Below the pieces are notes generated by a model. It saw only the letters and a program-made list of their open reading frames with translations. It ran no database searches and had not been told where the DNA came from. This document shows, piece by piece, positions 1 to 64,000 of a stretch of DNA of 64,000 bases. The stretch covers positions 1 to 64,000 of the forward strand of contig NZ_JACCFY010000001.1 of assembly GCF_013410745.1 (NCBI RefSeq), written 5' to 3'. Within the stretch, counting starts at the first letter, position 1, and each line of letters starts with the position of its first letter. A program made the position numbers and the translations under genes. The stretch is from Nesterenkonia xinjiangensis (GTDB taxonomy: Bacteria; Actinomycetota; Actinomycetes; Actinomycetales; Micrococcaceae).

Positions 1-1337
1 TCGAAGAGGGCGATGAGCTCCTCACAGGTGTGGTGGAGCCGCTCGACGGGCACCGCGATGTCCTCCAGCAGGGCGGTGGTGCCGCTGGGCCGACTGCCGG
101 CCACGGCGGTGAACAGGCCCTTGCGGATGTTCCACAGCGCCGTCCGCCGCGCGGAGTCCTGGGAGAGCAGGCTCCCGGGGGCGTCCGGGGAGACGGCGTC
201 GATCGTCGCCAGCGGCAGTCCTGCGAGCGCCTGATCGGCCGCGGCGATCCGTTCGGCGAGGGCGGCGGCGTCGGGCTCCTGGAGCTCCACGAGGAGAGCG
301 GCGTGCCCCACGACGTCGAGATCGGCGAGATCGGCGGGAACCTGAGGGGCCTGCTGCGCGACCCGCAGACTGGCGGCATCCATGAGCTCCACGGTGGCGA
401 ACCCGACCTCTACGAGTGCAGGGATGGCCCGGGCGGCGTCGGCGAGGCTGGCGAAGACCAGCAGGCCGGTGGAGGCGTACGGCCGAACCGGCACGGTGCG
501 GAAGGTGGCCTCGGAGAGGAAGGCGAGGGTCCCTTCGCTTCCGATGACCAGATGCTCGAGGATGTCCGCCGGGCGGTCGTGGTCGAGGAAGGAGTTGAGC
601 CCGTAGCCCATCGTGTTCTTGAGGGAGTGCAGCCGCCGCAGCCGCTCCACCGACTCCGGATCGCTGCGGATCCTTTCGCGCAGCTGCTGCAGGCCGGCGT
701 GGATCCGAGGTTCTCCGGCCTGCAGCCGGGCGTCGGCGTCCTCGGCCCCGGTGTCGACGACGGTGCCGCTGGGCAGCACCAGGACCGCAGAGTCCAAGGT
801 GCGGTAGGTGTTGGCCTCGATGCCGCAGGCCATCCCGGACGAGTTGTTGGCCACGACTCCCCCGATGGTGCAGGCGATCTCCGAGGCAGGGTCCGGCCCG
901 AGCTTGGTGCCGTAGGGCATCAGCCGCGCATTGACCGAGCGGACGGTGCTCCCGGGGCCGGCGCGCACGCGGGCACCGTCGTCGAGCACCTCCACGGAGC
1001 GGAAGCCGCGCCGGGTGTCCACCAGGACCGCGTCGGTCACGGACTGGCCGCTGAGGCTGGTGCCTCCGGAACGGAACGTCACCGGGACGCGGGCGTCGCG
1101 GCAGGCGGCGAGGACCCGTCCGACCTGTGTGACATCGCGGGGCCGGACGACCACCTGCGGGGTGAGCAGGTAGTGGGAGGCGTCGTGGGCGGCGGCCAAC
1201 CGGTCGGTCGCCCGGAGGCCGAGCGCCACACCTGTGGCCTCGAGTACGGACAGCAGCGTCTCGTCCGGCGCCGGCAGCGACCCGACCGCCCCCCGCGCGG
1301 CAGCCGAGTCCTGCGTCTTCTCCGTGGTTCCGCTCAC
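1..1337 (-). CDS. FAD-linked oxidase (D-lactate/2-hydroxyacid dehydrogenase type), C-terminus beyond the window
   Basis: Only the first ~445 residues are present; the gene runs off the left edge. The FAD-binding (PCMH-type) fold is seen at residues ~55-200, with FRSGGTSLSGQ (~88-98) and IGGVVANNSSGM (~158-169). A later IRKGLFTAVAGSRPSGTT stretch is typical of the long bacterial oxidases that carry a C-terminal Fe-S domain, so such a domain is expected outside the window. The GTG start at 1337 overlaps the TGA of the upstream GMC gene by 4 bp (GTGA), indicating translational coupling. Substrate is probably a 2-hydroxy acid (inference); the exact one cannot be read from sequence. Confidence 0.85.
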   Translation of the reverse strand, partial: MSGTTEKTQDSAAARGAVGSLPAPDETLLSVLEATGVALGLRATDRLAAAHDASHYLLTPQVVVRPRDVTQVGRVLAACRDARVPVTFRSGGTSLSGQSVTDAVLVDTRRGFRSVEVLDDGARVRAGPGSTVRSVNARLMPYGTKLGPDPASEIACTIGGVVANNSSGMACGIEANTYRTLDSAVLVLPSGTVVDTGAEDADARLQAGEPRIHAGLQQLRERIRSDPESVERLRRLHSLKNTMGYGLNSFLDHDRPADILEHLVIGSEGTLAFLSEATFRTVPVRPYASTGLLVFASLADAARAIPALVEVGFATVELMDAASLRVAQQAPQVPADLADLDVVGHAALLVELQEPDAAALAERIAAADQALAGLPLATIDAVSPDAPGSLLSQDSARRTALWNIRKGLFTAVAGSRPSGTTALLEDIAVPVERLHHTCEELIALF

Positions 1338-2920
1338 AGCGACTGAGCCCTCAGCTGCTCGGCGATGTACTCCGCCTGGCGGATCGCCAGGGCGACGATG
1401 GTCAGGGTCGGATTGGCCGCCGCACCAGTGGTGAACACCGAACCGTCGCTGATGAACAGGTTGGACACATCATGGGTGCGTCCCCAGCGGTCGACGACGC
1501 CCTCCTCGGGCCGCTCGCTCATCCTGGTCGTCCCCAGATTGTGCGTGGACGGGTACGGCGGAGTGCGGTGAGTCGAGACCGCGTCCACCGCTTGGTAGAC
1601 CTTCTCCCCCTGCCCGTAGGCATGCTCTCGCATGGCCACGTCGTTCGGGTGGTCGTCGTAGTGCACGTTGGGCACCGGCAGCCCATTCTGGTCCTTCACC
1701 GTGGAGTTGAGCGTGACGCGGTTGGACGCCTGGGGCATGTCCTCCCCCACGATCCACGTCCCGGCGGTGTTTGCGTAGGCATCAATGAGTCGAGTGAAGT
1801 CCGGCCCCCAGGCACCGGGCTCGGCGAAGGCCGCCATGAACGCCGGTCCGAGGGAGATGGTCTCCATGTAGTAGCCGCCGGCGAATCCGCGGTCCGGGTC
1901 GTGCAGCGACTCGTCGCAGATGACCCCGGCCATCGTCTCCCCGCGGTTCATCCGCACCGGGTTCTCGAACTGGCCCCACACGGTCCCGGTGAGATGGCGC
2001 ATGTAGTGGCGTCCCACCTGACCGGAGGAGTTCGCCAGCCCATCGGGGAATGCCGGGGTGGCCGAGAGCAGGAGCAGCCTGGAGGTCTCGATCGCGTTGG
2101 CCGCCACGCACACCACCTTCGCTCTCTGGCGGTGAAGATTCCCCTCAGAGTCGAGATACAGGACGGCATCGACCGTGCCTTCGGCGTCATGGGTGATCTG
2201 CACGGCCTGGGACTCCGGGCGGAGGTCCAGCAGCCCGGTCTTCAGCGCTCGGGGGATCTCGCGGACCATGATCGACCATTTGGAGCCGTTCTTGTCCCCT
2301 TGGAAGTTGAAGCCGTCCTGGATGGAGGCCGGTCGCCCGTCATACTCCTCGGCGTTGGTGGCATAGGGGCCGGTGGCGTAGAAGCGGTAGCCGACCCTCT
2401 CGGCGCCGTTGGCGAAGACCTTGTAGTTGTTGTTGGCAGGAAGCGGCTTGCGCCCGTGCACATGGGTGGATCCCATGGCCTGCTCCGCCAGGTCGTAGTA
2501 CGGCTCGAGTTCCTGAAGACTGATCGGCCAGTCCAGGAGATCCGCGTCGTCGACCCGCCCGTAGACGCTGCGGGCCTTGAACTCATGGCTCTTGAACCGC
2601 GGTGTGGCACCCGACCAATGGGTGGTGGTCCCTCCCACCGCTTTGACGATCCAGGCCGGAAGGTTGGGGAAGTCCCGGGCGATGCGCCAGGAACCGCTGG
2701 TGGTCCGCGGATCCAGCCAGGCCATCTGATTGAAGGCCTCCCACTCATCATTGACATAGTCCTCACCCGTGAGCTGGGGACCGGCCTCGAGGACCACCAC
2801 GGGGATACCACGGCCCGTGAGCTCGTGGGCCAAGGTCCCTCCACCGGCGCCGGATCCGATGATGACCACGGCGTCCTCCTCCGCCTCGATGCGGGCGCCG
2901 TTCGTGGATCCTGCCATCAC
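1334..2920 (-). CDS. GMC family oxidoreductase (gluconate/sugar-alcohol dehydrogenase-like flavoprotein)
   Basis: 528 aa. A Rossmann FAD site, VVIIGSGAGGGTLAHEL, lies near residues 18-34. The C-terminal GMC signature contains THNLGTTRMS followed by NLFISDGSVFTTGAAANPT. GMC enzymes oxidise alcohols or sugars using FAD. Its start overlaps the stop of the small subunit gene by 4 bp, and its stop overlaps the next oxidase, so three flavoenzyme-related genes form a tight operon. The small-subunit partner points to the gluconate 2-dehydrogenase-like branch. No signal peptide is seen, so a cytoplasmic location is likely. True substrate unknown. Confidence 0.88.
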   Translation of the reverse strand: MMAGSTNGARIEAEEDAVVIIGSGAGGGTLAHELTGRGIPVVVLEAGPQLTGEDYVNDEWEAFNQMAWLDPRTTSGSWRIARDFPNLPAWIVKAVGGTTTHWSGATPRFKSHEFKARSVYGRVDDADLLDWPISLQELEPYYDLAEQAMGSTHVHGRKPLPANNNYKVFANGAERVGYRFYATGPYATNAEEYDGRPASIQDGFNFQGDKNGSKWSIMVREIPRALKTGLLDLRPESQAVQITHDAEGTVDAVLYLDSEGNLHRQRAKVVCVAANAIETSRLLLLSATPAFPDGLANSSGQVGRHYMRHLTGTVWGQFENPVRMNRGETMAGVICDESLHDPDRGFAGGYYMETISLGPAFMAAFAEPGAWGPDFTRLIDAYANTAGTWIVGEDMPQASNRVTLNSTVKDQNGLPVPNVHYDDHPNDVAMREHAYGQGEKVYQAVDAVSTHRTPPYPSTHNLGTTRMSERPEEGVVDRWGRTHDVSNLFISDGSVFTTGAAANPTLTIVALAIRQAEYIAEQLRAQSL

Positions 2921-3498
2921 TTCTTCACCTCTTCCATGTCGCAGCTCGTGGTGCCGGGCTGATTGGTGCTGTCGACGCGCCGTTCCGCGGCGGCCGGGCG
3001 CGGCACCTCGAGAGCGTGCGGGGCGATGTCGGGCATCTGCTCGCCCTCGGGGTACTCGATCCTCGGGTCAGGCAGCCAGTCGAGGTCGTCGAACCCGCGG
3101 TGCAGGTAGCCCCCTCTGTCGAAGGACGGCCCCTCATAGCCGACGGCCTCCCACACCTCGGCGTCGTCATAGAGGTTCAGCACCGCGGTGCGCCGGACGA
3201 AACCGAAGAACTCGGTACCGTCGACCCGCCGCAGGATCCTCAGTGCCTCGTCCGGGTCGACCTCACGGAAATCGCCCCCGGCGAGGTGGTTGAGCGAGAG
3301 CAGTCCCTGGGTGAGCGCGACTCGGAACCAGGTCTCCTCCTCGGCTTCCTTGAGGATGGTGTCCGCGGTGCGCTCATAGGGACCGTCCGAAAATTGCGGA
3401 TGGGGGAAGGCGATGCGCAGGACACGGATCAGCGCCTGCCGCGCCTCCTCCGTCATCTGGGTCGCATTGAGCGAGGGGTACTTCGCAGGGAAGACCAT
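2917..3498 (-). CDS. Gluconate 2-dehydrogenase subunit 3 family protein
   Basis: 193 aa, first gene of the minus-strand flavoenzyme operon. Resemblance to the small (gamma) subunit family of membrane gluconate 2-dehydrogenases is judged from size, acidic helical content and its fixed position directly before a GMC flavoprotein. Unlike classical family members it has no Tat signal, and no cytochrome c subunit is encoded nearby, so the electron acceptor is unclear. The gene starts ~80 bp from a 19-bp palindrome that is probably the IclR operator. Confidence 0.72.
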   Translation of the reverse strand: MVFPAKYPSLNATQMTEEARQALIRVLRIAFPHPQFSDGPYERTADTILKEAEEETWFRVALTQGLLSLNHLAGGDFREVDPDEALRILRRVDGTEFFGFVRRTAVLNLYDDAEVWEAVGYEGPSFDRGGYLHRGFDDLDWLPDPRIEYPEGEQMPDIAPHALEVPRPAAAERRVDSTNQPGTTSCDMEEVKK

Positions 3499-3581
3499 GA
3501 GTCTGCTCCTTCGTCTGCTGCGTAGGCTGCTGCCAGCGGGTGCCCTGAAGCTATGTGATCTGCCACACTGTCACCAGGTCG

Positions 3582-3600
3582 ATTCTCATCACATGAGAAC
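3582..3600. promoter_or_regulatory. Putative IclR operator, copy 1
   Basis: Palindrome ATTCTCAT-CAC-ATGAGAAC between the divergent flavoenzyme operon and the IclR gene. The same motif recurs at 4444-4462 before the SDR gene, with the same arm length and 3-bp spacer. Matching copies at both promoters around a regulator gene support operator function (inference). Confidence 0.6.
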
Positions 3601-3642
3601 CCCGATCCGTGCCCGGGGCGGGCACGGGAAGAGGAGGAGCCC

Positions 3643-4398
3643 ATGCCACAGACTGCTGTGATCACACGGGTCTTCTCCGTGCTGGAGGCGGTCTCCGGCA
3701 GCGGCAGCGCGAGCGCCAAGGAGGTCGCCGAGCGCCTCGAGATACCTCTGCCCACCGTCTATCGGCTGCTGCACAAGCTGGTCGACGCCGGGTATCTGAC
3801 CCACCTGCGTGAGGCGGGCCGCTTCGAACTGGGTCCGAAGGTCTTCGACCTCGGCCTGTCCTTCCGACAGCGGCTGATCGCCCCCTCCCCGATCCGACAG
3901 GCCACCGACGAGCTGCACCGCACTCTGGGGACCGCGGCCTACTTCGCGATCTACCGGGGGTCGGACATCCTGCTCACTCACCTCTCAGACTGCGAGACCC
4001 ACCCCCGGCTGCGGCCGCTGCGGTTCGGCTTCCATGAGGCAGCCCACGCCACGGCCTTCGGAAAGATCCTGCTCTCCGGGATGCCGGAGGATCAGTGCTC
4101 GGCCTATCTGCGGGCCCGAGGGATGGTCCGACTGACCGAGCACACCATCGTGGACCCCGTGCTGCTGGCCGACCACCTCCAGGACGTGTCCACCCGTGGA
4201 ATCGCCTGGGAGCAGGAGGAGTTCATCGCGCGACAGACCTGCGCGGCGGTGGGCATACGCAATGCCCAGGGGGTCAACGTGGGCGCGTTGGCGATCAGCA
4301 TGCCCGCTCAGCAGAGCAGCAGCCGGGAGCGGGAGGTGGAGGCGGCGCTGCGGGAGTACGCCGGACGCTGCAGCCGATACCTGCGCGCCGCCGGCTGA
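3643..4398 (+). CDS. IclR family transcriptional regulator
   Basis: 251 aa, normal family length. An N-terminal winged helix (~1-65: ITRVFSVLEAV... SAKEVAERLEIPLPTVYRLLHKLVDAGYL region) is followed by an IclR effector-binding GAF-like domain with HATAFGKILLSGMP and the conserved late VGIRNAQGVNVGALAISMP segment. A strong GAGGAG Shine-Dalgarno precedes the ATG. It lies between two gene sets that each carry one copy of a 19-bp palindrome, so it probably controls both the oxidase operon and the SDR/monooxygenase pair in response to a substrate or intermediate. Confidence 0.92.
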   Translation: MPQTAVITRVFSVLEAVSGSGSASAKEVAERLEIPLPTVYRLLHKLVDAGYLTHLREAGRFELGPKVFDLGLSFRQRLIAPSPIRQATDELHRTLGTAAYFAIYRGSDILLTHLSDCETHPRLRPLRFGFHEAAHATAFGKILLSGMPEDQCSAYLRARGMVRLTEHTIVDPVLLADHLQDVSTRGIAWEQEEFIARQTCAAVGIRNAQGVNVGALAISMPAQQSSSREREVEAALREYAGRCSRYLRAAG

Positions 4399-4443
4399 CC
4401 CGGCGTCCCGCCTCTTCCTGCCTCAGCGACTCCAGGCCGCCGT

Positions 4444-4462
4444 GTTCTCATCTGGTGAGAAC
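4444..4462. promoter_or_regulatory. Putative IclR operator, copy 2
   Basis: GTTCTCAT-CTG-GTGAGAAC, a near-perfect palindrome ~110 bp before the SDR start and 45 bp after the IclR stop. It shares both half-sites with the copy at 3582-3600. Confidence 0.6.
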
Positions 4463-4574
4463 GTGACTTCCGCCACGTGGATGCGATGTGAGCAGAATGC
4501 TGCCACCGATCGTCTCGCCGGCATCTCGGCGCCCCGCATCGGACCAGTCCATCGATCCAGCACTGGAGGCTGAC

Positions 4575-5405
4575 ATGCGCACCGAACCCATCCCTGACGC
4601 CGTTGCGGGGGCCCGCCATGAGGAGCACACAGCTCGAACCGCCGTGGTCACCGGTGCGGCCCGAGGCATCGGCCGGGGCATCGCCGAACGACTCGGCCGC
4701 GATGGACTGCATGTCGTGGTCGCTGACCTGCCAGGCGCCGTCGAGGGGGTGGAAGAGACGGCGCAGACGATCCGTGAGGCCGGCGGCACCGCCACCGAGG
4801 CGGAGGTCGACATCACCTCCGAGGCATCCACCGAGGCACTGGTCAGGACCGCCGCGGATGTCGGCGGGCAGCTGGACGTCTTCGTCGCCAATGCGGGAAT
4901 CGCCCAGGTGGAGGAGCTGGTCGACTACTCCGTCGCCGACTTCCAGACCATGCTGGACGTCAACGTCACCGGGATGTTCCTCTCCTACCGGACCGCCGCC
5001 CGGCAGATGATCGCCCAGGGCACCGGGGGCAAGATCATCGGCGCGGCCTCGATCGTCGCCTTTCGGCCCTTCGCGCTGCTTGGCCCGTACTCCGCCTCCA
5101 AGTGGGCAGTCCGTGGGCTGACCCAGGCAGCTGCGATGGAGTGGGCCGACCACGGCATCACCGTCAACGCCTATGGTCCCGGAATCGTGGGAACCGCCAT
5201 GTGGGATCTCATCGATGAGAAGCTCGGCGCGAAGGAAGGGCTGCAGAAGGGCGAAGCCCTGGAGCAGAACGCGCGCTCCATCCTGCTGGGGCGGGTGTCG
5301 GTGCCAGCGGACGTGGCCCAGCTCGTCTCGTTCCTCTCGTCCCCCGATTCCGACTACATCACCGGACAGACCATACTGGTGGACGGCGGCATCCAGTTCT
5401 CCTGA
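4575..5405 (+). CDS. SDR family NAD(P)-dependent oxidoreductase
   Basis: 276 aa from the ATG at 4575, chosen because GGAGG sits 5 bp upstream; an upstream in-frame start at 4488 has no such site. Classical short-chain dehydrogenase: cofactor motif TGAARGIG, NAG, active-site Ser in GAASIVAF, and Tyr-x3-Lys in YSASKWAVRGLT. It ends with the family YITGQTILVDGG. Such enzymes interconvert alcohols and ketones; acetoin/diol or sugar alcohol substrates are possible. It is followed by a small monooxygenase and preceded by a putative IclR operator, so it probably acts in the same catabolic pathway as the flavoenzyme operon. Confidence 0.93.
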   Translation: MRTEPIPDAVAGARHEEHTARTAVVTGAARGIGRGIAERLGRDGLHVVVADLPGAVEGVEETAQTIREAGGTATEAEVDITSEASTEALVRTAADVGGQLDVFVANAGIAQVEELVDYSVADFQTMLDVNVTGMFLSYRTAARQMIAQGTGGKIIGAASIVAFRPFALLGPYSASKWAVRGLTQAAAMEWADHGITVNAYGPGIVGTAMWDLIDEKLGAKEGLQKGEALEQNARSILLGRVSVPADVAQLVSFLSSPDSDYITGQTILVDGGIQFS

Positions 5406-5450
5406 CGCCTGCCCGAAGCCCATCCCCCTCCCGACCCGAAGGAGAGAACC

Positions 5451-5780
5451 ATGATCTTCATCGTCGTGAAGTTCCAGGTCAAGCCAGAGCTGGCTGACCA
5501 GTGGCCCGAGATCACCCGTGAGTTCACCGAGGCGACGCGGGCCGAACCCGGCAACAAGTGGTACGAGTGGTCACGCAGCCTGGAGGACCCGAACGAGTAC
5601 GTCCTCGTCGAGGCCTTCGACGACGACGCCGCGGCCGCGCACGTCACCAGCGAGCACTTCCAGAAGGCCACGGCCCAGGGGAGCCCCATGCACCAGGCGC
5701 TGGTGTCGACCCCGAAGATCATCTCTCGGAAGATCGACGGCGACGACTGGGACGAGATGGGCGAGATGACGGTCAGCTGA
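5451..5780 (+). CDS. Antibiotic biosynthesis monooxygenase (ABM) domain protein, putative quinol monooxygenase
   Basis: 109 aa, a single ferredoxin-like ABM domain: an opening beta strand IFIVVKFQVKPE, then EPGNKWYEWSRSLEDPNEYVLVEAF, and an HVTSEHFQKA helix. Family members such as YgiN oxidise quinols without a cofactor or act as small chaperone-like dimers. A GAAGGAGAG ribosome site precedes the ATG, 45 bp after the SDR gene, so the two are co-transcribed. The family name does not imply antibiotic synthesis here. Confidence 0.85.
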   Translation: MIFIVVKFQVKPELADQWPEITREFTEATRAEPGNKWYEWSRSLEDPNEYVLVEAFDDDAAAAHVTSEHFQKATAQGSPMHQALVSTPKIISRKIDGDDWDEMGEMTVS

Positions 5781-5807
5781 ACCTGCCCTCTCCGCTGCCG
5801 AGCCCGG

Positions 5808-5843
5808 CCCGTCGGGCCCTCCGTTCCGGGAGGGCCCGACGGG
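5808..5843. terminator. Bidirectional hairpin terminator
   Basis: A 15-bp perfect stem (5808-5822 with 5829-5843, 6-nt loop) sits exactly between the convergent stops at 5780 (+) and 5846 (-). There is no long T-tract on either side. Confidence 0.75.
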
Positions 5844-5845
5844 GC

Positions 5846-7378
5846 TCAGCCTCGGGCCGGGGGTGTCGCGCTCTCGGTCAGCGTCGCGGTGGCCCGCTGG
5901 CTCTCTGCGCTGGGCGGCCGCAGCCAGGACCCCACCACACAGATCCCGAAGTTCAGCAGCAGCCCGTAGGTGCCGCCGTGCACACCGAGGAACGTACTGT
6001 GGCCGCTGAGCGTCATCACGGCGGCGACTGCGGCCCCGACCAGCATGCCCCAGAACACCGCGGTCGAGGACAGCCGCCGCCAGTAGAGTCCGAGCACGAA
6101 CGCCGGCGCCACCTGGACCAGGATCTCGAACTTCAGCACGAAGATCTGATACAGCGTGCCCGGCGGGTTCCAGGCGATCCACAGCAGCAGGGCGATGAGC
6201 ACGATGCCGGTGATCTTGCCCACCAGCACCTTCTGCCTGTCCGAGGCGGCAGGACGGATGAGCTTGCCGTAGATGTCGTGGGAGATCATCGAGGAGAAGC
6301 TCAGCAGCACCGAGTCCGCGGTGGAGACGATCGCGCCGACCACGGCACCGAACAGGATCACCATCGTCCAGTAGAAGAACGGGTTGAGTGAGGCGACGTC
6401 GTTGGCCAGCATCCCGACCAGCTCCTCGGAAGCAGAGACGTCCAGCCCCGGGTAGAGGTCGATGCAGATGATGCCGACGACGAACACCAGCCCGGAGGTG
6501 ATGAACGGCATCCAGGTCATCCGGGCCAGGGACCGCTTCAGGATCCGTTCGGACCGTGAGGAGTAGATGCGCTGGATGGCGTGGGGGTACATGGCCGCGC
6601 CGAATCCCACGATCACGAGCATCGAGAGCCAGTTGATCGAGGTCAGCGTGTCAGGAACGCCGATCTTCTCCGGCTCGTTCTCCGCGATGGAGGCCGTGAG
6701 GTCCGTGATCCCGCCGCCGGTCAGGGCGAGGGCGCCGACCAGCATGATCACGATGCCGACCATGAGGATGATCCCCTGCATCGCATCGGTGATGGCGACC
6801 GCGCGCATGCCGCCCAGCCATTCATAGACCAGCATGACCACGATGAAGGCGATGACGGCCCATCCATAGGGGATGGCCCCGCCGGTGAGCCCGGAGACGG
6901 CGTGGCCGATCGCGACCAGCTGCTCCAACAGGTAGTTGGCCAGGCCCCAGAGCATCAGCACGATGGCCAGTGCCGTGACCGCCCGGGAGTGGAAGCGCTG
7001 GCTGATCCAGTCCGTCGGCGTGACGAAGCCGCGCTTCTTCCCCACCGCGTAGAGCCGGGGCGCGAAGAGCAGATAGATGCCGATGATCACGGTGAAGAAC
7101 GGAATCGACTGCAACCAGGAGAAGCCCTCCCGATAGGCCTGTGGAGCGTAGCCGACCACCGTGTTGCCGCTGTACTGGGTGGCGTACAAGGTGAAGAAGA
7201 GCGTGATCACGCCCAGGTTCCGCCCGGCCAGGTAGTACTCGCTGACGCTGCGGCCCAGACCCTTGCCCCGGCCGCACAGCCAGCCGATGAGGATCATCGC
7301 GGCCGCGTAGAGACACAGGATGATGATCGCGTCGGCACCGGCGAAGGCGAGCTGAGCGTCCATGGTCTCGTCATCCAT
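5846..7378 (-). CDS. Sodium:solute symporter family transporter
   Basis: 510 aa, multi-pass (about 13 hydrophobic segments). SSS hallmarks are seen: SEYYLAGRNLG near residue 40, a QYSGNTVVGYAPQAYREGF-type TM2 region, and VYEWLGGMRAVAITDAMQG. It imports an organic solute with Na+. It overlaps the small membrane protein upstream by 8 bp and is divergent from a CoA-transferase/lyase operon across a region with two GTATAC operators. The imported compound is therefore probably the carboxylic acid those enzymes activate and cleave (inference). Confidence 0.92.
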   Translation of the reverse strand: MDDETMDAQLAFAGADAIIILCLYAAAMILIGWLCGRGKGLGRSVSEYYLAGRNLGVITLFFTLYATQYSGNTVVGYAPQAYREGFSWLQSIPFFTVIIGIYLLFAPRLYAVGKKRGFVTPTDWISQRFHSRAVTALAIVLMLWGLANYLLEQLVAIGHAVSGLTGGAIPYGWAVIAFIVVMLVYEWLGGMRAVAITDAMQGIILMVGIVIMLVGALALTGGGITDLTASIAENEPEKIGVPDTLTSINWLSMLVIVGFGAAMYPHAIQRIYSSRSERILKRSLARMTWMPFITSGLVFVVGIICIDLYPGLDVSASEELVGMLANDVASLNPFFYWTMVILFGAVVGAIVSTADSVLLSFSSMISHDIYGKLIRPAASDRQKVLVGKITGIVLIALLLWIAWNPPGTLYQIFVLKFEILVQVAPAFVLGLYWRRLSSTAVFWGMLVGAAVAAVMTLSGHSTFLGVHGGTYGLLLNFGICVVGSWLRPPSAESQRATATLTESATPPARG

Positions 7379-7604
7379 GGTTCTTCGCCTCCTCCTCGTC
7401 CTCGACGATGTTCCATTGCGTGAGGCAGACCCAGGTGAGGAACGCGCTGAGCCCTGCCGAGAGGGCGAGCACGATGACGACCCAGTATGGGATGCCGAAC
7501 AGGAACGGCTCGATGCTGCCCTCCGGCAGGAACCATGGGGCGTTGAAGAGGACGAGCGCGCCCAGCACGGCCCAGATCCATGGCCTTCGGATGGGTTCCT
7601 TCAT
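7371..7604 (-). CDS. Small two-TM membrane protein, symporter partner (DUF3311-like)
   Basis: 77 aa from the ATG at 7604 (MKEPIRRPW). This start is preferred over the upstream in-frame ones because GAAGGA lies ~7 bp before it. Two hydrophobic segments surround a GIPYWVVIV stretch. Small proteins of this kind usually precede an SSS symporter gene, as here with an 8-bp overlap, and are thought to be accessory subunits. Assignment to DUF3311 is from size, context and hydropathy only. Confidence 0.65.
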   Translation of the reverse strand: MKEPIRRPWIWAVLGALVLFNAPWFLPEGSIEPFLFGIPYWVVIVLALSAGLSAFLTWVCLTQWNIVEDEEEAKNHG

Positions 7605-7624
7605 GTCCATATCCTTCGGAAAGT

Positions 7625-7635
7625 TGTATACGAAG
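7625..7635. promoter_or_regulatory. Putative GntR/FCD operator, copy 1 (symporter side)
   Basis: TTGTATACGAA, fitting the GT-N(2)-AC core of FadR-subfamily GntR operators. It lies ~20 bp upstream of the small membrane protein start. Its reverse complement (TTCGTATACAA) matches the second site at 7738-7750. Confidence 0.5.
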
Positions 7636-7737
7636 CTGCTGCCACTTGACTGCCCCACGTGTGCTGCGGAGGCCTGAGAGGCTCCACTGCAGCCATCTGG
7701 TGTCGATTCGGCGACGGCGGACGCGGCGACGGAAGGA

Positions 7738-7750
7738 ATCGTATACTATT
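7738..7750. promoter_or_regulatory. Putative GntR/FCD operator, copy 2, overlapping a -10 box
   Basis: ATCGTATACTATT upstream of the CoA-transferase. The core GTATAC overlaps TATACT (7742-7747), a good -10 hexamer for the rightward operon, so binding would block transcription. The site is surrounded by GC-rich sequence and stands out by composition. Confidence 0.5.
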
Positions 7751-7818
7751 GTGTGTGATTTCGCTCACTGCGCCCGCCCGAGGCGGCCGGCCCGACCCAC
7801 CCAGGAGGACCCACCACG

Positions 7819-9063
7819 ATGGCCCCATCGACGACGGCCGAGGACCCGAGAGGCGAGGCCGCTCATCCGGCGACAGGACCGCTGGCCGGCGTACGGGTCG
7901 TGGAGATGGGCCAGCTGATCGCCGGTCCGTTCTGCGGCCAGCTCCTCGGCGACATGGGCGCTGACGTCATCAAGATCGAGGAGCCCACCACTGGGGATCC
8001 GCTGCGCCAATGGGGGCGCGCCCATCCGCAGGGCGAGTCGCTGTGGTGGGCCGTGCTCGGTCGGAACAAGCGCTCCCTGGCCCTGGACCTGCGCTCGGCC
8101 CCCGGCCAGCGCATCGCCCGCGAGCTCATCGCCGGATGCGACGTGCTCATCGAGAACTTCCGGCCCGGCTCGCTTGAGCGCTGGGGATTGGCACCGGAGG
8201 AGCTCATCGAGGACAACCCCGGCCTGGTCATGGTCAGGGTCTCCGGATTCGGCCAGACCGGCCCCTACTCCACCCGCCCCGGCTACGGATCTATCGGCGA
8301 GGCGATGGGCGGACTGCGCTACATCGTCGGCGACCCGCAGACCCCGCCCTCGCGGGTCGGGATCTCCATCGGGGACACGCTCGCCGCGACCTTCGCCGCG
8401 CTCGGCGCCCTGTCGGCACTGCACGAACGCCATCGCAGCGGCCGCGGCCAGATCGTGGATGCCTCGATCTACGAGTCGGTGCTCGCCGTCATGGAGTCCT
8501 TGGTGCCGGACTGGGCACTGGGCGGAGTCCAGCGCGAACGCAGCGGCTCCATCCTGCCGAAGCTCGCTCCCAGCAACGTCTATCCCACCCGCGACGGAGT
8601 GTGGACCATCATCGCCGCGAACCAGGACACCGTGTTCCGACGCCTGGCCGAGGCCATGCGCCACCCTGAGCTTGCTGAGGATCCACGATTCGTCGATCAT
8701 CACGCACGTGGCGAGCACCAGGCGGAGCTGGACCAGATCATCGCCGAGTTCTCCTCCGGTCTGGATGCCGAGGAGCTCGAGGAGCTCCTTGAGGCCCACG
8801 CCGTGCCGGTGGGCAAGATCTTCCGCCCGCAGGAGATGCTGACCGACCCGCAGTACCAGGCACGGGAGTCGATCACCGCCGTGCCCCATCCGGTGCTCGG
8901 GGAGGTCCCCATGCAGAACACGTTCCCCCGGCTCAGCCGCACCGACGGAGCCGTGCGGTGGCCCGGCCCGGCGCTGGGCGCTCACACCGACGAGATCCTG
9001 TCCGAGCTGGGCCGTGACGACGATGCCCGCGCAGGGCTGCGGGCTCAGGGAGTGATCCGATGA
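7819..9063 (+). CDS. CaiB/BaiF family (class III) CoA-transferase
   Basis: 414 aa. The N-terminus GVRVVEMGQLIAGPFCGQLLGDMG and ADVIKIEEPTTGDPLR are typical, and the catalytic Asp lies in GQIVDASIYESVLAVME. The enzyme moves CoA from a donor such as succinyl-CoA to a carboxylic acid. It overlaps the downstream lyase start by 4 bp (ATGA). With that lyase and a symporter the layout resembles a route that activates and cleaves a 3-hydroxyacid; human SUGCT, a family member, makes HMG-CoA or glutaryl-CoA. A GGAGG ribosome site precedes the ATG. Confidence 0.92.
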   Translation: MAPSTTAEDPRGEAAHPATGPLAGVRVVEMGQLIAGPFCGQLLGDMGADVIKIEEPTTGDPLRQWGRAHPQGESLWWAVLGRNKRSLALDLRSAPGQRIARELIAGCDVLIENFRPGSLERWGLAPEELIEDNPGLVMVRVSGFGQTGPYSTRPGYGSIGEAMGGLRYIVGDPQTPPSRVGISIGDTLAATFAALGALSALHERHRSGRGQIVDASIYESVLAVMESLVPDWALGGVQRERSGSILPKLAPSNVYPTRDGVWTIIAANQDTVFRRLAEAMRHPELAEDPRFVDHHARGEHQAELDQIIAEFSSGLDAEELEELLEAHAVPVGKIFRPQEMLTDPQYQARESITAVPHPVLGEVPMQNTFPRLSRTDGAVRWPGPALGAHTDEILSELGRDDDARAGLRAQGVIR

Positions 9064-10070
9064 CCGCCCACTCCACGCCCACCACGCTGAGACAGGCCTG
9101 GGGGCTGCCGGACACGACCCGTGTGGTGGAGGTCGGTCTGCGCGACGGCCTCCAGGCGATCAGCACCCCGGTGAGCACCCAGACCAAGCTCGAGATCGTC
9201 CATCGGCTCATCGACGCCGGGGTCCGAGAGATCGAGGTCGCCTCCTTCGCCCACCCCCGGGTGCTCCCCCAGCTCGCCGACGCCGAGGAGCTGCTGCGAC
9301 AGGTCCCTCGCGACCGCGGTGTCACCTATCGGGCGCTCGTGCCCAACCTGCGCGGCATGAGACGTGCCGCCGAATGCGAGATCGACGACGTCGCCGTCGT
9401 CGTCCCCGCCGACGACGGGATGGCCCTGAAGAACCAGAACCGCACGACGGCCCAGCTGATCGCAGAGGTCCAAGAGATCGGGCGGATCGCCGCTGACGTC
9501 GGTCAGAGGCTCATTGTCGCAGTGGCCTGCGCGTTCTTCGCGCCCTGCCGTGGACCGGTGTCTCGGGCCGAGCGTCTCGCCGTCGTCGAGGGCGCCCTGG
9601 AAGCCGGAGCGGCGGCCGTGTATCTGGCCACCACCACCGGCGAGGAGCACCCTGGCGAAGTCCACGACGGCATCGCCGAGGTCCGCGACCGTCACCCGGA
9701 ACTGGGCTGCGGCGCGCATCTGCACAATCGCAACGGGTTCGCCCCGGCCAATGCGCTGGCCGCACTCTCCGCCGGGGCGGACTGGCTGGAGACGTCCTTC
9801 TCCGGCCTGGGCGGGGACATGTGGTTCCCCGGCGATCCCACGGTGCTGGGCAACATGGCCACCGAGGACCTGCTCCACCTGCTCCACAGCATGGGCATCT
9901 CGACGGGGATCGACTTCGAGCAGCACCGCCGACTGGCCGCCGACGTCACCGCGATGACCGGCTTCCCGGTCACCTCCTTCGTCGCCCGCGGCGGCAGTCG
10001 CGACGATCTCGCCGCCGCCCGATGGCCGGACCAGACGCAGGGGAGAGTCGATGGCCCCGCTCAGCGATGA
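9060..10070 (+). CDS. Hydroxymethylglutaryl-CoA lyase-like protein with altered active-site loop
   Basis: 336 aa, DRE-TIM metallolyase fold. The EVGLRDGLQ motif (~24-32) supplies the catalytic Arg and a metal-binding Asp. The metal-ligand pair appears as HLHN in the sixth strand, and the loop Asn is kept in LGNMATEDL. Canonical HMG-CoA lyases have GLGGCPYAxGASGN; here the loop reads GLGGDMWFPGDPTVLGN, with Asp in place of the catalytic Cys and extra residues. The reaction is probably acyl-CoA cleavage by a related mechanism on another substrate, so the hmgL name is withheld. Middle gene of the CoA-transferase/lyase/GntR operon. Confidence 0.82.
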   Translation: MTAHSTPTTLRQAWGLPDTTRVVEVGLRDGLQAISTPVSTQTKLEIVHRLIDAGVREIEVASFAHPRVLPQLADAEELLRQVPRDRGVTYRALVPNLRGMRRAAECEIDDVAVVVPADDGMALKNQNRTTAQLIAEVQEIGRIAADVGQRLIVAVACAFFAPCRGPVSRAERLAVVEGALEAGAAAVYLATTTGEEHPGEVHDGIAEVRDRHPELGCGAHLHNRNGFAPANALAALSAGADWLETSFSGLGGDMWFPGDPTVLGNMATEDLLHLLHSMGISTGIDFEQHRRLAADVTAMTGFPVTSFVARGGSRDDLAAARWPDQTQGRVDGPAQR

Positions 10071-10728
10071 CGTGCTCGGCCTGATCGCGGTCGGCGAGTA
10101 CACCGGCGGACAATGGCTGCGCGAAGGTGCCCTCGCCGAGCGGCTCGGCGTCTCCCGCACGCCGGTGCGCGATGCGCTGCGCGAGCTGGCGGCGCTGGGG
10201 GTCCTGGACCTGGTGCCCCACCGGGGCGCGCGGATCCGGGAGTACGCGTTCGCGGACATCGAACAGATCTATCACGCTCGTGCGCGGGTCGAACCCGCGG
10301 TGGTGGCCGACGCAGTGCCCCGTCTGCGAGAAGATCACCTCGAGCGGCTGCGTCAGCTCAGCGACCGCATGCATGCCATGGCACACGACTCCTCGCGGCG
10401 CCCCGAGCTCTCGCGGCTGAACAACGAGTTCCACCGGGTCTTCCTCGACGCGGCCGACAACCGTGCGCTCGCCTCCTCGGCCCTGCACCTGGTCACTCCC
10501 CTGCTGGTGGCTCACGTCTTCGCCGCCTACTCAGAGGAGGCCCTGGCCCGATCACTGATGCATCACGACGAGCTGATCCTCGCCGCTCAGTCCGGAGACG
10601 CCCGCTGGGCCGAGGCGATTATGACCTCGCATATCCTCAGCGGCCTCCATGGGCACCGCGCCGCTCACGCCGCAGCCGGAGAGTCAGGCCCCTCCGCAGC
10701 CGATCCCGGGGGCTCCCTCGGACGGTGA
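10051..10728 (+). CDS. GntR family transcriptional regulator (FCD subfamily)
   Basis: 225 aa. Winged helix near 20-75 (GALAERLGVSRTPVRDALRELAALG) followed by an all-helical FCD ligand domain with EQIYHARARVEPAVV, NNEFHRVFLDAA and SLMHHDELILAAQSGD. Metal-binding His residues are in the expected places. The start overlaps the lyase gene by 20 bp. As the only regulator in this operon it is the likely ligand of the two GTATAC sites in the symporter/CoA-transferase intergenic region. Confidence 0.9.
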   Translation: MAPLSDDVLGLIAVGEYTGGQWLREGALAERLGVSRTPVRDALRELAALGVLDLVPHRGARIREYAFADIEQIYHARARVEPAVVADAVPRLREDHLERLRQLSDRMHAMAHDSSRRPELSRLNNEFHRVFLDAADNRALASSALHLVTPLLVAHVFAAYSEEALARSLMHHDELILAAQSGDARWAEAIMTSHILSGLHGHRAAHAAAGESGPSAADPGGSLGR

Positions 10729-10819
10729 GGGGACTCGCCGGACCTGTCACCTGGGCACGGATCCCCGTCACACCCGGACGTCCCGGGACGTCGCCACCAC
10801 AAACGTGCGGGGAATCCCT

Positions 10820-11617
10820 ATGATGGGACCTGTGCAGATCATGAGCGTGTCCAGCTTGAAAGGCGGGGTCGGGAAGACCTCGGTCACCATGGGGCTGGCG
10901 TCGGCAGCCCTCCAACGAGGAGTCAGGACGCTGGTCATCGACCTCGACCCGCATGCTGACTCGACCACCGGCCTCGCGGTCTCCCGTGGCTCAGGCACGG
11001 AGGCAGGTCAGCTGCTCAAGGACGCCCGCCGCACCCGGATCTCCGAACACGTGGTGCGGTCCGGCTGGCTGGACCTGCTCCCCGAGGAGCTGCGCGCCGA
11101 CGCCAGGCTGGACGTCGTCGTCGGCTCGGCCCTCTCTGCCACCTTCGACCGCCCGGACATCCGGCCACGGGACATGCGACGGCTGCGCACCCTGCTGACT
11201 GGCCTGACCGACTACGACCTCGTCCTGGTGGACTGCCCGCCGTCGCTGGCCGGGTTGACCCGCATCGCCTGGGCCGCCTCCCACCAGGTGCTCCTGGTCG
11301 CCGAGCCGAGCCTGTTCTCAGTGGCCGGCACTGAGCGCACGATGCGTGCGATCCGCCTGTTCTCCAACGAGTACGCCCCGCAGCTCAAATCCGCAGGCGT
11401 GGTGGTCAACCGTGCCCGGGCGGACTCCACCGAGCACGAGTACCGCCTCCTGGAGATGGAGCGGCTCTACCAGGAGAAGCTGATGCTGCCGGTGCTCGAG
11501 GAGAACGCCTTCTGGCAGCAGATCCAGGGCGCCGCCTATCCGGTTCACCAGTGGCCCGGGGACCAGGCCCGCGACCTGGCGCGATCCTTCGACGAGCTGC
11601 TCAAACAGCTCCTCTGA
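10820..11617 (+). CDS. ParA/Soj family ATPase (orphan)
   Basis: 265 aa from the ATG at 10820 (a second ATG follows at once), chosen because GGGGAA lies ~7 bp upstream and the ATPase fold starts directly after it. Deviant Walker A is SLKGGVGKTS; Walker A' and B regions include VIDLDPHADST and LVDCPPSLAGL. No ParB or parS-like sequence was noticed, so this is an orphan ParA, perhaps for positioning a protein cargo. The gene converges on the gcvH-garA-ftsR-nuclease-merR block. Confidence 0.88.
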   Translation: MMGPVQIMSVSSLKGGVGKTSVTMGLASAALQRGVRTLVIDLDPHADSTTGLAVSRGSGTEAGQLLKDARRTRISEHVVRSGWLDLLPEELRADARLDVVVGSALSATFDRPDIRPRDMRRLRTLLTGLTDYDLVLVDCPPSLAGLTRIAWAASHQVLLVAEPSLFSVAGTERTMRAIRLFSNEYAPQLKSAGVVVNRARADSTEHEYRLLEMERLYQEKLMLPVLEENAFWQQIQGAAYPVHQWPGDQARDLARSFDELLKQLL

Positions 11618-11627
11618 ACCGTCGCGG

Positions 11628-11697
11628 GCAGAGGTCCTGGCATGGCGAAGGGGCCCGATCAGATGATCGGGCCCCTTCGCCATGCCAGGACCTCTGC
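11628..11697. terminator. 34-bp perfect inverted repeat between convergent genes
   Basis: Arms 11628-11661 and 11664-11697 are exact reverse complements over 34 bp with a 2-nt spacer. The element lies between the stops at 11617 (+) and 11734 (-). It is most simply a bidirectional terminator, but it is far longer than needed and lacks a T-tract. Confidence 0.7.
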
Positions 11698-11733
11698 GTG
11701 GGCGTTCCTCTGCCGCCGCGTCCGTCCTGCCGC

Positions 11734-12405
11734 TCAGGAAGCCTGGGAGCGGCGCCGAGCGCGCATCTTCGCGATCTCATCCTGCTGGCTGAATGCTGAG
11801 AGCTCCGAGCCGGCCGCCTGCTCGGCGGAGACCGGAGCGGGAGTCTGATCCTCCACGTCGGAGCGTTCACGAGGAAGTTCGGCAAGGCTGCCCTCAACCT
11901 CGCGCCACACCCTGCCCACGGCGATGCCGAACACCCCCTGACCTCCCTGGACCAGGTCGATGACCTCATCCGCGGAGGTGCACTCGTAGACCGAGGCGCC
12001 GTCCGACATCAAGGTGATCTGCGCCAGGTCTTCCACGCCGCGTTCACGCAGGTGCTCGATGGCGCTGCGGATCTGTTGCAATGAGACTCCGGTGTCCAGC
12101 AGCCGCTTCACCACTTTGAGCACCAGGATGTCCCGGAACGAGTACAGGCGTGCCGAGCCGGAACCGGAAGCGTTGCGCAGGGAGGGCTGCACCAGCTGAG
12201 TGCGCGCCCAGTAGTCCAACTGACGGTAGGTGATGCCCGCGGCGGCGCAGGCGATCGGGCCCCGATAGCCCATCTCCTCGTCGAGGTCCGGAAGACCGTC
12301 GTCGAACAGCCGCTGCTGCAGCGCGGGTCTGGAGGACGCACGGTGCGCGCCCTCCGGGGTTCTGCTCTGCGCCCGCTGCTCGTCGGCGCGAGAATCAAGA
12401 CTCAC
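11734..12405 (-). CDS. MerR family transcriptional regulator (Rv1830-like)
   Basis: 223 aa, GTG start. MerR-type HTH appears at ~45-115: GYRGPIACAAAGITYRQLDYWARTQLV, then SARLYSFRDILVLKVVKRLLDTGVSLQQI. A C-terminal effector-type region follows, with a low-complexity tail. Position matches the MerR gene that closes the gcvH-garA-ftsR-bfn block in actinobacteria. A separate promoter is seen upstream, so it may be expressed apart from the nuclease gene. Confidence 0.88.
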   Translation of the reverse strand: MSLDSRADEQRAQSRTPEGAHRASSRPALQQRLFDDGLPDLDEEMGYRGPIACAAAGITYRQLDYWARTQLVQPSLRNASGSGSARLYSFRDILVLKVVKRLLDTGVSLQQIRSAIEHLRERGVEDLAQITLMSDGASVYECTSADEVIDLVQGGQGVFGIAVGRVWREVEGSLAELPRERSDVEDQTPAPVSAEQAAGSELSAFSQQDEIAKMRARRRSQAS

Positions 12406-12516
12406 GTGTTGCCTCCTCGGTGCGGTCCCGCCGGGGGAAGTTCGTCGCCCCCAGACCGCACCTCGCGGTGACGACTGAGCAAGTCCGGACGACGCATGCG
12501 GAAACCTTCTTCCTCG

Positions 12517-12545
12517 ACGGTAGAACGGCGACAGCCAGGGGTCAA
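12517..12545 (-). promoter_or_regulatory. Promoter of the merR gene
   Basis: On the minus strand TTGACC (12545-12540) and TACCGT (12522-12517) are separated by 17 bp, a good primary sigma factor promoter. It is inside the 259-bp gap between nuclease and merR and gives a ~100-nt leader. Confidence 0.55.
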
Positions 12546-12664
12546 AGACATCCGGTCCTGCCCCCTCGGCGTGTCGTCAGATGCGCGTGTCACCTGCGGA
12601 ACTGCCCCGCCCCATGACGTCCACACTCTACTCCCCGGGGCTGACAGGCGCACAGGCCCCACGC

Positions 12665-13267
12665 TCAGGAATTCGACTTTCCGAAGTCCTCCGGTTCCGC
12701 ACCGTCGAGGAACTTCTGGAACTCCTTGATCTCGTCGGCGGAGATGGGACCACGCTTGGCCACATCCGAGGCCTCCGGGCTCGTCCCCATGGGGGATGCG
12801 GGCCGCTGGGGCCCACCGGCGGCACCCTGGGCTTCCCCGCCCTCAGCTGTCCGATAGCGCGGAGTCACGGCCACGGCTCGCAACGTGGACTCGGCCATGG
12901 TGATCGGGGAGCCGGTGCGCACGGCCACCGCGATGGCGTCCGAGGCGCGGGAATCGAGCACCTGCCCGCGACGCAGCCGAATCGTGCCGAAATAGGTGGA
13001 GCTGTCGAGTAGGCCGATCTCGATGGATTCGACGCCCTCGGCCAAAGTGGAGAGCGCCTCCACGAGGAGATCGTGTGTCATCGGCCGCGGTGGGGTCTGG
13101 CCGTCCATCCCCATCGAGATGGCGGTGGCCTCCGAGGTTCCCACCATGATCGCCACGTGGAGATCCTCAGTTCCTGGTTCCGCCCCACGGAGCATCACCA
13201 CGGGCTGGTGCGAGGGCACTTCAATGCGGACGCCCACCACATCTAGTCGGATCTGCCGCTGTGTCAT
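12665..13267 (-). CDS. Bifunctional nuclease family protein (DUF151)
   Basis: 200 aa from the ATG at 13267 (MTQRQIRLDVVGVRIE), which has a GGGGGAGG site 10 bp upstream; the longer in-frame form adds an Arg-rich stretch unlike the family. Conserved DUF151 pattern: PVVMLRGAEPG, AIMVGTSEATAI, LLDSSTYFGTIRL and SRASDAIAVAVRTG. Plant and bacterial members show RNase/DNase activity, but the cellular role in actinobacteria is unknown. Corresponds to Rv1829 by order. Confidence 0.9.
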   Translation of the reverse strand: MTQRQIRLDVVGVRIEVPSHQPVVMLRGAEPGTEDLHVAIMVGTSEATAISMGMDGQTPPRPMTHDLLVEALSTLAEGVESIEIGLLDSSTYFGTIRLRRGQVLDSRASDAIAVAVRTGSPITMAESTLRAVAVTPRYRTAEGGEAQGAAGGPQRPASPMGTSPEASDVAKRGPISADEIKEFQKFLDGAEPEDFGKSNS

Positions 13268-13464
13268 CGGACTGCGACCTCCCCCGCTCCGGTGCACGTC
13301 GCCTCGGGTGCGGCGCGAACTCTCGCGCACGACGTCTGTGCACTTCCATAGTCACCGGGACAGGGAGCAGTTGTCCAGACCTGCCCGCACGTCAGCGGCC
13401 TTCAGGCATGATCGCGACTACGGTCGGGGCGGTGACGAAGACGGCCCCCGGTCCACGCGCCGTG

Positions 13465-14223
13465 TCAGTCCTTGTCGAGGGACTCCACGGCAGTGTCCAT
13501 CATCGAGGAGCGCAGATCCTTGAGGGACTGCAGCATCTCCTTGGATGACTCGGCCACGCGGGCACGGGCGGCGGCGTCCTTGCGGGCCGCGTAGGGCGCC
13601 ATAGCCCGGCCGATGAGATCGAGCTCGTTGTCCGCTGAGCGGCGGATGTTCACCAGATGCTTGGGCTCGAGCCCATAGCGGGCGAGCACACGCACAGCCT
13701 TGACGGCCTTGAGGTCGTGATGACTGTAGGTGCCCTCCGCATCGGCTCGGATGATCCGAAACTTCTCCAGGGTGTCCAGCATCCCGCGCGTGGCACCCGA
13801 CTGGGCACGCAGTTCCTTCCGGGTCAGCGGACGGATCCGCCCGGTGATCTGCGCGGCCATCTCAGTGGTGACTTCACGGGGTCCCACCGGCGCCGCCTCG
13901 GGGAGGTCATCCGGCTGCTCGCCGGCATCCAGGGCGTCCATCGTCTTCTTGATGACGTCCAGGGGCATGTATCGGTCCCGCTGCAGAGCCAGGATGAAAC
14001 GGAGCCGCTCGACGTCGGCGGCACAGTACTTGCGATAGCCCGAGTGGGTGCGTGCCGGCTCGACGAGATCCCGTTCCTCGAGGAAACGGAGCTTGGACGC
14101 CGTCAGGTCCGGGAAGTCGCTCTGCAGCTCACGGAGGACCTCGGAGATCGTGAAGACGTGCTTGGTCGCCGGGTCGACGTCCTCGACGGACGCCTTCGGC
14201 TTCCTCAGGGGCGAGACACTCAC
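13465..14223 (-). CDS. ftsR: MerR family regulator FtsR
   Basis: 252 aa, GTG start. The HTH near 24-95 contains FTISEVLRELQSDFPDLTASKLRFLEER-type helices and HSGYRKYCAADVERLRFILALQRD. The C-terminal half includes EKFRIIRADAEGTYSHHDLKAVKAVRVLARYGLEPKHL. In Corynebacterium the orthologue in this gene order activates ftsZ transcription. Symbol is assigned by synteny (directly after garA) and HTH type. Confidence 0.85.
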   Translation of the reverse strand: MSVSPLRKPKASVEDVDPATKHVFTISEVLRELQSDFPDLTASKLRFLEERDLVEPARTHSGYRKYCAADVERLRFILALQRDRYMPLDVIKKTMDALDAGEQPDDLPEAAPVGPREVTTEMAAQITGRIRPLTRKELRAQSGATRGMLDTLEKFRIIRADAEGTYSHHDLKAVKAVRVLARYGLEPKHLVNIRRSADNELDLIGRAMAPYAARKDAAARARVAESSKEMLQSLKDLRSSMMDTAVESLDKD

Positions 14224-14299
14224 GGCGCATCCTCTTTCGGGCTCAGGGGGAAGGAGCAGAGACCAGCCTCAGGATAACCTGCTCAGCAGCAAACCCGGC

Positions 14300-14737
14300 T
14301 CATTTGCTGCCGGCATAGTAGGTGAGCCGGAACTTTCCGATCTGCACCTCGTCCCCGGCCCTGAGGGTGTAGCGGTCGACACGGTCGTGATTGACGTAGG
14401 TGCCGTTGAGGCTGCCCAGATCCTCGAGCTCGAAGCCGCCGTCGACCCGGCTGAAGGTCAGATGCCGGCGCGAGACGGTGACGTCGTCGAGGAGGATCTC
14501 CGCCTCCGGGTGACGCCCCACTGTGGTGACGTCCTTGTCCAGGAGGAAGCGTGCCCCCTGGTTCGCCCCCGAATGCGCCATCAGCAGCGCCGACCCCTGC
14601 GGCAGGGCGGCGATGGCTTCACGGTCATCCTCGGTCAGGCGCGGCTGCGCGGCACTCGCGTCAGCCGGCGGCAGCGAGATGCTCGTGGTCTCAGCGATGT
14701 TCTCGCGCTCATCCGGTGCACCCGGCGTCGTGGACAC
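14300..14737 (-). CDS. garA: FHA domain protein GarA
   Basis: 145 aa. The C-terminal forkhead-associated domain (~50-140) reads GARFLLDKDVTTVGRHPEAEI, VSRRHLTF and LGSLNGTYVNHDRVD, with the phosphothreonine-binding Arg, Ser and Asn present. The N-terminus carries a NIAETTSISLPP segment corresponding to the ETTS phosphorylation site of mycobacterial GarA/OdhI. GarA inhibits 2-oxoglutarate dehydrogenase and glutamate dehydrogenase and activates glutamate synthase until phosphorylated by Ser/Thr kinases. GTG start with GGGAGG 5 bp upstream. Confidence 0.92.
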   Translation of the reverse strand: MSTTPGAPDERENIAETTSISLPPADASAAQPRLTEDDREAIAALPQGSALLMAHSGANQGARFLLDKDVTTVGRHPEAEILLDDVTVSRRHLTFSRVDGGFELEDLGSLNGTYVNHDRVDRYTLRAGDEVQIGKFRLTYYAGSK

Positions 14738-14768
14738 AGCGGCCTCCCTTCCCTTCAGCGATCTCGTC

Positions 14769-15155
14769 TCAGCCTACCTGGCTTTCATAGTCTTCGGCAG
14801 AGAGCAGCGAGTCCAGCGCTGCCGCGTCCGTCAGCTTGACCTCGAACAACCACCCTCCGCCGTAGGGGTCGGAGTTGACCGCACCCGGGTCGGCCTCCAG
14901 GGCCTCGTTGATGGCGACCACCTCGCCCGCGACCGGGGCATAGATGTCCGAGACGGACTTGGTGGACTCCACCTCACCGACGACGTCACCGGCGGCGACG
15001 ATGCTGCCGGTCTCAGGGTGCTCCACGTAGACGACGTCGCCCAGGGCGTCCTGGGCGAAGTCGGTGATCCCGACACGGACGACGCCCTCGGTGTCCGTGG
15101 TGGCGATCCACTCGTGCTCGGCGCTGTACTTCAGCTGGGCCGGGATGGTGCTCAT
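14769..15155 (-). CDS. gcvH: Glycine cleavage system H protein
   Basis: 128 aa from the ATG at 15155. The lipoyl carrier domain has the lysine in VESTKSVSDIYAPVAGEV and the start YSAEHEWI. It carries the aminomethyl intermediate between the P, T and L proteins; gcvP and gcvT are not in the window. First gene of the gcvH-garA-ftsR block, 31 bp before garA. Confidence 0.95.
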   Translation of the reverse strand: MSTIPAQLKYSAEHEWIATTDTEGVVRVGITDFAQDALGDVVYVEHPETGSIVAAGDVVGEVESTKSVSDIYAPVAGEVVAINEALEADPGAVNSDPYGGGWLFEVKLTDAAALDSLLSAEDYESQVG

Positions 15156-15255
15156 GTTCAACTCCGCTCGTCATCGGGCAGGGTCCCCTCGGGGCGCCGG
15201 AGAGGCGATCGAGGCGGACGATCCATGGACAACTTAGCACCTGTTCCGGGCCAGG

Positions 15256-15978
15256 TCAGCCGAGGATCCCCTCATGCAGGGCACGCAGCACCGCATTGGT
15301 GCGGTCCCGTGCCCCGAGCTTCTGCAGGATCGTGGAGATGTGGTTCTTCACGGTGCCCTCGGCCAGGTGCACGAGCTCGGCGATCTGCCGGTTCGCGTAC
15401 CCCTCCGCCACCAGCCGCAGCACCTCCAGTTCGCGCTCAGTGAGCTCCTGGATCACCGCAGGGCCCTCCCCTCCCGGCGCAGGCCCGCTGCGGATGGCCT
15501 CCAGCAGCCTGCCGGTGATCGACGGAGCGATGAGCGTGCCACCGGCGGCCAACGTGCGGACAGCCACGGAGAGCTGCTCCACCGTCACGTCCTTGAGCAG
15601 ATAGCCGCGAGCCCCTGCGCGCAGCGCCTCCAGGACGAGTTCGTCATCGTCGAAGGTGGTCAGCACCAGCACCGGCACCTCATGGCCGTCCTCACGCAGG
15701 CGACGCAGCAGCCACAGGCCGTCGTGGCGAGGCATGCGCAGGTCCAGGAGCACCACATCGGGCTCTGTCCGCAGGATCTCCTCCAGCCCCCGGGCGCCGT
15801 CGGACGCCTCGGAGACCACCATGATCCCTGCCAGGTCCAGCAGAGTGCGGATGCCCTGCCGCACCAGAGTCTGGTCGTCGACGACGACGACGCGGGCCGG
15901 GGTCGACCCGGATGCGCTGGGCGGGGACTCTCCGCCCCCGGGAGCTTCAGGCGCCGCGCCGGGCACGTCAGCGACCAT
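15256..15978 (-). CDS. NarL/LuxR family two-component response regulator
   Basis: 240 aa. Receiver domain (~27-145) with the phosphoacceptor Asp in PDVVLLDLRMPRHDG, Thr in VLVLTTFDD and Lys in RGYLLKDVT. The C-terminal LuxR HTH (~172-235) has LTERELEVLRLVAEGYANRQIAELVHL. It overlaps its sensor kinase gene by 11 bp. A divergent ABC exporter is the likely target. Confidence 0.94.
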   Translation of the reverse strand: MVADVPGAAPEAPGGGESPPSASGSTPARVVVVDDQTLVRQGIRTLLDLAGIMVVSEASDGARGLEEILRTEPDVVLLDLRMPRHDGLWLLRRLREDGHEVPVLVLTTFDDDELVLEALRAGARGYLLKDVTVEQLSVAVRTLAAGGTLIAPSITGRLLEAIRSGPAPGGEGPAVIQELTERELEVLRLVAEGYANRQIAELVHLAEGTVKNHISTILQKLGARDRTNAVLRALHEGILG

Positions 15979-17095
15979 GCCCGACTCTGTCCCGGGACAC
16001 GGGGAACCAGGCCTCCACCTGGAAGCCGCGGCGTCCCTCGAAGGCGACCTCGCCGCCGAGATGCCCGATCCGTTCCCGCACGCCGGTCAGACCGTGGCCG
16101 GGGCGGATCTCCGGCGAGCCTCGGCCGTCATCCGCCGCCTGCAGCGTGACCCTGCCGTCCCGGGCGGCGATCGTGATGCCGAGCTCATGGGCCTCGGCGT
16201 GTCGAAGCGTGTTGGTGATGATCTCCTGCCCGGCGCGGATGAGGGCGGCGGTCTGCTCCTCGTCCAGCTCGACCTCAGGGTCGACGTCCACTCTCACCTC
16301 GAGGTCAGCCGCGCCCGCGGCGATCCGGCGCAGGGCTTCCTCGACGCCGAGATCTCCCTGGGCACGCAGCTGTCCGACGGTGCGACGCACATCTGCCAGC
16401 AGCTCCTTGGCCACGCCTGCCGCCCGGACCAGGTGCGACTCGGCCTCGGCCACGGCGCGATGCCGGGCCGCTTCCAACTCCAGGTTGAGCACCGTGAGCT
16501 GGTGCCCGATCTGGTCATGGAGCTCTCGTGATATCCGCAGTCGCTCAGCGTTGCGCGCCTCGGCCTCGAGGACCACAGAGGCGGCCGTGAGCTCGACGGT
16601 GCGCTGCTCCAGCTCACGCCTGAGCCGCGACTCGCGGTTCAGAGCCACCGAGCTGAACACCGCGGCCAGGTGGATGAACAGGTAGAAGACGGTCGACGCG
16701 CTGGCCTCGACAAGGTCCGCCCGATGCAGAGCCATGGATGCGGCGATGACGAGGCAGTTCAGCCCCACCACCGTGAGCGTCACCCGGAGCGACACCACGT
16801 ACGTCCCCACCGCGGCGATCACCACGAGCAGGACGGCCAGCATCCCCTGCTGCGGCATCGTGCCCATGACTATCCACGAGGTCACCACGGCGGCGCCGTA
16901 GGAGCCCAGCTCCAGCGCACGGCTACGCGGGGCGCTGGCGGCCACCAGCACGGCCGCGAGCGACACACCGAAGAGCGCCGCCCAGGCGGGCAGCGGGATG
17001 AGCGGGCGCTCCCCTGCCACGAGCAGCAGGATGCCGATCCCGGCACACATGACCAGGATCAGACCGCCTGAGAGCTCCTCCGCACGACGTGACAT
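15968..17095 (-). CDS. Sensor histidine kinase (HisKA_3 type)
   Basis: 375 aa. About six N-terminal TM segments (~10-150) without a large extracellular domain, then a coiled linker, the dimerisation box ISRELHDQIGHQLTVL with the phospho-His, and a HATPase domain with an N box (QEIITNTLRHAEA) and GHGLTGVRERIGHLGG. This architecture resembles DesK-like and drug-sensing kinases that detect membrane or cell-wall stress. Cotranscribed with the regulator and divergent from an ABC transporter. Confidence 0.93.
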   Translation of the reverse strand: MSRRAEELSGGLILVMCAGIGILLLVAGERPLIPLPAWAALFGVSLAAVLVAASAPRSRALELGSYGAAVVTSWIVMGTMPQQGMLAVLLVVIAAVGTYVVSLRVTLTVVGLNCLVIAASMALHRADLVEASASTVFYLFIHLAAVFSSVALNRESRLRRELEQRTVELTAASVVLEAEARNAERLRISRELHDQIGHQLTVLNLELEAARHRAVAEAESHLVRAAGVAKELLADVRRTVGQLRAQGDLGVEEALRRIAAGAADLEVRVDVDPEVELDEEQTAALIRAGQEIITNTLRHAEAHELGITIAARDGRVTLQAADDGRGSPEIRPGHGLTGVRERIGHLGGEVAFEGRRGFQVEAWFPVSRDRVGHGR

Positions 17096-17144
17096 GGACC
17101 CACCCTATCCACCTGCTCCGAGAGGCAGGGGTGCCGAAAGTCAT

Positions 17145-17172
17145 GGGCACAGGTCATGACCCCGGGCACAGG
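17145..17172. promoter_or_regulatory. Direct repeat in the divergent kinase/ABC promoter region
   Basis: GGGCACAGG occurs at 17145-17153 and 17164-17172, 19 bp apart (nearly two helical turns). The 8-bp palindrome GTCATGAC (17153-17160) lies between them. It could be the response-regulator binding site for the ABC operon; this is inference only. Confidence 0.35.
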
Positions 17173-17204
17173 CGTCGGCGTTGGCCGGCCGGAAGAGTGG
17201 AACC

Positions 17205-18014
17205 ATGACGAGACGAACCCAGCACAGAACACCCCCGGACTCGGCCCCTGCGAGACTGCAGAGCCGAGGTCACTCCAGAGAACTCGCCGTCGAGGCGCGG
17301 GGGCTCACCAAGAGCTACGGCACGCGCCGCGCGGTCGACGGCGTCTCCCTGGGTATCCGGCGCGGGGAGGTCTTCGGCCTCCTCGGCTCCAACGGAGCGG
17401 GCAAGACCTCGACCGTGGAGATGATTGCGGGACTGCGGAGCCCTGACGCCGGAGAGGTCCGCATCCTGGGCCTGAACCCCTGGCGCGACCGCACCGCAGT
17501 CCGTCAGATCCTCGGAGTCCAGCTGCAGGAGGCCATGCTGCATGGCTCGCTGACCTGTCGAGAGCTGGTCCGCCTCTACCGCAGCTTCTACCCCGACCCG
17601 CTCGGAACAGACCAGGCTCTGTCGATGGTGGAGCTCACCGACAAAGCCTCCACCCGTTTCGACGATCTCTCTGGCGGGCAGATGCAGCGGCTCTCGATCG
17701 CTCTCGCCCTGGTCGGCGATCCCTCCGTGGTCATCCTCGACGAGCTCACCACAGGGCTTGACCCGCGCGCACGACGGCGGATCTGGGCCCTGATCGAGTC
17801 GCTGCAGGACCGGACCGTGCTGCTGGTCAGCCACGCGATGGACGAGGTCGAGACCTTGTGCGACCGGCTCGCCATCCTCGACGCCGGTCAGATCATCGCC
17901 GAGGGCACCCCCGAGCAGATCCGGCAGAAGGCCGGAGCCGACACGCTGGAGGACGCCTTCGTCACACTGACAGGCGGTCCGATCACCACCGAGGAGGACG
18001 ATGATGAACACTGA
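17205..18014 (+). CDS. ABC transporter ATP-binding protein (drug/lipid export type)
   Basis: 269 aa from the ATG at 17205 (GGAAGAG ~7 bp upstream; an in-frame TTG at 17181 is less likely). Walker A is GSNGAGKTS, signature LSGGQMQRLSIAL, Walker B VVILDELTTGLDP and the switch His is in LVSHAMDEVE. It pairs with the ABC-2 permease whose start overlaps by 14 bp. The combination with a divergent DesK/NarL-like system suggests efflux of a toxic compound. Confidence 0.93.
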   Translation: MTRRTQHRTPPDSAPARLQSRGHSRELAVEARGLTKSYGTRRAVDGVSLGIRRGEVFGLLGSNGAGKTSTVEMIAGLRSPDAGEVRILGLNPWRDRTAVRQILGVQLQEAMLHGSLTCRELVRLYRSFYPDPLGTDQALSMVELTDKASTRFDDLSGGQMQRLSIALALVGDPSVVILDELTTGLDPRARRRIWALIESLQDRTVLLVSHAMDEVETLCDRLAILDAGQIIAEGTPEQIRQKAGADTLEDAFVTLTGGPITTEEDDDEH

Positions 18015-18816
18015 GACCCACTCCCCCGGCGGCACCGCCGCACCCGCCGACTCGTCGGTCCGTTCCGGGCGACGCCCCGGGCCCCTGGCCTGGCTGCTCA
18101 TGGTCGACGCCGAGGCCCGGATGGTCGTCCGCGACACCGCGGGCCTGGTCATCCCTCTGGGTCTGCCGCTGCTGATCATGGTCATGAGCGGCTCCGCCGC
18201 AGCCGGTGAGAGCGTCGGCGGAGGCCTGACAGCGATGGACGTCTACGTCATGCCGCTGGTGCTGGTCCTGGTGATCGCCACTGTGGCGGTCATCAACATG
18301 CCCAGCTTCCTGGCCAGCTACCGGAAGTTCCGGATCCTGCGGCGTCTCGCCGTCACACCGGCCTCACCGATGATGGTGCTGGTCGCGCAGTTCGTCGTGA
18401 GCGCCCTGCAGATCCTGCTCGGGCTGGCCTTGGCCGTGGGCGTGGCCATGATCTTCTTCGATGCCAGTCTGCCCACCCACCTCCTGACCGCCCTGGCGGT
18501 GCTCCTGTTGGTCTTCGCCGCCATGTATGCCGTCGGGCTGGTGATCGCTGCACTGGCACCGACTACGAACTCCGCAGTGGCGATCGGACTGGTCCTCTTC
18601 TTCGGGATGGGCGCGCTGGGCGGACTCTTCGGCGGCATGGCGAACCTGCCGGACACGCTTGCCGACATCGGCGCCTGGCTTCCCTTCGGCGCTGGCGTCG
18701 AAGGACTCCAGGCGGCCTGGCTCGGCGAGAGCATCGACTGGCAGCACTGGTTCAGCCTGGGAGTGACGGCGGTGGTGGGAACCGGGATCGCCACGGCGAC
18801 CTTCCGCTGGGACTGA
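18001..18816 (+). CDS. ABC-2 type transporter permease
   Basis: 271 aa with six predicted TM segments. A conserved ABC-2 core contains SYRKFRILRRLAVTPASPMMVLVAQF and the late PFGAGVEGLQAAWLGE segment. It forms the membrane channel for the preceding ATPase. Confidence 0.9.
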   Translation: MMNTETHSPGGTAAPADSSVRSGRRPGPLAWLLMVDAEARMVVRDTAGLVIPLGLPLLIMVMSGSAAAGESVGGGLTAMDVYVMPLVLVLVIATVAVINMPSFLASYRKFRILRRLAVTPASPMMVLVAQFVVSALQILLGLALAVGVAMIFFDASLPTHLLTALAVLLLVFAAMYAVGLVIAALAPTTNSAVAIGLVLFFGMGALGGLFGGMANLPDTLADIGAWLPFGAGVEGLQAAWLGESIDWQHWFSLGVTAVVGTGIATATFRWD

Positions 18817-18824
18817 CGTCTCCG

Positions 18825-19991
18825 TCACACCTCGAGGGCGTGCGCCCGCACATGGTCGATCGCACAGCGCACCGCTCCGGCCCGCACGGCGTCCGCCCCC
18901 AGCGTGGAGGCCTCCACCTGCAGCCAGGGGGCGTAGGGGTTCTCAGGCAGCCGACGCCGCACCGCGTCCATGAGGTCTCCCAGGGCCGGGGCCACGGCGC
19001 CGCACAGCACCACGCGGTCAATGTCGAGCAGGCCGCCGAGCAGCATGCACACGCGGGCGAGCCGTCCGGCCAGATCCTCGACGATCTCCAGGGCGAGCGG
19101 GTCTTCCCGGTGGGCGGCGGCAAAGACGTGCTCCGCCTGGACGCGGTCGGCGCCGACGCCTGCCAGGCTGCTGTCCCGCCTCCCCTCCGCCAGGGCATCG
19201 CGGGCCAGCCGGCGGGCGAGGCCGCCGAGCCCCTCGGACGACCCGACGCCCTCGACCATGTCCAGGAAGCCCATCTCCCCGGTGCGGCCGCGCGGCTGGC
19301 GGACGAGCTCGCCGTTCATCACGATCCCGGCGCCGAAACGCTCCCCCGAGAGCAGCGCCGCAAAGGAGGACTCGGGGGCCTCGGCGCTGAGGCGGAGCTC
19401 CGCGAGGGCGGCCAGGTTGGCGTCGTTCTCCACGATGGCGGGCCACCCCCGTGCATCACCGAGAGTGATGAGGTCGGGGTTCATGCGTTGCCAGAAGGGG
19501 TTGGCGTCCCCCGGGGACAGTCCGTCCAGATCCACCGGGGCCGGAACCCCGAGGACGATGGCACGGATGCGCTCCGGCTCCACCGCCGCCGCGGTCAGGG
19601 CTGAATCGATCGCCTCATCGACCTCGTCACGCCGGAATCCTGGGTCCAGCACCTCTGGATCGAGACGGCGATGCGCGCGACCGACCTCGTTGGCCCGAAG
19701 GTCGGCGACAGCCGCCGAGATTCCGTGCTGTCCCGCGTCAACTCCGATCACGTAGGCCGCGTCGGGCCGGAAGGCGTAACGCAGCGCGGGCCGCCCCGTC
19801 GAGTGTCCACCTCGACGCCGGGCCGTCCCCGCGGAGGTCAACCAGCCCTCGTCGACCAACGCCTTGCACAGGGTGAGGACGGTGGCGCGCGTCAGTCCTG
19901 TGACCTCCATGAGCTCCGAGGCCGTGGCCGCTCCGGATCCCCACATGTGCTCCAGAACGCGCTGGGCGTTCTCCCGTCGCAGCTGCTGCAT
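18825..19991 (-). CDS. ROK family transcriptional regulator
   Basis: 388 aa from the ATG at 19991 (AAGGGAG 7 bp upstream; a GTG at 20015 is an alternative). N-terminal MarR-like winged helix (~1-60: ENAQRVLEHMWGSGAATASELMEVTGLTRATVLTLCKALVDEGWL region). The ROK domain starts at VIGVDAGQHGISAAVADL. It is divergent from an alpha-glucosidase and near an LpqY-SugABC importer, so it probably represses the alpha-glucoside genes until a sugar binds. The zinc-finger cysteine cluster of sugar kinases in this family is not evident. Confidence 0.9.
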   Translation of the reverse strand: MQQLRRENAQRVLEHMWGSGAATASELMEVTGLTRATVLTLCKALVDEGWLTSAGTARRRGGHSTGRPALRYAFRPDAAYVIGVDAGQHGISAAVADLRANEVGRAHRRLDPEVLDPGFRRDEVDEAIDSALTAAAVEPERIRAIVLGVPAPVDLDGLSPGDANPFWQRMNPDLITLGDARGWPAIVENDANLAALAELRLSAEAPESSFAALLSGERFGAGIVMNGELVRQPRGRTGEMGFLDMVEGVGSSEGLGGLARRLARDALAEGRRDSSLAGVGADRVQAEHVFAAAHREDPLALEIVEDLAGRLARVCMLLGGLLDIDRVVLCGAVAPALGDLMDAVRRRLPENPYAPWLQVEASTLGADAVRAGAVRCAIDHVRAHALEV

Positions 19992-20074
19992 GGAGACACT
20001 CCCTTCTGATAGCACCCCGGGGCCCTGGCCGGATCAGCCAGCGGAGCTGCTCTGACGCCCCCGATCCGCCGTCA

Positions 20075-20109
20075 CAATAGTATTGCGTCACTTTTATTTA
20101 TAGTCTATA
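20075..20109. promoter_or_regulatory. AT-rich palindromic operator region of the alpha-glucosidase
   Basis: Two palindromes, CAATAGTATTG (20075-20085) and TATAGTCTATA (20099-20109), lie 24 bp apart in the AT-richest stretch of the region, between divergent ROK and GH13 genes. They are likely promoter plus ROK operator sites. Confidence 0.5.
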
Positions 20110-20276
20110 TTTATGTCGTAGCTCACCCGTCTCCCGGCTCACCGCGTCGCCGATCACCCGTGGTGTCAGGTCGATCACGGGCCCGTCGCTTCACGCTCCC
20201 GCCGACGACTCACCAGCCGCGAGCCTCCCGAGACCGGGGACGATCTGCCCACGCTTCTCCAGGAAAGGACCAGCAA

Positions 20277-21977
20277 TTGAGCACTGACACCCGCGCCGCC
20301 GCACCCGAGGTGCGAATCTCCGGCATCGACCCGCACTGGTGGCGCCAGGCAGCCGTCTACCAGATCTACCCGCGCTCCTTCGCCGACGCAGACGGCAACG
20401 GCATCGGCGACCTGCAGGGCATCATCACCCGGGTCCCCTACCTGGCCCAGCTGGGCATCGATGCCGTCTGGCTCAGCCCGTTCTACCCCTCTGCCCTGGC
20501 CGACGGCGGCTACGACGTCGACGACTACCGCGACGTCGACCCGAAGATCGGCACCCTCGAGGAGTTCGACCAGATGGTGGCCGCCCTGCACGCCGAGGGC
20601 ATCAGAGTGGTCGTGGACATCGTCCCCAACCACTCCTCGGACCGCCACGAGTGGTTCCGTCAGGCACTGGCGGCCGAACCCGGTTCACCGGAGCGCGAGC
20701 GCTACATCTTCCGTGACGGCACCGGTCCCGAGGGCGCCGAGCCGCCCACCGACTGGACCAGCATCTTCGGCGGACCGGCCTGGACCCGAGTCCCGGACGG
20801 CCAGTGGTACCTGCACCTCTTCGCCCCAGAGCAGCCCGACTTCAACTGGGCCAATCCCGAGGTCCGTGCCGACTTCCTGAAGACGCTGCGCTTCTGGTCC
20901 GACCGCGGCGTGGACGGCTTCCGCATCGACGTCGCCCACGCCCTGACCAAGGACCTCACCGACCCGCTGCCCTCGGAGGCGGAGCTGGACGCGATCCCGC
21001 GCGACGCCGGCCAGCACCCGATCTGGGACCGTGACGAGGTCCACGAGATCTATGCGGAATGGCGCAGGGTCTTCGACTCCTACGACCCGCCTCGCACCGC
21101 GGTGGCTGAGGCCTGGGTGGAACGGCACCGTCGGCCGCGGTATGCCAGCGCCGAGGGCCTGGGGCAGGCCTTCGAGTTCGACCTGCTCACCCAGGAGTTC
21201 GACGCCGCGGCGTTCAAGGACGTCGTCGTGGACAGCCTCAGCCTCGCCGCCGAGTCCGGATCCTCCTCGACGTGGGTGCTGTCCAACCACGACGTCGTCC
21301 GCCACGCCACCCGGTACGGCCTCCCGCCGCTGCCGGAGACCGTGGGCACCACGGAGCAGGATCGGAAGCAGGGCGCTGCCTGGGTGCTCGCCGGTGCTCC
21401 CGAGGACCAGCTCGATCGTGAGAAGGGCGAGCGCCGGGCCCGGGCTGCGACGCTCTTCGAGCTCGCGCTTCCTGGGTCCGCCTACCTGTACCAGGGAGAA
21501 GAGCTGGGACTCCATGAGGTCGGTGACATCCCCGACGAGGCTCGGCAGGACCCGACGTTCTTCCGCAGTCCGGGCGTCGACAAGGGTCGCGACGGCTGCC
21601 GGGTCCCGCTCCCCTGGTCCAGCACGGGCCTCACGTTCGGGTTCGGCTCCAGCTCGGCCCACCTCCCGCAGCCGCAGTGGTTCGCCGACTACGCGGTCGA
21701 GGCACAGGAGCGCGTGGACGGATCCACGCTGGAGATGTACCGTGCGGCCTTGCACCTGCGACGCGAACTGCAGACCGACGAGACCCTGGAGTGGATCGAG
21801 ACTGGCCGCGACGACGTCCTGGCCTTCCGACGCCCGGGAGGGTGGGTGACGGTCACCAACTTCGGTGAGGATGACGCAGCGCTGCCGTCAGGCGAGGTGC
21901 TCCTGGCCAGCAGCCCGCTGGTCGGCGGAAGGCTGCCCGGCGCCACCACAGTCTGGCTGCGCGAGTCGCAGAGCTGA
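20277..21977 (+). CDS. Alpha-glucosidase, GH13
   Basis: 566 aa from TTG 20277, chosen because AGGAAAGGA lies ~7 bp upstream and homology starts soon after (WWRQAAVYQIYPRSFADADGNGIGDLQGI region). GH13 regions: DIVPNHSS (I), GFRIDVAH with the nucleophile Asp (II), VAEAWV with the acid Glu (III) and LSNHDVV (IV). It hydrolyses alpha-glucosides such as maltose, isomaltose or trehalose-derived sugars in the cytoplasm; no signal peptide is seen. With the nearby LpqY-SugABC-like importer and ROK regulator it forms an uptake and hydrolysis unit. Confidence 0.93.
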   Translation: MSTDTRAAAPEVRISGIDPHWWRQAAVYQIYPRSFADADGNGIGDLQGIITRVPYLAQLGIDAVWLSPFYPSALADGGYDVDDYRDVDPKIGTLEEFDQMVAALHAEGIRVVVDIVPNHSSDRHEWFRQALAAEPGSPERERYIFRDGTGPEGAEPPTDWTSIFGGPAWTRVPDGQWYLHLFAPEQPDFNWANPEVRADFLKTLRFWSDRGVDGFRIDVAHALTKDLTDPLPSEAELDAIPRDAGQHPIWDRDEVHEIYAEWRRVFDSYDPPRTAVAEAWVERHRRPRYASAEGLGQAFEFDLLTQEFDAAAFKDVVVDSLSLAAESGSSSTWVLSNHDVVRHATRYGLPPLPETVGTTEQDRKQGAAWVLAGAPEDQLDREKGERRARAATLFELALPGSAYLYQGEELGLHEVGDIPDEARQDPTFFRSPGVDKGRDGCRVPLPWSSTGLTFGFGSSSAHLPQPQWFADYAVEAQERVDGSTLEMYRAALHLRRELQTDETLEWIETGRDDVLAFRRPGGWVTVTNFGEDDAALPSGEVLLASSPLVGGRLPGATTVWLRESQS

Positions 21978-22018
21978 CCCCCTTGCCGGCCCCGGCGGTC
22001 GAGGCCGACACTGGGCCA

Positions 22019-22067
22019 GACAGAGGAGCCCCGCACCGCCATGACAGCGGTGCGGGGCTCCTCTGTC
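22019..22067. terminator. Bidirectional terminator, 21-bp perfect stem
   Basis: Arms 22019-22039 and 22047-22067 are exact reverse complements with a 7-nt loop, between convergent stops at 21977 (+) and 22075 (-). Confidence 0.8.
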
Positions 22068-22074
22068 CTCCAGG

Positions 22075-23322
22075 TCAGGCGTTCTTCTGGGCGGCACGCT
22101 CGGCGTCGCGCCGGCGATCCTCCCTCGCCAGCCGGGTGAGCTCCTCCCCAGCTTCGGCGTCCCGGGTGAGGTTCTCTCCGGTGGCCGGGTCGAACAGGTG
22201 GATCCGCCGAGAATCGACCCACAGCGTGGCAGAGTCGCCGCCTCGCAGACGCGAGGTGGCGTCCACCGCGACCACCAGCTGGGTGCGCAGCTCGTCGGCG
22301 TCCATCTCTTCGGCGAGGGTCTGCATCGTCTCGGCGACGCGCGGATCATTCTCATAGGAGACGTACACGTACTGCTCGTTGCCCAGCCACTCGGTGTGGG
22401 TCAGCTCCGCCGCAAAGGTGGAGCCCTTGGAGAGCTGCGGCTCGCTCAAGGTGGCGGCGTCCTCGAAGAAGTCCGGACGGATGCCGGCGAGCACGATGTC
22501 CCGGTCTCGGCCCGCCGCAGCGGTGTGCTCCGGCAGCTCGATGTCTCCGACCGGGCTGCGCAGCACCGAGCCCTCGATGGTTCCAGGAAGGAAGTTCATC
22601 GACGGGGCACCGATGAAGCCCGCCACGAAGAGGTTCGCCGGCTGCTCATAGAGCTCGCGCGGAGAGGCGATCTGCTGCAGCTCGCCCTTCTTCAGCACCG
22701 CCACCCGGTCCCCGAGCGTCATAGCCTCGGTCTGATCATGGGTGACGTAGACCGAGGTGGTGTTGAGGCTGCGCTGCAGCCGGGAGATCTCAGCGCGCAT
22801 CTGCCCACGCAGCTTGGCATCCAGGTTGGAGAGCGGCTCGTCGAAGAGGAACGCGTTGGCGTGCCGGACGATGGCCCGGCCCATCGCCACCCGCTGGCGC
22901 TGACCACCCGAGAGGTTCGCCGGCTTACGCTCCAGATGGTCCGTGAGCTCCAGCATGTGGGCGGCGTTGCGCACGCGCTCGTCGACCTCCGTGTCGGAGA
23001 ACTTGCCCTTGGCCAGCCGCATCGGGAAGGCGATGTTCTCGTAGACGGTCAGGTGCGGGTACAACGCGTAGTTCTGGAAGACCATGGCCAGGTTCCGATC
23101 ACGCGGAGCCCGTTCGTTGACCCGTTCTCCGCCGATGAGCAGCTCACCGGAGGTGATGTCCTCCAGCCCCACGATCATCCGCAGCAGGGTGGACTTCCCG
23201 CATCCCGACGGCCCCACCAGGATGACGAACTCCCCATCCTCAATGTCGATGGAGATGTCATTGACGGCCGGGAAGCCGTCGTCGTACTTCTTCACGATGT
23301 TCTTCAGGGTGATGGATGCCAT
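22075..23322 (-). CDS. Sugar ABC transporter ATP-binding protein (SugC/UgpC/MsmK type)
   Basis: 415 aa. Walker A GPSGCGKST, signature LSGGQRQRVAMGRA, Walker B FLFDEPLSNLDAKLR and THDQTEAMTLGDR are present. The C-terminal TOBE regulatory domain ends in an unusual charged extension (REDRRRDAERAAQKN). It powers the importer encoded upstream on the same strand. Such ATPases can serve several sugar importers. Confidence 0.93.
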   Translation of the reverse strand: MASITLKNIVKKYDDGFPAVNDISIDIEDGEFVILVGPSGCGKSTLLRMIVGLEDITSGELLIGGERVNERAPRDRNLAMVFQNYALYPHLTVYENIAFPMRLAKGKFSDTEVDERVRNAAHMLELTDHLERKPANLSGGQRQRVAMGRAIVRHANAFLFDEPLSNLDAKLRGQMRAEISRLQRSLNTTSVYVTHDQTEAMTLGDRVAVLKKGELQQIASPRELYEQPANLFVAGFIGAPSMNFLPGTIEGSVLRSPVGDIELPEHTAAAGRDRDIVLAGIRPDFFEDAATLSEPQLSKGSTFAAELTHTEWLGNEQYVYVSYENDPRVAETMQTLAEEMDADELRTQLVVAVDATSRLRGGDSATLWVDSRRIHLFDPATGENLTRDAEAGEELTRLAREDRRRDAERAAQKNA

Positions 23323-23437
23323 GTTGACGTCTCCTCCACGGTCACGACGCTTCCGACAGCGTCCGGGGCTTCAGGTCTGGGGCTCCCGCTGGGCGGGGTG
23401 GTGCGTGGGCCGACGGCACCGACGGGACCGGATGCTC

Positions 23438-24289
23438 TCATCCCTTCACCGCTCCCTGCGTCAGGCCGGAGACGATCTGCCGCTGGAAGAGCAGCACGAG
23501 GACCACCACAGGGATGGTGACCACGATGGCCGCCGCCGAGATCGCCCCGGTGGGTTCCTCGAACTGCGAGGCGCCGGTGAAGAACGCCAGCGCCGCAGGG
23601 ACTGGACGGGCCGCCTCCGTCGAGGTCAGCGATATCCCGTAGACGAAGTCGTTCCAGGCGATGAAGAACGCGATGATCGCCGTGGTGAACACTCCGGGCA
23701 TGGCGAGCGGGATGATGGCTCGGCGGAACGCCTGCCACTGGGTCGCGCCGTCCACCTGGGCCGCCTGTTCCAGCTCCCAGGGGATCTGCCGGAAGAACGC
23801 CGCCAAGGTCCAGATGGAGATCGGCAGGGTCAGCGACAGGTACGGGATGATCAGGCCGAGCCAGGTGTCATAGAGACCGATGGTGCGCCAAAGGTTGAAC
23901 AGCGGGGTCACCACGGAGATCACCGGAAAGATGGAGACCGCCAGCGCGGAGCCCAGGATGATCTTCTTGCCCGGGAAGTCCAGGCGGGCGATCGCATAGG
24001 CGCACAGCGTGGCCAGCACCACCGCGATGAAGGTGGCGATCAGGGTGATGCCGATCGAGTTCCGCAGTGCGGTGAGGAAGAGCTCCTGGGCGTTGCCCAC
24101 GAAGATCATCTCGTAGTTGGCCCAGGTCCACGTCGTCGGCAGGAAGGTGTTGTTGCCCAGGTCGCCCGGGGTCTTGAAGCTGGTCGCCAGGATAGCGGCG
24201 ACCGGGAACAGCGCGTAGACCAGGACCAGAACGGTCAGCACCGTCCAGCCGAGGCGCTTGCGGCCGGTGAGCTTGCCGGGAGCAGCCAT
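23438..24289 (-). CDS. Carbohydrate ABC transporter permease (SugB-like)
   Basis: 283 aa from ATG 24289. The start codon overlaps the SugA-like stop in a TGATG arrangement, so longer in-frame starts are rejected. Six TM segments; the EAA loop is EQAAQVDGATQWQAFRRAIIPLAMPG. The second membrane subunit of the importer. Confidence 0.93.
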   Translation of the reverse strand: MAAPGKLTGRKRLGWTVLTVLVLVYALFPVAAILATSFKTPGDLGNNTFLPTTWTWANYEMIFVGNAQELFLTALRNSIGITLIATFIAVVLATLCAYAIARLDFPGKKIILGSALAVSIFPVISVVTPLFNLWRTIGLYDTWLGLIIPYLSLTLPISIWTLAAFFRQIPWELEQAAQVDGATQWQAFRRAIIPLAMPGVFTTAIIAFFIAWNDFVYGISLTSTEAARPVPAALAFFTGASQFEEPTGAISAAAIVVTIPVVVLVLLFQRQIVSGLTQGAVKG

Positions 24290-25275
24290 CACTTCTTCCC
24301 TCCCTTGCCGCCGGAGGCGTCCGTGCCGCTGGCGAGGTCGACTTTGAAGAACTTGATCGCGATGAAGCAGATCAGCAGCACGCACAGGAACAGCACCACG
24401 GAGATCGCCGAGCCGAGGCCGATCTCCAATCGCCCGATCGACGTGCGATAGGCCAGCAGCGAGAGCACCTCGGTGTCCGCGTCACCGCCGGTCATGATGA
24501 ACACGTTGTCGAATATCCGGAAGGCGTCCAGTGCCCGGAAGAGCACCGCCACCATGATCGCGGCCTTCATGTTCGGGATGACGACCCGGCGCATCTGCTG
24601 CCACCAGGTCGCCCCGTCCACGCGGGAGGCCTCGAGGAGCTCTTCCGGGACCTGGGCGAGACCAGCCAGCAGGAGCAGCGCGATGAATGGAGTGGTCTTC
24701 CAGATCTCCGAGGCCATGATCACGGTGATCGCCGTGCCGAAGTCGGCGAACCAGTCCAGCTCCGCTCCGATGCCGGGCACCCAGCCGAACCAGCTGTTCA
24801 CGAAGCCGGAGTTGATGTCGAACATGTAGTACCAGGCGAAGGCCGAGACCACAGTGATGATGCCATAGGGCACCAGGATCGCAGTGCGCAGCAACCCACG
24901 GAGCCTCTTCAGCGCTCGGTGCATCACCAGGGCCAGGGCGAAGCCCAGTACCAGCTCGACGGCGACCGTCACGATCGTGACCAGTACCGTCACACCCAGA
25001 GCGCTCCAGAAGACGCCGTCGGTGAAGATCGTCGTGTAGTTGGACAGAAACACGAAGTCCCGCTCGTCCGGCGCGGTGAGCCGGAAGGCGAACATCGAGT
25101 CGAAGACCGCCTGGGCGATCGGGTAGGCGGTCACGGCGAGCATGATGACGAAGGCGGGGCCGGCCAGCAGCCAGCCCAGACGCGCCTCCGCTCTGGATCG
25201 GTCCGATCTCACCGCGCGGCGCTGGTCGGTGGCCCGCCGTCGTGCACGGCGGCTGTCATCTGCGGTGGTGGTCAC
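24289..25275 (-). CDS. Sugar ABC transporter permease (SugA-like)
   Basis: 328 aa with an Arg-rich N-terminal tail and six TM segments. The EAA loop reads EASRVDGATWWQQMRRVVIPN. It overlaps the binding-protein gene by 4 bp and the SugB-like gene by 1 bp. Together with these it forms the import channel. Confidence 0.93.
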   Translation of the reverse strand: MTTTADDSRRARRRATDQRRAVRSDRSRAEARLGWLLAGPAFVIMLAVTAYPIAQAVFDSMFAFRLTAPDERDFVFLSNYTTIFTDGVFWSALGVTVLVTIVTVAVELVLGFALALVMHRALKRLRGLLRTAILVPYGIITVVSAFAWYYMFDINSGFVNSWFGWVPGIGAELDWFADFGTAITVIMASEIWKTTPFIALLLLAGLAQVPEELLEASRVDGATWWQQMRRVVIPNMKAAIMVAVLFRALDAFRIFDNVFIMTGGDADTEVLSLLAYRTSIGRLEIGLGSAISVVLFLCVLLICFIAIKFFKVDLASGTDASGGKGGKK

Positions 25276-26642
25276 AGGAGACGCTCCCCTCTCAGCACTT
25301 CACCCACGGTGGTGTCGGCCTCGGCGGGCGTCCGCTCGGGGTCCACTCCGCTCAGCGGGGTGTAGTTCAGCTGGATGGTTGTCGAGATCTCGTTGTAGTA
25401 GGGCGTCTGCGGCCGCGGCGCCGCATTGTCCAGCGCCTCGCGGATCTCGTCGGCCATCGGATAGTCCTCCTCGACGCGCGCGTCGTCGAAGGCGGCTTCG
25501 GAGGAGGGCGGATTCCCATTGGTGACGAAGTACTCCGCCTGGTTCTCCGGGGCGACGATGCACTCGATGGCTTCGTAGGCCAGCTCAGGGTGCTCCGACT
25601 CCGCTCCCACGCCGAGGTTGATGCCGCCCAACGGCGGTGCTGAGGGAGTGTCCGCGTCCATTCGTGGGTACTGCGCCCAGCCGATGTCATCGGGGAGGTC
25701 CGCGTCCACGGTCCCTTCCTCGGCGGCCGCGTTGGTCGCCGCCCAGACGAAGGGCCAGTTGAGCATGAAGGAGCCTTCGTCGCGCTGGAACAGCAGCATC
25801 GACTGGTTCTCGTCCATGGAGGCGATGCCAGGGCCGCCGAGGCCCTCGGAACCGATCCGGTGGAGCACCTCGGCGGCGGCACGTCCGGCCTCGGAGTCCA
25901 GGTTGGTCTCCAACTCCTCGGAGGCGGCCGAGGGGTCCACCAGGATCGACACGTCCTGGGACTCGACCAGCGCATTGAGCCAGACCGTCATCGACTCGGC
26001 GCGGATCCCCTGGACGGAGAGGTGCTTGTCCTGCTCCTCGGCGACGTCCATGATCTGATCCCAGGTGACCGGCTCGTCCATGTCAAGCCCCGCCTCCTCC
26101 ACGACCGACTCCCGGTACCAGAGCAGCTGGGTGTTGGCCCAGAACGGAACAGTGACCAGCTCGTCGTGCCACATGGCTCCGGCCAGCGCACCCTCCAGCG
26201 TGTCGGAGGTGGTGCGTTCAGCGACGCCCTCGGGGATCGGGGCGAGGAAGCCCGGCTCCGCCAGTTCGGGGATGAACGGCGGGTCCAGACTCATGATGTC
26301 TAACGAGGTGTCTCCAGCGGCCAAACGCCGGGCGAGCTGCTCACGCTGAGAGGGAGCATCGTTGGGCAGCAGCGAGGTCTGTATCCGATAGGCTCCGTCG
26401 GCCTCCTCGGAGCACTGCTGCGCCAGCGCCTCCTGGCCTCCGTCGTCAGGATTGATGTACCAGGTCAGCAGTGGGGTGTCGTCCCCGCCTCCGCAGGCGG
26501 AGAGCACAAGTCCTCCGGCGAGGACCACGGCGGCGGCGCGGACGGGACGGGCACGGAGGTGCTGCCGCGAGGAGGCGGCCCTCCCCTCCCGCGAACCGCC
26601 TGCAGCCCCGGCGGGCCCTCCCGGCATCGAAGTCTCTGGCAT
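25272..26642 (-). CDS. Sugar ABC transporter substrate-binding lipoprotein (LpqY-like)
   Basis: 456 aa from ATG 26642 (GAGAGGTGG ~7 bp upstream). A lipoprotein signal with lipobox LSAC is preceded by an unusually long, Arg-rich N region (~30 residues). The opening LLTWYINPDDGGQ, ...LARRLAAGDTSLDIMSLDP recalls mycobacterial LpqY, the trehalose-binding protein. Substrate is probably trehalose or a related alpha-glucoside (family inference), retrieved from the cell envelope. Confidence 0.88.
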   Translation of the reverse strand: MPETSMPGGPAGAAGGSREGRAASSRQHLRARPVRAAAVVLAGGLVLSACGGGDDTPLLTWYINPDDGGQEALAQQCSEEADGAYRIQTSLLPNDAPSQREQLARRLAAGDTSLDIMSLDPPFIPELAEPGFLAPIPEGVAERTTSDTLEGALAGAMWHDELVTVPFWANTQLLWYRESVVEEAGLDMDEPVTWDQIMDVAEEQDKHLSVQGIRAESMTVWLNALVESQDVSILVDPSAASEELETNLDSEAGRAAAEVLHRIGSEGLGGPGIASMDENQSMLLFQRDEGSFMLNWPFVWAATNAAAEEGTVDADLPDDIGWAQYPRMDADTPSAPPLGGINLGVGAESEHPELAYEAIECIVAPENQAEYFVTNGNPPSSEAAFDDARVEEDYPMADEIREALDNAAPRPQTPYYNEISTTIQLNYTPLSGVDPERTPAEADTTVGEVLRGERLL

Positions 26643-26733
26643 AGACCGTCCACCTCTCTCAGGTCCGAGCGGCATCGGTGAGAAGGCGTCGGTGAAAGGC
26701 CCGCCCCCCCGCGATGACTCTGTGAGTGCCCTC

Positions 26734-26761
26734 ACTATATACCCAGGGAAGACCTGGTCAG
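26734..26761 (-). promoter_or_regulatory. Promoter of the LpqY-SugABC-like operon
   Basis: Minus strand: CTGACC (26761-26756), a 16-bp spacer, then TATAGT (26739-26734), ~90 bp before the LpqY-like start. Confidence 0.5.
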
Positions 26762-26832
26762 AGGGATGACATCCCCGCGTCGACTTCGACGGCGCTGGAG
26801 GAGGATGACACCGAGGAGGAATCCCCAAGACA

Positions 26833-26872
26833 GGTGAGTCCCCCGCCGAGATACATCAGCGGGGGACTCACC
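26833..26872. terminator. Terminator after clpX
   Basis: 14-bp perfect stem (26833-26846 with 26859-26872, 12-nt loop) located 48 bp after the clpX stop on the minus strand. Confidence 0.7.
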
Positions 26873-26919
26873 ACATCAGAGAGGGGCGAACGGCATTCTC
26901 AGGCCTCGTGGTGAAAGGC

Positions 26920-28212
<1,293 letters not shown>

Positions 28213-28381
28213 GCCTCGCAATCCCCTCAGATCATCGGGTCCTGGGCATCCCCCGGACCATGCCGCCGGAACGATGACCGCCGCCCAGGACGGTACCCGA
28301 CAAGCCTACTTCACCCCGGTGACATCCTCCGTGACATCGGCCCGTCCCACCGTGTCCGGCCGGCCACCTCCTGGCGACAGG

Positions 28382-29053
28382 TCAGAGGGGCAGCTTGCGG
28401 GAGGCCAGAACCTCGTCCACCAGGCCATAGTCCTTGGCGCCGGCAGCAGAGAGGAACTTGTCCCGATCGATGTCCTCGCGGACCTGCTCCGGGGTCTTGT
28501 CCGTGTGCTGAGCCAGCACGTCCTCCATCCAGGTGCGGATGCGCGCGACCTCGTCGGCCTGGATCGCCAGATCGGTGGCGGTGCCGCGCTGGCCGCCCAT
28601 CGCCGGCTGGTGGATGAGCACCCGGGCGTTGGGCAGCGCCAGACGCTTGCCCGGGGTGCCTGCGGCCAGCAGCACGGCGGCCGCCGAGGCCGCCTGGCCG
28701 AGACAGACGGTCTGCACATGCGGGCGGACGAACTGCATCGTGTCGTAGATGGCCGTCATCGCAGTGAAGGAGCCACCCGGGGAGTTGATGTAGAGGGTGA
28801 TGTCCCGTTCGGAGTCCATCGACTCCAGCACGAGCAGCTGGGCCATGATGTCATCGGCCGAGGCATCGTCCACCTGGCTGCCGAGGAAGACGATGCGGTC
28901 CTCGAAGAGCTTCGCGTAGGGGTCCTGACGCTTGAAGCCGTACGGGGTGCGCTCCTCGAACTGCGGCAGGATGTAGCGCGAGCTGGGCATCGCCGGGAGG
29001 GTCGGCGCGGCGGCCGGGAGGCCCTGGGCGGAATCGTGGTCGAAGAGGTTCAT
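28382..29053 (-). CDS. clpP2: ATP-dependent Clp protease proteolytic subunit ClpP2
   Basis: 223 aa. Serine protease of the ClpP fold: catalytic Ser in [11 protein letters not shown], His in [10 protein letters not shown], and oligomerisation motifs [19 protein letters not shown]. The second of two paralogues; actinobacteria form mixed ClpP1P2 tetradecamers. Its N-terminus is longer than that of ClpP1, consistent with ClpP2. Confidence 0.95.
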
Positions 29054-29168
29054 GTCTGTGGTGCTCCTGTGGTCCTGCTGATCCGCGGGCAGATCAGTCC
29101 GGGTGATCGGTACGGAGGTCAGTGGTCCCCGCCGACGCGCGGCCGGCGGGCGCTGCCAGCTGGACGGA

Positions 29169-29777
29169 TCAGACTCCCCCGCCGCCGGAGACGGTGGAGG
29201 AACGCTGGGCGATCTTGTCGAAGAAGCCGTACTCCAGCCCCTGCTCGGCGGTGAACCACTTGTCCCGTGCGTTGTCCTTGAGGATCGTCTCCACCGTCTG
29301 ACCGGTCTGCTCGGCGGTGAGCTCAGCCATGACCTGCTTCATGTGCTGGATCAGCTCCGCCTGGATGCGCACGTCGGATTCGGTGCCGCCGATGCCTCCC
29401 GAGGGCTGGTGCATGAGGATGCGGGCATGCGGGGTGGCGAAGCGCTTGCCCGGGGTGCCCGAGGAGAGCAGGAACTGTCCCATGGAGGCGGCCAGGCCGG
29501 TGGCGACGGTGACGACGTCGTTCGGGATGAACTGCATGGTGTCGTAGACGGCCATGCCCGCGGTCACCGAACCCCCGGGGGAGTTGATGTAGAGATAGAT
29601 GTCCCGCTCGGTGTCCTCGGCGGAGAGCAGCAGCATCTGCGAGCAGATGGCGTTGGCGTTGTCATCGCGGACCTCCGACCCCAGCCAGATGATCCGCTCC
29701 TTGAGCAGACGGTTGTAGATGTAGTCGTCGCGTGACGCCGGGTCCACGGTCGACATGCTGGGCAGGCTCTCAGACAT
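29169..29777 (-). CDS. clpP1: ATP-dependent Clp protease proteolytic subunit ClpP1
   Basis: 202 aa from ATG 29777 (GGAGGAA ~6 bp upstream). Catalytic Ser in [14 protein letters not shown], His in [11 protein letters not shown], and [19 protein letters not shown]. First gene of the clpP1-clpP2 pair, downstream of tig. It is the core peptidase partner for ClpX and ClpC. Confidence 0.95.
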
Positions 29778-29966
29778 GGACGTTCCTCCACTCCAGTGTT
29801 CTCTCAAGTCCGGGATCGGCCGTCGGCGGGGGACTCGGTCCCGCATCGCCCACACGGCCGTCCGTGCTGTCCCCGACATTACCTGGTGATCGGCCGGGCC
29901 CGCGGCACACTGCGGCATCGTTCGCTGTTGGCGCAGGGTGCGCAGGTCAGCTCAGCCGTGGGCAGA

Positions 29967-30016
29967 CGACGACGGCGGGCCGCGGCGCCTCTCGGCTCCA
30001 CGGCCCGCCGTCGTCG
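29967..30016. terminator. Terminator after trigger factor
   Basis: 16-bp perfect stem (29967-29982 with 30001-30016, 18-nt loop), 44 bp beyond the tig stop on the minus strand. Confidence 0.7.
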
Positions 30017-30060
30017 GGCTGGCGGTGCGGCGCCCCGGACGCCGCGGAATCACCGCCGGA

Positions 30061-31467
30061 TCACTTCTCCTCGGAGGTCTCCTGCGTCGACTCCTGAGCC
30101 TGGTCGTCGGCGGCGGTCTCGGCCTCGGCGGTCTCGGCGACCTGCTCGGCCGCACCCTCCTCCTCGTCCTCGCCCTGCGGGGTGACGAAGTCGGTCAGGT
30201 CCACGGCCTGGCCCTCCGAGTCCTTGACCACCGCGAGCTCGAGGACCTTGGCCAGCGCCTTGCGACGGCGGACCTCACCCATGATCATCGGGACCTGGCC
30301 GGCCTGGTCGAGCATCTGCGCGAACTGGTTGGGCTCCATGCCGTACTGGGATGCGGTGGAGACGATGTATTCGATGAGCTCACCCTGGTCGACGCCGATC
30401 TCCTCCTTGTCGGCGATCAGGTCCAGCACGACCTCGTTGCGGAAGGCCTCGCGGGTCTGCTCCTCGATCTCCTCGCGGTGCTCTGCGCTGTCGTGGTCGT
30501 CGCCCTCAGCGTGGCCGCCCTGGCTGAAGTGCTGCTCCACCTGACCCTCGACCACAGATGCGGGGACGGGGACCTCGACGAGCTCCATGAGCTTCTCGAG
30601 GACCTTGTCCCGAGCCTCGACGCCCTGCTCGACGACCAGGTTGTCCTCGGCCTTGGTCGCCAGGTCCGCGCGCAGCTCCTCGATGGTGTCGAACTCGGAG
30701 GCGAGCTGGGCGAACTCGTCATCGGCCTCGGGGAGCTCACGCTCCTTGACCGCCTGCAGGGTGACCTTCACCGAGGCGGACTCGCCCGAGTGCTCGCCGC
30801 CGGCCAGGGTGGTCTCGAAGGCAGCGTCCTCGCCGGCCGACAGCCCCTCGAGGGCCTCGTCGATGCCCTCGAGCATGGTGCCGGCGCCGACCTGGTACGA
30901 AAGCCCGGTGGCGTTGTCGATCTCCTCGTCGCCGATGCTGGCGACCAGGTCGATGGTGACGAAGTCGTCGGTGGCGGCGGGACGGTCGACGTCCTTGAGC
31001 GTCCCGAACCGCGAACGCAGCTCGTCCAGCTGCTCCTGGACGGCCTGGTCGTCGGCGGCGCGCGCCTCGACCTCGACCTCGAGGCCGGCGTAGTCGGGCA
31101 GCTCCACCTCGGGCTTGACGTCAAGCTCGCCGGTGAACTTCAGCACGCCCTCGTTGGTCTTGGGGTCCGGGATCTCCTCGATCTCTACCTCCGGACGCGA
31201 CAGCGGAGAGATCTCCGCCTCGGCCAGGCCCTGCTGGTAGAACTCGTTCAGGCCGTCGTTGATCGCGGTCTGGACGACGTATTCACGGCCGACGCGCTGA
31301 TCGATGATGGGCGCAGGGACCTTGCCCTTGCGGAAGCCGGGGATCTGAACCTGCTCCGCGATGCTCCGGTATGCGGCCTTGATCTTGGGCTCAAGCTCCT
31401 CAGAGGTCACCTCGACGGTGAGCTTGACTCGAGTCGGGTTCAGATTTTCAACGGTGCTCTTGACCAC
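30061..31467 (-). CDS. tig: Trigger factor, ribosome-associated chaperone/peptidyl-prolyl isomerase
   Basis: 468 aa from GTG 31467 (AGGAG ~7 bp upstream; protein begins [16 protein letters not shown]). The ribosome-binding N-domain contains [19 protein letters not shown], the ribosome docking signature. A central FKBP-like domain (~155-245) and a long helical C-domain follow. The very acidic C-terminal tail (Glu, Ala and Thr rich, ~430-468) is typical of actinobacterial members. Confidence 0.96.
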
Positions 31468-31589
31468 GTGGGGGCTCCTGATAGATGACGACTGATCATG
31501 TCTGATGCGAGCTCCTCGGCAGAGCCCACAGCGTCGGCCTCGACCGACATCCACCCGGAGAACGACGTTCTCAGGGCGACTCGGCCGCC

Positions 31590-31664
<75 letters not shown>

Positions 31665-31906
31665 ATCATCCGCCGGTCTGGACGAGGAGACTCCGCAGGG
31701 CGGCGACCCCGCGGCCAGCAGACGGCACGGACCGACTCACAATACCGTGCCGCCGTCGATCCCGGCGAATCCTCTGCCAGGGGATCATCAGCGCCGAACA
31801 GACGCCGGGCCTCCCCCGGGGGTTCCTCACGGCCGGCCGTCGACCCTGTCACGGCACAGCACGGCCAGCACGGCCAGCACCGCGAGGAACGATGGCCCCA
31901 TGCCGG

Positions 31907-33529
31907 TCAGGGCTCGTAGTGGATGGGCGAGTTCGGCCCCAGCGGAAGGTCCAGCCACATCCAGCCCGTGGTCATCAGCGTCCACGCCGCCATGAACGCC
32001 AGGGAGTACGGCAGCATCACCGAGATCAGCGAACCGATGCCGATGCGCTTATCGTAGCGCTGGGCCACGGCGATGACGATCGCGAAGTAGGTCATCAACG
32101 GGCTGAGGATGTTGGTGGCCGAATCCGAGACGCGGTAGGCGGCCTGGGTGAACTCAGGAGAGATCCCCAGGTACATCATGATCGGCACCATGATCGGTGC
32201 CAGCATGGCCCACTTCGCCGAGGCCGAGCCCACCAGCAGGTTCACCACCGCGACGAAGCCCATGAACACCAGGATCAGCGGCAGCCCGGTGAGGTTGATG
32301 GACTCGAGCAGGTCCGCACCCGCCACCGAGACCAGCAGGCCCATGTTGGACTGGTTGAAGTAGGCGATGAACTGCCCGGCGGTGAAGGCCAGCACCAAAA
32401 ACATGGCCATACCGGCCAGAGTCTTGGAGACGTGGTCCACGACGTCGGTGTCGTTGCGCACCACCTTGGTGACGATGCCGTAGACCAGCCCGGGAACGAA
32501 GAACGCGATGATGATGACCACCACCAGAGAGCTCATGAACGGCGACTGGACCACCGCCCCGTCCTCACCGCGCAGGACCGCGTTCTCCGGGACGATGAGC
32601 ATCAGCAGCAGACCCACGGTGACGACCAGTGAGACGCCGGCCCAGATCATGCCCTTCTTCTCCACGGCAGTGACCTTCAGCTCGGCGCTGTCCTGGTCAG
32701 CGATGACGCCTTCTCCGTGCCAGTCTCCGAGACGGGGCTCGATGACGAACTGACTGACCAGGGTCCCCACGATTGCCAGCAGGGCGGTCGAGGCGATGAT
32801 GAACCAGTAGTTCATCGCCAGATTCATCTGCTCCGCGTAGGCCGGGTCCACCGTGGCGGCGGCCTCGATGGTCAGCTCCCCGAGCATGACGTCGGTGGCG
32901 GAGAGCAGCAGGTTGGCGCTGAATCCGGCCGAGACTCCGGCGAAGGCCGCTGCGATGCCGGCCAGCGGGTGCCGCCCCAGCGCGACGAAGAGGATCGCGG
33001 CCAAGGGCGGGAGCACGACGTAGCCCGCGTCAGAGGCCACGGAGGACATGATGCCCGCGAAGACGATGCCGAAGGTCACCAGGAATCGCGGGATGGACAG
33101 GATGAAGGTCTTCAGAGCGGTGCCGATGAGGCCGCTTTGCTCGGCCATGCCGATGCCGATCATGGTGGCCAGCACCACCCCCAGCGGAGCGAAGCCGATG
33201 AAGTTGTCCACTGCGGAGGTGAACATCCATTCGATGCCCTCGGCCGAGAGCAGGTTGAAGACCTCGACCTCCTCCCCTTCGAGGGGATCGGTGACGCTGA
33301 GGCCCGCCTGGGACAGCGCCCAGGAGAGCACGACGACGAGTCCTGCCAGCAAGGCGAAGAGCGTGGCCGGATGCGGCAGCTTGTTGCCCAGGTACTCGAT
33401 GACGTCGAGGAAGCGTTGGAAGCCTCCTCGGCGCTTCCTCGCGCTGGTGCCCCGGCCGCGGGGAGCGTCGTCGCCCTCCGGACCTGACGCGCTTGAGCCG
33501 GATTCCGGCTCCTCAGTGGTGGTGCTCAT
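31907..33529 (-). CDS. AbgT family transporter
   Basis: 540 aa, ~12 TM segments after a hydrophilic, Ser-rich N-terminus. AbgT features: LGNKLPHPATLFALLAGL, the conserved VASDAGYVVLPPLAA and NLLVGSASAKWAMLAPIMVPIM. Known members import p-aminobenzoyl-glutamate or export sulphonamides. No hydrolase (abgAB) is adjacent, so efflux or dipeptide transport is equally possible. Confidence 0.92.
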   Translation of the reverse strand: MSTTTEEPESGSSASGPEGDDAPRGRGTSARKRRGGFQRFLDVIEYLGNKLPHPATLFALLAGLVVVLSWALSQAGLSVTDPLEGEEVEVFNLLSAEGIEWMFTSAVDNFIGFAPLGVVLATMIGIGMAEQSGLIGTALKTFILSIPRFLVTFGIVFAGIMSSVASDAGYVVLPPLAAILFVALGRHPLAGIAAAFAGVSAGFSANLLLSATDVMLGELTIEAAATVDPAYAEQMNLAMNYWFIIASTALLAIVGTLVSQFVIEPRLGDWHGEGVIADQDSAELKVTAVEKKGMIWAGVSLVVTVGLLLMLIVPENAVLRGEDGAVVQSPFMSSLVVVIIIAFFVPGLVYGIVTKVVRNDTDVVDHVSKTLAGMAMFLVLAFTAGQFIAYFNQSNMGLLVSVAGADLLESINLTGLPLILVFMGFVAVVNLLVGSASAKWAMLAPIMVPIMMYLGISPEFTQAAYRVSDSATNILSPLMTYFAIVIAVAQRYDKRIGIGSLISVMLPYSLAFMAAWTLMTTGWMWLDLPLGPNSPIHYEP

Positions 33530-33546
33530 CGGGTGGGTGTCCCCTT

Positions 33547-33612
33547 ATGTTGTGCCTGCACATGGTGATGCGCCCGCCGACAGGTCGGCCCGCGGGCGCT
33601 GTGGCACAACAT
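33547..33612. promoter_or_regulatory. Inverted repeat upstream of the AbgT transporter
   Basis: ATGTTGTGCC (33547-33556) and GGCACAACAT (33603-33612) are perfect reverse complements 46 bp apart. Each overlaps a smaller palindrome, TGTGCCTGCACA (33551-33562) and TGTGGCACA (33600-33608). The pair lies 18-83 bp before the abgT start, suggesting a two-site operator for an unidentified regulator. Confidence 0.4.
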
Positions 33613-33810
33613 CTTCCGCCCCTCTGTGACTCAGGTCAACTCTGACATGTGCGTGAGAGCTGTCCCACGCGGGGCTCCGAGGGCGGCCGGGGCGGCGGGC
33701 GGACCGTGTTTCGTCATCCCCGTGTGCGCTGATCAGGACAGGCGTCCCTGCGCCCCAGAGAGCCGGATCGGGGCCGAGATGCTGACGGATTCCAGTGAGG
33801 TCTCGGAGTC

Positions 33811-33839
33811 TTGTGGGCCATGTCGGGGAGGCCTATCCT
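33811..33839 (+). promoter_or_regulatory. Promoter of the DUF1540 gene
   Basis: TTGTGG, 17-bp spacer, TATCCT; start codon 51 bp downstream of the -10 box. Confidence 0.55.
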
Positions 33840-33890
33840 GACGACATCTGGACGGAGCTGCCGCCCAGAGAGACCACGAGGAGAATCGCC

Positions 33891-34172
33891 ATGACCAGCC
33901 TCGCCCCCGTCGCCTCCTGCGAGGTGACCGCCTGCGCATTCAACGACGGTGCCTGCCGCGCGGACGCCGTCACGATCTCCGGCTCCACGGGTTCACCTAC
34001 CTGCGGGACCTTCATCGCCCTCGACGTGCGGGGCGGGCTCCCCACCGCAGAGGGACACGTCGGCGCATGCCAACGCCTGGAGTGCGTGCACAACACAGAC
34101 CTGATGTGCACTGCCGAGGCTGTCACCGTCGGCGGCGACACCGCGAACTGCCTGACCTACTCCCAGGAGTGA
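33891..34172 (+). CDS. DUF1540 domain-containing protein (two Cys-rich repeats)
   Basis: 93 aa from ATG 33891 (GAGGAGA 6 bp upstream). Two copies of a Cys motif, SCEVTACAFNDGACRADAV...TCGTFI and ACQRLECVHNTDLMCTAEAV...NCLTY, each with four Cys spaced as in DUF1540, where they probably bind a metal. No signal peptide. Function unknown. It is preceded by its own promoter and stands alone. Confidence 0.85.
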   Translation: MTSLAPVASCEVTACAFNDGACRADAVTISGSTGSPTCGTFIALDVRGGLPTAEGHVGACQRLECVHNTDLMCTAEAVTVGGDTANCLTYSQE

Positions 34173-34214
34173 CACACGCCCGGCGCCGGTGATCTGCGCT
34201 CGCGGGCGTGCGGC

Positions 34215-35042
34215 TCAGGCTGCGGCCGTACGCCAGGACCGCAGGGCCTCCAGCAGGTCGCCTTCATCGCGGACCGGCTGATCGAAGGCGAGGAACGCCG
34301 TGCGCACCTGGCCGCCTTCGGCGACGAGCCATGTGCAGCCCTCGGTGTCCACGTCCAGCAGCAGGTGCCTCGGACCCTCGCCGCCACAGTGCGGCACGCC
34401 CGCCATGGGCCTTCCGAGGATGCCCCGCCGGGTCCCCTGAGCAAGGTCCTGGAGCAGAACCCCCACGGTGGAGCCGGCGAGGGCGGCCACCGAGTCGACG
34501 GCCTGCCACTCCTGTCCGACCCGCGGAAACGCCGCTGCCTGGGAGACTTCGCTCCAGGGCAGCTTCTCCACATCCTCACGGGCATGGACGAGCACGGAGC
34601 CGACCTCCGCCATCGCGAGGCATGATCCGGCGGCGCCTGCGGCGTCCCTGACCGGGTCCGAGACGGCATCGTCGGCGAGCAGGAGCTCCGCCTCGGACGC
34701 TGCGAGGGGCCGCAGGGTTCCCAGTGCGTGCAGGCTCGCCGTGTGCACACGGATCTCGGCCGGTGCGCCCAGCTGATCGACCTGGATCCGCACCTCAGTC
34801 TGCGTGTGAGCACTCAGCCCTGAGGCGTCGGCGAGGGCGAGCAGCCAGTCACCGGCGCCACTCACCCCGTGGGCCAGCACCTGCAGCTCCTGCTGCGGAT
34901 CCTGCCGATAGGCGACGACGCCGGCGGACCCGGCACCCTGTACCAGGCGGCGAGCCGTCGACTGCGCGCAGCGGCGACGCAGCCCTGCGCCGCCCACGAG
35001 ACGCGCGACATCACGAGCCGTCCCTGCCATCTCTCCCGCCAT
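34215..35042 (-). CDS. Conserved-looking hypothetical protein, 275 aa
   Basis: No family recognised. GAGGGAG precedes ATG 35042. The protein is soluble, with alternating beta-rich segments (GVVAYRQDPQQELQVLAHGV, TQTEVRIQVDQLGAPAEI, LLLDVDTEGCTWLV) and two alpha-rich stretches. It could be a split-barrel/DUF2470-like fold, judged only from strand pattern. It ends 43 bp from the convergent DUF1540 gene and begins next to the wrecked ligD/ku locus. Codon use is like its neighbours, so it is probably a real gene. Confidence 0.6.
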   Translation of the reverse strand: MAGEMAGTARDVARLVGGAGLRRRCAQSTARRLVQGAGSAGVVAYRQDPQQELQVLAHGVSGAGDWLLALADASGLSAHTQTEVRIQVDQLGAPAEIRVHTASLHALGTLRPLAASEAELLLADDAVSDPVRDAAGAAGSCLAMAEVGSVLVHAREDVEKLPWSEVSQAAAFPRVGQEWQAVDSVAALAGSTVGVLLQDLAQGTRRGILGRPMAGVPHCGGEGPRHLLLDVDTEGCTWLVAEGGQVRTAFLAFDQPVRDEGDLLEALRSWRTAAA

Positions 35043-35241
35043 GCGTGCTGCTCCCTCGATCGCCTCGGATGATCCTCGGGTGAATCCTGATCCATTGAAG
35101 CACAGACTCGGACTTTTACATCATGCGAACATGCGGTAATTATGGTCCCACAGATGGCCACGGATGTGGAGCGGCATCCGTGGACAGCTTCTCCGTCCAG
35201 GTCAGGACCGCTCTCCCCGACCCGCGCCTGTCCTCGCACGC
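35043..35241. other. Intergenic region beside the ligD remnant
   Basis: A 199-bp stretch with locally AT-rich sequence near 35100-35140 that may hold the promoter of the 275-aa gene. No coding sequence or RNA recognised. Confidence 0.5.
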
Positions 35242-35512
35242 TCATTCCCAGCGGACGTCATCGGGCGACTTGTCGAGCCGCAGACCACGCCAGACAGGCT
35301 GACGAAGGCGACCCTCACGAGTACGGCCTGAATGGCGCACCTCCCCCACCACCTTCGGGGTGGCCCACCGGACCTCATCGGTCGGCACGGGGAACGTCTC
35401 CGGTCGGCGGAGTCTTGCGTTCGATGCGCTCCAACCTCGACCGCAGCGACTCGAGCTCCGCGTCCGAGAAGCCGGTGCCCACGCGCCCGGCGCAGCGCAG
35501 AACGCCGTCGTC
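35242..35512 (-). pseudogene. ligD remnant: C-terminal end of an ATP-dependent DNA ligase (OB-fold part), frameshifted
   Basis: Minus-strand translation gives DDGVLRCAGRVGTGFSDAEL... and ERKTPPTGDVPRADR, then stop. In the next frame, VPTDEVRWATPKVVGEVRHS... and WRGLRLDKSPDDVRWE-stop. These match the final ~85 residues of LigD-type ligases (GRVGTGF, W-x2-P-x-LVGEV, WRGLRxDK). A frameshift lies near 35376-35384. Nothing of the adenylation, primase/polymerase or nuclease domains is present upstream. There the sequence changes directly into a plus-strand ku fragment at ~35505-35512. It is non-functional by any reading. Confidence 0.82.
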
Positions 35513-35818
35513 GACTACAAGGACATCAAGCGCGCCTACGAGGAGGACTCCGACACTGTCATCGTCACCCGGGAGGAGCTCGCGGGACTTCCCGTGGACG
35601 AGAGCCGGGAGATCACCGTCCAGCGGTTCGCCCCCGCCGAGCAGGCCGATCCGATGCTGCTGGACCGCAGCTACTCTCTCGAGCCGATCTCAAAGTCCCC
35701 CAAGGCCTACGTGCTGCAGACGATGCGATGGGCCGACGAGGTCCGCCAGCCCGTGGTGGAGGAGGACAAGGGCGCCGAGGTCATCAGCCTGATGGTGGCA
35801 CTGAAGAAGCCAGCCTGA
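35507..35818 (+). pseudogene. ku remnant: truncated, internally deleted DNA end-binding protein Ku
   Basis: The open frame VVDYKDIKRAYEEDSDTVIV...LAGLPVDESREI...DPMLLDRSYSLEP...SPKAYVL matches Ku residues ~45-120. It then jumps to LQTMRWADEVRQPV (normally ~60-70 residues later), and again to EDKGAEVISLMVALKK (the usual C-terminal tail). The N-terminal ~45 residues (MRAIWKGxI...) are missing; upstream sequence is antisense to ligD. About 100 codons remain of ~270-300. The frame is kept, but the core ring and bridge are lost, so a functional Ku is very unlikely. Confidence 0.82.
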
Positions 35819-35826
35819 GCCGGGCG

Positions 35827-35832
35827 TAGACT
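35827..35832 (+). promoter_or_regulatory. -10 box of a leaderless TM2-like gene
   Basis: TAGACT ends 6 nt before the ATG at 35839, so transcription should start at or next to the start codon. Confidence 0.5.
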
Positions 35833-35838
35833 GTACCC

Positions 35839-36075
35839 ATGGCATCACGCGCATATGACGGACCGCAGAAGGACCCGGGGATCGCCCTGGTGCTGACCAT
35901 CGTGGGCTTCTTCTTCGTGGCCGGGCTGCAGTACTTCTACCTGGGCAAGATCCTCATGGGACTCCTGTTCCTGTTCACCTTGGGATTCCTCTACGTGGGC
36001 ACGGTGATCTCCCTGTTCACCATCCGAGGCGAGACCCGCAGGGTCAACTACCTGCGTGCCCGCGGGATGCGCTGA
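35839..36075 (+). CDS. Small membrane protein with TM2-like domain
   Basis: 78 aa with two hydrophobic helices (~15-36 and ~39-60). The pattern GLQYFYLGKILMGLLFLFTLGFLYVGT resembles the TM2 domain (aromatic/Gly-rich first helix, G-rich turn), and a basic tail follows. No Shine-Dalgarno; a -10 box is placed for leaderless expression. Function unknown. Confidence 0.75.
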   Translation: MASRAYDGPQKDPGIALVLTIVGFFFVAGLQYFYLGKILMGLLFLFTLGFLYVGTVISLFTIRGETRRVNYLRARGMR

Positions 36076-36125
36076 ACCACATCCCGCTCGCGGAGCAGCC
36101 TCGTGTGCGGCACGCCTGACCGGAC

Positions 36126-36150
36126 GGCTCAGAGAGGCCCTCTCTGAGCC
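36126..36150. terminator. Terminator after the TM2-like gene
   Basis: 11-bp perfect stem with a 3-nt loop (36126-36136 with 36140-36150), 50 bp beyond the stop. Confidence 0.55.
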
Positions 36151-36206
36151 TCTCCGGCCCGCTGAGCTGGTGAGATGAGGATCACGACCCCTGATCTCCC
36201 TCCGAG

Positions 36207-36236
36207 TTGGCGCAGCCTGAGACCCGATGCTAGAGT
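36207..36236 (+). promoter_or_regulatory. Promoter of tRNA-Lys
   Basis: TTGGCG, 18-bp spacer, TAGAGT; about 60 bp before the mature tRNA. Confidence 0.55.
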
Positions 36237-36295
36237 TTCATGTCGTTGCTCGGGTGACTGAGCAGCACATCGCGGAAGCGACAGCCTGCAGCCGA

Positions 36296-36368
36296 GGGCC
36301 TCTAGCTCAACTGGCAGAGCATCAGACTCTTAATCTGCAGGTTCCGGGTTCAAGTCCCGGGGGGCCCA
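36296..36368 (+). tRNA. tRNA-Lys (anticodon CTT)
   Basis: 73 nt. Acceptor GGGCCTC pairs with GGGGCCC (one G-U), discriminator A. Anticodon loop CTCTTAA and T arm GGTTCAAGTCC are present. Confidence 0.95.
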
Positions 36369-36398
36369 CTCTGACGAGTGCAGGCTGTCGCCTCCGTC

Positions 36399-36438
36399 CG
36401 ACGAGGGCCCGGCACCTACAGGTGCCGGGCCCTCGTCG
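36399..36438. terminator. Terminator after tRNA-Lys, 19-bp perfect stem
   Basis: Arms 36399-36417 and 36420-36438 are perfect reverse complements with a 2-nt spacer. The convergent hypothetical gene ends at 36517, so it may act both ways. Confidence 0.7.
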
Positions 36439-36516
36439 TCGTTCCCGGACGACGGAGGGGGTACTGGCCCAAATGTGTGCACGGGGCCGACCGGGCTCAC
36501 ACCTCAGCGGACCTGC

Positions 36517-37074
36517 TCAGACCGGGTTCATCTCCTCCAGCCGGTCCATGAAGAAGTCGACGAAGTCGTAGAAGTCCTCCACATCGTGACGCTGACCCAG
36601 GGTCACGTCCGGCAGGGCCTCGAAGCTCACCTGAGGATGCACCTCCAGGACGACGCGGTGCCCGGTGGACATCGCGATCTCCAGCTGACGCCCCTCCGCG
36701 GCCATGCCCGCCAGATTGGTCAGATTCACGGGCAGCGGCACCGCGGGGACGGCGTCCGCCGCAGGATCCGGGGCAGCACGTGCGACCCGGGAGAGCACGT
36801 CGTCGAGATCCACGGGGCAGAGCACCAGCTCCATCGGCTGCCGGCGGTACCCCACCAGCAGATGCTCCGCCAGGCTCACCCCGTCATGGACCGAGCTGAT
36901 GTGGTGCTCCTGGCCCGAGGCACGGGCGTCCCGGGCATGCAGGTTGGCCGCGTAGAGGATGTTGTAGGACCCGAAGTTCATCACAGAGACGTCGAAGGTG
37001 CCCCGCAGCGCGCTGACGAGGCGTTCTTCACTCTCTCCTCGGGTCGGCTGCTCCGCCGTGGGCTCCTCCACCAT
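36517..37074 (-). CDS. Hypothetical protein, 185 aa
   Basis: No family recognised with confidence. Acidic, mixed alpha/beta, with SVMNFGSYNILYAANLHA, HHISSVHDGVSLAEHLLVGYRRQPMELVLCPVDL and a strongly acidic helical end (DVEDFYDFVDFFMDRLEEM). No TM or signal segment. Expression appears leaderless: a TAGACT -10 box ends 7 nt before ATG 37074. It lies divergent from bcp. Confidence 0.65.
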   Translation of the reverse strand: MVEEPTAEQPTRGESEERLVSALRGTFDVSVMNFGSYNILYAANLHARDARASGQEHHISSVHDGVSLAEHLLVGYRRQPMELVLCPVDLDDVLSRVARAAPDPAADAVPAVPLPVNLTNLAGMAAEGRQLEIAMSTGHRVVLEVHPQVSFEALPDVTLGQRHDVEDFYDFVDFFMDRLEEMNPV

Positions 37075-37081
37075 GCCGGCC

Positions 37082-37087
37082 AGTCTA
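37082..37087 (-). promoter_or_regulatory. -10 box of a leaderless hypothetical gene
   Basis: Minus-strand TAGACT (37087-37082), 7 nt before the ATG at 37074. Confidence 0.5.
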
Positions 37088-37251
37088 CGGATCGGGGTCT
37101 GGTGTGCACAGCATCATGCGGTCCGAACCTCAGCACGTCGATAGGGTGGAGTCCGCACCGGAGTCGGGCCGGCGCCCTGTCGCACCCGGCTCCGCCGCAG
37201 CACATCCGCGTCGCAGTCCCTGCGACACCCCTCGTCGAAAGGTCCCCCGCC

Positions 37252-37719
37252 ATGGCACATCGACTCGCACCGGGCGACGTCGCCCCGACCTTCACCCTTC
37301 CCGCCGCCGGCGGGGGCACCGTCGGCCTCGCCGACCTCCGTGGGCAGAAGGTCATCGTCTACTTCTACCCGAAGGCCTCGACGCCGGGCTGCACCAAGGA
37401 GGCCTGCGACTTCCGCGACTCCCTCGAGTCCCTGCAGGCCGCCGGGTACGCCGTTCTGGGCGTCTCCCCCGACCCGGTCTCTGCGATCGGGAAGTTCACC
37501 GAGAACGAGTCGCTGAACTTCCCGCTGCTCAGCGACGAGGACCACCAGGTCGCCGAGGCCTACGGCGCCTGGGGGGAGAAGAAGAACTACGGCCGTGTCA
37601 CCGAGGGCCTCATCCGCTCCACCGTCGTCATCGACGCGGAGGGGAATGTCGAGCTGGCCCAGTACAACGTCAAGGCCACCGGGCATGTCGGGCGGCTGCG
37701 CGACAAGCTCGACATCTGA
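37252..37719 (+). CDS. bcp: Thioredoxin-dependent peroxiredoxin Bcp/PrxQ
   Basis: 155 aa. Peroxiredoxin fold with the peroxidatic Cys in PKASTPGCTKEACDF and the resolving Cys five residues later (CTKEAC). The IRSTVVIDAEGNV strand is typical. It reduces hydroperoxides using thioredoxin. GAAAGG precedes ATG 37252; an upstream in-frame extension across the promoter is rejected. Confidence 0.93.
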   Translation: MAHRLAPGDVAPTFTLPAAGGGTVGLADLRGQKVIVYFYPKASTPGCTKEACDFRDSLESLQAAGYAVLGVSPDPVSAIGKFTENESLNFPLLSDEDHQVAEAYGAWGEKKNYGRVTEGLIRSTVVIDAEGNVELAQYNVKATGHVGRLRDKLDI

Positions 37720-37743
37720 GCCCCTCGACGGCTCCGACCTCAC

Positions 37744-37774
37744 GAGCCGCCCCGCTTTCTCGGCGGGGCGGCTC
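37744..37774 (+). terminator. bcp terminator
   Basis: 12-bp perfect stem (37744-37755 with 37763-37774, 7-nt loop) followed by TTGT, 24 bp after the bcp stop. Confidence 0.75.
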
Positions 37775-37777
37775 TTG

Positions 37778-37783
37778 TAGACT
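37778..37783 (+). promoter_or_regulatory. -10 box for tRNA-Leu
   Basis: TAGACT directly after the bcp terminator hairpin, ~75 bp before the tRNA. The -35 would fall inside the hairpin loop and is weak. Confidence 0.4.
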
Positions 37784-37858
37784 GAGGGGCCGCGCCTGCC
37801 CCGTGCCTGACGACGGCCCCCTCCGGGCCTCGGTCAGAGCCCGCCGCAGGTGCGACGC

Positions 37859-37939
<81 letters not shown>

Positions 37940-37968
37940 CTCGAGGCGGCGCCTCGGCTGCCGCACGG

Positions 37969-38847
37969 TCAGCTGACGACCGGGCGGCGCCGTGCGGAGC
38001 CCCACAGCACGCCCGCGACCACCAGCGCCCCGCCGAGGATCTCCAGCCCGGCGGGCCGCTCGCCCAGCGCCAGCCAGGCCGCGAAGAACCCGACGACGGG
38101 GACCAGCATCGAGAACGGCGCGACCGCCCCGGCGGGGTGCCGGCGCAGCAGCCAGGCCCAGATCGTCGGCGCCACGAGGGATCCCACCAGCACCGTGTAC
38201 ACCAGCCCCGCCCAGGCCGGCACGGCCTCCCAGGAGGAGGAGCCGGAGACCGCCTCAGCGATCTCCTCGGGCCCCTCCACCATCAGCGACAGGCCGAGCA
38301 TCGGCACCGGTGGCACCACGGACATCCACAAGACCAACGCCAGCGGCCGCTCCGGCATCGCTCGGCGTGAGGCCAGGTTCCCCAGCGCCCAGCCCAGGGC
38401 GCCGAGCAGCACCAGCAGGAACGGCCCCCATCCGTCCAGTCCGCCCCGCACCGACCCGGCGACCCCCAGCCCGACCAGCGCCAGCCCGACGCCGGCGGCC
38501 GCACGGCCCGTGACCCTCTCGCGCAGCATCAGCGCGCCCAGCAGGACCGTCAACGGCGCCGCACAGGTGAGCACCAAAGAGGCCAGGCCCGCCGGGAACC
38601 CTGCCGCCATGCCCAGGTACAGCCCCACGAACTGCAGAGTTCCCGTCCCCAGGCCGAACCCCAGCAGGTGGCGCACCCGGACACCGGGCCAGGGGACGAA
38701 CAGCACAGCCGGCACCGCCAGCAGCAGGAAGCGCAGCCCGCCGAGGAAGAGCGGGGGGAAGTGTTCGAGCGACTGATGGATGGCCACGATGTTCAGCCCC
38801 CAGAAGGCGGCGGCGAGCGCGGCGAGGAGGGCATGTCGGGTAGGCAC
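37969..38847 (-). CDS. EamA/DMT family transporter
   Basis: 292 aa, ten TM segments, two EamA repeats (RHALLAALAAAFWGLNIVAIHQSL; ALGWALGNLASRRAM). GTG start at 38847 with GGAGGA ~7 bp upstream. RhaT/YdcZ-like metabolite or drug exporter. Divergent from a LysR regulator that probably controls it. Confidence 0.92.
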   Translation of the reverse strand: MPTRHALLAALAAAFWGLNIVAIHQSLEHFPPLFLGGLRFLLLAVPAVLFVPWPGVRVRHLLGFGLGTGTLQFVGLYLGMAAGFPAGLASLVLTCAAPLTVLLGALMLRERVTGRAAAGVGLALVGLGVAGSVRGGLDGWGPFLLVLLGALGWALGNLASRRAMPERPLALVLWMSVVPPVPMLGLSLMVEGPEEIAEAVSGSSSWEAVPAWAGLVYTVLVGSLVAPTIWAWLLRRHPAGAVAPFSMLVPVVGFFAAWLALGERPAGLEILGGALVVAGVLWGSARRRPVVS

Positions 38848-38874
38848 GATGCCATCCTCCGGTGAACTGTCCTA

Positions 38875-38886
38875 TAGGTCTACCTA
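38875..38886. promoter_or_regulatory. Candidate LysR operator
   Basis: TAGGTCTACCTA, an imperfect palindrome (TAGGT/ACCTA) in the 71-bp gap between divergent EamA and LysR genes. Confidence 0.4.
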
Positions 38887-38906
38887 ATACTTCTGATGGA
38901 ATCATT

Positions 38907-38912
38907 TAGGCT
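38907..38912 (+). promoter_or_regulatory. -10 box of the leaderless LysR gene
   Basis: TAGGCT, 6 nt before ATG 38919. Confidence 0.45.
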
Positions 38913-38918
38913 GCTTAC

Positions 38919-39821
38919 ATGGAGATCAGGCATCTGGAACTGCTCAGGGAACTGTCCGAGCGTGGCAGCCTCGCCGCCGTCGCCCGAGCCACCCACCGCA
39001 CGCCGGCCGCGCTCTCCCAGCAGCTGCGCACCGCCGAGCGCGAGCTCGGGGTGAAACTGGTCGAGCCGGTCTCCCGAGGGATCCGGCTCACCTCAGCCGG
39101 CCAGCTGCTCGCCGACGGCGCCACCGAGATCCTGCACAGCCTCGCGTCCCTGCGTGCTGAGCTCGACGCCGCCACCGGCGAACCCCGGGGGAAGGTCACG
39201 GTCCAGGCCCTGCCCAGCGCCGGGGCACCGCTCCTTCCGGACCTGGTCCGGCGGCTCGCCGGGAGTCCCCTCACCGTGCAGCTCAGCGACTTCCTGTCCA
39301 TGGAGCGTTTCGCCTCCTTCGCCCGCGACGCGGACATCGTCATCGGCCACCACACCACCCCGCGTCCTGCCCCGCAGACTGCCGAAGGACTCATCACGAC
39401 CGTCCTGGCCCACGAACCGCTCGACATCGCCCTGTCCACCCGCCACCCGCTCGCCGACCAGGACGAGCTGCACCCTTCCCAGCTGGTCGGCCTCCCCTGG
39501 GTCGGGGTCCCCGAGGGGTATCCGTTCGATGCCGTGCCGGCCGCCGTGGAGCAGGCCACCGGCGAGCCGGCGCACCGCGTGTGTCGACTGCGCGACAACC
39601 ATCTGGTCGAAGCGCTCGTCGCCCGCGACGTGGGCGTCGGGGTGCTGCCGCGCTTCGCCTCGCGACCCGGTCCCGGGATCGCGCTGAGACCGCTGGTCGG
39701 CGCCCCGGCGGAGCGGACGATCATCGCCCTGAGCCGTCCTGAGCGGCACGCCCGACAGGCCGTGCGCACAGTGCTCGACGAACTCCGGGAGATCGGGCAG
39801 ACGCTGACCGCTGAAGGGTGA
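38919..39821 (+). CDS. LysR family transcriptional regulator
   Basis: 300 aa. N-terminal winged HTH (MEIRHLELLRELSERGSLAAVARA, THRTPAALSQQLRTAERELG), then the periplasmic-binding-like effector domain. No Shine-Dalgarno; leaderless expression is suggested by the adjacent -10. Likely regulator of the divergent EamA transporter. Confidence 0.93.
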   Translation: MEIRHLELLRELSERGSLAAVARATHRTPAALSQQLRTAERELGVKLVEPVSRGIRLTSAGQLLADGATEILHSLASLRAELDAATGEPRGKVTVQALPSAGAPLLPDLVRRLAGSPLTVQLSDFLSMERFASFARDADIVIGHHTTPRPAPQTAEGLITTVLAHEPLDIALSTRHPLADQDELHPSQLVGLPWVGVPEGYPFDAVPAAVEQATGEPAHRVCRLRDNHLVEALVARDVGVGVLPRFASRPGPGIALRPLVGAPAERTIIALSRPERHARQAVRTVLDELREIGQTLTAEG

Positions 39822-39971
39822 CGACGTCGCCGGGACGCCGCGCGGCGTCGGTCCGGCACGGGCGGTAGCATGGGCAGACGCGCCCGGCGGCCGAGGCCCG
39901 ACGACGAGACCCTGACGACGCCGCGCCACGCCCCTGATGACTGTGTGACGACCTCGAAGAGGAGTGCCTGG

Positions 39972-41675
39972 ATGGCCGACGAGCTCAACCGGCGGCAGAT
40001 GCTGGGCGCCTCCTCCGCGGCCGCAGCCACCGGACTGCTCCTCGCGCCCTCCATCACCTGGCCGGCCGCCTCCGCAGACCCCGATGACGGGCCGGCCGAG
40101 GACGCTGAGCACGAGGCCGAGGAGCTGCGCGAGCGCACCGTGGTGGTCGCCGGCGTCTCCGCCGTCACCTCCCTGGACCCGGCCCTGGCGGTGGACACGG
40201 AGACCGAACGCGTCTGCCGGCAGGTCTTCGAGGGTCTGCTGGGCATCGATCAGGAGACCGGAGCCACCCGTCCGCTGCTCGCCCGAGACTGGGACGTCGA
40301 CGACGACGGCCTCGTCTACACCTTCCAGCTGCGCCAGGGCGTGGTCTTCCACGACGGGACCGCGCTGACCGCCGACTCCGTGGTGGCCAACGTGGAGCGC
40401 TGGGGCCGGCTCGACGAGCTCTACGGCACCGGCAACCTGCGCCGCACGGCCACTCTGCCCTTCGAGTCCCTGTTCGGGGGCTATCTGGGCGACGAGACCT
40501 GCGTCCTGGATTCGGTCGAGGCCGAGGACGAGTCCACCGTGGTGCTGACCCTCTCGGAGCCGATCGTGTTCCTGCCCCAGGCCCTCACCCTGCCGGCCTT
40601 CGGCATCGCGTCGCCGGAGGTGCTCTCCGACTCCGACCCCGACCTGGTCTCCCGCTCCCCGATCGGCACCGGCGCCTACCGCGTCACCGAGGCCGCGGAC
40701 GGTGACGTCGTCATGGAGGCCTTCGAGGACTATTGGAACGGCGCGGTGACCGCCGGCGCAGAGGACGACGGCCCGGCCGGTCCGCCACCCGAGCGGGTCG
40801 AGGTCCGGGCGGTGCCACGGTCTTTCGACCGGCTCCGTGATCTGCAGCGCGGCCAGGTCGACGTCTACGACTACATCACCGCCGACAACCTGCGCCCGCT
40901 GGTGCAGTCTGGCCGGATGATCCTGCAGCGCGACCCCTTCTCCATCCTGTATCTGGGATTCAACCTGGAGCACCCGATCATGGAGGACCGCCGGATGCGG
41001 GAGGCCGCCGCCCGGGCGGTGGACCGTTCCGCGCTGATCGACGGCCTCTTTCTGGACGGCACCCGCCCCGCCCACCAGTTCACCCCCGCCTCGCTGGGAG
41101 TCCACTCCGAGTCCGCCGAGCGCTACGGACGAGATCTGGAGGAGGCCCGCGCGCTGCTCGAGGCGGCCGGCTACGACGGCGAGCCGCTCCGCTTCCACTA
41201 TCCGATGAACGCGACCCGCAGCTACCTGCCCAGGCCCGAGGCCGTCTACGCCTCGATCGCCCGGGATCTGACCCGGGTCGGGTTCGTCGTCCAGCCGCAT
41301 CCCGTCCCGTGGGACTCCGGGTACCTGGAGGAGGTGCTCGAGGACGAGGACCGGGCGATGCACCTGCTGGGCCGCAACGGCGGCTACCGCTCCCCCCATT
41401 CCTTCTTCGGGCCGCTGTTCCAACGCACCTCCCGTGAATTCGGCTACGACTCTGAGGAGGTCCGGGACCTCCTGCTGCAGGCCCGGGGCGAGACCGACGA
41501 GGAGGACCGCGCCGAGCTGTATCGCGAGGTGGCCGACATCGTCGCTGAGGATCTTCCCGCGATGCCGCTGGTCCATCCCATCTCCGGGCTGGCACTGGGG
41601 CGTCGGGTGTCCGACTACCCGATGTCTCCGGTGCTCTTCGAACCGTTCCGAGAGATCCGCATGAACCAGGTGTGA
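39972..41675 (+). CDS. ABC transporter substrate-binding protein, peptide/opine type (SBP_bac_5), Tat-exported
   Basis: 567 aa from ATG 39972 (GAGGAG ~7 bp upstream). The N-terminus [22 protein letters not shown] has a twin-Arg motif, so export by Tat is expected; there is no lipobox Cys. Family-5 marks: [36 protein letters not shown] and PIGTGAYRV. It binds oligopeptides, nickel or glycosides for an importer. No permease or ATPase genes follow, so it is an orphan binding protein. Confidence 0.88.
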
Positions 41676-41839
41676 TCCCTCCGTCACACTGCCCGCGGGG
41701 ATTTCATGGCTCGTCTCCCCCAGCGGTAAAGTCTCCTCGGAACCCGTCCGAGTTCAGCCGCCGCGCAGCCCCGGCTGACCCTGCGGCCAGCACCCGGCTT
41801 GCCGCCCCTCATCCGCCGGACAACCTCAAGGAGAGTTCT

Positions 41840-43336
41840 GTGGCCACGTCATCGTCGACCAGCGCCGAGCAGCAGTTCGATGTCATCCTCATCGGCGGGG
41901 GCATCATGTCCACCACCCTGGGGACCATCCTGAAGGAGCTCGAGCCGAACTGGTCGATCGCTCTCTACGAGACGCTGGACCAGGCTGGCCAGGAGTCCTC
42001 GGACCCGTGGAACAACGCCGGCACCGGCCACGCCGCCCTGTGCGAGCTGAACTACACCCCGCGCGGCACCGACGGCGCGATCTCCACCGCTAAGGCACAG
42101 GGCATCAACGAGCAGTTCCAGGTCTCCCGCCAGCTGTGGTCCCACTGGGTGGAGAACGGCACCCTGGGTTCCCCGCGGACCTTCATCAATGCGCTGCCGC
42201 ACGTGAGCTTCGTCTGGGGCGAGGAGAACGCCCGGTACCTGAAGGATCGCTACGAAGCCCTGAAGCCCCTGCCGCTGTTCCGCGACATCGAGCACACCGA
42301 GGACCTCGATGAGATCTCGACGTGGGCACCGCTGCTCACAGAAGGTCGTGATCCGCAGCAGCGGGTGGCGGCCTCGAAGATCGACTCCGGCACCGACGTC
42401 GACTTCGGGTCGCTGTCCCGTCAGCTGGCCAACCACCTCACCGGCTCCGATGTGGACCTGCGCTACGGCCACGAGGTCACCGCCGTCTCCCGAGGCGCCG
42501 ACGGCCGCTGGCAGCTGAAGGTCCACAACAAGGCGGCCGGCCAGAAGTTCACCGCCTCAGCTCGTTTCGTGTTCGTCGGGGCCGGCGGCGGCGCTCTGAG
42601 CCTGCTGCAGTCCTCCGGCATCCCGGAGATCAAGGGCTTCGGCGGATTCCCGGTCTCCGGCAAGTTCCTGCGCAGCACCGACTCCTCGGTGGCGGAGCGG
42701 CATCACGCCAAGGTTTACGGGCTGGCCTCGGTGGGAGCGCCCCCGATGTCCGTGCCGCACCTGGACACCCGCTTCGTCGAGGGGCGGCGGACCCTGATGT
42801 TCGGCCCCTACGCCGGATTCTCGACGAGCTTCCTGAAGCACGGCTCCATCACCGACCTGCCGTTCTCGGTGCGTCCGCACAATCTGCTGCCGATGATGCA
42901 GGTGGGCGCCTCGAACACCGATCTGGTGACCTACCTGATGAAGGAGGTCACCACCTCCCAGAAGCGCAAGATCGAGGCGCTGCGTCACTTCTACCCGCAG
43001 GCCGATGACGAGGCCTGGGAGCTGATCACCGCCGGTCAGCGCGTCCAGGTGATGAAGAAGGACGCCAAGGGCAAGGGTGTGCTGCAGTTCGGCACGGAGC
43101 TGGTCGCCGGGGCCGACGGCACCATCGCCGGCCTGCTGGGCGCGTCCCCCGGGGCCTCCACCGCACCCTCGATCATGTTCAGGCTGCTCGAGCGGTGCTT
43201 CCCGGCCCAGCTGGAGACCTGGAGGCCACGGCTGCAGGAGATGATCCCCTCCTACGGTCACCAGCTCAACGAGGATCCCCGCCTGCTCGCCGAGATCTCC
43301 GCGGCCACGAGCACATCCCTGCAGCTCGACGCCTGA
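41840..43336 (+). CDS. mqo: Malate:quinone oxidoreductase
   Basis: 498 aa from GTG 41840 (AAGGAGA 6 bp upstream). FAD motif [40 protein letters not shown] and the late [15 protein letters not shown] are diagnostic for Mqo. It oxidises L-malate to oxaloacetate at the membrane and feeds electrons to quinone. Normal length for the family. Confidence 0.97.
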
Positions 43337-43349
43337 CCCTGCCCGGCTG

Positions 43350-44156
43350 GTGGATCCCGTGAGACGCCTATATCACCCCGCTCCGGAGACCTTCCGCACT
43401 CCGTCCGGGCTCACCGCCCATCTGTGGCGCGGCGCCGACGCCGCCCCCGCACCTGTGGTGCTGATCCACGGCTACGGGTCCAACGTGCTGTTCAACTGGG
43501 TGAAGACCGGGTGGCTCGAGCCGCTGGCCGAGCACGGGCGCAGCATCCTGGCCGTGGACCTGCCGGGGCACGGCACCTCCGCCGAAGTGGACCCGGCTGG
43601 GGTGCGTGCCGAGGACCTGCTGGTCGATCTGCGCACTCTGCTCGTCGATCATCTCCAGGCCGGCGTGTCCACGACTCCTGTCACCGTCCACGGGTATTCC
43701 CTCGGTTCCCGGCTGGCTTGGCAGTTCGCCGCCGCGAACCCGGAGCTGTTGGCCCTGCTGGTGATGGGCGGCTCGCCGGCCTCGGACCGGCTCTCCGGGC
43801 TGGACTCCGACGCGGCCCGCCGCTGGGCGCGGGAGGGGACTCCTCCGCGGGACGGGCTGACCCGCGCTGTGGTCACGGTGGCCGCGGCGATGCCGGACCA
43901 GAACCTGCCCCATGTGGTGGAGTTGCTGCTCAGCCTCGCCCAGGAGCCCTTCGATTTCGCCGCTGCGGTGCCTGCGGTCCCGACTCTGGTGGTCGCCGGG
44001 GAGAAGGACGAGATCGCTGTGGGTGCTTCGCACCTGGCGCAGCTGGTCCGCCGCACCGGTGCTGCGGCACGGTTCGTGGAGATCGCGGGCCGCACCCACG
44101 TCAATGTGCTGACCTCCCGGATCTACAAGGACTCCGTCCTCGATGCCCTCCCCTGA
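43350..44156 (+). CDS. Alpha/beta hydrolase
   Basis: 268 aa. Oxyanion strand VVLIHGYGSNVLFNW, nucleophile elbow GYSLGSRLAW (Ser), Asp near VVAGEKDEIAV and His in GRTHVNVLTS. Starts 14 bp after mqo and is probably co-transcribed; GTG 43359 is an alternative start. The 3' end overlaps the convergent MFS gene by 34 bp. Substrate unknown. Confidence 0.88.
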   Translation: MDPVRRLYHPAPETFRTPSGLTAHLWRGADAAPAPVVLIHGYGSNVLFNWVKTGWLEPLAEHGRSILAVDLPGHGTSAEVDPAGVRAEDLLVDLRTLLVDHLQAGVSTTPVTVHGYSLGSRLAWQFAAANPELLALLVMGGSPASDRLSGLDSDAARRWAREGTPPRDGLTRAVVTVAAAMPDQNLPHVVELLLSLAQEPFDFAAAVPAVPTLVVAGEKDEIAVGASHLAQLVRRTGAAARFVEIAGRTHVNVLTSRIYKDSVLDALP

Positions 44157-45505
44157 ACGGGCGGTGCGGACCGCTGCGGCCGCAGCGTCAGCATGGCCGG
44201 CACCAGCGCACCGCCGACGACGACCGCGGCCGCCCAGGGGCGGCCCGCATGCTCGGCCACCAGACCGGCGGCGCTGAGCCCCAGCACCAGACCCACCAGC
44301 AGCGCCCCCGCGACGGTGCTCAGCGTGGAGACCAGGTCCGCGGTGGGCGCACGACGGGCCACGACACGATAGACCTCCACGACCAGCACACCCAGGGAGA
44401 CTCCGACCCCCAGGAACATCACCGCGGAGAGGACCAGGCCTGGCAGGCCGCCCTGCTGGGCCAGGATCGTTGCGACCACCGCCGCCAGAAGCGCCGCCCA
44501 CCAGGCCAGGAGCACGGCGAAGAGCCGCCGACGCCTTGGCACGTCCAGGGCGGTGAATCGAGCGGGAAGCCAGCGGGAGCTCAGCATCCCGGCCGCGCCG
44601 CAGCACCCCAGCAGCAGGCCTGCCGCACCCGGGCGGTGCACGTCCTGGGCGATGATCAGCGCCACGATCGCTGAGCCGCCCGCGACGATCCCCAGTCCGA
44701 GGCTCACCGCCGGCGCCCCCGCCAGGGAGGAGCTGCCGGCACGTCCTCCGGGACCCACAGGGTGAGTGGGCTCTCCCGGGTGTTCCGGGGCGAAGCCCCT
44801 GGCCTCGATGACCATCTGCTGGCCGTGCTCCACTGCCGTCAGCGGCACTCGCAGCGGCTCCAGGGGACCGTCCTCGTCCGGGCGCGTGGTCTCATGTGTG
44901 GCGTCAAGCTCTGCGGCGATCGGTTCCATCGCATAGGCGGGCACCGCCAGCGCGCCGAGGAGCGCGGCGACCATGAGTCCCGCCCCCGCTCCGAGCGATC
45001 CGCTGAGCAGTCCGACCAGCAGCGGAGAGAGAACCAGCAGCAGGTCGTCCACAGACGCTTCCCGACGCATCCACGGGCCGGCAGCGATGCCTCGCTCGGG
45101 CCGGTGGCGATGAAGGTGCCAGCCTCGCACTCGGTTCATGGCGCTCACCGCCGGTGCGGTCAGACCGGCGGCGAACGAGAAGACCAGGGCAGCGGCGAGC
45201 AGCGTCCACGAAGGCTCCTGGCCCGGTCCGGGGTTCACCGCGGGGATGACCGCCAGGATCAGCACCAACAGGATCACATGGAGCCCGGCAGTGGCCAGCA
45301 GCACCGCCCGTTGACCGAACCGATCAGCCGCGGCGCCGGCGCAGGGCACCGAGAGGGCGAGTCCGATCAGGGCGAAGCTGGTCATCAGGGCCGTGACGGT
45401 GAGGGAGCCGGCGCCGGTCGCGGCGAAGAGCATCCCGACGGGAAGCAGCGCGGCCGGTGCGCGCGCGGCACCGCTGAGCCATCTCGACGGTGCCACCCGG
45501 TACAT
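44123..45505 (-). CDS. MFS transporter
   Basis: 460 aa, 12 TM segments in two halves joined by a ~60-residue loop (around TTRPDEDGPLEPLRV). The first half has the MFS signature GAAADRFGQRAVLL. GAGGGAGG precedes the ATG. Efflux substrate unknown. It converges on the hydrolase with a 34-bp overlap of coding sequence. Confidence 0.87.
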   Translation of the reverse strand: MYRVAPSRWLSGAARAPAALLPVGMLFAATGAGSLTVTALMTSFALIGLALSVPCAGAAADRFGQRAVLLATAGLHVILLVLILAVIPAVNPGPGQEPSWTLLAAALVFSFAAGLTAPAVSAMNRVRGWHLHRHRPERGIAAGPWMRREASVDDLLLVLSPLLVGLLSGSLGAGAGLMVAALLGALAVPAYAMEPIAAELDATHETTRPDEDGPLEPLRVPLTAVEHGQQMVIEARGFAPEHPGEPTHPVGPGGRAGSSSLAGAPAVSLGLGIVAGGSAIVALIIAQDVHRPGAAGLLLGCCGAAGMLSSRWLPARFTALDVPRRRRLFAVLLAWWAALLAAVVATILAQQGGLPGLVLSAVMFLGVGVSLGVLVVEVYRVVARRAPTADLVSTLSTVAGALLVGLVLGLSAAGLVAEHAGRPWAAAVVVGGALVPAMLTLRPQRSAPPVQGRASRTESL

Positions 45506-45621
45506 CCTGCCTCCCTCTCGTCACGACACGAGCCGCTGCACCGGCCTGATGCTGCGGCCGCCGCGCGGCCTGGCCCCGACACACATTCCGCGAGCGAGGG
45601 CCGCCCACGGGACGACCTCGT

Positions 45622-48600
45622 TCAGGGAACGCTGAGCGTGTCCTCCGCAGAGTGTTGCGGGGAGTCTATGGCACCGGGGATCAGCATGCTGACAGTGGAG
45701 CCGGTGCGCCGTCGGATGACCTGCAGCTGAGTGGGGATCGCCCGGTGCATCTCTGTCACGTGGCTGACGACCCCGACCCGCCGCCCTTCGCCCTGGAGAC
45801 GGTGCAGGGCGGCCATCACGTGGTCCAGGCTCTCCTCGTCCAGTGAACCGAAGCCCTCATCGATGAAGAGGCTCTCCAGTCCCACTCCCCCGGCTTCGGA
45901 CTGCACCACTTCAGCCAGTCCCAGAGCCATCGCCAGGGAGGCCATGAACGTCTCCCCGCCCGAGAGCGACGAGGTGGGTCGCTCATGGTCACTGTGCTCA
46001 TCATGGACCTTCAGCTCCAGCCCGTGACGCCGTCCCGTGCCCTCGGCATCATCGTGGAGCAGCTGATAACGCCCTTCCGACATGGTCTGCAGGTGTCGGG
46101 TCGCGGCGGACGCGACCCTCTCCAGCCGGCCGGCGAGCACGTAGCTGGTCAGCGTCATGCGGCGAGGATTGTCCGGACCGGCACCGTTGAGGGTGGAGGC
46201 GAGCTCCGCGAGCCGACGGTGCTCAGCCAGCTCTCCGTCCCGGGCCCGCAGCGCCGCGGTCATCCGCAGACAGGCCTCGCCCGCGGCGCGTCGTCGGTCC
46301 TCGAAACGGTCGCGGGCGCTCTGTGCCTGGTGATGACGTGCGTCCGCAGCCTCGGCGTGCTGCTCGGCGGCCCGGACTGTGACCTCCTCGGGGAGCGTCG
46401 GCTCCTCCTCGCGGAGGGCGTGGGCCGCCACGATGTCCTGAGACTCCTCCGCAAGACCCAGCCGCTGTTCCTCCCTGTTCCACGCCTGGATCATCTTCTG
46501 ATGGTCGTGCACGGCGGCGTCGTCCAGGAGAGCGGAGTCGAGCTCCTCCTCAGCGGCCACCGGCGAGTCCTGCAGATGCTGGCGGGCAGACTCGCGAGCC
46601 GCCCGGGCCGACCCCTCAGCGTCCCGCCACCGGTTGAGGACCGTCTCGGCCTCCCGGCACCGGGTCTCGAGGAGCTCGAGCGCGGTCAGGCGTGCTCCGA
46701 CGTCGGGGTGAGAGCCGCGCAGCCGGGTGAGGAGCACGTCCGACGTGGTGATCTCGTGGGTCAGTCGATCCACCTCAGCCTCGGCCCGCTCGAGAGCATG
46801 GCCCCCGGCGAGACGGCCGCGCCGCGCGGCGGCGAGCTCCTCGCGGAGCCGCGCGAGGTCCGCCTCCCGTCGGCGCTGGTCCCGCAGACTCTGCTCCGCC
46901 ATGTCATGCCGCCGCTGCGCGTCCTCGAGCTCGGCGGCGGCAGTCTCCACGAGCGCCTCGCCCGCGCACACCTCCACGCGCGTCGCGGGGGCGGGGTCGG
47001 CAGGGTCGGGGTCGGCGCCGCCTGCTTCCCGGAGCTGCCGGGCGAGCTCGGACAGGTCCTCCTCGAGCTCCCGGACCGCTTCGCGGGCGGCCTCGAACGC
47101 GGAGTCCGCCCGGGCGCGGGCGCGGGCGGCGTCATGGAGGTGTTCGGTGGCCTGCTCGACGTCCTCCTCACCGACCTCCCGCGCTGGCTCCTCAGAGGCC
47201 TCCTGATCGGCGCCTCTCGCGGGATCGGGATGATCGGTGGAGCCGCAGACCAGGCAGGGCTCTCCGGAGACCAGGTCTGCGGCGAGGCGGCGTGCCACCG
47301 TGCTCAGGTGCCCGGCGAGGAGCCGGCGCCTGCGGGCGTCGGCCGACTGCTCGGTGCGTTCAGCCTCCAGCGCCGCGGCCCGGGCTTTGTCGGCACGGCC
47401 GCGGCGCTGATCCAGCTGACCCGCCAGCTCGGCACGGCGCCGGTGCAACCTCAGGAATCCTTCCAGGACCCTGCTCCGGTGCTCGAGCTCCTCGACGTCT
47501 TGCCAGGCTGCGGCGAGCTTCTGCTCACCTTCGGCGATCCCGGTGATCTCCTCGTCGAGCCTGCGGCAGATCTCCTGCTGTTCGCCGACCCGACGCCGGG
47601 CGAGGGTCAGCTCGTCGTCGACCTCGCGTCGCCGCCGTTCCAGCCGCGCGGCGTCCTGCTCCTGGAGGGCTCCGCGCAGCTGCGCCAGCTCATCGAGCAG
47701 CACCCGGAGCGGCTGCGGATCCGGGGTTCCGTCAGCGGACACCAGCGCGGCGGCCGCCGTCCCGTCGGTGTCGACATCCTGTTGTGCGCCGAGCGTCGCC
47801 CGCAGCGCGACGATCTGTTCTGCGGCGTGGTCGCGCCGCGTGCCGGCCTCATGTTCGAGGCGCTCGGCGTTGACAAACCAGTGGCGGATCTCCGTGGCCT
47901 GCTGATGCCGGGTGAGCTCGGTGCGGTGCTGCTGCACCGCCTCGCGCCGAGCCTCATGGGCGGCACGTCGCTCCTCGTGGGCAGCGAGCCCCTGCAGCAG
48001 GGTCCGACGTCGGCGGAGCACCTCTGCGCGGTCACGCGCAGCCCCTTCCTCGGCGGCGGCGGTCTCCACGCTGCGCGCCAGGTCCCGAGCCAGCCAATCA
48101 GCGAGAAGCTCCAGGGCCTCGCCCAGTTCCCCCGGAGGCACCGCAGTGAAGCGCGAGAGGTCCTCCCCCAGCGCCGGCTTCAGCATGGCCTGCGCCTGGG
48201 AGCGGACGCCGTCGGCGGTGACCTCCACGCGGTGCTCGGCCCGGGCGATCCGTTCGCGCAGCTGCTTGGCCCGGTCGTTGAGCTCGGCCTCCAAACTCTG
48301 GAACAGAGTGGTGTCGAAGAGCTTCTGCAGGAGCTTCTGCTTCTCCATGCTGTTCGCGTGCAGGAACTGGGCGAACTCGCCCTGCGGCAGCAGGATAACC
48401 TTGGTGAACTGATGGCGGTCCAGCGGCAGGATGTCCTGGATCTCCTTGGAGGCGGCCTGCACCCCGCTGGTGACCTCCCGCCACTGCTCGCCGTCGTGGA
48501 CCTGGAGCAGCACGGTCTGGTTCTGCGCGACGAAGCCGGTCTTCGCCCGACGACTCGGCCGCCGATGCGGAGGGGTGCGGCGGATCAGCCAGCGCCGGTC

Positions 48601-48855
48601 CGACTGGGTGAACTCCAGCTCCACGCTGGGCTCGCGCTCCGGGGGCGCGAGGTGACTGTGGAGCCCTGCCACGTCACGCTGACCCGGCACGTCGCCGTAG
48701 AGCGCGAAGGTGACGGCGTCGAGCACCGTCGTCTTGCCGGAGCCGGTGCGGCCGTGCAGCAGGAACAGCCCGTCGGCGCTCAGGGCGTCGAAGTCGATCT
48801 CCTCGGTCCCGGGGAACGGGCCGAAGGCGGTCAGCCGCAGCCGATGGAGCCTCAT
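45622..48855 (-). CDS. sbcC: Exonuclease SbcC (Rad50-like ATPase)
   Basis: 1077 aa. ABC-type head: Walker A HGRTGSGKTTVLDAVT (~35-50), Q-loop region, long coiled-coils and a central zinc hook EPCLVCGSTDHPDP. The C-terminal signature (SLSGGETFMASLAMALGLAEV) and Walker B (LFIDEGFGSLDEE) follow. With SbcD it cuts hairpins and protein-blocked ends. Start overlaps the sbcD stop by 4 bp. Confidence 0.96.
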   Translation of the reverse strand: MRLHRLRLTAFGPFPGTEEIDFDALSADGLFLLHGRTGSGKTTVLDAVTFALYGDVPGQRDVAGLHSHLAPPEREPSVELEFTQSDRRWLIRRTPPHRRPSRRAKTGFVAQNQTVLLQVHDGEQWREVTSGVQAASKEIQDILPLDRHQFTKVILLPQGEFAQFLHANSMEKQKLLQKLFDTTLFQSLEAELNDRAKQLRERIARAEHRVEVTADGVRSQAQAMLKPALGEDLSRFTAVPPGELGEALELLADWLARDLARSVETAAAEEGAARDRAEVLRRRRTLLQGLAAHEERRAAHEARREAVQQHRTELTRHQQATEIRHWFVNAERLEHEAGTRRDHAAEQIVALRATLGAQQDVDTDGTAAAALVSADGTPDPQPLRVLLDELAQLRGALQEQDAARLERRRREVDDELTLARRRVGEQQEICRRLDEEITGIAEGEQKLAAAWQDVEELEHRSRVLEGFLRLHRRRAELAGQLDQRRGRADKARAAALEAERTEQSADARRRRLLAGHLSTVARRLAADLVSGEPCLVCGSTDHPDPARGADQEASEEPAREVGEEDVEQATEHLHDAARARARADSAFEAAREAVRELEEDLSELARQLREAGGADPDPADPAPATRVEVCAGEALVETAAAELEDAQRRHDMAEQSLRDQRRREADLARLREELAAARRGRLAGGHALERAEAEVDRLTHEITTSDVLLTRLRGSHPDVGARLTALELLETRCREAETVLNRWRDAEGSARAARESARQHLQDSPVAAEEELDSALLDDAAVHDHQKMIQAWNREEQRLGLAEESQDIVAAHALREEEPTLPEEVTVRAAEQHAEAADARHHQAQSARDRFEDRRRAAGEACLRMTAALRARDGELAEHRRLAELASTLNGAGPDNPRRMTLTSYVLAGRLERVASAATRHLQTMSEGRYQLLHDDAEGTGRRHGLELKVHDEHSDHERPTSSLSGGETFMASLAMALGLAEVVQSEAGGVGLESLFIDEGFGSLDEESLDHVMAALHRLQGEGRRVGVVSHVTEMHRAIPTQLQVIRRRTGSTVSMLIPGAIDSPQHSAEDTLSVP

Positions 48856-50090
48856 GACGTCCCCTCCTCCGGAGCGGGGCCTCCGGTGCGGGCCAGGTCC
48901 ACGCGCACCGCGGCCAGCGCCTCGATGAGGATCTCCTGCTCCTCCTCCCCCGGCCCACGTCCGCGGACGTGCTCGAGGAAGGAGTCCACCACCTGCCCCG
49001 GCGTCTCCGCCTGATGCAGGGCCTCGGCGTAGCCGGCCGCGGCGCCGGGTTCCTGCGGGGGACGGTGGGCGAAGGTCGCCAGGTGCGGATAGGCCTCCTG
49101 GACACGCTGGAATGCGCGCTCAGGGCGCACGGCGTCGGTGACGGTGACCTGGACGAAGTCCTCGCAGTGGCGCCTGACGGTGGACTCGTCCAGGATCTCC
49201 TCGAGCGCGCCGCGCAGCTGGGCGAGGTCTCGGCCGATGTGCCAGTCCAGTCCGGTGATCGCGGACCAGTCCGTGCTGTCCCAGAGCCAGGCGCCCTTGG
49301 CCTGCCGCGCCTCGGAGAAGGAGTAGCGCAGCGGCGAGCCGCTGTAGCGGACCTGCGGGGCCAGACGCTGCCGACCGTGCAGGTGTCCCAGCGCGGTGTA
49401 GTCGAAGCCCTCGAACAGGGACAGCGGGACCACGGCGAGACCGCCGGAGCTCTCCTCCGAGTGCTCCATGGGCTCCCCTGAGGGTGCCTCGACGCCGATG
49501 GCCCGCTCCGAGTCGGAACCCACCCCGTGGGCTGCGAACAGGTGGGCCATCAGGACGGTCCGCAGCGTCGCTCCGGGGCGGATGTCCTGGCGGCGGCGGT
49601 CGACGTCCGCCTGGATCCTCCTGATGACCTCCTCCATGAGCGCGGTGTGGCTGACCCGCCCGAGACCCAGGCGTGAGGCATAGAGCTGCGGCTCCAGATA
49701 GGGCACCCCGTAGACCAGGACGACCTCCTCGCCGTCGTCGAGCGTCACCGGGGTCCAGGCGTCCTCCAGGGAGGTGCGCAGGTGGACGCCCGAGGCCGCC
49801 ATCAGGCCACGCCCGAATCCCAGCCGCTGGGCGGAGTCATGGTTTCCGGAGGTGATGATGACGGTGACCCCGGCGTCGGCGAGCCGCAGCAGGCAGCGCT
49901 CCAGCATGCTCACCGCCCATTCCGGGGGCAGGGCGCGATCGTAGACGTCTCCGGCGACGAGGACCACGCCCACCCGCTGGTCCTCGACCGTCCGGCAGAC
50001 GGTGTCCAGCATCTCCTGCTGGGCGTCGACCAGAGAGGTGCCGTGGAAGCCGCGTCCCAGATGCCAGTCGGAGGTGTGGAGCCATCGCAT
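48852..50090 (-). CDS. sbcD: Exonuclease SbcD (Mre11-like nuclease)
   Basis: 412 aa. Metallophosphatase motifs MRWLHTSDWHLG, VVLVAGDVYDRA, ITSGNHDS and YTALGHLHGRQ hold the two metal ions. C-terminal capping and SbcC-binding regions follow. No Shine-Dalgarno; a TACCGT -10 box ends 6 nt before the ATG, so the operon may be leaderless. Confidence 0.96.
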   Translation of the reverse strand: MRWLHTSDWHLGRGFHGTSLVDAQQEMLDTVCRTVEDQRVGVVLVAGDVYDRALPPEWAVSMLERCLLRLADAGVTVIITSGNHDSAQRLGFGRGLMAASGVHLRTSLEDAWTPVTLDDGEEVVLVYGVPYLEPQLYASRLGLGRVSHTALMEEVIRRIQADVDRRRQDIRPGATLRTVLMAHLFAAHGVGSDSERAIGVEAPSGEPMEHSEESSGGLAVVPLSLFEGFDYTALGHLHGRQRLAPQVRYSGSPLRYSFSEARQAKGAWLWDSTDWSAITGLDWHIGRDLAQLRGALEEILDESTVRRHCEDFVQVTVTDAVRPERAFQRVQEAYPHLATFAHRPPQEPGAAAGYAEALHQAETPGQVVDSFLEHVRGRGPGEEEQEILIEALAAVRVDLARTGGPAPEEGTS

Positions 50091-50096
50091 GGCTCC

Positions 50097-50102
50097 ACGG
50101 TA
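50097..50102 (-). promoter_or_regulatory. -10 box of the sbcDC operon (leaderless)
   Basis: Minus-strand TACCGT (50102-50097), 6 nt before ATG 50090. Confidence 0.45.
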
Positions 50103-50195
50103 TCGGCAGGCGGTGACGCGTGCCGGCAGACGCGCAGCAGGGCACGCGCGCGGCAGCGGCCACCGGGCGGGTCAGCGGCAGCAGGACGGACTGGT

Positions 50196-50201
50196 TACAG
50201 T
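50196..50201 (+). promoter_or_regulatory. -10 box of the ADP-ribosylglycohydrolase-like gene
   Basis: TACAGT, 6 nt before GTG 50208, which supports that start and leaderless expression. Confidence 0.45.
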
Positions 50202-50207
50202 ATGGGC

Positions 50208-51044
50208 GTGACCCCCGACGATCCCTCCCTCAGACCTCCGGCCCCCGATGGCTTCTCCGACGCCCGACTGATCACCCGCTTCGCTCCGGTGCTCCGCGCC
50301 GGTCTCGGCGCCGCCCTGGCCGCCGGCGACTCCGGCCCCAGGCTGCACGCCGAGGCCCTGCACCAGGTGTGCCTCGCCGATGGTCTGCTGGAGCTGCTGG
50401 ACTGGACCCGGCAGGGTGTGGCCGCCGACCCGCTGGCCTGCCTCTGGCTGGCCTCGCTGCGCTGGCATCGGCTGCTGACCGGCTCCTTCCCGGAGGGCGC
50501 CCCCGAGCCGCCGGCCCGCGCCACCGACCGGGCGCTGGCCGAGCTGCTGAACGGCCGGTCTCCGACGCTGGCACTGATGCCGGACAGCGGAGAGGTCTCC
50601 CGCCGGGGACTGGCCACCGGAGAGATGGCCTACCCCTCCTCACCGGCGCAGCCGGAGTGCGCCGACCCTTCCGGTCTGCTGCGGCTGGTGCCGCTGGCGC
50701 TGGTCCCCTACGTGGAGGACTCCATGCTGCTGCGCTGGACGGAACAGGCGCTGGCCCTGACCCAGGGCCATCCCCGGCTCCATGCCGACGCAGCTCGGCT
50801 CGTCGCGACGGTGCGTGGACTCGGCGCCCAGGAGGAACCCGGTCCGGCGGCGGTCCGGGCGGCGCTCGCGCAGGCGCGAGACATCATGACCGATGCCGAC
50901 GAGGTCACCGCCGCCGCGGTGCTGGCCCAGGTGCGGGCCGCGGGCGGTCAGCAGCCCGACGTCACCGCCCTTCCGGACGAGCTCGAGGCGACCCTGCAGG
51001 CCGCCCTGCTGACGCCCTGGCAGCGCGTCACAGCCCCGGTGTGA
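50208..51044 (+). CDS. ADP-ribosylglycohydrolase-like protein lacking metal-binding motifs
   Basis: 278 aa from GTG 50208 (ATG 50202 is an alternative). It follows the family order: ARAGLGAALAAGD-like start, then GLLELLDWTRQGVAADPLACLWLASLRW, GLATGEMA, LRLVPLALVPY and ALTQGHPRLHADAARL (family LTHGHP). The acidic clusters that bind Mg2+, GDALG and the TDDT loop after it, are not found, and the C-terminal DxD is not obvious. Hydrolase activity is doubtful. It overlaps the convergent exonuclease gene by 17 bp. Confidence 0.55.
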   Translation: MTPDDPSLRPPAPDGFSDARLITRFAPVLRAGLGAALAAGDSGPRLHAEALHQVCLADGLLELLDWTRQGVAADPLACLWLASLRWHRLLTGSFPEGAPEPPARATDRALAELLNGRSPTLALMPDSGEVSRRGLATGEMAYPSSPAQPECADPSGLLRLVPLALVPYVEDSMLLRWTEQALALTQGHPRLHADAARLVATVRGLGAQEEPGPAAVRAALAQARDIMTDADEVTAAAVLAQVRAAGGQQPDVTALPDELEATLQAALLTPWQRVTAPV

Positions 51045-52101
51045 GTCGGACGGCGGCGGTCGGCGGCGGACCTGCGGTCGCGGGCCAGGACTCTCCCAGC
51101 AGCTCACGGAACTCCTCCTCGGCGAGCACCTGCAGCGCCTGCCCCTGCCGCCGGCGCCGGAGGGCGTCCCGGGACTTGTTGGTCTGCAGCGGGACCTGCT
51201 CAGTGGACTCCGTCGAGCGGTAGCCGTCGCCGACCACCAGCAGAGTCGTCCCCGCGGTGACCCGGGAGGTGGTCTGCCCGCCATGGGCGGCCACCAGACG
51301 TTTGGCCTCGGGGCGCGGAATGCTCAGACTCCCGGTGAAGACCACCTGCTCCCCATGGAGCGGATGGGCCGGGTCCGCGCCCTCGGAGGGCGGGAGGTTG
51401 CGGCCTTCGTCCTGCCAGCGCAGCAGATCCGGCAGCGCCTCGTCGGGGACCGTCCGGACCCGCGAGTCGAAGATCGGCCCCATCGCGCGCACCTGGGCGG
51501 TGGCCCGGGAGGGCTCCTCCGGGGATCCGGTCCAGGCCGGCAGATGCAGGGGCTCGAGGCTGCAGGAGAGGAAGAGCTCGTCCAGCTCGACGATCCCCTG
51601 CCGAGCAGAGATGTCGCAGACGATCGCCGCGCAGGCCCGTGCGTCCTCCAGGGCATGGTGATGGCGGCCGAGCGTGTGCCCGGCCTCGGCCGCGGACTTC
51701 GGCAGCGCGTGGGAGGGCAGATCGTAGACGACCCTCGACAGCTGCACGGAGCACCAGCAGCGCAGCCCTGGGGAGTCCATCCCGCTGACCTCGAGGGCGG
51801 CCTGGAAGACCTCGACGTCGAAGGCGGCATTGTGCGCCACCAGGGTGTCGGTGCCGATGAACGCCTCGATGTCCGCGAACGCCTCGGAGAAGCGCGGTGC
51901 CACGGCGACGGCCTCCGGGGAGAGCCCGTGCACGGCGACGTTCTTCGGGTCGAAGCGGTCGAAGCCCACCGGGGGGCGCAGTTCGGTGTAGTGGCTGGCC
52001 ACCTCCACGCCGTCGCGAATCCGCACCAGACCCACCGAACAGGGCGAACCGCGGAACCCGTTGGCCGTCTCGAAGTCCACCGCGGTGAAGTTCAGGCTCA
52101 C
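51028..52101 (-). CDS. DEDDh 3'-5' exonuclease with C-terminal BRCT domain (DnaQ-like)
   Basis: 357 aa. Exo I AVDFETANG, Exo II VAHNAAFDVEVF, Exo III HHHALEDARACAAI: the DEDDh quartet is complete. A BRCT domain near 245-300 (GEQVVFTGSLSIPRPEAKRL) resembles the one in DNA ligase A. Likely a DNA repair or proofreading nuclease. Last gene of the clpS operon, overlapping rdgB by 4 bp. Confidence 0.93.
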   Translation of the reverse strand: MSLNFTAVDFETANGFRGSPCSVGLVRIRDGVEVASHYTELRPPVGFDRFDPKNVAVHGLSPEAVAVAPRFSEAFADIEAFIGTDTLVAHNAAFDVEVFQAALEVSGMDSPGLRCWCSVQLSRVVYDLPSHALPKSAAEAGHTLGRHHHALEDARACAAIVCDISARQGIVELDELFLSCSLEPLHLPAWTGSPEEPSRATAQVRAMGPIFDSRVRTVPDEALPDLLRWQDEGRNLPPSEGADPAHPLHGEQVVFTGSLSIPRPEAKRLVAAHGGQTTSRVTAGTTLLVVGDGYRSTESTEQVPLQTNKSRDALRRRRQGQALQVLAEEEFRELLGESWPATAGPPPTAAVRLTPGL

Positions 52102-52748
52102 CGTTCGCGTGCTCCCTGCAGGACCTCGACGATCTCATCGCGAAGGGCAGCGAAGGCCTGGCCACGGTGGGAGATGGCGTTCTTCTCCTCCATGGTGAGC
52201 TCCGCACAGCTGCGGGTCTCCCCCACCGGCCGCAGGATCGGGTCGTAGCCGAATCCCCCGTCGCCACGGGGTGCGGTCAGCAGCGTGCCCTCCAGCCGGC
52301 CCAGCCGGGTGACCTCGCGGCCGTCGGGCAGGACGAGCGCGGCGGCGCAGACGAAGGCCGCGCCGCGGTGCGCGGGGGCGATGTCGGCCAGCTGCTCGAG
52401 CAGCAGCTCCAGGTTGCGGGCGTCGGTGGCGTCCGCGCCGGCCCAGCGGGCGGAGAAGATGCCTGGAGCTCCGCCGAGGACCTCCACCGCCAGACCGGAG
52501 TCATCGGCCACCGCAGGCAGACCGGTCTCGGCGGCCACAGCATGGGCCTTCAGCAGCGCGTTCTCCTCGAAGGTCACTCCGGTCTCCGGCACCTCGGCGC
52601 AGCCGGCGGTGGCGGCGTCGACGACGGCGACGTCCAAGTCCAGGTCTCCGAGCGCGGGGGCCCCGGCCAGCAGGGCGCGGAACTCACGGACCTTCCCGGC
52701 GTTGCGGGTGGCCAGCACGATCTGGGCGTCACGGGCGGCGGAGGTCAC
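52098..52748 (-). CDS. rdgB: RdgB/HAM1 family non-canonical purine NTP pyrophosphatase
   Basis: 216 aa. Family motifs [42 protein letters not shown] and the late SHRGQAF. It removes dITP/XTP from the nucleotide pool. Overlaps rph by 4 bp. Confidence 0.96.
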
Positions 52749-53485
52749 GAGGCCAGAGCCTCCTGCTGGAGCCGCGTCAGCTGCGCGGTGCCGGCGAGCG
52801 CGAGGTCGAGCAGCGCGTCGAGCTCGTCTCGGCGGAAGGGGGCACCCTCCGCGGTGCCCTGCACCTCGACGAACTCTCCTGCCCCGGTGGCGACCACGTT
52901 CATGTCGGTCTCGGCGGTGGAATCCTCCGAGTACGGGAGGTCCAGCACCGGGGTGCCGTTGAGCAGGATCCCCACGGAGACGGCTGCCACCGAGTCGGTG
53001 AGCACCTCGGCGCGGCGAGCCACATGGCCCTGCTCCCGGGCCCAGGCGACGGCGTCGGCGAGCGCCACGTAGGCGCCGGTGACGGCCGCGGTGCGTGTGC
53101 CGCCGTCGGCCTGCAGGACGTCACAGTCCAGGGTGATCATGTTCTCCCCCAGGGCGGCGGTGTCCACCACGGCGCGCAGCGAACGGCCGATCAGCCGGGA
53201 GATCTCGTGGGTGCGGCCCCCGATCTTCCCCTTCACGGATTCGCGGGAGGAGCGGGTGTTGGTGGCTCGGGGAAGCATGGCGTACTCGGCGGTGACCCAG
53301 CCGGTGCCACGGCCCTTGAGCCAGCGCGGGACGTTGGACTCGAAGGAGGCTGTGCACAGCACCCGGGTGCCGCCGAACTCGATGAGCGCCGAGCCTTCGG
53401 CGTGCTCGGACCATCCGCGGGTGATCCTCACCTCGCGCAGCTGGTCGGGGGCACGTCCATCGGCTCGCTGGAGGTTCTCAGTCAC
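52745..53485 (-). CDS. rph: Ribonuclease PH
   Basis: 246 aa. RNase PH fold: [65 protein letters not shown]. It trims tRNA 3' ends by phosphorolysis. Overlaps the MBL gene by 8 bp. Confidence 0.97.
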
Positions 53486-54359
53486 GCTGTGCTCTCACGG
53501 TCCTCTCGGGGTGGTCGGATGCGACGACGACGGCGGGTGCCGGCGAGGTCTGGGGTGCGGCGTCTCCGGAGGGCCCGACCCGGTAGGTCACTCCCCCGAC
53601 AGCTACCGCGATGTCACCGGTGAACGTGCCGCGGGCGTGCTCCAGGAGGATCCGCTGGGAGGTCCACACCGGGATGTGGGTCAGCAGCAGCCGCCCGACG
53701 CCTGCGGCGGTGGCCATCTCGCCGGCACGGTGGCCGTTGAGGTGCACTCCTTCGATGTGGTCGTCCCGGCCGTCCTCGAAGGCGGCCTCGCAGAGGAAGA
53801 GGTCGGCACCCCGGGCGGCCTCGACGAGATTGTCACAGGCGTCGGTGTCCCCGGAATAGGTCAAGGTGCGCAGTCGGCCGTCCTCGCCGGAGACCTGCAC
53901 CCGCAGCGCGTAGGCCTCGTCGATGGGATGCCGCACCGGGACCGGAGTGATGGTGAAGGGCCCGATCTGTTCGGCCTGCCAGGGGTTCCAGCTGCAGAAG
54001 TCGAAGTCCGGGTGCATGCCCGGGTCCGGTTCCATGCCGTAGGCGTTGGCGATGCGCTGGTCGGTGTAGATCGGTCCGAAGACCGGCAGGTGCTTGCCGG
54101 GCCAGCCGCCGGGACGCCAGCGGATCGCCACGTGGAGTCCGCAGAGGTCCATGTAGTGGTCGGGGTGCAGGTGGCTCAGGCAGACCGCGTCGAGGTCCTC
54201 CAGCGCGATGTGCTGCTGGAGCTTGCCCAGCGCGCCGTTGCCGAGGTCGAGGATGATCCGCCAGGTGCGCCCCTCATGCTCCGCGCTGAGCATGTAGCAC
54301 GATGCCGGCGACTCGGGCCCGGGGAACGAGCCGCTGCATCCGATGATCGTCAGTTCCAT
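53478..54359 (-). CDS. MBL fold metal-dependent hydrolase
   Basis: 293 aa from ATG 54359 ([21 protein letters not shown]). Metal motif [12 protein letters not shown] (HxHxDH) plus later [17 protein letters not shown] and LLTHIPVW. RNase Z-like or phosphodiesterase members occur between murI and rph in many actinobacteria. The exact activity is unknown. Confidence 0.92.
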
Positions 54360-54375
54360 GTCCTGCCCAGTCCCC

Positions 54376-55335
54376 TCAGGTCGTCTCTCCGCCAGCGGCG
54401 GCGCGCGGCACCGATGCAGCCGGTGGCGATGACGTCGACGGCGCGGTCGCACCGGCCAGCATAGCGTCGGTGATCTGTGGAATCACACCGGTGGGGTAGG
54501 TCTCCGTCACATGGTCGAGCTGCCGCACCTCCGCGACCTCGGGTCCCAGGAATCGGCGGGCCAGCCGACGGAACGAGTCGGCGGGCCCGGTGGAGAGGAA
54601 GATGTGCTCCCCGACCGAGGCGTCGGCGTCACGCAGCAGCCCATGTCGGGTGAGCGCGGCGAAGAGGTCCTTGGCGGTCTCCTCGGCTGAGGAGACCAGG
54701 GTGACCGAGTCGCCCATGACATAGGAGAGCACCCCGGTCAGCAGCGGGTAGTGGGTGCAGCCCAGCACCAGGGTGTCCACCTCCTGCTCACGCAGCGGAG
54801 CGGTGTACTCCTCGGCGGCGGCGATCAGTTCGGGCGAGGCGGTGATCCCGCGTTCCACGAACTCCACGAATCGTGGACAGGCCGCCGAGGTGACGTGGAG
54901 CTGCGGGGCCGCGGCGAAGGTGTCCTCGTAGGCGCGGGAGCCCACCGTGGCGGCCGTGCCGATGACGCCGATCCGTCCGGAGCGGGTCGCCGCCACGGCA
55001 CGCCGCACCGCCGGCTGGATGACCTCCACCACGGGGATCCCGTAGCGCGCCGTGTACCGCTCCCGTGCGTCCCGGAGCACGGCAGAGGAGGCGGAGTTGC
55101 AGGCGATGACCAGGGCCTTGACCCCCGAGTCCACGAGCTCGTCCATGACGCCCAGGGACTGCGCCCGGACCTTCGCGATGGGCAGCGGGCCGTAGGGCCC
55201 GTGCGCGGTGTCCCCGATGTAGAGCACCGACTCGCCGGGCAGCTGGTCCAGCACCGCCCGGGCGACGGTCAGCCCGCCGACCCCAGAGTCGAAGATCCCG
55301 ATGGGCGCCTCGGGATGAGGAGCAGCGGCCTTCAC
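54376..55335 (-). CDS. murI: Glutamate racemase
   Basis: 319 aa. The two catalytic Cys are in [10 protein letters not shown] and [12 protein letters not shown]-terminal [17 protein letters not shown]. Provides D-glutamate for peptidoglycan. Slightly longer than usual, with a low-complexity Ala/Ser-rich C-terminal tail. Confidence 0.96.
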
Positions 55336-55997
55336 TCCCTGCCCTCCTCGTCGTCCTCGTCCTCGGGGAGGAACTCGACCATGGCGGTGAAGAGGGTCTC
55401 CTGCAGCCAGGTGATGAAGGTGTAGATCTCGGCCATGAAGGTCTCGGTGTTCTTCACCCGGCCGGAGACAGCGGCGCGGTGCACCCGCTCGGCATCCTCC
55501 TCGGTGCGGATCTCCATCCGGGTGGCCAGGGTCAGGCGCACGTCGTTGATGGCACGGCCGAACAGCGGCGCCTGGTCCTCTGCCAGCTGGACCGGGGAGG
55601 ACTCCAGCAGCATGCGTGCGGTGCGCAGGTCGGCGATCTTGGACTCACGCAGGGAGGCCTCGGCGAGGCGCCGCAGCTGTCCGGCCTGCTCCGGGTCCCG
55701 CGAGGCCGCGGGAAGCAGGCGGGCGAGCACCTCGTCCCGCGGGGCGTCCAGGACCTCCGAGCCGCCGAGTCCGGCCAGCTCGGCGCTGAAGTGGGCGAGG
55801 ACGGGGTCCTGCCGCAGATGCTGCGTCGACTCGGCATCCTCGTCCGTCACGGGCTCCGCGGAGTCCTCAGCGACCTCGTCGGTCCGCGACTGCAGCAGGT
55901 CGATGACGTCGCCGCAGAGCGAGCTCAGCAGACGGCGCTCATGGGCGTCCAGATCGGCGCGATAGCCGTGGGAGGTCGCGCGGAAGGCGGTGGCCAT
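55332..55997 (-). CDS. DUF2017 family protein
   Basis: 221 aa. N-terminal [31 protein letters not shown] and a C-terminal helical part ([25 protein letters not shown]) with an acidic tail. It is the conserved gene between clpS and murI in actinobacteria, 4 bp after clpS. Function unknown. Confidence 0.85.
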
Positions 55998-56001
55998 GGG
56001 T

Positions 56002-56310
56002 TCAGGCCTCCTCGAGGGTGGCCTGCAGCCCGAAGTGGTGCATGGCGGTGACGTGACGCTCGACCTGTTCGCGGGTCCCGGTGGCCACCACGGCGCGACC
56101 CTGCTCGTGGACCTGCATCATCAGCTGGTGCGCCCGCTGCCGAGAGTGCCCGAAGTAGCTGCGGAACACCCAGGCGACATAGGACATCAGATTGACGGGG
56201 TCGTTCCAGACGACGACCTGATACGGACGCTGGACGTGCTGGAGCGTCGAGAACTCTGCCTCGAGATCGGTCTCCTCACGGGTGAGCGTCGACCCTTCCA
56301 CGGAGCTCAT
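56002..56310 (-). CDS. clpS: ATP-dependent Clp protease adapter ClpS
   Basis: 102 aa from ATG 56310. ClpS core YQVVVWNDPVNLMSYVAWVF, YFGHSRQRAHQLMMQVHEQGRAVVATG, REQVERHV. It delivers N-degron substrates to ClpC. No Shine-Dalgarno: a TAGAAT -10 box ends 7 nt before the ATG, indicating leaderless mRNA. Heads a seven-gene operon ending with the exonuclease gene. Confidence 0.96.
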   Translation of the reverse strand: MSSVEGSTLTREETDLEAEFSTLQHVQRPYQVVVWNDPVNLMSYVAWVFRSYFGHSRQRAHQLMMQVHEQGRAVVATGTREQVERHVTAMHHFGLQATLEEA

Positions 56311-56316
56311 GCTGGT

Positions 56317-56323
56317 TATTCTA
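56317..56323. promoter_or_regulatory. Shared bidirectional -10 element of clpS and pncB
   Basis: TATTCTA reads TATTCT on the plus strand and TAGAAT on the minus strand. It lies in a 24-bp gap between the starts of divergent clpS (56310) and pncB (56335). Transcripts would begin at or a few nt from both start codons. Confidence 0.6.
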
Positions 56324-56334
56324 CGCTGGGGGGC

Positions 56335-57687
56335 GTGACACATTCACTCCGACCGGAGGCTCGCGGCTTCTCACCGGCCGCGCCCCGCCCCTCCACCGCG
56401 CTTCTCACCGACCAGTACGAGCTGACCATGGTCCAGGCCGCCCTGCGGTCGGGGGCGGCGCATCGCCGCTGCGTGTTCGAGGTGTTCGCCCGCAGCCTGC
56501 CGGCAGGGAGGCGCTACGGGGTCGTGGCGGGCACCGGGCGGCTGCTCGAGGGCCTGGCGGACTTCCGCTTCGGGGGTCCGGAGCTGGACTTCCTGGCCGA
56601 TCACCGGATCGTCGATGACGCCACCGTGGACTTCCTGCGCGAGTACCGCTTCAGCGGGAGCATCCACGGCTATGCCGAGGGCGAGGTCTTCTTCCCGCAC
56701 TCCCCCGTGCTGCGCGTGGAGGCCAGCTTCGCGGAGGCGACCCTCCTGGAGACCTTCGTCCTCTCCGTGCTCAACCATGACTCGGCCATCGCCTCGGCTT
56801 CCTCGCGGATGACGGTGGCCGCAGGTGAGCGCCCCTGTGTGGAGATGGGATCGCGCCGCACGCAGGAGCACTCGGCGGTGGCCGCGGCACGGGCGGCGGT
56901 GATCACCGGGTTTTCGGCGACCTCGAACCTCGAGGCCGGGCGTCGTTGGGGGCTGCCCACTCTCGGCACCGCCGCGCACGCCTTCACCCTGCTCCACGAT
57001 TCCGAGGAGCAGGCTTTCGCCGCACAGGTGGAGGCGTTCGGCGCAGGCACGTCGCTCCTGGTGGACACCTACGACGTCGAGGCCGCCGTGCACCGCGCGG
57101 TCGAGATCGCCGGACCGGAGCTGGGCGCGGTGCGGCTGGACTCCGGGGACCTGATCGAGCAGGCCCATCAGGTCCGCACACTGCTGGACTCGCTGGGCAA
57201 CACCGAGACCCGGATCATCGTGACCTCGGACCTGGACGAGTACGCGATCGCACGTCTGCAGTCCGCCCCGGTGGACTCCTACGGCGTGGGCACCCAGCTG
57301 GTGACCGGCTCGGGCGCGCCGACGGCCTCGATGGTCTACAAGCTGGTCGAGCGCACCGACGACGACGGCGTCCCGGTCCCCGTTGCGAAGGCGGCGGTGG
57401 GCAAGACCAGCGTGGGCGGAGTCAAGCACCCGGTACGCACCTACGGCACCGACCATGTGGCGCAGGCCGAGGTGGTCGGCATCGGCCGGGCTCCCACCTT
57501 CGAGGCCGACGGCCACCGCGAGCTGATGGTGCCGCTGGTGGTCGACGGGGAGATCCGCGCCGAGCACACCGGCGCCGAGGGCGTGGAGCGCGCCCGCCGG
57601 CGCCACCGCGCCTCCGTGGACGAGCTTCCGGCCACTGCGACCAGCCTGCAGGACGGCGAGCCGGTGCTGCCGACGATCTTCAGCTGA
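56335..57687 (+). CDS. pncB: Nicotinate phosphoribosyltransferase
   Basis: 450 aa from GTG 56335. TDQYELTMVQAAL, ETFVLSVLNHDSAIAS, SRRTQEHSAVAAARAAVI and AVRLDSGDLIEQAH are family marks. It makes nicotinate mononucleotide in the Preiss-Handler NAD salvage path; pncA lies 1.8 kb downstream. Divergent from clpS. Its end overlaps the XRE-cupin gene by 8 bp. Confidence 0.95.
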   Translation: MTHSLRPEARGFSPAAPRPSTALLTDQYELTMVQAALRSGAAHRRCVFEVFARSLPAGRRYGVVAGTGRLLEGLADFRFGGPELDFLADHRIVDDATVDFLREYRFSGSIHGYAEGEVFFPHSPVLRVEASFAEATLLETFVLSVLNHDSAIASASSRMTVAAGERPCVEMGSRRTQEHSAVAAARAAVITGFSATSNLEAGRRWGLPTLGTAAHAFTLLHDSEEQAFAAQVEAFGAGTSLLVDTYDVEAAVHRAVEIAGPELGAVRLDSGDLIEQAHQVRTLLDSLGNTETRIIVTSDLDEYAIARLQSAPVDSYGVGTQLVTGSGAPTASMVYKLVERTDDDGVPVPVAKAAVGKTSVGGVKHPVRTYGTDHVAQAEVVGIGRAPTFEADGHRELMVPLVVDGEIRAEHTGAEGVERARRRHRASVDELPATATSLQDGEPVLPTIFS

Positions 57688-58273
57688 CCTCGGAGTCGAC
57701 GCGTCCGGCGTCCCCGCCCGTCTGTTCGGGATCGGTGTGCGGCCCCATGGCCTCCTCGCTGAAGAGGCTGATGATCTCCGCCTCCCCGGGGCCGGCCGCG
57801 CTGAACGCGTGGGGGATCAGCGTGTCGAACTCCGCGGCCTCCCCGCGGCTGAGGATGACCTCCTCCTCGCCGAGCTGCAGGCGGAGGCGGCCGGAGGTCA
57901 CATAGAACCATTCGTAGCCCCGGTGGGTGTGGAGCCGCTCATGCGGGGGCCGCTCCGCATAGGTGATCCGGAAGGCGTTGACCGGGGAACGCTCCTCGGA
58001 GAGGGGCTGGACCTCCATCCCCTCTGCGCGCCATCCGGGGCGGCTGACTCGGGGGTCGGATGCTTCGTGGACCAGCAGGTCGTCCACTGCGATGCCCAGT
58101 TCTCGGGTGAGCGGCAGCAGCAGCTCCAGACTCGCCTGCCGCTTGCCCGACTCCAGACGCGAGATCGTCGAGGTGGAGACCCCTGAGGCTCGGGCCAGCC
58201 GGTCCAGGGTCCAGCCCCGTGCCGTGCGTGCGCCACGCAGTCGGATCCCCACCTGCGCGAGTTCTCGGATCAC
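57680..58273 (-). CDS. XRE-family regulator with C-terminal cupin domain
   Basis: 197 aa from GTG 58273 (GAAGGAGGG ~9 bp upstream; a TTG at 58321 is less likely). HTH near 8-62: GIRLRGARTARGWTLDRLARASGVSTSTISRLE. The cupin domain has HTHRGYEWFYVTSGRLRLQLG and ALIPHAF-type metal-site His residues. Such regulators control amino acid or small-molecule metabolism. Probably controls the divergent oxidoreductase gene. Confidence 0.92.
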   Translation of the reverse strand: MIRELAQVGIRLRGARTARGWTLDRLARASGVSTSTISRLESGKRQASLELLLPLTRELGIAVDDLLVHEASDPRVSRPGWRAEGMEVQPLSEERSPVNAFRITYAERPPHERLHTHRGYEWFYVTSGRLRLQLGEEEVILSRGEAAEFDTLIPHAFSAAGPGEAEIISLFSEEAMGPHTDPEQTGGDAGRVDSEVS

Positions 58274-58380
58274 GGTGCCTCGCCCTCCTTCGACGCGTGC
58301 GGATGCTTCCAGCCTCCCCAATTATTGCCAATTCTGCAAGATCGCTTTCTGTGAACCGTTCGCAGGAGGAGGATGGGAGC

Positions 58381-59397
58381 ATGAACTCCACTCCTCCCCC
58401 CTCCTCCCGTCACACTGTCAGCGCCTCCGACCCTCGCCCTGAGTCAGGCGAGCTCTACGACGCAGTAGTCATCGGTGCGGGGCCGGCCGGCCTCAGCGCC
58501 GCCGTCGCCCTGGGCCGCGCCCGCCGTCGGGTGCTGATCATCGACGCCGGCTCACCCCGGAACCGGGCCGCCTCGCACCTGCACACGGTGCTGGGTCACG
58601 AGGGCCTGGATCCCGCCGAGCTGCTGCGCACCGGTCGCCAGGAGGCGCTCAGCTATGGAGCGGACCTCGTGCCCGGCGTCGTCGCCCGGGTCTCCGAAGC
58701 CTCCGTGGAGAGCGGGCCGGTCACTCTGACGGTCACCCTCGAGGACGGAAGCCAGGTCCTCGGCCGTGCGGTGATCGCCGCCGGCGGGCTCACCGACGAG
58801 CTGCCCGACGTGCCTGGGCTCGCCGAGCACTGGGGGTCCTCTGTGCTGCACTGCCCCTACTGCCATGGCTGGGAGGTCCGCGACAAGCGCCTGGGCGTGC
58901 TCGCCGCCGGGCCGATGGCCCTGCATCAGGCCGAGCTGCTGCGCCAGTGGACAGATCGGCTGACCTTCTTCAGCGCCGGCGCCGAGCCTCTCTCCGAGGA
59001 GACCACACGACGGCTCCGTGCCCGGAGCGTGGCCATCGAGCCTGCCGTCGTCACAGCGGTCCACGGCGAGGGCGGCGCGGTGACCGCCGTCGCGCTGGCC
59101 GACGGGCGCGAGGTGCCCGTGGACGCGATCTTCACCGCTGGCGCCCTGCGACCGCACGACGCACCCCTGGAGGAGCTCGGACTCGCACGCAGCGCCACCC
59201 CGATGGGTGAGTTCCTGTCCGTGGACCGCACCGGGCGCACCAGCCACCCGCGGGTCTGGGCCGTGGGCAACATCTCCGATCCCGCCGCCAACGTGGTGAT
59301 GTCGATGAGTGCAGGGACCTTCGCCGGAGCCACGGCGAACATGACTCTGGTCAGCGAGGACTTCGACCTCGCGGAGTCGATCTCCATCCCCGGCTGA
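58381..59397 (+). CDS. NAD(P)/FAD-dependent oxidoreductase, thioredoxin reductase-like
   Basis: 338 aa from ATG 58381 (AGGAGG upstream). FAD motif VVIGAGPAGLSAAVALGRA, a CPYC pair in HCPYCHGWE, and C-terminal WAVGNISDPAANVVMSM. The family includes thioredoxin reductase-like flavoproteins often placed next to XRE-cupin regulators. No thioredoxin gene is adjacent, so the electron acceptor is unknown. Confidence 0.9.
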   Translation: MNSTPPPSSRHTVSASDPRPESGELYDAVVIGAGPAGLSAAVALGRARRRVLIIDAGSPRNRAASHLHTVLGHEGLDPAELLRTGRQEALSYGADLVPGVVARVSEASVESGPVTLTVTLEDGSQVLGRAVIAAGGLTDELPDVPGLAEHWGSSVLHCPYCHGWEVRDKRLGVLAAGPMALHQAELLRQWTDRLTFFSAGAEPLSEETTRRLRARSVAIEPAVVTAVHGEGGAVTAVALADGREVPVDAIFTAGALRPHDAPLEELGLARSATPMGEFLSVDRTGRTSHPRVWAVGNISDPAANVVMSMSAGTFAGATANMTLVSEDFDLAESISIPG

Positions 59398-59424
59398 GCA
59401 CGCCAGGGACTCTCCTGCACGCTG

Positions 59425-59448
59425 CTGCACCGCCGGCCTTCGGTGCAG
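59425..59448. terminator. Hairpin between the flavoprotein gene and pncA
   Basis: 8-bp stem (59425-59432 with 59441-59448) with an 8-nt loop; a weak terminator candidate, 28 bp beyond the stop at 59397. Confidence 0.45.
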
Positions 59449-59500
59449 TAGCGTGGGGGCACGTGGAGGACCCCACGCGCGCCGTTGAAGGAGGAGATCC

Positions 59501-60145
59501 ATGGCCGAGGCCCTGATCATCGTCGACGTCCAGCACGACTTCTGCGAAGGCGGCACGCTCGCCGTGCAGGGCGGAGCCCATGTGGCGGGCGAGATCAGCG
59601 AGTTCTTGGAGGAGGCCCACGCGGACTTCGACGCCGTCGTCGCCACCCAGGACTGGCACATCGACCCCGGCGCCCACTTCGCCGAGAACCCCGACTTCCG
59701 CACCAGTTGGCCCGTGCACTGTGTGGCGGGCACCCCGGGGGCGGACCTCCACGAGGACTTGGACACCGACCACATCCAGACCCGCTTCCTCAAGGGGCAA
59801 TACTCCGACGGATACTCCGGGTTCGAGGGCATGGTCGGAGACCCCGAGCGGGTGGGCACCCTCGAGGGCGAGAACGGCACCAAGGTGACCGCCGGCGACG
59901 CGGTCGCCGAGGAATCCCTGGACCTGCACGCCTGGCTCACCGATCAGGAGATCGACACGGTGACGATCGTCGGACTGGCCACCGATCATTGTGTGCGGGC
60001 CACCGTGCTCGACGCCGTGGAGAACGGCTACCGGGTGCGCGTCATCCGCGAGCTGACCGCCGGAGTCGATGCCGCACGCTCCGCCGAGACCTGGGAGGAG
60101 TTCGCCGAGGCTGAGGTCGAGGTACTCAGCCTCGAGGATCTCTGA
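59501..60145 (+). CDS. pncA: Nicotinamidase (isochorismatase-like hydrolase)
   Basis: 214 aa. Catalytic Asp in LIIVDVQHDFCEGGTL, metal-site ATQDWHIDPGAHF, active Lys near TRFLKGQYSD and Cys in GLATDHCVRATVLDA. Converts nicotinamide to nicotinate, which PncB then uses. AAGGAGGAG precedes the ATG. Confidence 0.95.
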   Translation: MAEALIIVDVQHDFCEGGTLAVQGGAHVAGEISEFLEEAHADFDAVVATQDWHIDPGAHFAENPDFRTSWPVHCVAGTPGADLHEDLDTDHIQTRFLKGQYSDGYSGFEGMVGDPERVGTLEGENGTKVTAGDAVAEESLDLHAWLTDQEIDTVTIVGLATDHCVRATVLDAVENGYRVRVIRELTAGVDAARSAETWEEFAEAEVEVLSLEDL

Positions 60146-60181
60146 GCCGACGCGCCGCGGAAGCTCCGAACCGCGCCGGAC

Positions 60182-61981
60182 TCACTTCCGGCCCACGAAC
60201 CAGTTCTGCAGCTTCTTGAGCCGGGCCTCCAGCTGCGCCTGCGTGGCCTGTCCGACCTGCGGACCGCCGCAGGCCTCGCGCAGCTTGTTGTGGACCGTGC
60301 CCTGGTGCATCCCGGTCTTCGCCGAATAGGCCGAGACCGAGGTGTTCAGCTGGCCGCGAATCTTCTTCAGCTGCCGGTGGTCCACCACGTCGGCGGGCCG
60401 TTCCTGAGCGACCTCCGGGCGGCGCTTCAGCTGCTGGGCCTGGTGCTGCTTGAGCAGCGTGGACACCTGGTCCGGCTCCAGCAGGCCGGGGATCCCCAGA
60501 AAGTCCATCTCCTCCTCGGAGCCCACTGCTCCCCCGAGTCCGAACTCGTCACCGTCGAAGAGGACCTTGTCGAAGGAGGCATTCGAGTGCAGGGCCGCGA
60601 ACTTGCCCTTGGTGAGCTCCTCGGAGGCACGGTCCTCCTGCTCCGCCTCGTCCAGGAGATCCTGCTCCGGGATCTCGGATTCCTCGCCGGTCTGCGGGAC
60701 CTCCAGGGCGTGGTCACGCTCCTCCTCCATCTCATTGGCCAGGGCGGTCAGCACCGGCACCGAAGGCAGGAAGACACTGGCGACCTCGTTGGCGTTGCGG
60801 CGCCGCACGAAGCGCCCGATCGCCTGAGCGAAGAACAACGGAGTCGACGTCGAGGTCGCATACACGCCCACGCACAGCCGTGGGACGTCCACGCCCTCGG
60901 AGACCATCCGCACCGCCACCATCCACATCCGGGACCCGTCCTCGGAGAAGTCCTCGATGCGCTGCGACGCCTCCTTGTCGTCGGAGAGCACGATGGTGGT
61001 CTTCTGCCCGGTCAGGCGGTCCAGCTGCGCGGCGTAGGCCCGCGCGCTCTCATGGTCGGTGGCGATGACCAGGCCGCCGGCGTCCTCCACTCTCTCCCGG
61101 ACGTTGAGCAGCCGCTTGTGCGCGGCCGAGAGGACCGAGGGGATCCACTCGCCCTCCGGATTCAGCGCGGTGCGCCAGGCATGATTGGTGATGTCCTTGG
61201 TGGCGGCCGCGCCGAGCTGCGCCTCCATCTCCTCTCCGGAGGAGGTGCGCCAGCGCATGTTCCCCGAATAGGCCATGAAGACCACCGGGCGGACGACCTT
61301 GTCCTTCAGCGCCGGGCCGTAGCCGTAGGAGTAGTCGGACTGCGAGCGTCGTACACCGTCGGCGTCCTCGGTGTAGTCCACGAACGGGATCGGAGAGGTG
61401 TCGGAGCGGAACGGTGTGCCGGTCAGCGCCAGGCGGCGCGTCGCCGGGGTGAACGCCTCACGGATGCCGTCACCCCAGGAGAGCGCGTCGCCTGCGTGGT
61501 GGATCTCGTCGAGGATCACCAGAGTGCGTCCGGCCTCGGTCTTGTTCCGGTGCAGCGCCGGCTTGTTCGCCACCTGGGCGTAGGTGACCGCGACGCCGAT
61601 GAACTGCCGGCCATGACGGCCGTCGGAGTTCTTGAAGTTGGGGTCGATCGCCAGACCGATGCGGGAGGCCGCGTCGGCCCACTGCCGCTTGAGGTGCTCG
61701 GTGGGTGCCACCACGCAGATGCGGTTGATCTCGCCTGAGTCCACCAGCAGCTTCGCCACGCGCAGGGCGAAGGTGGTCTTTCCCGCACCGGGCGTCGCCA
61801 CGGCCATGAAGTCCTTGGGCGACCTGCGGATGTAGAGATCCAGCGCCTCCTGCTGCCACTGCCGCAGCTTCGGGGCGGTGCCACGAGCGGCTCGGTGCGG
61901 ATACACCGGTGGCATCGAGGCTCCGACGTCGGTGCCGACGTCGAACAGCGACTCCGTCTGAACGCCTGAGGAATCAGTCAC
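60182..61981 (-). CDS. DEAD/DEAH box helicase (superfamily 2)
   Basis: 599 aa from GTG 61981 (start moderately sure). Motif I ATPGAGKTTFAL, II LVILDEIHHAGD (DEIH), III ALTGTPFRSD, VI in FFAQAIGRFVRRRN. The C-terminal ~130 residues are helical and end with a possible DNA-binding part. A conserved actinobacterial helicase next to a DUF3039 gene on the same strand. Substrate (DNA or RNA) unknown. Confidence 0.9.
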   Translation of the reverse strand: MTDSSGVQTESLFDVGTDVGASMPPVYPHRAARGTAPKLRQWQQEALDLYIRRSPKDFMAVATPGAGKTTFALRVAKLLVDSGEINRICVVAPTEHLKRQWADAASRIGLAIDPNFKNSDGRHGRQFIGVAVTYAQVANKPALHRNKTEAGRTLVILDEIHHAGDALSWGDGIREAFTPATRRLALTGTPFRSDTSPIPFVDYTEDADGVRRSQSDYSYGYGPALKDKVVRPVVFMAYSGNMRWRTSSGEEMEAQLGAAATKDITNHAWRTALNPEGEWIPSVLSAAHKRLLNVRERVEDAGGLVIATDHESARAYAAQLDRLTGQKTTIVLSDDKEASQRIEDFSEDGSRMWMVAVRMVSEGVDVPRLCVGVYATSTSTPLFFAQAIGRFVRRRNANEVASVFLPSVPVLTALANEMEEERDHALEVPQTGEESEIPEQDLLDEAEQEDRASEELTKGKFAALHSNASFDKVLFDGDEFGLGGAVGSEEEMDFLGIPGLLEPDQVSTLLKQHQAQQLKRRPEVAQERPADVVDHRQLKKIRGQLNTSVSAYSAKTGMHQGTVHNKLREACGGPQVGQATQAQLEARLKKLQNWFVGRK

Positions 61982-62137
61982 AGCTGTGCATGCACCCTTG
62001 AAGGTCGAGGTCCGGTGGTCTGGTTCCGCCCACGCCGGGTCTGCCGCGGGCTCAGGGAACGGCCCCCGCACAGGCAGGGGCCGGGCTGAGGCCAGAGATG
62101 CTCACGCGGCGGAGGGGCCCGCCGTCGTCAGGATGGG

Positions 62138-62539
62138 TCAGCGGTTGCGTCCGAAGCCGAAGAAGCCGCCGCCGCGGCCGGCTGAGCCGCCGTCACCGTC
62201 GCCACCCTGGATGCCCTCGTAGATCTCCTGGCACTCGGGGCAGACCGGAAACTTCTTCGGATCACGGGAGGGGATCCAGACCTTGCCGCACAGGGCGACG
62301 ACCGCGCCCCCCTCGAGAGCCGACTCCATGATCCTGTCCTTCTTCACATAGTGCGAGAAGCGCTCATGGTCGCCCGGCTCGGACAGCTGCTCCTGGTGCT
62401 CACGCTCGATCGTGGTCGCCCCGCCCGGGGACGGTGCGGAGGCCGGATCTGCCGTGTGCATGCCGGAGGATGCCACGGTGGGCACGGACGGGAGGTCCTG
62501 CGCGCCGGGCAGGCGGACGCTGTGCTGGTGAACCATCAT
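62138..62539 (-). CDS. DUF3039 domain-containing protein
   Basis: 133 aa from ATG 62539. The conserved core HERFSHYVKKDRIMESALEGG, VVALCGKVW, KFPVCPECQEIYEG contains a Cys set likely to bind metal. The C-terminal tail is Gly-rich (GGDGDGGSAGRGGGFFGFGRNR). A TAGAAT -10 box ends 7 nt before this ATG, making it leaderless and favouring it over the ATG at 62548. It lies just before the helicase gene. Confidence 0.88.
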   Translation of the reverse strand: MMVHQHSVRLPGAQDLPSVPTVASSGMHTADPASAPSPGGATTIEREHQEQLSEPGDHERFSHYVKKDRIMESALEGGAVVALCGKVWIPSRDPKKFPVCPECQEIYEGIQGGDGDGGSAGRGGGFFGFGRNR

Positions 62540-62546
62540 GGACGTC

Positions 62547-62552
62547 ATTCTA
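62547..62552 (-). promoter_or_regulatory. -10 box of the leaderless DUF3039 gene
   Basis: Minus-strand TAGAAT (62552-62547), 7 nt before ATG 62539, preceded at 17 bp by TGACTG. Confidence 0.55.
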
Positions 62553-62651
62553 CCGCTCCATCCCTGACACAGTCATCGCGACGCCACACGGCCGGGATGC
62601 TGATCCATCCCCAGCGACCCTCTCTCCTCCCCGCGCCCGGCACCACGGGGC

Positions 62652-64000
62652 TCAGGCGTGGGCCCGGACCTGCTGGAACAGCTCGGGCTGGCTGCGGTCG
62701 TAGATGCGGGCGCCCAGGACCAGCCCCGCGATGAGCAGCGCCGCACCCTTGAGCACGGCCAGGATCCCCGTCAGCACCCCGATCCAGGCGATGTCGACGA
62801 CCAGCCAGACGATCCAGCCGGCGAGCTCCGGGATCATCAGCACGACGATGGCCAGCATGGAGAGCAGCTGGACGGCCATCACCCGCCCCATCGCACCCTG
62901 CGGCTGCTTGAAAGGGCTCTCCCCGGGCCTGGGCACCGGATACGTGAACCGGGCGGAGACGACCAGCGAGACGCCGACCGCGGTGAACAGGGCGCCCAGG
63001 CTCAGCCCTGTGGTGAGCAGCACCTGCATGGCGGCCCCGGCGATGAGGGCGGGGATCACCGCGGCCACCAGGGTCGCCGGCAGCGCGAACAACAGCAGCG
63101 CGAAGGCTCTGCCGAATCGATCATCGATGCCGCGGACCCCTGACGTCACGTGCAGACTGAAGGCCGTGTGGTCATAGGCCACATCCGCAGAGATGGCGAA
63201 GCCCAAAGTGAAGGCCAAGAAGGGACCGAGGGCATAGAGGAAGCCGGTCTGTCCGGTCTGCAGGTGCATCACAGTCACGAGGATCACCAGGCCGGGCACG
63301 ACCACGAGCGAGCCGCCGTACCGGGGGTCCTTCAGCCAATAGGTCAGGGCACGGGCCGCCACCGCGGCCCACGGGCGATCCGGCAGGAGGGCGAACAGCC
63401 CCAGGCGACCCTGCTGGGCGGCTCCGCGGCGGACTGTGGCCGAGCCGGGGCGCTCCGTGATCTTGACCAGACCGGCGCGGATGACCAGCACGGCCGCACC
63501 GGCGGTCCCGGCGAGGATGAGCAGGTGGATCAGGAAGCCTCCCCAGTCGCCGGCCGCGACGTCCCCGGGCAGCGCGGTCCCCGCGCCCAGCGGGGTGTAG
63601 GAGATGACTCGGGTGACCGTCGGCAGCGCCTCGGCGAGGCTGCCGAAGGCATCCTGCAGGAGCGTGGACGCCGGCCAGATGAGGATCGCCAGGCCCAGCC
63701 CGGTGACCGCCATCAGATCACGGAAGCGGCGTCCGTCCAGCCAGGCGCTGGCCGTCGTGGTGACCGCTTGGCTGACCAGCGAGAAGGTCACCAGCAGTAT
63801 CGGAGCGCTGGCCGCGGCAGTGATCATGGCCGCCGGCTCGGCGCGCCAGTAGAGCACGTGGCCGAGCAGCCACACCACCGTGAGCAGGGCTCCGAGGGAC
63901 AGCAGGCCACACAGCACCAGGCCCGTGACCAGGGACCGTCGAGGCACCGCTGTGGTCACGAAATGTCGGGGGTCCATCAGACTGTCACGACCGGTGAGGA
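62652..64000 (-). CDS. Multi-pass membrane protein, probably an ABC-2-type permease, N-terminus beyond the window
   Basis: About 449 residues visible; the frame is open to the right edge, so the true start lies outside. An internal ATG at 63977 is only one possible start. At least 10 TM segments, with soluble loops around ITERPGSATVRRGAAQQGRL and VTSGVRGIDDRFGRAF. It resembles the permease of large actinobacterial ABC-2 transporters, whose ATPase gene would be outside. Assignment is tentative. Confidence 0.65.
   Translation of the reverse strand, partial: LTGRDSLMDPRHFVTTAVPRRSLVTGLVLCGLLSLGALLTVVWLLGHVLYWRAEPAAMITAAASAPILLVTFSLVSQAVTTTASAWLDGRRFRDLMAVTGLGLAILIWPASTLLQDAFGSLAEALPTVTRVISYTPLGAGTALPGDVAAGDWGGFLIHLLILAGTAGAAVLVIRAGLVKITERPGSATVRRGAAQQGRLGLFALLPDRPWAAVAARALTYWLKDPRYGGSLVVVPGLVILVTVMHLQTGQTGFLYALGPFLAFTLGFAISADVAYDHTAFSLHVTSGVRGIDDRFGRAFALLLFALPATLVAAVIPALIAGAAMQVLLTTGLSLGALFTAVGVSLVVSARFTYPVPRPGESPFKQPQGAMGRVMAVQLLSMLAIVVLMIPELAGWIVWLVVDIAWIGVLTGILAVLKGAALLIAGLVLGARIYDRSQPELFQQVRAHA

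Follow-up and report, generated by a model that had tools for sequence, protein, structure and literature searches.

The loss of non-homologous end joining (NHEJ) in bacteria has mostly been inferred from the presence and absence of its genes. The bacterial pathway is a two-component system of Ku and LigD, and many gains and losses of it have been inferred across bacteria (Sharda et al. 2020, PMC7719229). The Ku ring threads DNA ends and its C-terminal region recruits LigD, while in mycobacterial Ku the N-terminal residues line the DNA pore and drive synapsis (PMC12784962). Stand-alone primase-polymerases of the LigD-like type are also known, such as mycobacterial Prim-PolC (PMC5663958). In the genus considered here, the Nesterenkonia genus paper (PMC8875376) makes no mention of Ku or LigD.

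The window analysed here is a stretch of 64,000 nucleotides from N. xinjiangensis, whose genome (G000) is assembled into a single contig of 3,569,370 bases with a completeness of 99.57%. It was compared within a set of 30 Nesterenkonia genomes, one per species, among them Nesterenkonia sp. PF2B19 (G001) and Nesterenkonia sp. F (G022). Positions 35242-35818 hold two gene remnants on opposite strands, ligD on the minus and ku on the plus strand, and these are very probably the wreck of a resident ligD-ku, that is, a dead NHEJ locus. That bacteria have repeatedly lost NHEJ was known before, and this locus is a well-documented new instance. The genes are the same as in the two-component system and are divergent in some intact relatives; while the losses in that survey were inferred from presence and absence (PMC7719229), the window shows physical remnants, and the orthologous site of its sister species has a second, different collapse product. 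Full-length ku-ligD pairs of Nesterenkonia (L061, L063) resemble the window in homology across the retained parts and in divergent orientation, but the window retains only about one third of ku and one tenth of ligD and has a different gene neighbourhood. The locus and its flanks comprise the following parts.

34215..35042, minus strand: left flanking gene, 275 aa, with no match in a Pfam profile search; common to PF2B19 and Nesterenkonia sp. F, which fixes the site
35242..35394, minus strand: ligD 3' end in the post-frameshift frame, covering the ~50 final codons of the OB domain and ending in ...WRGLRLDKSPDDVRWE and a stop (PF04679 profile 57-94, E 1.6e-8)
35381..35512, minus strand: upstream part of the ligD OB-domain remnant, in the other frame, DDGVLRCAGRVGTGFSDAELESLRSRLERIERKTPP... 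(PF04679 profile 5-55, E 3.7e-11)
35507..35515, no strand: putative deletion junction GTCGTCGAC, partly from ligD minus-strand codons (GAC GAC) and partly from ku codons (GTC GAC)
35510..35710, plus strand: ku remnant block 1, starting at about residue 53-55 and belonging to the beta-barrel domain of Ku (PF02735, E 4e-12)
35711..35716, plus strand: GTGCTG, probable scar of a 36-codon in-frame deletion
35711..35818, plus strand: ku remnant block 2 and 3' end by alignment with intact ku, VLQTMRWADEVRQP..., a second in-frame loss, then EVISLMVALKKPA and a stop
35839..36075, plus strand: right flanking gene, a TM2-domain protein (PF05154, E 1.3e-6), starting 20 bp past the ku stop

The ligD remnant consists of OB-domain sequence only, with nothing of the phosphoesterase region. 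In a whole-genome profile search the LigD-type OB domain (PF04679) was matched on the minus strand at 35381-35557 (E 1.8e-10) and, in a different frame, at 35269-35394 (E 1.3e-7), so that this C-terminal OB-fold domain of the ligase is covered in two frames and a frameshift of ligD lies within 35381-35394. Sequencing error could account for this single frameshift, not for the large deletions. The remnant ends at the ligD stop codon (35242-35244), and its upstream part (35381-35512) is 51-62% identical to the LigDs of the genus.

On the plus strand, the whole-genome search matched Ku (PF02735) at 35504-35713 (E 2.9e-9), and the fragment taken alone covers positions 48-121 of the 190 in the profile. 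Alignment with intact ku places the start of its 104-codon open stretch at about residue 53 of the full-length protein, and the natural 3' end is kept (stop codon 35816-35818). Two blocks are missing in frame, one of 36 codons at 35711 and one of roughly 55-66 codons around 35750-35776, the exact edge of the latter being uncertain. The remnant thus has neither a complete Ku ring domain nor a complete C-terminal arm: it is without residues 1 to ~52, 36 barrel residues and a further ~55-66, and most of the C-terminal region is gone. The amino acid identity of block 1 to 23 intact ku genes is 55%, compared with 82% among the intact genes. A sequence-only reading of this DNA had already recognised a minus-strand ligD remnant with a frameshift near 35380 and a plus-strand ku remnant with two further in-frame losses, all of which the profile matches and alignments bear out; its start of ku at about the 45th residue has to be moved to about the 53rd.

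Searches of the whole genome found no other Ku, no other OB domain, no LigD Prim-Pol (PF21686) and no ATP-dependent ligase adenylation domain (PF01068), which leaves no hidden second copy of ku or ligD in the assembly. The genome is therefore without intact ku and ligD while relatives have intact copies. With an incomplete ku remnant and nothing but a portion of the OB domain left of ligD, this strain should be incapable of Ku/LigD end joining.

The most probable history begins with an ancestor in which the 275-aa gene and the TM2 gene would have flanked ligD (minus) and ku (plus), arranged divergently side by side. A deletion, probably at a short repeat and about 2.5 kb long as judged by intact relatives, would then have taken away three ligD domains (polymerase, phosphoesterase and adenylation), the promoter region and ku up to about codon 52. 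Homology of the DNA to intact ligD extends to 35513 and that to intact ku begins at 35507-35510; the PF04679 match that reaches 35557, opposite clear ku sequence, is probably a chance extension. The two remnants meet at the short repeat GTCGTC/GTCGAC, with CCGTCGTC present on this strand at the junction in six of ten distinct intact ligDs and GTCGAC at the matching codons in eight of the 23 intact ku genes. This arrangement fits a deletion at a short repeat. The meeting point had been read as a GTCGAC palindrome at 35505-35512; the junction is placed here at 35507-35515. Decay without selection would have followed, with two in-frame deletions in ku, one frameshift in ligD and many substitutions. 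For the first of the ku deletions, slippage at the GTGCTG repeat, which the sequence-only reading had pointed out at 35711-35716, is well supported, since GTGCTG stands at both ends of the 36-codon missing block in 12 of the 23 intact ku genes.

That the main junction arose in one event, and before the other lesions, is what we infer from this pattern. Alternatively, the locus could have collapsed stepwise, for instance by separate truncations of ligD and ku, a variant compatible with the history above. The presence of at least four lesions and the long decay would suit such a course, but ligD and ku meet at one clean junction, whose microhomology matches the intact sequence on either side, and this makes it possible rather than probable. 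One deletion of ~2.5 kb is the simplest, if unproven, history of the junction. Of the earlier proposal that a single deletion removed the promoter, the ancestral divergence and the loss of the intervening sequence stand, and the single event remains its simplest form.

Full-length ku occurs in 23 of the 30 genomes of the genus. At L063 and L061 a spacer of ~100 bp separates divergent ku and ligD, and in other genomes of the genus they lie kilobases to tens of kilobases apart. In the seven intact ku/ligD loci whose neighbours were examined, neither gene adjoins a TM2 gene. Since ku-ligD has other neighbours in these loci, the locus would have moved or been regained here at some point. Among the relatives compared, none carries an intact ligD-ku at exactly this site. 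The comparison of the locus across relatives thus yielded no intact version there, only a differently collapsed one. This is found in PF2B19, where the same flanking genes enclose an intact LigD Prim-Pol open reading frame and the last 16 LigD codons with the unusual ending DKSPDDVRWE before the stop, which differ from those of the window by one residue; searches of the site and of the genome found no ligase domain and no ku. Nesterenkonia sp. F has the same flanks with a short gap between them, and no NHEJ sequence was found at the flanked site or in searches for Prim-Pol and ATP-ligase domains. In a trigger-factor tree N. xinjiangensis and PF2B19 are sisters (SH-aLRT 92) and group with Nesterenkonia sp. 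F and G013 (SH-aLRT 80), neither of which has NHEJ. Both G013 and G014 (98-99% complete) are without Ku, LigD Prim-Pol and ATP-ligase domains; as G014 lies elsewhere in this tree, NHEJ was lost more than once in the genus.

The window keeps ligase and ku pieces and PF2B19 a polymerase piece, which implies that their common ancestor had all of these at the site. Reconstructed from the two complementary remnants, this ancestor would have carried a fuller ligD-ku locus here, and the complementarity itself suggests that the collapses were separate in each lineage. In PF2B19 the same ancestral locus would have decayed differently, with the LigD polymerase domain as the sole open gene left. Could a foreign partial ku-ligD fragment, already broken, have been inserted at the site instead? 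The gene neighbourhood here is not the one in which ku-ligD lies elsewhere in the genus, a tRNA-Lys gene is nearby, and Nesterenkonia sp. F has the flanks without NHEJ sequence, all of which such an insertion would explain. However, the different, complementary pieces in PF2B19 and the shared unusual LigD C-terminus point to a fuller locus in the common ancestor, the Prim-Pol domain of PF2B19 groups with the genus, and the ku remnant has LQTMRWADE in common with three other genomes of the genus (G011, G005, G029). Insertion of a broken fragment is thus very improbable.

The remains of the resident locus also carry information on the age of the loss. At 94 first- and second-position sites of ku block 1 that are invariant in the 23 intact ku genes, the remnant has changed at 21 (22%), while any intact gene in the same test has changed at 0-2; purifying selection on the coding frame is gone. 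The corrected distance of the ku remnant is ~0.27. Between N. xinjiangensis and PF2B19 the distance at four-fold sites of trigger factor, AbgT and TM2 genes is 0.48-0.65, or ~0.25-0.33 per branch, an approximate dating because at high genomic GC some constraint may act on four-fold sites. The remnant has thus accumulated about as much divergence as neutral change would over the entire branch after separation from PF2B19, the nearest relative, which suggests an approximate but old date for the loss of NHEJ at this locus. The recent loss proposed in the sequence-only reading is rejected on these grounds. In a simple neutral simulation the 104-codon ku frame stayed open with a chance of ~0.28, and together with the lost constraint this rejects the open frame as a sign of function. 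That the 152-aa frame (35360-35818), or its ku part, has been kept for a new function as a small protein, for example a truncated Ku-like protein that binds DNA, is barely credible: the frame runs open across the deletion scars and neither internal ku deletion shifts it, but constraint on the conserved sites is gone, neutral decay leaves such a frame open often enough, two deletions are both in frame by chance in 1/9 of cases, no relative keeps the frame and PF2B19 has lost ku entirely, and the N-terminal residues that serve the DNA pore and synapsis in mycobacterial Ku (PMC12784962) are absent from it.

Decay of the resident locus has left a different product in PF2B19, where LigD (L058:6700-7650, plus strand; G001:C79) is reduced to a stand-alone domain covering the whole Prim-Pol profile. 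Mycobacterial Prim-PolC (PMC5663958) is comparable in that PF2B19, not the window, has a free-standing full-length Prim-Pol domain. The domain in PF2B19 differs in that it stems from loss of the rest of ligD, in that the genome is without an ATP-dependent ligase partner, and in that its SGSKG motif has alanine in place of a lysine that is invariant elsewhere. Of 101 residues that never vary in 29 other LigDs, 4 are changed in it, the SGSKG lysine among them, and so are 23 out of 346 conserved sites at first and second codon positions (6.6%); this exceeds the change in most intact genes but stays far below the 22% in the ku remnant of the window. An enzyme may have been retained here, or the gene may only be starting to decay. 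Perhaps the clade is dismantling NHEJ piecemeal, with the LigD polymerase of PF2B19 kept under selection as a gap-filling enzyme while Ku and ligase were discarded, though this seems unlikely.

For general biology the locus is an ordinary pseudogene case. The different leftovers of one locus in two sisters would nevertheless make the age and mechanism of a loss directly readable, here as short-repeat deletions and long decay, and the genus offers a small natural panel of related actinobacteria, some with NHEJ and some without it.

The TM2 gene has a nucleotide identity of 82-84% in PF2B19 and Nesterenkonia sp. F. The 275-aa protein shows 53-54% amino acid identity to their versions and occurs at this level only in these two, other genera of the family having more distant relatives; its gene is fast-evolving, with a four-fold distance of ~1.4 between the sisters. 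The TM2/tRNA-Lys region (35839-36370 in the window; L059:7300-14400) is a variable spot: in Nesterenkonia sp. F about 6 kb separates the TM2 gene from the next conserved gene, and the tRNA-Lys region is inverted. Directly 3' of tRNA-Lys in the window, positions 36399-36438 form a 40-base near-perfect palindrome (GAGGGCCCGGCACCTACAGGTGCCGGGCCCTC), perhaps a terminator-type hairpin.
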